Positions 1-27,022 of a stretch of DNA of 27,022 bases are shown piece by piece. Under the pieces are notes generated by a model. It made no database searches, was not told where the DNA came from, and saw only the letters and a program-made list of their open reading frames with translations. The position numbers and the translations under genes are program-made. Origin of the DNA: a virus; the IMG/VR virus record IMGVR_UViG_3300005617_000632, positions 1 to 27,022 of that record. One strand, 5' to 3'. Position 1 is the first letter of the stretch; every line of letters starts with the position of its first letter.

Positions 1-1123
1 GTTACATGAGAGGACGTGCCTCTTTCAACCGCGCAACCGTGACTCTTTCCAGGTTATTAACCCGTTCGCCATGCCCAGACGCTAACTCCCATCGGCTGTC
101 ACAGCTATTCCATAGAACGCCCAAGCGCCTACGCATAGACTGAAGGTGGGAGAAGGTGGCAACCTTGGCATTCACCGCTTTCGCTGGTTCAGGACATTGC
201 CTTGCCGGAGATGACCTTAGTCATCCAGCCAAGACTGTCGGTTGCTTCACGGTCAAGCTAGACGCGCCTTAGTCACTTCGCGCGGCCCGGTTGTCAGTGC
301 TTACAGCCAAGACTTCCGGGTCGATGGTCTAGTGATTGCCAACCTACGGCAACCAGGTCGATCATCGTTCGTCACCGGAGGTAGTCCATTACGACCACCT
401 CCGCAACCAACGGGTGTATCCTGAACCTGTCGCGCTACTCGCGTCCCAAGGTTCAGCATATCCCCTGTCAGGTCAAAGTCAGTGGGTGAGAAACCCGATG
501 GCCACGTGAGCTATTGCCCAGTGCTGGCATACTGACAGGGAGAACAGCCGTCGTAAGGACAGCCGTTCAAACATGGCCAATGTCGTGTAATGGTGTCATG
601 TAATGAGACACATGGGATAACATGAGCTTTAACGTTAACGTGATGCTGATGGGATGCAGTCTGGCAACGGTTCACTTGCGTTGTAAGTCGTTGATAATCA
701 ACTGCATTTGCATGTTACTGTCACCCTGGACGGGCGGGGAGATCGGGGGGTGCCGGCAGGTGTTCGCCCGACGATACGTGGGTCTGTGCGCGACTCATAG
801 ACTTACGCATCGATTCCAGACTGTCGACGCATGATCGCGGGCTGTCAACAAAAGTCTGGAAGCAGAGGGCTTGGTTTCGCCGGATTTGGTGGCTCGCTCT
901 GGGTAAAAATCTCCCATCGCGGGGCTTTCGACTTCTTCCACAGATCTGCTGTACAGGCGCTGGTTTGCCTTTACCCACCTGCTGAACCGTCAGAACTGGC
1001 AACGTATTACGGTCCAAAGATCTGCGTAATCCCAACTCATGCTGGGAGGTATTAAGCGGCGAGGACTGGTTAAGCCATTCCGCTCCAGAGACAGGACGAA
1101 GGCGCTGCCGGGAATTTGAGAAC
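1..1123 (-). ncRNA. Candidate large structured non-coding RNA (about 1 kb, phage-type)
   Basis: No open frame here resembles a protein, yet the stretch is packed with long local inverted repeats. Seen directly: 153-157/162-166, 210-215/220-225, 283-290/316-323, 376-382/397-403, 421-428/449-456, 463-471/532-540 (9 bp), a hairpin at 542-568, 814-822/853-861 (9 bp), 1006-1011/1025-1030, and 1030-1034/1043-1047. Strand was judged from wobble pairs. Hairpins 376-403 and 542-568 become uninterrupted 11-bp stems with G-U pairs only when read on the minus strand; 283-323 mildly favours plus. On the minus strand the RNA directly follows the replication operon. Known large phage RNAs of similar size are GOLLD and ROOL; I do not recognise either consensus here, so the family is open. 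The left end may lie outside the window. Confidence 0.6.
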
Positions 1124-1627
1124 CTATTTTACGCATGGCGCTCGTTCGGCCTGGGTGTCATTATTTAACGAGGGACTCGTATTAACCGCCGGTGCGTGGC
1201 TGGGCGCATTCGCCGTGTAAGAGTCAGCCGGGGTCTCCTCGGATGCCTTGTGCTGAGGACTGTTCTGGGCATCAGGTATGGCATTGAGCCAATTGAACTG
1301 AAAGTGGTGTGAAAGAAGGAAATTCTTGGCAAGTTCAGGGTGCCTTAAGCGGGTGAACCATTCGAGCGGTTCCTGGGCGGAAATACAGCGCCAGACGCCG
1401 TGCCTGCGCGTCCAGATGGAGTAGATCATTTTGTCCGCGGAAACGACCTGCAGGACTTTTCTGATGACTGGGGATTGATCGTGGCGGGGTTGATCGGCCG
1501 GCTTCCCGGGCTTGGCGGCGCGCAACCGCTTGAAGTATTTCGAACGGCGCGGCTTGAAGGACTCGATCGGATCGAATCGACCGACCTTCTGGTAACGGCG
1601 TGCTTTATCCCAATTTCTTGCGGACAT
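1124..1627 (-). CDS. Hypothetical protein (167 aa), last gene of the leftward operon
   Basis: I do not recognise a family. The N-terminal 45 residues are rich in Lys/Arg (RRYQKVGRFDP, FKPRRSKYFKRLRAAK). The middle has an aromatic stretch around residues 66-115 (IYSIWTRRHGVWRCISAQEP, WFTRLRHPELAKNFLLSHHF) that looks like a small folded domain. The last 50 residues are low complexity (Ser, Pro, Ala, Asn). The ATG at 1627 is chosen because the preceding 225 bases are non-coding and carry two paired 12-bp inverted repeats, one of which ends one base before the start codon. That suggests translation is controlled by RNA structure. No signal peptide or membrane segment is visible. An overlapping longer plus-strand frame lacks any recognisable protein character. 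Confidence 0.6.
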   Translation of the reverse strand: MSARNWDKARRYQKVGRFDPIESFKPRRSKYFKRLRAAKPGKPADQPRHDQSPVIRKVLQVVSADKMIYSIWTRRHGVWRCISAQEPLEWFTRLRHPELAKNFLLSHHFQFNWLNAIPDAQNSPQHKASEETPADSYTANAPSHAPAVNTSPSLNNDTQAERAPCVK

Positions 1628-1677
1628 AGGCTTTGCTCAAAGTTTGAATTCTTGGAGGAGAGGCGCGGCTTGAAGGA
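1546..1677. repeat. 16-bp direct repeat, one copy in a leader and one in the gene it precedes
   Basis: GGCGCGGCTTGAAGGA occurs at 1546-1561 and again at 1662-1677. The first copy lies in the early coding part of the 167-aa gene (encoding the Ser-Phe-Lys-Pro-Arg stretch). The second lies in the leader, inside the loop between the interleaved inverted repeats. Another frame of the leader also reads Ser-Phe-Lys-Pro-Arg, so the leader may contain a duplicated scrap of the gene. Confidence 0.5.
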
Positions 1678-1741
1678 ACCACCGGCCAACCAATTGAGCA
1701 AAGCCGCAGCCCGAAACTACATGACTTCACCAAGAATTCAA
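1629..1741 (-). promoter_or_regulatory. Leader with two interleaved 12-bp inverted repeats (pseudoknot or switch candidate)
   Basis: Read on the minus strand, TTGAATTCTTGG (1741-1730) is followed by GGCTTTGCTCAA (1705-1694), then CCAAGAATTCAA (1655-1644), then TTGAGCAAAGCC (1640-1629). The first pairs perfectly with the third and the second with the fourth. The last arm ends one base before the ATG of the 167-aa gene. The pairings interleave, so they form either a pseudoknot or two competing hairpins. Placement immediately before a start codon suggests cis-regulation of translation. A DNA-level origin (rearranged inverted duplication) is also possible. Confidence 0.5.
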
Positions 1742-1852
1742 GTGGCAAAATCGCTCACAGCAAATTGGAGGTCAAGAGGAAAGTTTCCAGAGCCGCCAAA
1801 AGACGGTACCACCGTTACGCTAAGACAGGTCCGGCTGCCAGAGCAGCTCCAG

Positions 1853-2029
1853 TTACGCAAAGACGGATTTGGGCCTCCGGCGGGCGCGCAGGCGGCGCAT
1901 GCGTTCCTTGGCCTGGCGGCGGGTGCGTTCGAGATTGGCATCGCGCCAGCGTTTGTTGGCGTAGCGGACCTTGTCGGGGTTTGCCCAGGCCCATTGGCGT
2001 TTGCGTTCTCGATCCTTGAGCGGAGTCAT
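1853..2029 (-). CDS. Small highly basic protein (58 aa)
   Basis: The protein is almost entirely charged and helical: it starts MTPLKDRERKRQWAW, continues NPDKVRYANKRWRDANLERTR and ends in an Arg-rich tail (RMRRLRARRRPK). This composition is typical of small nucleic-acid-binding phage proteins that follow HNH or methyltransferase genes; the exact function is unknown. The ATG at 2029 is preferred; an in-frame TTG nine bases upstream (2038) is an alternative. It lies 12 bases after the 89-aa gene, in the same direction, so it is probably cotranscribed with the methyltransferase. About 220 bases of non-coding leader for the next gene follow it. Confidence 0.6.
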   Translation of the reverse strand: MTPLKDRERKRQWAWANPDKVRYANKRWRDANLERTRRQAKERMRRLRARRRPKSVFA

Positions 2030-2041
2030 CCAGGTCAAGGG

Positions 2042-2311
2042 TTACGCGAAGTTCAATCCGTCGACATCATCCCCGGCATGTTTCTGCGTCCTGGTGGTCC
2101 CCGAGGTGGCGCCGCCTGGGTCCGGGGCACTCGTGGTCGCATGCCAACCTCCGCAATGATCGCAGGCGTAAACGCGTTTGACGAAGCATGATGGCCCGCG
2201 TTTCTGGAGTGATTGCAAGCATTCGTCTTTGGAATCGAAGTACGGTAGCCAGGCGACTGGGCAGATGAAGACGGCTGGCCAGACGGGGTTTGGGGTCAGG
2301 AAGAGGGACAT
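2042..2311 (-). CDS. Small zinc-binding-like protein (89 aa)
   Basis: The central part contains YACDHCGGWHATTSA (residues about 50-64), a Cys-x2-Cys plus His arrangement resembling a one-sided zinc site found in many small phage proteins of unknown function. The N-terminal half is aromatic and hydrophobic (PVWPAVFICPVAWLPYF); the C-terminal tail is polar. The ATG at 2311 overlaps the 3' end of the methyltransferase gene by 16 bases, which supports this start over a TTG 99 bases upstream. Cotranscription with the methyltransferase is likely, but a functional link is inference only. Confidence 0.65.
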   Translation of the reverse strand: MSLFLTPNPVWPAVFICPVAWLPYFDSKDECLQSLQKRGPSCFVKRVYACDHCGGWHATTSAPDPGGATSGTTRTQKHAGDDVDGLNFA

Positions 2312-3657
2312 TTGCTCAGTGATTCGACAAGTTCGATGCGTCGGCCGATCCAGCGGATCACGGGAACGGCCATTGAATTTCCAAGCGCACGGTATCTGGG
2401 TCCGTCGCAAGCAGGTTTTCCCCGGTAGGGAATGAGCGTGTAGTCGTCAGCGAAACCGAACAGCCTTTCCACTTCTCTCGGGGTCAATCGCCTGACCGCC
2501 ATGCCGTGCGCGATTTGTCGGCTGTGCGTTCGGCCACCTGAACCGGGATTCGTGACGGCATAGGCCAAGTCCTCTTGCGACTCAAAGTTTCGGCCGTCGG
2601 CGCGAGTCCGTTCAGTGAAGGCCAAGGCCATCTGCCCGCCTGCGTTCGCGTGCGAACCGGAGTGGTTCATGGAACGAAGCGTTGGCGACAGATTCTCCCG
2701 CGCATCGCGCCAGTTATCCTTGCAGGAAAAGGCGATCAGGTTCTGCGCCTCATCACCGGCTGGCCCGCCGCATCCTTTCGACCATTTGGCGCTGGCAGCG
2801 CCAACGACGAGCGGAACGCCTCTGCCGGTTCCGTCCTCGCTGGCGTCGTGGCCTTCGGCGGTCAGACTGTGGGCAATGAGCAAACCTTCGCGGGATTCGT
2901 GATCTCCGTATGGGTTGCCGGTGCATGGAGGTGTCACCGTCAAACACTCAGGTTGGATTCCGGCACCTCGTTGTTTGCCGTTCGCCGCGCTCAAAGTTCC
3001 GGCAATCAGCGCCCCGTCGCATTCGGCGTCTGTGCCGAGTCTGCCACCGCCTTGAGTGCGCGCGCTAATGCTTGGGGCAGTTCCTTTCCCCGCTTCTCGG
3101 CGCGGCGGAGGATTCCAGCGCAGGCGCGGGGCGTCATAAAGAACCGCTGCGGCACGCTGCCAGCGTCCTCCAGAACATCCGACAACGAACACACGCTCGC
3201 GTCGTTGGGCCAAACCGGAGTATTGAGCGTCCAGAACCCGGTAGGCGAACCCATACCCCCGTTTTGCCAACCCTCCGAGGAAGGCGCCAAAAGCCCGTCC
3301 TCCATCAATGGACAGAACGCCGGGGACATTTTCCCAAACAACCCAGGCTGGAGCGTAGCGGCCAACCACGTCCAGAAATCGCATGGTAAGCCCGCCACGA
3401 CTGCCTGCCATTCCAGCTCGGAGTCCGGCGACGGAGAAGTCCTGACATGGGGTTCCTCCAACGAGAACGTCGATTGATTGCTGCGGCCATCGTTCATAAT
3501 CGTTCAGGTCTCCGTAGTTCGGGACATTCGGGTAGTAATGATTCAAGAGCGCGCAGGGGAACTTGTCGATCTCGGAGACGAAGGCGCAGCGCCAGCCAAT
3601 AGGTTCCCACGCGACGGTGGCCGCTTCGATCCCGCTGCATACGCTCCCGAAGGTCAT
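2296..3657 (-). CDS. DNA (cytosine-5) methyltransferase
   Basis: This enzyme transfers a methyl group from AdoMet to cytosine C5 in DNA. The conserved motifs are in order: motif I FGSVCSGIEAA (residues 3-13, AdoMet binding), motif IV GGTPCQDFSVAG with catalytic Cys71, motif VI WENVPG (108-113), motif VIII QRRERVFVVG (151-160), motif IX RRLTPREVERLFGF, and motif X RYRALGNSMAVPV (from residue 421). Between motifs VIII and IX there is a long, Gly-rich region of roughly 220 residues holding the target recognition domain. At 453 aa the length is normal. The ATG at 3657 has a GGGGGTG stretch just upstream and overlaps the stop of the preceding gene (ATGA). No cognate restriction enzyme is seen, so it is probably a solitary phage enzyme that protects against host restriction. 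Its target sequence cannot be read from the protein. Confidence 0.95.
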   Translation of the reverse strand: MTFGSVCSGIEAATVAWEPIGWRCAFVSEIDKFPCALLNHYYPNVPNYGDLNDYERWPQQSIDVLVGGTPCQDFSVAGLRAGMAGSRGGLTMRFLDVVGRYAPAWVVWENVPGVLSIDGGRAFGAFLGGLAKRGYGFAYRVLDAQYSGLAQRRERVFVVGCSGGRWQRAAAVLYDAPRLRWNPPPRREAGKGTAPSISARTQGGGRLGTDAECDGALIAGTLSAANGKQRGAGIQPECLTVTPPCTGNPYGDHESREGLLIAHSLTAEGHDASEDGTGRGVPLVVGAASAKWSKGCGGPAGDEAQNLIAFSCKDNWRDARENLSPTLRSMNHSGSHANAGGQMALAFTERTRADGRNFESQEDLAYAVTNPGSGGRTHSRQIAHGMAVRRLTPREVERLFGFADDYTLIPYRGKPACDGPRYRALGNSMAVPVIRWIGRRIELVESLSKCPSS

Positions 3658-3941
3658 GTCTTCACCCCCGCATATACCGCCTCAACGCTGTCGTTTCTGC
3701 CGCCGATACCCTTGCGTATGCGCTGGAGTTCGCCGTTGCGGAGGCATCTTTGGCACAGGGCGCGGGCTTGGTTCAAGGACATCAGACCGTCGTCGCCGTC
3801 ATCGTGGGCGACAAGTTTCATGAGGTCCCGGGCGGTGAACGAGTCCTGGGACTTTGCCAGGCGCCGGAGCAATGTGATGCGCCAGCCGCGGCGACGGGCG
3901 GTTTTGTGGCCGGCAGGGGCGGTTGGGTGATCGAGGTTCAT
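3654..3941 (-). CDS. Small winged-helix-like protein (95 aa)
   Basis: No named family is recognised. Residues about 20-85 have the pattern of a small winged helix: ITLLRRLAKSQDSFTARDLM, then LNQARALCQRCLRNGELQRI, followed by a basic turn. This is the alternation seen in transcriptional regulators and phage DNA-binding proteins. The ATG at 3941 overlaps the stop of the 57-aa gene, and its own stop overlaps the methyltransferase start, both as ATGA. A role in DNA binding or in regulating the methyltransferase is inference from fold-like pattern and position. Confidence 0.65.
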   Translation of the reverse strand: MNLDHPTAPAGHKTARRRGWRITLLRRLAKSQDSFTARDLMKLVAHDDGDDGLMSLNQARALCQRCLRNGELQRIRKGIGGRNDSVEAVYAGVKT

Positions 3942-4111
3942 TGGTTATTTGGTACTTCGAGATTGCGCGGGTACCGTTGCAGTTCGCCATTGTCTGGTTG
4001 ATCGAAGACCTCGAGCCATTCGCCGAATAGCGGGCTCAAGTATTGCCAGCGGCCGTCTTCGTGCAGCCAGTAAACGGTCCCGTCGATGCGCTGGTAGATG
4101 CCGGGTTTCAC
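3938..4111 (-). CDS. Small protein with GTG start (57 aa)
   Basis: The frame begins with GTG at 4111, overlapping the stop of the upstream gene as GTGA, and ends overlapping the ATG of the downstream gene as ATGA. It reads VKPGIYQRIDGTVYWLHEDG and continues with RWQYLSPLFGEWLEVF, a compact aromatic-rich protein with alternating beta-strand-like segments. No family is recognised. The perfect fit between two neighbours and the protein-like composition are the evidence that it is real. Confidence 0.65.
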   Translation of the reverse strand: MKPGIYQRIDGTVYWLHEDGRWQYLSPLFGEWLEVFDQPDNGELQRYPRNLEVPNNQ

Positions 4112-4422
4112 GCCTTGCCCTCCTTTCCTTCGAGCGCGGCGTCGATCTGCGCAAGAACGCTCTCCCGCACATCGGCTTGGCCGTCATCGCCAGGGACGGC
4201 GACGAATGGTAGTTGTCTGCCCAGCAAGGTCGCGAACCGAACCGCATGAGCCAGATCCGCGAACTTCGGGATGTCCTTCTCTGACAAGTTCTCCTCCAGA
4301 AGCTTGGACAACGCCAGCCACGCGAATGCCGCTTGGTTGTTCGTCAGCCGGTTCCCGCGCCGGCCAATGAGCCGCACAAGCTCGCGCCGCGGTAGATGGA
4401 CGCCTTTGTAGGATCGGTTCAT
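4108..4422 (-). CDS. Hypothetical helical protein (104 aa)
   Basis: The frame is predicted to be mainly alpha-helical, for example ELVRLIGRRGNRLTNNQAAF, AWLALSKLLEENLSEKDIPK and VRESVLAQIDAALEGKEGK. No catalytic motif, signal peptide or membrane segment is visible. The ATG at 4422 is preferred over an upstream start because it overlaps the stop of the HNH gene as ATGA, the junction type used throughout this operon. It ends in GTGA, overlapping the 57-aa gene. Function unknown; position suggests an early phage protein. Confidence 0.65.
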   Translation of the reverse strand: MNRSYKGVHLPRRELVRLIGRRGNRLTNNQAAFAWLALSKLLEENLSEKDIPKFADLAHAVRFATLLGRQLPFVAVPGDDGQADVRESVLAQIDAALEGKEGKA

Positions 4423-4652
4423 GGGGCTGTTCTGTTGGCCAGAGTGATTGCCGAATGACAGTCGGCACAAAGCCCGACGCATTCTACCGAGCAACTGAAT
4501 CCGAACTTGCTGAAGGTATCATAGCTCAGATGATGGACTTGTTCAGACGGAGCGCGGAAGCATCTCTGGCACAGTGGATCTCGCTCCAGAACAATTGCGC
4601 GCACCATGCTCCAGTGATCTGACCGGAGATATTCCTTGTACGCCTCCACCAA
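4419..4652 (-). CDS. HNH endonuclease domain, C-terminal half of a frameshifted gene
   Basis: The 77-aa frame carries an HNH nuclease fold: LCQRCFRAPSEQVHHLSYDT with the first Cys pair and the His-His, then LCADCH with the second pair. HNH enzymes cut DNA using a metal ion and are common in phages. The only starts are TTG (4652) or GTG (4649); the next ATG would cut into the domain. Upstream in the -1 frame lies a zinc-type segment (the 124-aa frame) that in related proteins, as I remember them, is the N-terminus of this same enzyme. Rejoining the frames gives a continuous WWEAYKEYL, a normal sequence before an HNH core. The gene therefore looks broken by one missing base near 4646. Confidence 0.75.
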   Translation of the reverse strand: MVEAYKEYLRSDHWSMVRAIVLERDPLCQRCFRAPSEQVHHLSYDTFSKFGFSCSVECVGLCADCHSAITLANRTAP

Positions 4653-4900
4653 GGCCCTGTCCGGGTCAGATATTCATCGGTTCGCCGCTTGTGCAGCCGC
4701 TCAAATTCGGCCTTCCTTCGGAATTCAAATTCGTCGGCAATCGTCGGATCGAACCAGTCCAGCGTGTCGAGATTCCTGCCGTCCTTGGCAACTTCTCGAA
4801 TGGCGACGCCGCAGATCAAGCACTGAAGCGCAATCACTTCTGTTCCGCCGCGCTTTGCCTTCCGCCGTTCGGCGGTCGTTTCGTGAATGCAATCGCTCAT
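4526..4900 (-). pseudogene. N-terminal zinc segment of the HNH protein, out of frame with the nuclease domain
   Basis: The frame starts at ATG 4900, overlapping the helicase stop as ATGA (an ATG nine bases upstream is possible). Residues about 1-85 look genuine: a His/Cys set (MSDCIHET and LQCLICG) followed by a charged helix (EFEFRRKAEFERLHKRRTDE). After TRTGPWW the sequence becomes a random-looking read of the HNH frame (RRTRNISGQITGAW) and runs 127 bases inside it. One extra G in the GG run near 4646-4647 would fuse the two parts into a protein of about 165 aa. It could be a true mutation, a programmed -1 frameshift, or an assembly error; no classic slippery heptamer is seen. Confidence 0.6.
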
Positions 4901-6843
4901 ATGTTCCATTGATGCTGTTCCGGTTCTTCGGTTTGCTCAACTGCGGGCGGTACATCTGCCCTGCTGATTGGCATTTCACTGGCAAATCTGCATGTCGTTG
5001 GATCGTAATAGACCATGTATTGCTTCTTGCGGATGCGCCGGCCTTTGCGCACGTCAAAAATCACCCGGTTGTGAGCCTCTTCATTCACCAGAACGATGAC
5101 TGAATGGGCTTCGTGAGATATGACCCTGGACTCGCGCAGTCGGCCTTCATCGTTGAGTTGTGATAGAACGATGATCGGAATTCGAACGTCCTTCGCCAAA
5201 GCGCGGATGTCGCGCGCGATCTCGGCGACCTGTTGCTCCCGCGGCGTTCCGCCATTCTTCGGCAGAACAATCTGGGCGTAATCCACTATGGCCAGGTCAA
5301 TGCGGCCGTCGCGCTTGAGCTGGAGCACCCGCTGGCGCATCTGCGCCACGTTCATCACCGATTCGTCGTAAGTCCAGAACGGGGCACTGCGTAGCGCGTG
5401 CGCCTCCACAATGATGCGCTGCATCTCTTCCAGGCTGAATTCGCCGGTGTTGAAATGGCTGCGCTGCACCCTGGCGCGCATGGCAAACAGCAGATCCGCG
5501 ATCTCGTCATTGTCCATTTCCAACGTGAACAGGCAGACGTGCTTCTCGGCTTTGAGCGCGGCATTGGCGATGCTGATGGCGATCGAGCTTTTGCCAGCCC
5601 CAGTCTCCGCGGCGATTACCGTCATCTGGCCGGCATGGAGCCCGCCGGTGTCCCTGTCGAAGTCAGCAATCCCGGTCGGCACGCCCAACTCGTTCTTGTG
5701 CTCAGTAAGATACTCGTAGCGAATAAGAGCCTCGTTGACGATCCGGCGGAAAGGCTTCTCTTCCAGGCGAGGTAGTTCCAGTGACTCTTCGAAATACGCC
5801 AAATCTTGAGAGGAAAGCTTTCCTTTGCCAGGATTCAGCCACAAAAGCTGTTGCAGGCCGAGATCCACAGCGCCGTAAGTTCGCTGCGCCGACGGCATCC
5901 GGGACAGGCGTGACGGATTTTTGTTCTTCGGGTCAATGCCGAACGGCGCCAGGGCATTAAGCAGCCTGCGAACGGTTTCCGAGTATTCCTTCTGGTTCGC
6001 GGCGTCTAATCGCACCCAGGCATGGGCGGATTTGCCTCCAGACAGGATCACGGCAGCAATCGGTAGCTGTTTCCAGCCAGCAAACAGCGCAAGCTGGATC
6101 TCCAACGGGATTGAATCGCTCTCCAACAGAACGAACCGGTGCGCCACGACGTCCGAGTCGGTTATCGCGCCGTCCTTGCCGCTCCCGGCCGGCTGACATG
6201 GGTTGGGCCGTAACCAGACCCCGGCCAATGACCTTGGAATGCCGTGCTCTTGCACATGGCGCACCCATTGATCACGACTTTTGGTCTCGCCCGGGCCACA
6301 CGGACTGGTTTTTTTGTCCTGCGTCATGAATGCCCACACCGCATTGATGTTGTCCGTGCCGTCATAGAGCATTTCCAGGAACGTAATCAGCGCTTCCGCA
6401 GGGCTCTGCGGGATCGCCAGTTGACTGATCCCAATAAACTCGTCCTGAGCCATGATTGCCCCTGATAACCACCAGCTTGCGTGCTCCGCGGGCGTTCGTT
6501 TCGGCGGCGCTGGCTTGGCGGGGACTGGATTTGGCTGAGAATACGAGCCGTTTGCGCCGTTCCGAGCCTCAGAACCACGCCCATTTCCGAGCAGATGCCC
6601 GCGCGCCTTGTCGTGAGCCGCCTTCTGCGCGTCCTGAACCTTGTGCTCCAGATCCCGGTCGCTCCACGGCGGCTGGCAGCGTTGGTTGTAGCGCCGGAGC
6701 CAGAACAATGCGGCTGAGGCTGATAGATCGAAGCCGTTGACCAGGCTGCACGCCACCGAATACGTCCGGTTGTGCCCCGCCTGCCCGCTTATGGCCGGGT
6801 CGCAGGCGTCAACGTAGGCGGCTATGCGATCGTCAAGGGTCAC
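4897..6843 (-). CDS. Replicative primase-helicase (AEP-like primase plus DnaB-like helicase)
   Basis: This is a two-part replication protein of 648 aa. Residues 1-75 form a small helical domain resembling primase C-terminal-type modules (GQAGHNRTYSVACSLVNGF, then CQPPWSDRDLEHKVQDA). Residues 230-320 resemble an archaeo-eukaryotic primase core: acidic pair ESDS (241-244), SGGKSAHAWV (268-277) and NKNPSRLSRMP (308-317). Residues 380-600 are a RecA/DnaB-type helicase: Walker A AAETGAGKSS (411-420), Walker B LAIVDYAQ (517-524), SQLN (561-564) and a basic RKGRR (599-603). It should unwind and prime phage DNA at the fork. It starts at GTG 6843, four bases after the initiator stop, so the two genes are surely cotranscribed. 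The acidic pair is less complete than in classical AEPs, so primase activity is less certain than helicase activity. Confidence 0.85.
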   Translation of the reverse strand: MTLDDRIAAYVDACDPAISGQAGHNRTYSVACSLVNGFDLSASAALFWLRRYNQRCQPPWSDRDLEHKVQDAQKAAHDKARGHLLGNGRGSEARNGANGSYSQPNPVPAKPAPPKRTPAEHASWWLSGAIMAQDEFIGISQLAIPQSPAEALITFLEMLYDGTDNINAVWAFMTQDKKTSPCGPGETKSRDQWVRHVQEHGIPRSLAGVWLRPNPCQPAGSGKDGAITDSDVVAHRFVLLESDSIPLEIQLALFAGWKQLPIAAVILSGGKSAHAWVRLDAANQKEYSETVRRLLNALAPFGIDPKNKNPSRLSRMPSAQRTYGAVDLGLQQLLWLNPGKGKLSSQDLAYFEESLELPRLEEKPFRRIVNEALIRYEYLTEHKNELGVPTGIADFDRDTGGLHAGQMTVIAAETGAGKSSIAISIANAALKAEKHVCLFTLEMDNDEIADLLFAMRARVQRSHFNTGEFSLEEMQRIIVEAHALRSAPFWTYDESVMNVAQMRQRVLQLKRDGRIDLAIVDYAQIVLPKNGGTPREQQVAEIARDIRALAKDVRIPIIVLSQLNDEGRLRESRVISHEAHSVIVLVNEEAHNRVIFDVRKGRRIRKKQYMVYYDPTTCRFASEMPISRADVPPAVEQTEEPEQHQWNI

Positions 6844-6847
6844 AGGC

Positions 6848-7525
6848 TCAGAATATTCTGGCGCTCTTGGGCTGTGGTTCAGGCTCTTTGAAAAACAGCC
6901 GCGCCCGATCCAAGGTCTTTGACCAGTTCAGCAGCAAGGACTGAATCGACGTCGGAAAGAACTTCCGCTTGGCGGGGTCCAGCTTTGAGCGCCAGTCCAA
7001 GATCATCTGCAACTCCAGATCGATCTTCGGACGCCCGAGGACCAGTTCGTGCAAAGTGGATTCTTCGAGATAGGACCATGGGGATTCGGCGGGGCGATAG
7101 AAGGCGTCGACCAAAGCTTGCCGAATTGTCTCAAAAGCAACTGCCGGTGTGTTAGGTTCATTGACTGGTTCAGTACTGACTGGTTTCCCTGCACGGCGTG
7201 CCCCACCCCCTGGGGCCTCGTGTGCCCCACCGTGGGGCATGTCGTGCCCCACCTGGGGCATGAGCAGTAGATAAAGGTTTGAATCTGCGTCGCCGTGGGT
7301 TGGGTTGATTCGAGGCGTAATTTTGATGAATCCGGCTTCCGAAAGATCGTGCAACCTCTTGCGGACTGTGCGTTCGGCCAACAGTGTTTCACGGGCCAAT
7401 CTCGGAACTGACGGCCAGCACGTATTCTCGCTGCCGGAATAATTGGCCAGCAGAAGGAGGATGAGTTTCGATTCGGCATCAGGAGGCGTTTGGTCTATCG
7501 CCCACGTCATGGCTTGGAAGGACAT
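6848..7525 (-). CDS. Helix-turn-helix replication initiator-like protein
   Basis: Residues 1-90 form an HTH_36-type winged helix: MTWAIDQTPPDAESKLILLL, then CWPSVPRLARETLLAERTVR and KRLHDLSEAGFIKITPRI. This is the fold used by many phage and plasmid initiators. A low-complexity linker (residues about 90-120, GHDMPHGGAHEAPGGGARRA) joins it to a C-terminal helical domain (residues 130-225). The linker DNA holds three iteron-like repeats, as in lambda-type O genes where the initiator binds its own gene. The helicase gene follows four bases after the stop. The ATG at 7525 is chosen; an internal ATG at 7510 also fits. Function as origin-binding initiator/helicase loader is inferred from fold, linker DNA and position. 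Confidence 0.75.
   Translation of the reverse strand: MSFQAMTWAIDQTPPDAESKLILLLLANYSGSENTCWPSVPRLARETLLAERTVRKRLHDLSEAGFIKITPRINPTHGDADSNLYLLLMPQVGHDMPHGGAHEAPGGGARRAGKPVSTEPVNEPNTPAVAFETIRQALVDAFYRPAESPWSYLEESTLHELVLGRPKIDLELQMILDWRSKLDPAKRKFFPTSIQSLLLNWSKTLDRARLFFKEPEPQPKSARIF
7170..7260. repeat. Iteron-like repeats inside the initiator gene (candidate replication origin)
   Basis: GTGCCCCAC occurs at 7198-7206, 7222-7230 and 7244-7252, at spacings of 24 and 22 bp (about two helical turns). Each copy is followed by its own inverted partner TGGGGC, so every unit is a small palindrome. A 10-bp palindrome TCAGTACTGA lies beside them at 7170-7179. Iterons within the initiator gene are known from lambdoid phages, where they form ori. 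The repeats encode only a Gly/His-rich linker, so a DNA role is plausible. Confidence 0.5.
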
Positions 7526-7758
7526 AATGGAGTGAAAGAATTGCGCTTGGCCTTGGTCGCCCTTCGAGCGAGAAAGGAGGGAGTGCTACCAGGGCCGGCA
7601 CCGAAGCACCGGACCAAGCGCAAAGCAAATATCTCAGAGGTTATCCGCAAGTGCAACTCGGAACGAACGACCAAGTCCATTCAGAGCATCACAAAGCTAC
7701 CAAACCCCGCGTCCGTCTGGCAATGGAAAAGTTACGAAGAGGTGAAGATTTTTCAGCG
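7526..7758 (-). promoter_or_regulatory. Intergenic region upstream of the replication operon; no secure gene
   Basis: These 233 bases separate two leftward operons, so they should hold the promoter of the replication operon. A weak candidate on the minus strand is TTGCAC (7656-7651), a 16-base spacer and GATATT (7634-7629). On the plus strand a basic frame is open up to a TAG at 7760-7762 (starts GTG 7532 or 7583, with AGGAGG at 7575-7580). It has protein-like composition (KHRTKRKANISEVIRKCNSE), but no family and poor start spacing, so it is not called as a gene. Confidence 0.3.
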
Positions 7759-8529
7759 TTAGATGAATACCGGGCAGGGACGATAGCCGTTGGACATCTG
7801 TCGCCACTCAACGAGGATCGGGGTCCAGTTCGGTGACTTCATGCCCAGGCGATCCGCGAGCGTTTGGTAGTCCGCCGGCTCGCTCTGGCACTTCCGGAGA
7901 TACAACGGCGCGCGCCCCGGATATGGTGCGGTGAGCTCCGGCATGAAAGCGAACTTATGGTTGAACCGCGTGTCGATCAGGTCGGCCATCCAGCCCTCAA
8001 TAAGCGACGCGTGACGCATCGAGGTGTTCCGGACACGACCTTCATAGCTCTCTTTGAGTTCTGCTGGAGAGATTGTACCGGTACGAATCGCCAGGATGTC
8101 GCTCTGTACGGATAAACTGCTGAAGAACCGGCTTTCCGCCCGCTTGATCGTTCCTGGCGGGATTCGCCCAGGAAGCGTCAGGGAGATGTTTGCTTCAGAG
8201 AAGTAGCGCTCGATGATCTCCCGGCAGACCGGTTCGCAGAGAACGAGGCGCTGGGAGATCTTTAGGGCCACATCCGCTTTCACAGACTCGGCGAAGGCCA
8301 AGGCGTTGACGCAGCAGTTCGCGTCGCCTGCGAAATGACCCCTCGGGCCTCCGGCGACGTGGTGCACGTCCATCTCGGCCGCCAGGTCGCGGATCTGGCC
8401 GGAGTGCTCGCTGATGTCGTCTGAGACCAAAATTGGCAGGCCGTTGCCGAACACGTGGCGAAGCGCGCGGATGTTCAGCTCCACGAATTGGGGAAGAGCA
8501 TACGACCCGACACAGGCCGCGAAGGTCAT
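7759..8529 (-). CDS. Glycosyltransferase-like protein (256 aa)
   Basis: The N-terminal half resembles a GT-A nucleotide-sugar transferase: MTFAACVGSYALPQFVELNI, then a beta strand ending in an acidic pair (LPILVSDDISEH, near residue 40), a Gly/His stretch (HHVAGGPRGHFAGDANCCVN) and an alpha-helix with DVALKISQRLVL. This gives the strand-DD arrangement used to bind metal and sugar nucleotide, but the match is by pattern only. The C-terminal half contains a stretch of aromatic and Pro residues (AYPGR-type) and no membrane helix. The ATG at 8529 lies one base after the stop of the 54-aa gene. Together with the RmlD-like gene in this operon and RmlA at 22127, it points to glycan modification. Substrate unknown. 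Confidence 0.55.
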   Translation of the reverse strand: MTFAACVGSYALPQFVELNIRALRHVFGNGLPILVSDDISEHSGQIRDLAAEMDVHHVAGGPRGHFAGDANCCVNALAFAESVKADVALKISQRLVLCEPVCREIIERYFSEANISLTLPGRIPPGTIKRAESRFFSSLSVQSDILAIRTGTISPAELKESYEGRVRNTSMRHASLIEGWMADLIDTRFNHKFAFMPELTAPYPGRAPLYLRKCQSEPADYQTLADRLGMKSPNWTPILVEWRQMSNGYRPCPVFI

Positions 8530-8530
8530 C

Positions 8531-8695
8531 TCAGCGGTAGAGATACCTTGCTCTGTAGCGGCTGGAGAGTTCTTTGGCGTTCTGCTCAAGAAACTTCGCC
8601 TGCCTTCGGAGCCACTCCGCAATCGACTTCCGTCCGCGCGTGCTCATTTTAGCCGCATCCTTGATCGTGACGATAGCTGCGCATTTGTCTTTCAT
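8531..8695 (-). CDS. Small basic protein (54 aa)
   Basis: The protein starts MKDKCAAIVTIKDAAKMSTR and continues GRKSIAEWLRRQAKFLEQNA, giving an amphipathic, positively charged helix that could bind nucleic acid or a partner enzyme. No family is recognised. It sits between the RmlD-like gene (10 bases away) and the glycosyltransferase-like gene (1 base away), so it is part of that operon. The ATG at 8695 is preferred over a more upstream start that would overlap the RmlD-like gene by 26 bases. Confidence 0.55.
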   Translation of the reverse strand: MKDKCAAIVTIKDAAKMSTRGRKSIAEWLRRQAKFLEQNAKELSSRYRARYLYR

Positions 8696-8705
8696 GAGCG
8701 CAGTC

Positions 8706-9581
8706 TTAGCCGATCGCCTTCCACCGATCAAGGCTGTCCGTCAGCGCCTCAATCACCGACCGCATCTTTACTCCGGCGGTCAGGAGTTTTTCTGAGGACA
8801 GCACGCAATTCGACCGCGGGGCCTTCGCCGCCTTCGCGTAGAACTCCGCGTCATCCTTCCAGAATTCAAACTCGCGCTTCGGTTTGAGGATGTTCTGGAT
8901 CAGTTCGACGATCCGCCGGTTTCGCAGCACGCCGGGATTCACGACGTTATAAACTCCGTACGCGGCGTCGCTCTCCCAGAGATCGATGCACGCGCTCACC
9001 GCATCGTCGAGGTGCGATGCCGAGTTTGGCGGCGAATCGTACACGCGTTCGTAGGCCAGAAGTTTTGAGATCAGATTTTTCGGATTCGGAACTTCGTTGA
9101 ACGGAAGCCGGATGCGCCACACGTACCGCCGGCCAATTCCGGCGATCGCTTCTTCCGCGAGCGCTTTGCTCGCCGAATAGAAGCTGTGCTGTGGAAATCT
9201 GAACGAGAAATCCGGAGGCTGCTTCTCCGTGAATCCACAGCCGTCCCCGGCGTTGCCGTTGTAAAGGCAGCCAGAGGACAATTGAGCCCACGTCACGGAA
9301 TGCGCGGCGCAGGCGTGCGCGACGGTCAGCGGCAGGGCGACGTTGGCGAGCAGCGTCTCAGCTTTATGATCTTCGCACCAATCGATGTTCGGCACTCCGG
9401 TGACCCCGGCGCAATTGATGACGAACTTCGGGCGGTGCTCCTTGATGTAGAGCCAGAGATTGTCGAACTTCGTATAATCGAACTTGGCGCGCGATAGAGA
9501 CGTGTAATTGATGAAGCGTTTGCCAAGCTCGCGCGTGAACGCCTGTCCGACGTAGCCCGATCCCAAGACTAGGACTGTCAT
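8706..9581 (-). CDS. NAD(P)-dependent sugar-nucleotide reductase/epimerase, RmlD-like
   Basis: This 291-aa protein is a short-chain dehydrogenase of the extended type acting on nucleotide sugars. Visible features: Rossmann glycine motif VLVLGSGYVGQAF at the N-terminus, NCAGVTGVPNIDWCE resembling the NCAAYTxVDxAE segment of RmlD, SSGCLYNG, and the catalytic YSASK. RmlD-type enzymes reduce dTDP-4-keto-rhamnose to dTDP-rhamnose; the exact substrate here is not certain. The ATG at 9581 is chosen because the Rossmann motif follows at once; the frame stays open upstream but reads as random sequence antisense to the 440-aa gene. It is first in a leftward operon and diverges from the 440-aa gene with only 37 bases between starts. 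RmlA is encoded 12.5 kb away on the other strand. Confidence 0.8.
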   Translation of the reverse strand: MTVLVLGSGYVGQAFTRELGKRFINYTSLSRAKFDYTKFDNLWLYIKEHRPKFVINCAGVTGVPNIDWCEDHKAETLLANVALPLTVAHACAAHSVTWAQLSSGCLYNGNAGDGCGFTEKQPPDFSFRFPQHSFYSASKALAEEAIAGIGRRYVWRIRLPFNEVPNPKNLISKLLAYERVYDSPPNSASHLDDAVSACIDLWESDAAYGVYNVVNPGVLRNRRIVELIQNILKPKREFEFWKDDAEFYAKAAKAPRSNCVLSSEKLLTAGVKMRSVIEALTDSLDRWKAIG

Positions 9582-9618
9582 TGCCCGCCGACTCTGGCAG
9601 GCGTATGGTCTCTGTGCA

Positions 9619-10941
9619 ATGGCCGACTCCAAGAAAGTGCGAGTAGATTCGCCCGGCGACTGGCAGATCTGGGTTGTCCCGGGCCAGTTCGGAGACGGCC
9701 AGGCGTGGCGCCTGCCGATCAGGGCGCTTCCGTTCCAAGGGCCGGATGGCGAGGAGATCCTTTTCGTCCGGAGCATGATGGAGCTGACCCCGCAGATGTA
9801 CGTCGCAATCGTCCCGGTGCTGGACAAAAAGGATTTCTGCCCGAGCGACGAGCGCGGCTGGTGGTTAAAGCGCGCGCATCTTGACGAGATTGCCGTCAGG
9901 GCCCCGGGCATCACCTTCGAACGCTACATTCAATGGCCAGAGTACGTCCCGCCATCGCCCCTGGACGGTGAATCTTCCCCGCAGGAACTCCAATGCGAGC
10001 CTGAGCCCGGGTTGTCCAGAGCGGAAACGCTGTTCCTGAAGCGTCTGCAGCTCGTTGCGGGCGATCTTTCGTTCGACGCGATCAAACATCTGTGGCTGTC
10101 GATCCGCAAAGAAGCCGTGAAACTCCTGGCGATTGAACGAAAGCCTGTGGATCTCGGATTTATCCGGCTGGTACCCGTCCCTTACCGCGCGAATTGGAAG
10201 GAAATGCTCTGCGTCCGGTTCAATTCGCTTCTGCACGTCATGAAACGGCCGCAGGCAGAGTGGAAACTCGACAGCTTGGGGCTTCATGGCGCCCTGGCCA
10301 GCGTCCGGATGTTCGCCATTGATCGGCAGCACCGGTTTATTCATTGGACAATCGAATCGGTGCCGTCAAAGGAGCTGGATCGAGCCATCGACGAGCAGGA
10401 AAACGCGATCTTCAGCCGGATCGGGGCGGTCTCCTACGCAAAGCGCGTGCTGAAGGAGGTTGCCGGTCGCCTGACCGATATTCTGGATGTGCTCAAGGCG
10501 TATACCGATGAGGTGAGCCTGTCGATTGCGACCACAGCGACCGGGAACCGGGATGCAACGGTGCTGATTCCCGATCCCAGCGGTGTTCGCGTGCGCCCGG
10601 GCAAAGGTCTATGCGAATACGTCGATGCTGTGATCACCGATGCGATGGAATCGTTCACCGATACGAAGCCGGAGATCGCGGAGAAACCGAAACGTCTCGA
10701 GTCCGACGAGCGCACCTTCCATGCGCTGTTCCGCGAGGAGGGATTTATCGATGCGAGCCCGCTCAGTCCCAGCCGAGGTTTGAACCCTCCAGATTCTGCC
10801 GAGCCCAACAGCCGCCTTTCCCGTCTCGACGTGGAGGAGTCCACAGAATCATCAGCGGAAGCCAGCACCCGCAGCCGATGTGATCGAAATGGTGCGGATC
10901 AACCCCCGGAGGAACCGCCGGCCGACATTGCCGCAGCGTAG
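9619..10941 (+). CDS. Hypothetical protein (440 aa), first plus-strand gene
   Basis: No family is recognised. The first 100 residues are rich in beta-strand-like segments (DWQIWVVPGQFGDGQAWRLP, EEILFVRSMMELTPQMYVAI). Residues 130-300 are mixed alpha/beta with many Arg/Trp. From about residue 300 on the sequence is increasingly acidic and Ser/Pro-rich. The last 59 residues, after EEGFIDASPLSPS, lie opposite a convincing minus-strand gene (10763-11131) and look like non-native read-through. The natural C-terminus may have been lost when that gene was gained. The start at 9619 diverges from the RmlD-like gene. No signal peptide or membrane helix. Confidence 0.7.
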   Translation: MADSKKVRVDSPGDWQIWVVPGQFGDGQAWRLPIRALPFQGPDGEEILFVRSMMELTPQMYVAIVPVLDKKDFCPSDERGWWLKRAHLDEIAVRAPGITFERYIQWPEYVPPSPLDGESSPQELQCEPEPGLSRAETLFLKRLQLVAGDLSFDAIKHLWLSIRKEAVKLLAIERKPVDLGFIRLVPVPYRANWKEMLCVRFNSLLHVMKRPQAEWKLDSLGLHGALASVRMFAIDRQHRFIHWTIESVPSKELDRAIDEQENAIFSRIGAVSYAKRVLKEVAGRLTDILDVLKAYTDEVSLSIATTATGNRDATVLIPDPSGVRVRPGKGLCEYVDAVITDAMESFTDTKPEIAEKPKRLESDERTFHALFREEGFIDASPLSPSRGLNPPDSAEPNSRLSRLDVEESTESSAEASTRSRCDRNGADQPPEEPPADIAAA

Positions 10942-11131
10942 AGTTGAAGATCGGGCAGCGAAGACATTTCCGGTACCTCACCAGCCACAGATCACGCGGA
11001 ACGAGACGCGCAGAAACGATCGCCTTCGACAAATGCCACAGCAGAGAGATCCATCCGCTGCGCTTGCCTTCCAATTTTAGCACTTGCCGCCACTGGGCAA
11101 AGCGTTCAGGTTTCAGTCCGAGAATTCTCAT
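10763..11131 (-). CDS. Small cysteine-rich (zinc-like) protein (122 aa) on the minus strand
   Basis: The C-terminal half carries a Cys pattern that looks structural: RYRKCLRCPIFNSTLRQCRP followed by HIGCGCWLPL and GCWARQ, giving at least seven Cys in about 50 residues plus several His. I recall similar sequences as small uncharacterised phage proteins; a zinc-binding role is inference. The N-terminal half is helical and basic (ERFAQWRQVLKLEGKRSGWI). The ATG at 11131 shares two bases with the ATG of the plus-strand 175-aa gene (CATG). Its 3' end overlaps the 440-aa gene by 179 bases on the opposite strand. It is isolated among plus-strand genes. Confidence 0.65.
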   Translation of the reverse strand: MRILGLKPERFAQWRQVLKLEGKRSGWISLLWHLSKAIVSARLVPRDLWLVRYRKCLRCPIFNSTLRQCRPAVPPGVDPHHFDHIGCGCWLPLMILWTPPRRDGKGGCWARQNLEGSNLGWD

Positions 11132-11657
11132 GGCCGAAGACATTGCCACCGCGATAGAAATTGCCGATCCGCCCAGCGGCGTCAAACGCAAACGCGGCGG
11201 CGTTACCCCGAAGCGATTGGACCGGGCCGCGCGCGAGCTGAATCTCATTCGCGTCGACGCCAAGAACCTGCTCAACATCGCCACAGTCGGAAGGTTTCTG
11301 GACCAGGTCGGCATGCTGCACTACGGCAACGGGCGCATGTTGGCTTCTGCCGCGATGATCTCCGATGCCGCTGAACGTTGCGCACTCCTGGCCTCCAGTC
11401 CCGACATGCCCGACGACATTCGGCAGGGATACCTGAGCCTCCAGCTAAAATTCATCGAGGCGTTGGATCGCAATGTTCAGCTCCACCTCGAATTAACGAA
11501 CGCCCCAGCCAGCGAAGGCAACCGCGGCAATTCACCGCCGCCGATGCCGTCCAAACCGTTCCTGCCAGGGGCGCCGATTAGTCCGATCCAAATCAACATC
11601 TCTGCCGCTCAAGCGACGGTCACGGAAAAGAAAGTCGAGGAACCATGCAGCAAATAA
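11130..11657 (+). CDS. Hypothetical protein (175 aa), helical with Pro-rich tail
   Basis: The protein begins MAEDIATAIEIADPPSGVKR, followed by a basic stretch and long helices (RLDRAARELNLIRVDAKNLL, AMISDAAERCALLASSPDMP, GYLSLQLKFIEALDRNVQLH). The last 50 residues are rich in Pro, Asn and Gln. No conserved family is recognised; the helix-rich build with a disordered tail would fit a small terminase, scaffold or adaptor, but nothing decides between these. ATG 11130 is chosen because upstream in-frame sequence is antisense to another gene and looks random. It precedes the fibre cassette and overlaps the next gene by 13 bases. Confidence 0.65.
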   Translation: MAEDIATAIEIADPPSGVKRKRGGVTPKRLDRAARELNLIRVDAKNLLNIATVGRFLDQVGMLHYGNGRMLASAAMISDAAERCALLASSPDMPDDIRQGYLSLQLKFIEALDRNVQLHLELTNAPASEGNRGNSPPPMPSKPFLPGAPISPIQINISAAQATVTEKKVEEPCSK

Positions 11658-11857
11658 TTTGTGTCACCCAGCCGTTCTGCTACCTGCAAGGCCCCGAAGC
11701 CCAGACCGATCCGGATGCGGGGCTGTTCGGGGGCAGCGCGCAGCAGGTGTACCGCGATCAGCCGACACCAGACGACCCAACGCTGCCAGCGCTAAGTTTT
11801 CCTTCCGGCGGCGGACCCTTGTTCCAATGGGATCCAGATCTGGCAGCCTGGGTGTAA
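11645..11857 (+). CDS. Small hypothetical protein (70 aa)
   Basis: The protein starts MQQIICVTQPFCYLQGPEAQ and ends in an acidic, Pro-rich, Trp-containing tail (PTPDDPTLPALSFPSGGGPL, FQWDPDLAAWV). No signal peptide, membrane helix or known motif. The start overlaps the end of the 175-aa gene by 13 bases, and the stop is nine bases before the start of the large fibre gene, so it belongs to the same transcript. Function unknown. Confidence 0.6.
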   Translation: MQQIICVTQPFCYLQGPEAQTDPDAGLFGGSAQQVYRDQPTPDDPTLPALSFPSGGGPLFQWDPDLAAWV

Positions 11858-11866
11858 TCCAAATTT

Positions 11867-13897
11867 ATGAAACCCTTCATCGCAGCAGCGGTTCTTCTCT
11901 GCTCGCTCGTCTTTGCGCGCGCCGCGAATCCATCTGGATCTGGCACCAATAATCTTGTTCCGAAATGGACTGGATCACTCACGCTCGGCAGCTCGACAAT
12001 AACGAACACCGCAAGCGCCATCGGCCTGGGCAACGGCTCACTGGTCGGCACCACGCTTTCCGGCACCACCAGCGTCATTGCAGGCGGCGATGCTGCGCTT
12101 CAAAGTTCCAGCATAACAAACAGCGATTCAATTTTCGTCATAGGTGCATTCTCCAGCTTGGGTGCCAGTAATCTTTCGGGTTTGTACAGCATTGGCGGAT
12201 ATAGCGGCGGGTCCAGCCAGTTCAAGGACTCAGGCGATGTGGTTTTGATCGGTAACTCGCACTTTTCCAGCGCGAGCGTGAGCAACAGTTTCGATCTGTT
12301 CGGCATCGGCCATTCGGTGTTTAACTCAACAACGCTGCAATCCGACAACGATTTGTTCGCCGCTGGGCACACTGCTCTTTCCGGTGCAATCATCACCAAC
12401 GCGCAGGAGATTTACGGATTCGGCTACGCCGCGTTGTTTCAGAGTCGAATCACAAATAGTTCTCAGCTTTATGCCTTTGCCAATTCTGCTTTGGAACAGG
12501 CGGTGGTCAATGCTTCGACAGAGGTCTATGCCCTTGGCAGTTCCGCGCTGGACAGTTCAACGCTTACGAATGTATCGGACATCTACGCGATTGGAAGCAG
12601 CGCCGGAAACACCCTAAGTCTCAATGGCAAATCCCACATCTTCATGCTCGGTAGCGGTGCAATGGCGACCAACAGTAACGATTACGTGTTCGGCGATTCG
12701 GCTTACAACTATTTCTTTCCCGGCGCAGGAGCGAGCTTCGCCAACTACGTCCGCTTGTCGGGCAACACCAATCGATACACCGACAGTGGCACGGCTCTGC
12801 TACGAAACGGCGTGGCGGTGGGCGGCACAACTGTATCGGTGAACGGAACCAATGTCACGACGCCAAACTTCACCAACTCGGCGACGGTGACGCTGGCCGT
12901 CAGCGGCAGCAACATCACAGCGACGGCGATTGTCCCGGCAGGCACCGCGAGCGCCAGCGGAACGGCGAATCTCGTGGCCAAGTTCACGAGCACGACGAAC
13001 CTCGGCAACTCGTCCATAACGGACAACGGCACATCGGTCACGATGACGGAGCCGCTGCTGTTCAGTGCCGACAACACCTTCGACATCGGCGCGAGCAACG
13101 CGACGAGGCCAAGGTTTCTGTGGGCTGGAACGTCGGTTCGTGCGCCGATTGGAAGTGTGACCGCACCATCATTCGCGTTCGATGCTGGCACAAATACCGG
13201 GTTTTATTCGCCTGTGCTTCCTACGATTCGCGTGGTTCAGAATGGCGCGGACGCCTATTCGTTTGGGTCATCGAGTTTTATCATCGGCAACACACTGACC
13301 TTGGCCTTTGCTTCATCGGGCGTTGGGACTACAGATACGTTCCTCTCCCGAGCTTCCGCAGGCATGTTGAGAATCAACACCAACTTGATGGTGAGCGGGC
13401 AAACAACGCTTTCAAATCTCACTGGCACTGCAACGATCCTGGCCGGGATTACGTCGAGCAACACAGTGGCAGGTGTCGGCATCGGCACCGGGCTTGCCAT
13501 GAGCGGGACGAATCTTACGGCGACGGCGACGGGCGAGACCACGGCGACCAACATCGTCACGCTGACGATGACGACCACCAACGTCTCGGCGATGGACTAT
13601 TCGCTGGTGCAGCGCGGCGGCGTATTCAAGCTGGCGCTGACAGGCAATGGATACATCGGAGCGCCGAGCGGAGTAGCGAATACGGCCTTCACGCATGCGT
13701 GGCTCATGGTGCAACAGCCCAGCACGGGCACCTGCGCTTTGACCTTCACCAACGGCTTCTACGCCTTCCCCGAAGGAATCGCGCCCATCATTGACACGAA
13801 CAACGGCGCGGTCACGGTCTTCGAGTTCACCAGCGACGTGTTCACCAACGGCCTGCTCCACGGTTGGATGTCCGTCAAGAGCAAGCTCATCCCATGA
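11867..13897 (+). CDS. Secreted fibre-like protein with short beta repeats (676 aa)
   Basis: The protein opens with a clear Sec signal peptide (MKPFIAAAVLLCSLVFARA, cleavage likely after ARA), which is unusual for a phage tail protein. Residues about 70-280 are built from repeats of about 19-20 residues with the pattern IYAxGxSALxxSxxTN (IYGFGYAALFQSRITN, LYAFANSALEQAVVN, VYALGSSALDSSTLTN, IYAIGSSAGNTLS), suggesting a beta-solenoid like that of trimeric adhesins. A motif NLVPKWT...LGSSTIT near residue 29 recurs as NLVAKFT...LGNSSIT in the middle, as in many tail-fibre-like proteins. The C-terminal 120 residues look globular. Composition is very rich in Ser, Thr, Gly and Asn. It likely binds host surfaces or decorates the cell. 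The stop overlaps the next start as ATGA. Confidence 0.75.
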   Translation: MKPFIAAAVLLCSLVFARAANPSGSGTNNLVPKWTGSLTLGSSTITNTASAIGLGNGSLVGTTLSGTTSVIAGGDAALQSSSITNSDSIFVIGAFSSLGASNLSGLYSIGGYSGGSSQFKDSGDVVLIGNSHFSSASVSNSFDLFGIGHSVFNSTTLQSDNDLFAAGHTALSGAIITNAQEIYGFGYAALFQSRITNSSQLYAFANSALEQAVVNASTEVYALGSSALDSSTLTNVSDIYAIGSSAGNTLSLNGKSHIFMLGSGAMATNSNDYVFGDSAYNYFFPGAGASFANYVRLSGNTNRYTDSGTALLRNGVAVGGTTVSVNGTNVTTPNFTNSATVTLAVSGSNITATAIVPAGTASASGTANLVAKFTSTTNLGNSSITDNGTSVTMTEPLLFSADNTFDIGASNATRPRFLWAGTSVRAPIGSVTAPSFAFDAGTNTGFYSPVLPTIRVVQNGADAYSFGSSSFIIGNTLTLAFASSGVGTTDTFLSRASAGMLRINTNLMVSGQTTLSNLTGTATILAGITSSNTVAGVGIGTGLAMSGTNLTATATGETTATNIVTLTMTTTNVSAMDYSLVQRGGVFKLALTGNGYIGAPSGVANTAFTHAWLMVQQPSTGTCALTFTNGFYAFPEGIAPIIDTNNGAVTVFEFTSDVFTNGLLHGWMSVKSKLIP

Positions 13898-14745
13898 CCT
13901 ATCGGCTACTTCTGACGCTCTGGCTGGCGGGTGCCGCGCACGGGGCCTTCTTCGATACTGGCTGGGACTATGAGGCCCGACGCTGGCAAACGAACATCGC
14001 CAACTCCAGCGGGACACTCTCCTCCACCAGCTACATGAACGGGATTATCTTCATGCAGCAGTCCAAGCGTTGGGGTATCCGTCCACTGCTCGGTCGTGTG
14101 GGCATTTACCTCGGAGGAGAGACGAACGCGATCCAATGTCCGATTATCCATGACTTCTTCACGACAACCGATGCGAATGACGATCTGATTGGGTTCACGG
14201 CGGCGGATTACACAGAGGCGACGGGACTCACGGGCGGACTTAACAAGTACCTTCGTTGCAACGGCGCAACCGCGATGAACCTTCAAAGCGCCACCCATAC
14301 GAACATTCACATGGCGACGTACAACCGCACTGACAACAGCGCTGCAGAAGACGAGATGGGCCTGTCTGCGGCAGCCGTAGGCGCATACGGGGTGGTAATC
14401 GACAACGCCGCCTCGGCCTACGTGTTCATGGGGAATAACGTCACATCGGCAGCTAACACCAACGCACTTGGTTTCGTTCTTTCCACGCGAACGGCCACCA
14501 ATGTTGCGGTCACTTATCGCAATGGAACGGCGGTCGTCACCGACAGCGCCAATGACAATGGATCGACTGTCTTCGGAGGCTTTCTGATCGTGCACGCCTT
14601 CAACAGCGTCGGTGTGCCAACGGCCTTCTCCACCAAGGCGCAATGCTATTACGCTTTCGGTCGAGGTATTCCAGCAGCGCGAGTCGGGGCTTATAACATT
14701 CTCGTCCAAGGCGTTCAGCAGCGCGCCAACCGGAAAGTAAACTGA
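13894..14745 (+). CDS. Secreted structural-type protein (283 aa)
   Basis: It starts at ATG 13894, overlapping the previous stop (ATGA), with a signal peptide MTYRLLLTLWLAGAAHG. The mature part is rich in beta-type, Gly/Ala/Asn segments (NIANSSGTLSSTSYMNGIIF, GVVIDNAASAYVFMGNNVT, GTAVVTDSANDNGSTVFGGF), resembling jelly-roll-type coat or fibre-associated proteins, but no family is recognised. It lies between the fibre-like protein and the tailspike-like protein, and may be another secreted adsorption protein. The next gene's ATG uses the last base of this stop codon (TGATG). Confidence 0.7.
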   Translation: MTYRLLLTLWLAGAAHGAFFDTGWDYEARRWQTNIANSSGTLSSTSYMNGIIFMQQSKRWGIRPLLGRVGIYLGGETNAIQCPIIHDFFTTTDANDDLIGFTAADYTEATGLTGGLNKYLRCNGATAMNLQSATHTNIHMATYNRTDNSAAEDEMGLSAAAVGAYGVVIDNAASAYVFMGNNVTSAANTNALGFVLSTRTATNVAVTYRNGTAVVTDSANDNGSTVFGGFLIVHAFNSVGVPTAFSTKAQCYYAFGRGIPAARVGAYNILVQGVQQRANRKVN

Positions 14746-14915
14746 TGCAAATGATCCCGTGGGGCCAACCTGTGACCGTGCTCAAGGACCGTACCGGGAT
14801 GATCGTGTCGTGCTGGAAGATGTCGATACGGGAGCGGTTCAGGGCTTTTCTGCACGGCAAGGTGTACGTCGAATCCACTACGCAACACGTTCGGCCGTCC
14901 GTGAATGAGCCGTGA
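14745..14915 (+). CDS. Small protein (56 aa) with RER-Trp-type motif
   Basis: A 56-aa frame starts at ATG 14745, sharing one base with the preceding stop. It reads MQMIPWGQPVTVLKDRTGMI, then SCWKMSIRERFRAFLHGKVY. The SIRERFRAFLHGKVYVE stretch resembles short phage proteins with a WRER...L.G.V.V pattern that I recall as uncharacterised companions of tail genes. It overlaps the following micro-gene by 11 bases. Protein-like composition and tight start/stop coupling support it; function unknown. Confidence 0.6.
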   Translation: MQMIPWGQPVTVLKDRTGMIVSCWKMSIRERFRAFLHGKVYVESTTQHVRPSVNEP

Positions 14916-15015
14916 GCCGGAGGACCGTCTTGCTCGCAGGTGCTACGTCGCTGCTCTGATTGTCACAATTCTCGTGGTTGCATTCGCCGTATGGCTTGCC
15001 AGAGTTCTCCCATGA
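14905..15015 (+). CDS. Single-pass membrane micro-protein (36 aa)
   Basis: The frame runs from ATG 14905 to TGA 15015. After a charged N-terminus (MSREPEDRLARRCY) it forms one membrane helix (VAALIVTILVVAFAVWLARV). It ends by overlapping the start of the tailspike-like gene as ATGA. Such micro-proteins can be holin-like or regulators of secretion; there is no evidence to choose. The short length makes it uncertain, but both junctions fit the coupling style of the cassette. Confidence 0.5.
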   Translation: MSREPEDRLARRCYVAALIVTILVVAFAVWLARVLP

Positions 15016-16655
15016 GAAAATTACTTCTTCTATTGCAGTCCTTGTCGTGCGTTGCTCAATCTCCATTGCCGCAGTCTGTCTATGACGAGTTCGCCGGAAC
15101 CAACTCCGTCATCAACATGCCGCAGGGCACCTACACGCTGCCGGGGTCCGCGCCGTTGCTGCTGAAGCGGTCAGGCGTCACCGTGAATTTCAGCGGGTGC
15201 AATCTGCTGGTTAATCCTGCGGACAAGGCGAACGACGGCTTCTACCCAATCCAAGTGGCGAGCGCGACCATTACGACGAACACGTATCCGGGCGGGCCGG
15301 GTACACGCACGAAGTCGCATCTCATCGGCAGCATCTCGGAGTGCACGACGCAACTGACGATGGACCCCGCCGAGGTCGTATCGCTGACGCCAGGCGAGCG
15401 TGTGCTGATATGGGCAGGGGCAGCGCCAAGCGATCCGGTTGAACCTGCTGCTTTCATCCCGGCGACCGTGTCCAGCGTGGATTCCAGGGGCGTCATCACT
15501 TTTGCCGCACCGCTGGGAAAGCTCGTGCCGAACTACGGCTCGCTGGCGGGGATGAGCAACGCAACGACGCCATCGCTGCAATGGAAGATTGGCGCGTGGG
15601 GAAGCTGGCCGAGCGGGGCGAACTTCGCCAAGGGCTTCGGTGTCGATCACGGCTTGGAGCGATTCGTGGGCGGCATGGTGCATGACGTGACGTTCAACGA
15701 CTTGACCATGAGCCTGCAAACGGTGGCTTCCAGCAACGCGCCGAATGCAATGTGGGACGTGTCGGCCCTTGCTGTGGACGGGTTCACGCTGCGGAACTTC
15801 AATATCACAAACCCGCACGGCAACACAGTCCATTTCTGGCGCAGCTTCAATACGCTGGTAGACGGAGCCACGTTCAGCGGGCACGGCCAGAACAAGATTT
15901 GGAACACGCAGATGAGCGAAGCATTCGCGCTCACGGCATGGGGCGGCGACAGTTTGACCTACAGCAACATCACCGTGACCGGGACGGACATCGCGGCGTT
16001 CGCCACGGAAGTCGGTGCTGGTGGAATCACGGTAAACGATCTTGTTTTCGATGTGGAGTTCACCAGTGCCCGGACTTATGCTTCGTCGCCGACAATCCTT
16101 GGGTTTCACACGCCAGCAACCAAGCCCCGCATCACCAACGCCAGCCTTTACGCAGTCACGACCGGAGGAACCGCGCACGGTTATTACACATACGACCCGA
16201 TTGATTTCTACGGCGACCTGATCTTTCCAGGTTCATCGTTGACAGCGTGGTTCGATTTCGGTTCACAGAAGTTCCCGACGTTGAACGGAAGCGTAACGCT
16301 AAACAGCATCGCCTATGGGCCTGCGGTGGCACTGGCCACGAACGTCACGCTGCTGCATGGCGCTGGTTCGAGGACGTTCAAGCCGCCAGAGGGCATTTAC
16401 ACGACTGGCCGGTTCCGGGTCACGACGCTCGGTTCCGTGCGTGCGGTGGACGATACTCAAGGCGGCACGTATTCTTGGTCGGACGTACAATCGGGGGCGT
16501 GGTTGCCCGTCATGCCGAATCGCTGGCATCAGATCGGCGCAGGAGACACGGCGCTTGCGAGTTATCTGGCCAAGGGCATAAAGTTCTGGTTCAATTCGCC
16601 GAGCGTGAACGATGCGGTCGTTGAGTTCGAGTTCACGTATCTGCCACGACAATGA
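15012..16655 (+). CDS. Tailspike-like protein with right-handed beta-helix and signal peptide (547 aa)
   Basis: A signal peptide MRKLLLLLQSLSCVAQS is followed by LPQSVYDEFAGTNSVINMPQ and then a region with the rhythm of a pectate-lyase-type parallel beta-helix: short Gly/Asn-rich turns and beta strands such as FTLRNFNITNPHGNTVHFW, LVDGATFSGHGQNKIWN and LTYSNITVTGTDIAAF at about 20-25 residue spacing (residues 230-350). The N-terminal GTYTLPGSAPLLLKRSGVTV resembles the entry of phage tailspikes that degrade surface polysaccharide. The C-terminal 150 residues look like a separate beta domain. The catalytic residues are not identifiable by eye. ATG 15012 overlaps the micro-gene stop; its stop overlaps the next start, again ATGA. 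Confidence 0.75.
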   Translation: MRKLLLLLQSLSCVAQSPLPQSVYDEFAGTNSVINMPQGTYTLPGSAPLLLKRSGVTVNFSGCNLLVNPADKANDGFYPIQVASATITTNTYPGGPGTRTKSHLIGSISECTTQLTMDPAEVVSLTPGERVLIWAGAAPSDPVEPAAFIPATVSSVDSRGVITFAAPLGKLVPNYGSLAGMSNATTPSLQWKIGAWGSWPSGANFAKGFGVDHGLERFVGGMVHDVTFNDLTMSLQTVASSNAPNAMWDVSALAVDGFTLRNFNITNPHGNTVHFWRSFNTLVDGATFSGHGQNKIWNTQMSEAFALTAWGGDSLTYSNITVTGTDIAAFATEVGAGGITVNDLVFDVEFTSARTYASSPTILGFHTPATKPRITNASLYAVTTGGTAHGYYTYDPIDFYGDLIFPGSSLTAWFDFGSQKFPTLNGSVTLNSIAYGPAVALATNVTLLHGAGSRTFKPPEGIYTTGRFRVTTLGSVRAVDDTQGGTYSWSDVQSGAWLPVMPNRWHQIGAGDTALASYLAKGIKFWFNSPSVNDAVVEFEFTYLPRQ

Positions 16656-16837
16656 GCCAGCAAAACCGAGAGGACGATCCGCTGGTATCGGAACTGCGAA
16701 GCCTAGCGGAAACTGAATACCCGCTATGCCCGGAGGCGCGACTGCTGCTCGAAATGGCTGTGGATGCTCAACTCGGAAAACCAATCGACATGAATCGACT
16801 AATCCATGAGCAAACGATTCCCAAATCGCAATCGTAA
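16652..16837 (+). CDS. Small soluble protein (61 aa)
   Basis: The protein reads MSQQNREDDPLVSELRSLAE and continues with a Leu-rich helix (CPEARLLLEMAVDAQLGKPI). It is acidic and likely helical. No family is recognised. The start overlaps the tailspike stop as ATGA and the stop is 32 bases inside the following membrane gene, so it is translationally coupled to both. Confidence 0.6.
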   Translation: MSQQNREDDPLVSELRSLAETEYPLCPEARLLLEMAVDAQLGKPIDMNRLIHEQTIPKSQS

Positions 16838-17000
16838 TGCGGAGACGCCGGAGGAACTTCTGATGCCTCCAAGCCAGCGAAACCAAGCAGAGGAATGGGA
16901 AGGTCATTATGTCGGCATTTTGATCGTCGCCAGCATCGTCGTTGGCATCTTCGCACTGATTGCGATTGTCGGTTGGGGTTGGAGCCTGTACTGTCGCTGA
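16806..17000 (+). CDS. Single-pass membrane protein (64 aa)
   Basis: A polar N-terminus (MSKRFPNRNRNAETPEELLM, then PPSQRNQAEEWEGHY) precedes one strong membrane helix (VGILIVASIVVGIFALIAIV) and a short tail ending WGWSLYCR. One membrane helix with a charged N-terminal side fits an inner-membrane micro-protein. It overlaps the previous gene and ends two bases before the Fn3/CBM protein. Function unknown. Confidence 0.6.
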   Translation: MSKRFPNRNRNAETPEELLMPPSQRNQAEEWEGHYVGILIVASIVVGIFALIAIVGWGWSLYCR

Positions 17001-17002
17001 TT

Positions 17003-18016
17003 ATGCGAACACTCCTATCGCTATTGGCTCTGTGCCTGTCCTGTTCGGCGGCGACGATTCAACTGTCGTGGAACCCGAATCCGCCAGAGGAAAACGTGAC
17101 AAAATACAGCCTTTACCAATCCGTCGGAACGGCATCTTTTGGTTTGGTGCAAGACGTGTTCACGACTTCAATTCTGCTACCAGTCTCGACCAATGCGATG
17201 ACCCGGTACTTCGTAACCGCACTGAACTCCGTAGCCGAATCGCTCCCAAGCAACATCTACACGAACATCCCGGTTGTGGTCCCGCCAACGCCTCCGCAGA
17301 CGAATCTCGTCTTTGAAGCTGAAGGCGGCACCATAATGGCCCCGTTCTACATCGCTGGCGGCGGCACATTCATTCAGCAGGACGCCATGAGCGGTCTGAC
17401 CGATGGCGGGCGTGCGGCGTATCAGTTCACCATCACGAACGCCGGGGATTACGGCGTGAGCGTGTTTCTGAATGCGCCAAGCGAAGGGGCGAACTCGCTC
17501 TACATCAGCATGGACGCGCAGCCGACTGATCCGATGTCGATTTGGGACGTTCCAGTGACAATCGGCTTCCAGAACCGATTGGCAGCGTGGCGCGGCAACG
17601 GCACGTTCAACGCACCGCAATTCTCGCCGAAGCTCTGGTCGCTCACGGCGGGACTGCATACGCTGTTTATTCGCGGGCGCGAGCCGGGAGTTCAGCTTGA
17701 CCGTATAACAATCCAGAGAGCAGGCACAACGAATCCGCCTGTGCCAGTGCCGCCGTCAGCGCCACAAAACCTACGCGCCGTGAAGATCGACAATTCGCGG
17801 ATTGATCTGTCCTGGGAGTCCGACTTAGCCGCTGCCACAAAACTGGAGCGCAGCGTGAACGGCTCATCCTTTGCCGCGCTGGAAACCGTCGCCGCTGGAA
17901 CGCAACACACGTCAACGTTGGTCAGCCGCCGCAGGACGTACGCCTACCGCGCAAAGAGCGTCAACGCAGGCGGGGAGTCTGGCTGGTCGGACACCGCCAC
18001 TTACAGCACGCGATAA
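17003..18016 (+). CDS. Secreted Fn3/carbohydrate-binding module protein (337 aa)
   Basis: A signal peptide (MRTLLSLLALCLSCSA) is followed by an Fn3-type domain (residues about 20-95, IQLSWNPNPPEENVTKYSLY to YFVTALNSVAES), a central CBM6/CBM35-like beta-sandwich (residues about 110-240, VFEAEGGTIMAPFYIAGGGT, GLHTLFIRGREPGVQLDRIT), and a second Fn3 domain (about 250-335, PSAPQNLRAVKIDNSRIDLS, YRAKSVNAGGESGWSDTATY). Such modules bind polysaccharides and act as spacers in extracellular enzymes; no catalytic domain is present. In this context it may help particles or the infected cell bind glycans. The ATG at 17003 is chosen because the signal peptide follows at once. The domain set resembles bacterial secreted proteins and may have been acquired from a host. 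Confidence 0.75.
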   Translation: MRTLLSLLALCLSCSAATIQLSWNPNPPEENVTKYSLYQSVGTASFGLVQDVFTTSILLPVSTNAMTRYFVTALNSVAESLPSNIYTNIPVVVPPTPPQTNLVFEAEGGTIMAPFYIAGGGTFIQQDAMSGLTDGGRAAYQFTITNAGDYGVSVFLNAPSEGANSLYISMDAQPTDPMSIWDVPVTIGFQNRLAAWRGNGTFNAPQFSPKLWSLTAGLHTLFIRGREPGVQLDRITIQRAGTTNPPVPVPPSAPQNLRAVKIDNSRIDLSWESDLAAATKLERSVNGSSFAALETVAAGTQHTSTLVSRRRTYAYRAKSVNAGGESGWSDTATYSTR

Positions 18017-18018
18017 CC

Positions 18019-18195
18019 ATGAAACCAAAAGCAATTATATCCGTCGTTGTGTTCGTCGCGTTCACCATTGCGATTGGCACTTTGCTGGCCGACCAAGGTG
18101 GAAACGGTAAGGCTAAAGGCTATCCGAACCATGGGATTTCGTCACCGGGGCATCCGAATCATTACGCAAGCCCGCATTCGCATCATCATCCGTGA
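18019..18195 (+). CDS. Small exported or membrane protein with His-rich C-terminus (58 aa)
   Basis: The protein starts with a hydrophobic segment (MKPKAIISVVVFVAFTIAIG TLLAD) that could be a signal peptide or anchor. A Gly/Asn/His tail follows (KGYPNHGISSPGHPNHYASP ending HSHHHP). The histidines suggest metal binding or pH sensing, but this is only composition. It lies two bases after the Fn3/CBM gene and overlaps the next start as GTGA. Confidence 0.55.
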   Translation: MKPKAIISVVVFVAFTIAIGTLLADQGGNGKAKGYPNHGISSPGHPNHYASPHSHHHP

Positions 18196-18311
18196 GCCTG
18201 CTCGATTACCTTCGCGCTGCGATTTGCTGGCTGGCTGGACACCGCATTGTCGAGAAACAGGACGGCCAGAAATGGTGCACCAGATGCCGCAGATTCGTGC
18301 TTTCGCTCTGA
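18192..18311 (+). CDS. Micro-protein with Cys pair (39 aa), GTG start
   Basis: The GTG at 18192 overlaps the previous stop (GTGA). The frame reads VSLLDYLRAAICWLAGHRIV and EKQDGQKWCTRCRRFVLSL. The WCTRCRRF stretch is a Cys-x2-Cys pair as in half of a zinc ribbon. No family can be named. The protein-like composition and start/stop coupling are the only support. Confidence 0.45.
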   Translation: MSLLDYLRAAICWLAGHRIVEKQDGQKWCTRCRRFVLSL

Positions 18312-18335
18312 TTACATTTGGGGCAGTGTTAAGGG

Positions 18336-18512
18336 ATGAACGATCAAGTGACATCAGCAATCAGAAGCGTCTTGAAAGTCATCGGCGGCGCTCTTGTGAC
18401 CAAAGGCATCACCGATAGCTCAACGCTCGAAGTCATCATCGCTGGCATCATCGCGGGAATCGGCGTTGGCTGGTCGTATTTCCATCATAACACAGCGTCA
18501 ACGAAATCGTGA
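18336..18512 (+). CDS. Putative holin (Pam3-gp28-like, 58 aa)
   Basis: The protein reads MNDQVTSAIRSVLKVIGGAL, then VTKGITDSSTLEVIIAGIIA and GIGVGWSYFHH. A Gly-containing amphipathic helix, a KGITDSST turn and a second Gly-rich membrane helix ending in a Trp-Ser motif match the small holins of the Pam3-gp28 type as I recall them. Holins form lesions in the inner membrane that release endolysin. No endolysin is visible nearby, so assignment rests on the sequence pattern and on the membrane/lipoprotein genes that follow. The stop overlaps the next GTG start. Confidence 0.65.
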   Translation: MNDQVTSAIRSVLKVIGGALVTKGITDSSTLEVIIAGIIAGIGVGWSYFHHNTASTKS

Positions 18513-18778
18513 CCGGTAATCAACAGTTCATCCTCGCGCTGTTCCTTGGTCTCATAGGCGGTATCCCTCCAGCGTTGACCGCCATCGTGCTCTACAAAAA
18601 GGCTCAGGCGCAGGCAAAGATGGACGCTGAACGCGCCAAGGCGCAGTTGGCCGAAGTGCATGAAATAGTAAACAGCCGACTGGATAGGGCGCTCAACAGC
18701 ATGAAGGTGCTGGAAGAGGCGCTGCGATCGGCAGGGATCAAGATTCCGCCTACGCCCACGACGCCGGAGCCGGACTAG
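18509..18778 (+). CDS. Membrane-anchored coiled-coil protein, i-spanin-like (89 aa)
   Basis: GTG 18509 overlaps the holin stop (GTGA). The N-terminus carries one membrane helix (FILALFLGLIGGIPPALTAI), followed by a long charged coiled coil (KKAQAQAKMDAERAKAQLAE, IVNSRLDRALNSMKVLEEAL) and a Pro-rich tail. This topology matches inner-membrane spanins (Rz-type), which act after the holin to fuse inner and outer membranes. The assignment is by topology and by position behind the holin, not by family signature. Confidence 0.5.
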   Translation: MTGNQQFILALFLGLIGGIPPALTAIVLYKKAQAQAKMDAERAKAQLAEVHEIVNSRLDRALNSMKVLEEALRSAGIKIPPTPTTPEPD

Positions 18779-18872
18779 TTTTCCTTGCGCGGCTTGAATT
18801 TTTCCTAAAGACTCAGCGTCCGTGACCGCTAACCCCAACCAACTCTGCCAATAACATGAACCAGAAACGCTT

Positions 18873-19151
18873 ATGGGAAACAACGATTCCGGCGAGATTC
18901 GTCTTGCGATTCTGGAACGCGTCTTGAAAGAGATCGAGGAAAAGACGGACTTGAAGATCGGGCGTATCGTGGCTGATATTGAGAGCGAGAAAGGCACCCG
19001 CGCTCGTTTGCACGAAGAATGGAGACGGGACGTGATAAGCGTGAAAGATCGGCTATCGACAATGGAACGGCACGTCTGGATCGGCGTTGGGATCATCGGA
19101 GCGTTACAAGTCTTGGGACCAGTCATAGCGAAAATGCTGAAGCTACCATGA
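18873..19151 (+). CDS. Coiled-coil protein with C-terminal membrane helix, XhlA/holin-like (92 aa)
   Basis: The N-terminal two thirds form a charged coiled coil (RLAILERVLKEIEEKTDLKI, EWRRDVISVKDRLSTMERHV), followed by one C-terminal membrane helix (IGVGIIGALQVLGPVIAKML). This is the layout of hemolysin XhlA-type accessory holins. It is preceded by 94 bases with no gene. Its stop overlaps the lipoprotein start as ATGA. A role in lysis is inferred from topology and neighbours. Confidence 0.55.
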   Translation: MGNNDSGEIRLAILERVLKEIEEKTDLKIGRIVADIESEKGTRARLHEEWRRDVISVKDRLSTMERHVWIGVGIIGALQVLGPVIAKMLKLP

Positions 19152-19531
19152 AAACCAAAATCACCAACCTCGCGCTCATCGCCTTCGTGTGCATGAGCGT
19201 CGCTTGCCAGAGCCTTTACACCGCGACCATCACTTTGACATCGGTCGTGGACAGCGCATCGAAGGAATATGCCAACGTCTTCAATCGGGGTCTCGTTCCG
19301 CCTGACGTGGCATCGCAAGTTGCGGTGGCTCATCTTGAATACCGCCGCAGCATGGCCGTGGCTCACGACGCATTTGTCGCGGTCAAGGAAGGTCGCGAGG
19401 ATAACACCAAAGGCGCGTTTATCGCCGCACGCGAAGCCGCAAACCGATTCATCGACGTTGTGGCGCTCATCCTGACCAAAGATCAAACCGCCGATTTGAA
19501 AACCAAGTTGGCAAAAGCCTCTAAGCCTTAA
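19148..19531 (+). CDS. Lipoprotein (127 aa)
   Basis: The N-terminus is a lipoprotein signal (KITNLALIAFVCMSVAC with lipobox SVAC and Gln at +2). The mature part is alpha-helical and charged (LTSVVDSASKEYANVFNRGL, HDAFVAVKEGREDNTKGAFI, TADLKTKLAKASKP). The ATG at 19148 overlaps the preceding stop (ATGA). Outer-membrane spanins are lipoproteins, but they are usually shorter and Pro-rich, so this one might serve another role such as superinfection exclusion. Function not established. Confidence 0.6.
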   Translation: MKTKITNLALIAFVCMSVACQSLYTATITLTSVVDSASKEYANVFNRGLVPPDVASQVAVAHLEYRRSMAVAHDAFVAVKEGREDNTKGAFIAAREAANRFIDVVALILTKDQTADLKTKLAKASKP

Positions 19532-19536
19532 ATCGT

Positions 19537-19740
19537 ATGGACCCCTTAACTGTTGCCATCCTAACCGCTGTTGGCCGCGTAGGAATAGAAGCTGTGCTGG
19601 CCTTCTTGGAGAATCGCGGAGCCAGCGTGGAAGACGCCATCGCCGCATTGAAGCTCGCCAAGGACAAATCTTTGGATCAGTACATTGCAGAAGACGCCGC
19701 CGCAAAGCTCAAGGCGTTGCCAAGGTTGCCTGGGCCGTGA
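19537..19740 (+). CDS. Small helical protein (67 aa)
   Basis: The protein is short and helical: MDPLTVAILTAVGRVGIEAV, LAFLENRGASVEDAIAALKL, AKDKSLDQYIAEDAAAKLKA. The first half is mildly hydrophobic and may associate with the membrane. No family is recognised. It lies five bases after the lipoprotein gene and overlaps the next frame as GTGA. Confidence 0.55.
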   Translation: MDPLTVAILTAVGRVGIEAVLAFLENRGASVEDAIAALKLAKDKSLDQYIAEDAAAKLKALPRLPGP

Positions 19741-19856
19741 AATTCCTTGCCCGGAACAAGCATTGGCGCAAGAAGCAGCCGAACAAGTTCCGGGCGTGGA
19801 ACAAGAAATATGCGCGTAGCCACCGTTCTGCTTCTCGTTCTGGCCGGCTGCTCTAA
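19737..19856 (+). CDS. Basic micro-protein (39 aa), GTG start
   Basis: The GTG at 19737 overlaps the previous stop (GTGA). The frame reads VKFLARNKHWRKKQPNKFRA and WNKKYARSHRSASRSGRLL, about 40 percent Arg/Lys with two Trp, like small phage nucleic-acid-binding proteins. It overlaps the following lipoprotein gene by 47 bases in another frame. Its size and the overlap make it uncertain. Confidence 0.4.
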   Translation: MKFLARNKHWRKKQPNKFRAWNKKYARSHRSASRSGRLL

Positions 19857-20088
19857 GGAGCCTGCCGTTGCCCCCACGTTGACGCTGGCTGACGTTTCCG
19901 CATCCGTCCGGTCGAACTTGGCACGCGCCAAGGTTCCGACGAACAGCCAAGTCCAAGCAGCCAAGGCCCGGTTCGACATCGCTTACCGGCTCGCGCTTGA
20001 GGCGAACATGGGCGATGCGCGGTTTCCAGCTCGCGGCGACGTTGTGAAGGCGGCGGAAGAGATTGGGTATCTGACGAGGCAACCTTGA
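19810..20088 (+). CDS. Small lipoprotein (92 aa)
   Basis: A short lipoprotein signal (MRVATVLLLVLAGC, lipobox LAGC, Ser at +2) is followed by KEPAVAPTLTLADVSASVRS and then helices (VQAAKARFDIAYRLALEANM, GDVVKAAEEIGYLTRQP). Ser at +2 predicts outer-membrane sorting in enterobacterial rules, if the host is Gram-negative. It could be an outer-membrane spanin partner of the 18509 protein, or an exclusion lipoprotein. ATG 19810 is chosen because the signal begins there. Confidence 0.55.
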   Translation: MRVATVLLLVLAGCSKEPAVAPTLTLADVSASVRSNLARAKVPTNSQVQAAKARFDIAYRLALEANMGDARFPARGDVVKAAEEIGYLTRQP

Positions 20089-20136
20089 ATGAGCTACACC
20101 TTGACAAGGGTGTTTCGTTGCCATTTAATGGCTGCC

Positions 20137-20556
20137 ATGACTAAAACATTCTTGGCTTGGTGTGCTGGATTCTTCGATGGCGAGGGATGCGTGATGCTTG
20201 TTCGGAGGCAACGAACGCAAAATTATGTTGAGCATACTGTTACCGCCGTGATTGGACAAAAGCGGCAAGCCCCGCTTGTAGAGATTCAAAAACAATTTGG
20301 CGGCGTGCTTACAAAACTCACGACTTCTGGCTGCTATCAGTGGAGGGCGCATGGATCCACTGCTGAGAGTTTTTTCAAAAAAATCAGACCGCATCTTCGA
20401 TTGAAAGGGGATGAAGTTGATTGTGCATTAGAATTGCGAAAGACGGTTAAAAAGCACGGCAACAGATTGAAGGTTGGTGTGTGGGCTAAACGAGAAGAAA
20501 TATGGAAAAAGTTTCGGGCGTTCAGGGAATCGCAATATGTTCTACTTCCTTCCTGA
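20137..20556 (+). CDS. LAGIDADG homing endonuclease-like protein (139 aa)
   Basis: The N-terminus contains WCAGFFDGEGCVML, a clear LAGIDADG motif with the catalytic Asp/Glu (FFDGEG). One motif in about 140 aa predicts a homodimer. The rest has the alternating basic pattern of such enzymes (QKRQAPLVEIQKQFGGVLTK, STAESFFKKIRPHLRLKGDE, VDCALELRKTVKKHGNRLKV). These enzymes cut specific DNA sites to spread their own gene. No intron is seen, so this is a free-standing endonuclease placed directly before a methyltransferase, a common insertion place. Starts at 20089 or 20128 are alternatives; the motif normally lies near the N-terminus, so 20137 is preferred. Confidence 0.8.
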   Translation: MTKTFLAWCAGFFDGEGCVMLVRRQRTQNYVEHTVTAVIGQKRQAPLVEIQKQFGGVLTKLTTSGCYQWRAHGSTAESFFKKIRPHLRLKGDEVDCALELRKTVKKHGNRLKVGVWAKREEIWKKFRAFRESQYVLLPS

Positions 20557-21481
20557 ACCATGCGAGAACTCCACTTGTTTGCAGGAGCAGGGGGAGGAAT
20601 CCTCGGCGGCATCCTTCTCGGACATACCTGCGTCTGTGCTGTCGAGATTGAATCTTATCGCAGACAATCAATGCTCCAGAGGCAACGGGACGGAGTATTC
20701 CCAAGATTCCCAATCTGGGACGACGTGCGAACCTTCGACGGCAAACCCTGGAACGGACTCGTCGATGTTGTCTGCGGAGGATTCCCTTGTCAGGACATTA
20801 GTCCAAGCGGAAACCTTAAAGGAATTGACGGGCCAAAATCCGGTCTATGGCGAGAAATGGCCCGTATCATTCGCGAGATACAACCAAAGCATGTCTTTGT
20901 GGAAAACTCCTCAATGCTCCTTATTCGAGGACTTGACCGAGTGCTCGGTGATTTGGCCAAAATGGGGTATGATGCAAAATGGGGAGTGTTGGGAGCTGCC
21001 GATGCCATCTGGCTTGAAGGAACTCCGGTATTTGATCATGAAAGGCTTCGATGCTTTATTAAGGCTTCCCACTCCAACTGTTTGCGGAAATTACAATCGC
21101 AAAGGAGCGTCAGCGACAAGCGGGGATGGATTGGCAACAGCCCTTCGGCGCCTGCCAACGCCAACGGTTCAAGACGGACGATGCAGGCCAGCACCAAAGC
21201 GGCCGCATTTCACGGCAAAAGGAACGCTTCGCCATTTGAATCCGCAAGGCGTCGAGTCTCAATGCCGGTTGCAACAGCAAATAACGGATGGTGGGCCAAT
21301 GAACCCGGAGTGGGTCGAGTGGTTCATGGGATGGCCAATCGGATTCACCGCATTGCAGCCATTGGAGACGGACAAGTTCCAGCAGTGGCTGCGCTCGCAT
21401 GGAAAACCTTGTCCGGTGAATGAAACTCCCGAAGCTCACGCTCTCTCACGCCTGCCGCATCCTAAACATCGAACCGCCTGA
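20537..21481 (+). CDS. Second-frame protein fully overlapping the methyltransferase (314 aa)
   Basis: A frame of 314 codons from ATG 20537 to TGA 21481 contains the whole methyltransferase gene in a different phase. It is not random: it carries IWPKWGMMQNGECWELPMP, LPTPTVCGNYNRKGASATSG, then LPTPTVQDGR and PMNPEWVEWFMGWPIGFTAL, ending LETDKFQQWLRSHGKPC. I recall these motifs from phage and prophage proteins encoded beside or over C5 methyltransferases (WPRxGxMxNG, PTPT, NPxWVEWLMGWPxGW), mostly without known function. Whether the protein is made is unproven; the frame stays open for over 300 codons and ends inside the J-domain gene. Confidence 0.5.
   Translation: MFYFLPEPCENSTCLQEQGEESSAASFSDIPASVLSRLNLIADNQCSRGNGTEYSQDSQSGTTCEPSTANPGTDSSMLSAEDSLVRTLVQAETLKELTGQNPVYGEKWPVSFARYNQSMSLWKTPQCSLFEDLTECSVIWPKWGMMQNGECWELPMPSGLKELRYLIMKGFDALLRLPTPTVCGNYNRKGASATSGDGLATALRRLPTPTVQDGRCRPAPKRPHFTAKGTLRHLNPQGVESQCRLQQQITDGGPMNPEWVEWFMGWPIGFTALQPLETDKFQQWLRSHGKPCPVNETPEAHALSRLPHPKHRTA
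20560..21423 (+). CDS. DNA (cytosine-5) methyltransferase, second copy type
   Basis: This is a 287-aa C5 methyltransferase of a different subtype from that at 2296. Motif I LFAGAGGGILGG (6-17), motif IV GGFPCQDISPSG with catalytic Cys77, motif VI VFVENSS (112-118), a divergent motif VIII region (HERLRCFIKASHSN), and C-terminal IGDGQVPAVAALAW (motif X) are visible. The DG in place of the usual GN of motif X is notable. The target recognition region is short. A second open frame covers the same DNA (20537-21481) and itself looks conserved. The start is four bases after the LAGIDADG gene; the stop overlaps the J-domain gene as ATGA. Likely a solitary phage enzyme. Confidence 0.9.
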   Translation: MRELHLFAGAGGGILGGILLGHTCVCAVEIESYRRQSMLQRQRDGVFPRFPIWDDVRTFDGKPWNGLVDVVCGGFPCQDISPSGNLKGIDGPKSGLWREMARIIREIQPKHVFVENSSMLLIRGLDRVLGDLAKMGYDAKWGVLGAADAIWLEGTPVFDHERLRCFIKASHSNCLRKLQSQRSVSDKRGWIGNSPSAPANANGSRRTMQASTKAAAFHGKRNASPFESARRRVSMPVATANNGWWANEPGVGRVVHGMANRIHRIAAIGDGQVPAVAALAWKTLSGE

Positions 21482-21770
21482 GCGGAACCTGCCTGCCGCC
21501 GAGAAAGCCGATCTGCTGGCGCAGGTAAAGCGGCAATATCGCGGGCTTCTGAAGGTGGAGCACCCTGACAAACGCGGCGAGAACGGGCTTGGCACTGCTC
21601 ACGACCGCACGGTTGAACTCGGAGAGGCGTATCGGTTCGTCCGCGACTTCCTTGGCCGGCGCCACATCACGATCACGGAGTTCTTTGCGTATTGCGAAGC
21701 GAAGAAGCGGGCCAGCCGGAAGAAGTGGTTTGACCCGCACCGATGCCATGAGACCGGGCGGTTTCGTTGA
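21420..21770 (+). CDS. J-domain (DnaJ-like) protein (116 aa)
   Basis: Residues about 15-75 have the J-domain layout: a first short segment (SHACRILNIEPPE), helix II (KADLLAQVKRQYRGLLKVE), the diagnostic HPD tripeptide (VEHPDKRGENG), then helix III (VELGEAYRFVRDFL). J-domains stimulate the ATPase of Hsp70 (DnaK). The C-terminus is basic (CEAKKRASRKKWFDPHRCHE) and may bind nucleic acid or a client. No zinc or client-binding domain of full DnaJ is present. The start overlaps the methyltransferase stop (ATGA). A role in recruiting host DnaK to replication or assembly is inference. Confidence 0.7.
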   Translation: MKLPKLTLSHACRILNIEPPERNLPAAEKADLLAQVKRQYRGLLKVEHPDKRGENGLGTAHDRTVELGEAYRFVRDFLGRRHITITEFFAYCEAKKRASRKKWFDPHRCHETGRFR

Positions 21771-21891
21771 AGTGGGAACGCTTGAACGTCTCATTGACGA
21801 TTGCATGATGCTTCAACAAGTCCCGACCGGGATCGTAATCTCCGGGCAGTTTCCGAGAGTTTGGTTGAGTATGTTGCGTGCTGCGATGTGA
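21748..21891 (+). CDS. Micro-protein (47 aa)
   Basis: The frame starts at ATG 21748 inside the end of the J-domain gene and reads MRPGGFVEVGTLERLIDDCM, MLQQVPTGIVISGQFPRVWL and SMLRAAM. Composition is protein-like with alternating hydrophobic strands, but there is no family or signal. It is followed by 235 bases without a gene. Moderate to low certainty. Confidence 0.4.
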   Translation: MRPGGFVEVGTLERLIDDCMMLQQVPTGIVISGQFPRVWLSMLRAAM

Positions 21892-22126
21892 TCGCTATCG
21901 CCCGTGTAGTTTCATGACTCGGTCGTGGCGGGTTTTTCCTTGATTTTATCCGGCAATCAACCGAGTAAGTTCCATCCGCCGCAGGCCGGATAATCAATGG
22001 TCACTGCGAGCTGGACGGTTTTGTTCCGTTACTCGTTGCTCCGTCTGGGGCGCATTTCATAGACGACAGACTATGCCGTTGAACCCGGTGGCCCGAATGG
22101 ACCAAACTGCGGCGGGTATTCTCTGA
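21892..22126 (+). promoter_or_regulatory. Gene-free leader before rmlA with interleaved inverted repeats
   Basis: No gene is seen. Two inverted repeats interleave: ACTCGGT (21917-21923) with ACCGAGT (21960-21966), and TTATCCGGC (21946-21954) with GCCGGATAA (21985-21993). With loops of 22, 5 and 18 bases, an H-type pseudoknot is geometrically possible. The region must also contain any promoter for the RmlA gene. The 7-bp pair alone could arise by chance; the 9-bp pair is less likely to. Confidence 0.4.
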
Positions 22127-22981
22127 ATGAAAGGACTGCTGCTCGCTGGGGGGTCAGGCAGCCGATTATGGCCGGCAACCGCCGCTGTCTCCAAGCAGTT
22201 GTTGAATTGCGCGGGTCGTCCACTCTGCTACTTCCCCTTGGTCGCGCTCATGGAGGCAGGCATCCGCGAGGTCTGCATCATCACCATGCCGCACGAGGCC
22301 GAGCGATTCATTCGACTCTTCGGCGACGGTAAACGGCTGGGCATGCGCATCGAATATCGGAAGCAACCGGAGCCCCGAGGCATAGCTGAGGCTTTCATTA
22401 TCGGGAAGAGTTTCATTGGGCGCGATGCCGTGACGCTGATTCTTGGCGACAACATCTTCATCGGCGATTCGATCCAGATCTACAGCCGCCAGATTTCCGG
22501 ACGGCCGTGCGGAGCTGACATCCTGGCTGTGTGCGTCGCCAATCCAAAACGCTACGGCGTCGTCACATTCGGGCTCAGCGGCCAAGTCGAATCCGTGCGC
22601 GAGAAGCCGAAGTTCTCCAGCAGCAAATGGGCTGTGCCAGGGCTCTACTCATTCGCTCCGTCCGTCGTGGAGATCGCTCAAGGACTGACGCCTTCTGCTC
22701 GCGGTGAGATTGAGATCGTCGACGTCATCTCGGAGTATAACCGGAGAGGCCAGCTTCGGGCGCACAAGCTCCCGCGGTCAATTATCTGGATGGACGCCGG
22801 AACGCCCAGCGACCTGATGGAAGCGACCTGTCTGATTCACGCGCTGGAAAAGAGAACAGGGACCGTCATCGGCTCTCCAGAACTCGCGGCGCTGAACAAC
22901 GAGTGGATCGACAAGGACCAATTCAAGGAACTGCTCCGGCAGATGCCAGAGTGCGAATACAAGGAGAAGCTCAGCTCATAA
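22127..22981 (+). CDS. rmlA: Glucose-1-phosphate thymidylyltransferase (RmlA-like)
   Basis: This 284-aa enzyme joins dTTP (or a related NTP) and glucose-1-phosphate to make dTDP-glucose, the first step to dTDP-rhamnose. Signature elements: LLAGGSGSRLWPAT...SKQLL (residues 5-26, nucleotide binding), YRKQPEPRGIAEAF (substrate loop), LILGDNIF (metal-binding Asp), NPKRYGVVTF, EKPK, PGLYSF, GEIEIVDVI, and WMDAGTPSDLMEA. All of the main catalytic segments are present, and the length is normal. The phage also encodes an RmlD-like enzyme (8706) and a glycosyltransferase-like protein (7759), but no RmlB or RmlC is in the window. The gene is preceded by 235 non-coding bases and converges on the terminase gene with a 6-base overlap at the stops. 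Confidence 0.88.
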   Translation: MKGLLLAGGSGSRLWPATAAVSKQLLNCAGRPLCYFPLVALMEAGIREVCIITMPHEAERFIRLFGDGKRLGMRIEYRKQPEPRGIAEAFIIGKSFIGRDAVTLILGDNIFIGDSIQIYSRQISGRPCGADILAVCVANPKRYGVVTFGLSGQVESVREKPKFSSSKWAVPGLYSFAPSVVEIAQGLTPSARGEIEIVDVISEYNRRGQLRAHKLPRSIIWMDAGTPSDLMEATCLIHALEKRTGTVIGSPELAALNNEWIDKDQFKELLRQMPECEYKEKLSS

Positions 22982-24391
22982 TCGCACGGAGACAAGTTCC
23001 GACGTCGTGCCGACCTTCGGGCCTGCCCAGGATTCCGATAATTCCCAGAATGCGCTGGCCCCTAAAGCATACGTCAATGAGTCGAAGACGTGCTTGTGCT
23101 CGCTCCGTTCAACTGGATCGAGCTTCGTCTTGCCCCTTCGAAGGTTCCCCAACATGGCAATGGTTCGAACGCAGCGCGCCGAAATGAAGATCCGGTTTTG
23201 GAACAGGAGCCGGTGCAGAATGTCGATCCGCTTGAAGATGCTCCCACGACCCTTGGGCGCCGCCATGAGCATGATCCGGCCGGCGCTGGCGACCGAGATG
23301 ACGCTGTGATCGTACCCGCCCAGGCCCGCGCGAAACTGGTCGAAGCTGCTGGTATCCGACCAGTGCTTCCATTCGAGCGGATTCTTGTGGCAGTGCTCAC
23401 GAATGTAGCCCTCCCAGAAATCCATGCGCTCGACGAATGCCTCGGTGAAGTCCGTGATCGGCACCGGCGTGTTGATTGCCACCAATTCATCGAGCACGAG
23501 GTAAATGCTCTGGTTATGCGGGCCGCCGACCTGTTCGATGATGTGCGCGCTGTGGTTCTTTGACCCAGGATCCCAACCGCTCAACAGAATCGAGCATGTA
23601 TCCGTCGGCAGCAGGATCTCGGACTTCTCTTCCTCGAATGCGTCCAGCCTCCCAAGGACGTGCGTGTCGGCCATGTAGACGTCGGCGAAGATGCCGTCTT
23701 CGGTGCGGCGTTTCCAGAGGCCCAGATAATATCGGTCGTAAAGGTTGCGGTCGTGGGCATGACGGGCGGCGATGCTCTGCTTCTCGTCGTCAGAGACGAA
23801 GGGGTTGTCGTCCAACGTGACGTGGATGACGTTGTACTTCGCCTGCTCGGACGGGTAGGGATGATTCTCAGCTAGGCGCTCGGTGTAAAACAGGTTGTAG
23901 ATCCAGCTCTGTTCGCCTTCCTGAGCGGGATTTGTATCCGCAAGCCAGTGGTGGGATTCTGGTGGAAGATGCGGCATACGCAACTGCTCAGAGGTGATCG
24001 TAAAAATAATTCGGTTGAGAAAGTTCGACAGCTCCGAAAAATAAATCATCGAGAAGCGCGTGGAGCGCACGGCTGCCTCCACGTCGAAATCGTAATCAAG
24101 GGAATGAAGTTGGATTCGCGAAGCCCCGCCGTACATGTTGGACACGTCCATATACAAAAGCCTCGTGGCACCATCTACCTTAGGGCCTTTGAGGATCTTG
24201 AAGCCGAAATTTCCTTCGGCCCACTCCCCCAAAACCGTTTCGACCAAATCCGTGAACACGCCCCCTTGTTCGGCGGATTTGCGCGTGCGCGCGAAGATGG
24301 CTATCCGAGCTTGCGGCGTTTCCCACGCGTGGCGAAGGATCTTGTGGCAGCAACCGATTGTTTTCCCCGTGCGTCGCGGTCCGTCCACCAA
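22976..24391 (-). CDS. terL: Terminase large subunit (packaging ATPase/nuclease)
   Basis: This motor protein pumps phage DNA into the procapsid and cuts it. Residues are counted from TTG 24391: Walker A GPRRTGKT (4-11), Walker B RFSMIYFSE with catalytic Glu120, a coupling-type segment (HHWLADTNPAQEGE), then the RNase H-type nuclease domain starting at SGWDPGSKNH (Asp274), SDTSSFDQF (Asp346) and HVFDSLTYALGA (Asp437). Only TTG or GTG begins the listed frame, and both lie right against Walker A. The frame stays open upstream and reads LWQPNLSEKQLEIFNDYHRY, typical terminase sequence, with no ATG, GTG or TTG; the true start may be ATT at 24478. The gene is on the strand opposite to the portal-like gene and converges on rmlA. 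Confidence 0.88.
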   Translation of the reverse strand: MVDGPRRTGKTIGCCHKILRHAWETPQARIAIFARTRKSAEQGGVFTDLVETVLGEWAEGNFGFKILKGPKVDGATRLLYMDVSNMYGGASRIQLHSLDYDFDVEAAVRSTRFSMIYFSELSNFLNRIIFTITSEQLRMPHLPPESHHWLADTNPAQEGEQSWIYNLFYTERLAENHPYPSEQAKYNVIHVTLDDNPFVSDDEKQSIAARHAHDRNLYDRYYLGLWKRRTEDGIFADVYMADTHVLGRLDAFEEEKSEILLPTDTCSILLSGWDPGSKNHSAHIIEQVGGPHNQSIYLVLDELVAINTPVPITDFTEAFVERMDFWEGYIREHCHKNPLEWKHWSDTSSFDQFRAGLGGYDHSVISVASAGRIMLMAAPKGRGSIFKRIDILHRLLFQNRIFISARCVRTIAMLGNLRRGKTKLDPVERSEHKHVFDSLTYALGASAFWELSESWAGPKVGTTSELVSVRL

Positions 24392-24532
24392 AGTGTAGCG
24401 ATGGTAGTCATTGAAAATTTCGAGCTGCTTTTCAGACAGGTTCGGTTGCCAGAGGCCGTTTGACGGATTTATTGGAATGGTGCCCCGTTTCTGCTTGTCA
24501 GCGCATGTCGCTAATGGATAATCGCAGCGGAC

Positions 24533-24550
24533 GCTCGGTTGCTGCCGAGC
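24533..24550. promoter_or_regulatory. Hairpin between divergent terminase and small-protein genes
   Basis: GCTCGG (24533-24538) and CCGAGC (24545-24550) form a perfect 6-bp stem with a 6-base loop. It lies in the gap between the terminase start and ATG 24589, where promoters for both directions should be. No T-run follows on either strand, so it is not a typical terminator; it could be an operator or a 5' leader structure. Confidence 0.3.
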
Positions 24551-24588
24551 CGCCCGCCACTAATCACAACGACTGAACCAGAATCGTT

Positions 24589-24855
24589 ATGCCTAAGAAA
24601 ACTTCGCAGAAACCGTTCCCGCCCGTCAACGACATTGACCGACACCTGTGCTGGCTTTTCCTCGCCTGTAAACTTGGGAAAACCAATGAAGCTACCAATG
24701 AATTCCTGCTCTACCTCAAACAAGCCTGCGAGAGAACGTTTGACCAGCTTGAGGAAGAATACAAAACTGACAAGCACCCCAACGGATTGGTGAATACCAT
24801 TCCGTACATCTCCGCTCACTTGGCCGATCTCATTAACGTTCATAAAGGAAATTAA
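24589..24855 (+). CDS. Small hypothetical protein (88 aa)
   Basis: The protein begins MPKKTSQKPFPPVNDIDRHL, followed by helices (CWLFLACKLGKTNEATNEFL, RTFDQLEEEYKTDKHPNGLV). No family, signal peptide or membrane helix is recognised. It lies between the divergent terminase and an HNH-type gene three bases downstream, so it heads a plus-strand transcript. A small-terminase role is possible by position but is not supported by any motif. Confidence 0.65.
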   Translation: MPKKTSQKPFPPVNDIDRHLCWLFLACKLGKTNEATNEFLLYLKQACERTFDQLEEEYKTDKHPNGLVNTIPYISAHLADLINVHKGN

Positions 24856-24858
24856 GCC

Positions 24859-25425
24859 ATGCCTCGTCCGCAATCGCAGTCAGAATTCGCGAGATCAAGA
24901 CCACGCCTAGCCGACGGCAGTTTCGCTCCGATCCACGGCTACGCAACTCCTGGAAGGATGCATCCGCTTGCTGAGCGGTGGGATGACATCATAAAGCGTT
25001 GCACGAACCCTAACAACCACGCTTACAAAAATTATGGCGGTCGTGGAATCAAAATGTGCGCCGGCTGGATGGCTGACCGGGCTGCATTCATTGAAGACAT
25101 CGAGGCCAATCTCGGTCCTCGGCCAGCCGGCAAGACTGTCGATCGCCGAAACAACGAAGGCCATTATTCGTGCGGGCATTGTGAGGAATGCATTCAACGC
25201 GGTTGGCCGTTCAACGTCCGATGGGCAACGAAGATTCAAAACAACAGAAATAAACGCAACAATCGGCGTCTGGTTGCGTTTGGCACCGAAGGATGCCTCG
25301 CAGAATTTGCAGGTCGATTTGGTCTGTCATGGTCGACTCTCGTTACAAGAATAAAGAAAGGAATGACCCCAGAGCAGGCGTTGACTTGGCCAAAAGGCAG
25401 ATGGTTCCGTGGCCAAAACGCTTGA
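24859..25425 (+). CDS. HNH/AP2-like DNA-binding endonuclease (188 aa)
   Basis: The protein carries a pattern I recognise in phage homing-type endonucleases: ERWDDIIKRCTNPNNHAYKN, YGGRGIKMCAGWM, then TVDRRNNEGHYSCGHC (nuclease-like core with His and Cys) and NVRWATKIQNNRNKRNN. The C-terminal third (CLAEFAGRFGLSWSTLVTRI, GMTPEQALTWP) resembles a helix-turn-helix module that reads DNA. Such genes often sit beside terminase genes as mobile elements. The start has AAGGA ten bases upstream, one of the few clear ribosome sites in the window. Confidence 0.75.
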   Translation: MPRPQSQSEFARSRPRLADGSFAPIHGYATPGRMHPLAERWDDIIKRCTNPNNHAYKNYGGRGIKMCAGWMADRAAFIEDIEANLGPRPAGKTVDRRNNEGHYSCGHCEECIQRGWPFNVRWATKIQNNRNKRNNRRLVAFGTEGCLAEFAGRFGLSWSTLVTRIKKGMTPEQALTWPKGRWFRGQNA

Positions 25426-25457
25426 CCCGCAGAGGGGAAAGGGATTGTATCGCGAGC

Positions 25458-25793
25458 ATGATAGACCTCGGAACCAAACCGGAACCTCCCGAAGCGGTTG
25501 GCGCTCCAACGAAAGAGGAACCGAAGATCCAATACCCATCGTTCACGCTGCGCGACGAGAACGTGGATAAGCTCAAAGAGGAAACCGGGCACGATTGCCA
25601 AGTCGACGACTATTACACCGCCTATGTGAAGCTGCGCGTGAGCGGCGTGCGCTCGGACGAATACGGGAAGTCGATCGAGCTGGAGGTCGAAGAGATGGAC
25701 GAGATCGAACCCGAAGGCGGGGCCTCCGAAGACGAGCCGCCCGAGGACAAGACCAAAGGCTCCAAATCCTCAAAAGCGCTCCGCTACTCCTGA
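25458..25793 (+). CDS. Small beta-type virion protein, possible capsid-staple/decoration (111 aa)
   Basis: ATG 25458 gives MIDLGTKPEPPEAVGAPTKE, then YPSFTLRDENVDKLKEETGH, DCQVDDYYTAYVKLRVSGVR and an acidic segment (SIELEVEEMDEIEP), ending in a disordered acidic/Lys tail. The order (short linker, beta strand, DENVDKL helix, barrel-like strands, acidic end) resembles small phage proteins found just before portal and capsid genes, some of which are now called capsid staple or decoration proteins. I am unsure of the name. A longer in-frame extension upstream overlaps the HNH gene and looks random. Confidence 0.55.
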   Translation: MIDLGTKPEPPEAVGAPTKEEPKIQYPSFTLRDENVDKLKEETGHDCQVDDYYTAYVKLRVSGVRSDEYGKSIELEVEEMDEIEPEGGASEDEPPEDKTKGSKSSKALRYS

Positions 25794-25799
25794 ACGTGC

Positions 25800-26111
25800 A
25801 TGCCCTGGGTCAGACCGCCCCAAGTCCTCGTGAAGATGCGTCGCGTGCAGAAGCGCGAGGGCGATCCGGATGATTACCTCGTTCTGCTCCTGGCCGGCCG
25901 GTATCTGCGCCCGAAGCTCAAGGGCAAAGTCTACATGCTCTGCGAGGTGGAACGGACGTTCCCGGGCATGTTCAAGCTGCATGACGTGTTGCGCCCGGTG
26001 AAAATCGTTCTGAAGGTTTATGCGAAGATTCCGCCGAAGAACCTCGAAGCCGAGCGCGAACGCCAGCAATACCAACGCCTGCTCAAAGGGCAACTGACTT
26101 TCACGAAATGA
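25800..26111 (+). CDS. Small hypothetical protein before the portal gene (103 aa)
   Basis: The protein reads MPWVRPPQVLVKMRRVQKRE, DYLVLLLAGRYLRPKLKGKV and ends with a charged helix (NLEAERERQQYQRLLKGQLT). Mixed beta then alpha, basic overall. No family is recognised. It is six bases after the preceding gene and its stop overlaps the portal-like start as ATGA, so it belongs to the head-gene operon. Function unknown. Confidence 0.6.
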   Translation: MPWVRPPQVLVKMRRVQKREGDPDDYLVLLLAGRYLRPKLKGKVYMLCEVERTFPGMFKLHDVLRPVKIVLKVYAKIPPKNLEAERERQQYQRLLKGQLTFTK

Positions 26112-27022
26112 TCGATCTGGATGTATTGACCAAGCACGGCGTCACGGTGGAGGCGCTGAAAAAGAAGTTCACGGCTGACGACGAAAAGGACGAGGGCAAG
26201 AAGGAGCTGGTCAATCTCATCCGGTCGCGCATCAACGAAGGTATTACCAAATCCCTTCGCGAATCTCGGCATTGGTGGAGTCTGGACCAGGCCTTCGATT
26301 GTCCATTCTACCAGATCACACCGACGCTGGTGAAGTCGCTGATGAGCAAGAAACCGGACGATGCCGGCGTGCTCAGGGCCATGGAAGACTGGGGCCTCAC
26401 CCACCTCATCCGCGAGGAAAAGGACGCCCGCGGCAATGTCACCAGCAAGACCATCGATCTCCCGGCCTTCTTCCAGATCCTCGTCCCGGTGGCCAAAGCC
26501 TACGTCATCATTCGCACAGCCAAGATTTTCAACGATCGCAACGTCTATCCCCTGTTCAAATTCGAGCCTGCACAGCTCACGCTGAAATCCAAGGCGCGCT
26601 GCGACGTCATCACCGATCGCGTCCAGAAGATGACCAGCCAGTACGGCTACGTCGCCATCATGCGCCAGGCGATCATGACCAAGAACATCTACGGGACGTG
26701 CCTCATGTTCCCGTCGGAATGCTGGCACAGCGAGAAGCAGTTGAACGAGGGGAATGACGGCAAGGAAACCGAGAAGGTCGTCAAGGAAGGTCTGCGCTAC
26801 AATCTGCCGCATCCGTCCCGGGTATTTTGGGATCTGAATTATCGGCTGGGCACATTCAACAGCGACAGCGGGTGCACCTACGGCGGTTACTGGAGCGTGA
26901 CGCGTTACGGGGACATCAAGGACAACGATCAGTATTGGAACACGGACAAGATCTCCTACGGCACGAATTGGATGAATGCCTATCCAAACTTCTTCGCCAC
27001 GGTGTATCCGTGTGTCTGCAAG
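26108..27022 (+). CDS. Portal-like protein, 3' end outside the window
   Basis: The frame begins at ATG 26108 (ATGA overlap) and stays open for 305 codons to the window end. The N-terminus is helical and charged (MIDLDVLTKHGVTVEALKKK), followed by INEGITKSLRESRHWWSLDQ, a mid-section VITDRVQKMTSQYGYVAIMR, and LPHPSRVFWDLNYRLGTFNS. Long helices and an internal HPSRVFWDLN-type beta segment, with position among head genes, fit a portal (connector) protein through which DNA enters the capsid. No decisive motif is visible, so this is the best guess, not a certain call. Confidence 0.6.
   Translation, partial: MIDLDVLTKHGVTVEALKKKFTADDEKDEGKKELVNLIRSRINEGITKSLRESRHWWSLDQAFDCPFYQITPTLVKSLMSKKPDDAGVLRAMEDWGLTHLIREEKDARGNVTSKTIDLPAFFQILVPVAKAYVIIRTAKIFNDRNVYPLFKFEPAQLTLKSKARCDVITDRVQKMTSQYGYVAIMRQAIMTKNIYGTCLMFPSECWHSEKQLNEGNDGKETEKVVKEGLRYNLPHPSRVFWDLNYRLGTFNSDSGCTYGGYWSVTRYGDIKDNDQYWNTDKISYGTNWMNAYPNFFATVYPCVCK

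Follow-up and report, generated by a model that had tools for sequence, protein, structure and literature searches.

A large candidate non-coding RNA with a predicted structure on the minus strand at one end of a tailed-phage contig

Sequence analysis and structure prediction suggest that a tailed phage probably encodes, on the minus strand of positions 1-1112 of this contig, an orphan structured non-coding RNA of roughly 1.1 kb. This RNA would act in its own right and would probably be made from the leftward transcription unit that carries the replication genes. The window analysed here is the entire IMG/VR virus record of 27,022 bases, and position 1 is an end of the contig. A tailed-phage gene, encoding the terminase large subunit, lies at 22976-24391. 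The replication genes are on the minus strand and encode a replication initiator (6848-7525) and a primase/DnaB-type helicase (4897-6843); a C-5 cytosine methyltransferase gene (2296-3657) is also on the minus strand. The recognisable genes from 2296 to 7525 share their strand with the candidate RNA.

The data show that 1-1112 is non-coding, in agreement with the preliminary description, which had seen no plausible protein there. A codon-usage score trained on the larger genes of the contig was calculated in 300-nt windows. It lies between -0.16 and -0.07 in the six windows starting at 1-751 and is negative in all of them, compared with a mean of +0.119 and a 5th percentile of -0.040 for the remainder of the window. 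For all 300-nt windows with starts at 1-1051 the score stays below zero, and from about 1200 it becomes positive. No protein family was found above chance in six read-through frames, with a best E-value of 0.022 in Pfam (a chance value) and 0.13 in PHROG, and a tblastn search of one read-through frame against phages gave no match.

The minus strand of 1-1112 is predicted to fold with -419 kcal/mol, compared with -376 kcal/mol (sd 9.0) for dinucleotide shuffles. This corresponds to a z-score of -4.75, and none of 70 shuffles matched the value. The plus strand of the same interval has a z-score of only -2.33 and was matched by a shuffle. Windows of 700 nt within the region give z-scores of -4.55, -3.90 and -3.72 on the minus strand, whereas 40 control folds of the same length elsewhere in the contig have a mean of 0.08 (sd 0.90) and a minimum of -2.04. 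A sliding scan of 150 nt also identifies this region as the lowest kilobase of the window, with the minus strand lower than the plus strand. The ensemble diversity per nt on the minus strand is 0.145, in comparison with 0.229 for shuffles (sd 0.035; the lowest of 13 was 0.158), and on the plus strand it is 0.288, in comparison with 0.241 for shuffles. A well-defined structure is thus predicted for the minus strand but not for the plus strand. Definition on one strand only would be expected of a selected RNA and not of a cluster of DNA palindromes.

The preliminary description had drawn attention to the density of inverted repeats. The number of repeats is itself not unusual: there are four Watson-Crick stems of at least 7 bp, compared with 3.6 expected per equal length from the remainder of the window. 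What does hold is that the global fold of the minus strand exceeds chance. Minus-strand stems of at least 9 bp that tolerate G-U pairs number 13, in comparison with 7.6 elsewhere in the window. As perfect inverted repeats in the DNA hardly exceed background, the signal consists of G-U-tolerant, long-range pairing of the RNA type. The fold-energy test is imperfect, being neither necessary nor sufficient: an interval of phage ICP1 that holds a known abundant non-coding RNA, used as a positive control, scores only z -1.6, and a regression scan of other phage contigs found some kilobases with a local z equally low. The argument is built on three features taken together: a non-coding sequence, a fold that is an outlier in its own contig and definition on one strand.

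The anatomy of the minus-strand RNA was predicted from the partition function, with pairing spans of up to 400 nt and with p denoting helix probabilities. The 5' end would be near 1112 and the 3' end near or beyond position 1, and well-supported structure extends from about 1111 to about 9. There is a 5' domain (753-1111) closed by CCGGCAG (1111-1105) with CUGCCGG (759-753) and by UUCGUCC (1100-1094) with GGGCGAA (769-763), at p 0.89-1.00, and a hairpin at 861-814 is nested within it. Downstream, a middle region holds the next five elements, the first of which is an 11-bp hairpin (542-568, GAACGGCUGUC/GACGGCUGUUC) with two G-U pairs and the loop CUUAC, at p = 1.00. This is followed by a stem-loop domain (462-541) closed by UCCCUGUCAG (541-532) and CUGACAGGGG (471-462), at p = 0.90 (inverted repeat I18). 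A further 11-bp hairpin (376-403, CGGAGGUGGUC/GACUACCUCCG; inverted repeat I8) has one G-U pair and the loop GUAAUG, at p = 0.96. The two 11-bp stems had been proposed to be unbroken only when read on the minus strand with G-U pairs, and both turn out to be so; on the plus strand 376-403 has an A-C mismatch and 542-568 has A-C mismatches.

The remaining elements are a 9-bp hairpin (333-355) with two G-U pairs and the loop UAGGU, at p = 0.93-0.95; a CCCGG/CCGGG hairpin (286-320) with symmetric internal loops, at p = 0.98-1.00; and a 3' domain (29-285). The 3' domain is closed by CCGCGCGA (285-278) with UUGCGCGG (36-29) and by GUGACU (276-271) with AGUCAC (44-39), at p = 0.89. The 3'-most hairpin, AGAGG/CCUCU (9-23), has p = 0.88-0.93 and is not followed by a U-run before the end of the contig. 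Because this last hairpin ends just before the contig does, the 3' end of the RNA may be missing. The loops of 403-376 (GUAAUG) and 568-542 (CUUAC) could form a kissing contact of 4 bp (GUAA/UUAC), a length that is common by chance.

No sigma-70-like promoter and no terminator-like site were seen on the minus strand. The predicted 5' end immediately follows the stop codon of a same-strand ORF of 167 aa (1124-1627), which makes co-transcription likely. This ORF, directly upstream of the candidate, has a weakly positive codon score, and searches for relatives and protein families found none. We propose that the leftward transcription unit with the primase/helicase, replication initiator and methyltransferase genes probably gives rise to the RNA of about 1.1 kb. 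The transcript would fold into at least two domains closed over long range and several long hairpins containing G-U pairs, and it would most likely act during infection as a scaffold or oligomer like GOLLD and ROOL, not as an mRNA or a DNA site. Its transcription, exact ends and molecular role are inferred.

Two observations concern the neighbouring genes. The stretch 7536-7687, which lies upstream of the replication initiator gene, shares 82% identity with 3565-3716 of the related contig L002, a higher value than the 78% of the helicase gene, and could represent either a small gene on the plus strand (7490-7762) or an origin. The closest IMG/VR relatives of the methyltransferase, on L010 and L011, sit in other gene contexts. 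Among cellular sequences, the searches with the helicase yielded a single relative, a match of 68% over 44 residues in a Candidatus Methylacidiphilales MAG, and the host group can therefore only be guessed.

The region matches no recognisable GOLLD, ROOL or other Rfam family. There were no matches to Rfam 15 at the gathering threshold in the whole window, and cmscan of 1-2100 found nothing up to E = 10, including OLE, HEARO, introns, rRNA and tmRNA. A single-family search with the GOLLD model (RF02032) was empty, as was one with the ROOL model (RF03087), for which the control genomes gave no match either. Of the earlier proposal of a giant structured RNA of the GOLLD/ROOL class, the giant structured RNA is favoured by the minus-strand fold energy, the one-strand ensemble and the absence of coding, but membership of GOLLD or ROOL is not, as neither model matched.

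In kind, the candidate nevertheless appears most like these RNAs. GOLLD forms an RNA-only cage of 14 subunits, and proximity to tRNAs is common but not obligatory. Both GOLLD and ROOL are large RNAs of phages that assemble into cages made of RNA alone, and both are often encoded close to tRNAs; GOLLD is phage- or prophage-encoded and non-coding, with many members longer than 800 nt and an ornate secondary structure, and ROOL is a large phage-encoded structured RNA with no known protein partner (PMC12286853). The candidate shares with GOLLD its phage origin, lack of coding, large size and ornate predicted secondary structure, but it has no match to the 416-position RF02032 model. It resembles ROOL as a large structured phage RNA, with a structure that in its case is predicted only, but it has no RF03087 match and is about 1.1 kb in comparison with a 574-position model. 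It differs from both in having no tRNA in its contig, in which ARAGORN found none, although the contig may be a fragment.

The most abundant transcript of ICP1, a phage without tRNAs, is an ORF-less RNA of about 800 nt from an interval of about 1 kb (PMC7567579). This interval lies between gp139 and gp140 and has no Rfam match above the gathering score. An ORF-less interval of about 1 kb, a tailed phage without tRNAs and the lack of an Rfam match above gathering are common to both. However, the ICP1 RNA has no similarity above noise to the candidate's model R1, its fold z is weaker, and it is the only one of the two with demonstrated expression. Additionally, phage K has two lncRNAs that have been likened to GOLLD and ROOL (PMC9241854). 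Judged by analogy, the candidate would be most like the GOLLD, ROOL, ICP1 and phage K RNAs in kind, but its sequence is not related to that of any RNA available for comparison. That it works like GOLLD, ROOL or the ICP1 RNA is plausible on the same basis.

No homologue of the region was found by blastn against phages and plasmids, by read-through peptide patterns in IMG/VR, or by scanning IMG/VR for two loop motifs and filtering the matches by stem complementarity, local blastn and nhmmer. The same was true of the loci around related helicases and methyltransferases: there is no detectable copy in L002, L030 and L003, which carry close relatives of the helicase gene, or in L010 and L011. At the DNA level, the 388 genomes searched from the phylum to which the Methylacidiphilales MAG belongs gave no homologue, and neither did two single-sequence covariance models run on related contigs and on 289 genomes of that phylum. 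The loop-motif and single-sequence-model searches are low-powered, so the missing homologues are to be read as absence of evidence. As a singleton without covariation the RNA is a good candidate and not a proven class.

Several matches were considered and rejected. The match at 14331 of L033 is 22 nt inside an open reading frame. L244 has an R2 match within an ORF of 574 aa and only a weak R1 match, and L245 has a weak match of the same strength as that of L244. L190 and L193 each have a single short match (26-28 nt; E-values per genome of about 3e-4 to 6e-4, with 388 genomes searched), and these were judged to be due to chance.

Other explanations of the region have to be considered. On the minus strand it comes immediately after the 167-aa ORF, and no promoter-like site is seen on that strand, as would fit a structured untranslated or regulatory stretch of the leftward operon (a long 3' UTR, an attenuator array or a processing region) in place of an independent RNA. 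However, a UTR of 1.1 kb would be very long by phage standards, and helices that span 350 and 250 nt tie distant positions together into domains; we consider this explanation unlikely. A decayed gene or foreign filler, structured by chance, would be consistent with the lack of a homologue in any collection searched, and folding tests can mislead. It is nevertheless improbable given the z of -4.75, the outlying position of the region in its own contig, the well-defined ensemble on one strand and the absence of any protein-family remnant in six frames.

It is quite improbable that the signal reflects a DNA-level site, in which proteins of replication, recombination or packaging would bind to palindromes. 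A dispersed, palindrome-like motif has one of its copies at 683-701 and the region is on the same side as the replication genes, but the number of perfect inverted repeats is close to background, and the strands differ in fold energy and in ensemble where a DNA site would be strand-symmetric. Size, phage origin and absence of coding would also suit a very diverged GOLLD or ROOL RNA missed by the Rfam models. The empty cmscan up to E = 10, the empty single-family searches (for ROOL with control genomes that were silent too) and the absence of a tRNA from the contig make this highly improbable. Taken together, the data make an orphan structured RNA read from the minus strand the most probable explanation.

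To our knowledge, the function of the large ornate phage RNAs is not known and few classes have been described. There is some chance, although a rather small one, that the orphan RNA is the first example of a hitherto undescribed class of giant phage RNA unrelated to GOLLD, ROOL and OLE, in which loop-loop contacts, such as that of GUAA (403-376) with UUAC (568-542), would build an RNA-only particle. If the RNA is real, it would be a further example with no sequence relationship to the others, which would point to repeated origins of giant RNAs in phages, and the candidate would give a new object for work on structure and function.

Finally, the motif at 683-701 on the minus strand, TTGATTATCAACGACTTAC, is an exact match where none is expected by chance, and a literature search found no paper that names it. 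Matches of query positions 422-444 to several genomes are due to this dispersed motif and not to the RNA. An exact 20-mer of it is common to 31 IMG/VR stretches, and the motif is present in L199, L206, L208, L210, L222 and L240. Scattered genomes from the same phylum as the Methylacidiphilales MAG have several copies. In L210 and L222 the motif recurs as the palindrome AAGTCnTTGAnnATCAAnGACTT, often adjoining runs of GGGGCCCC.
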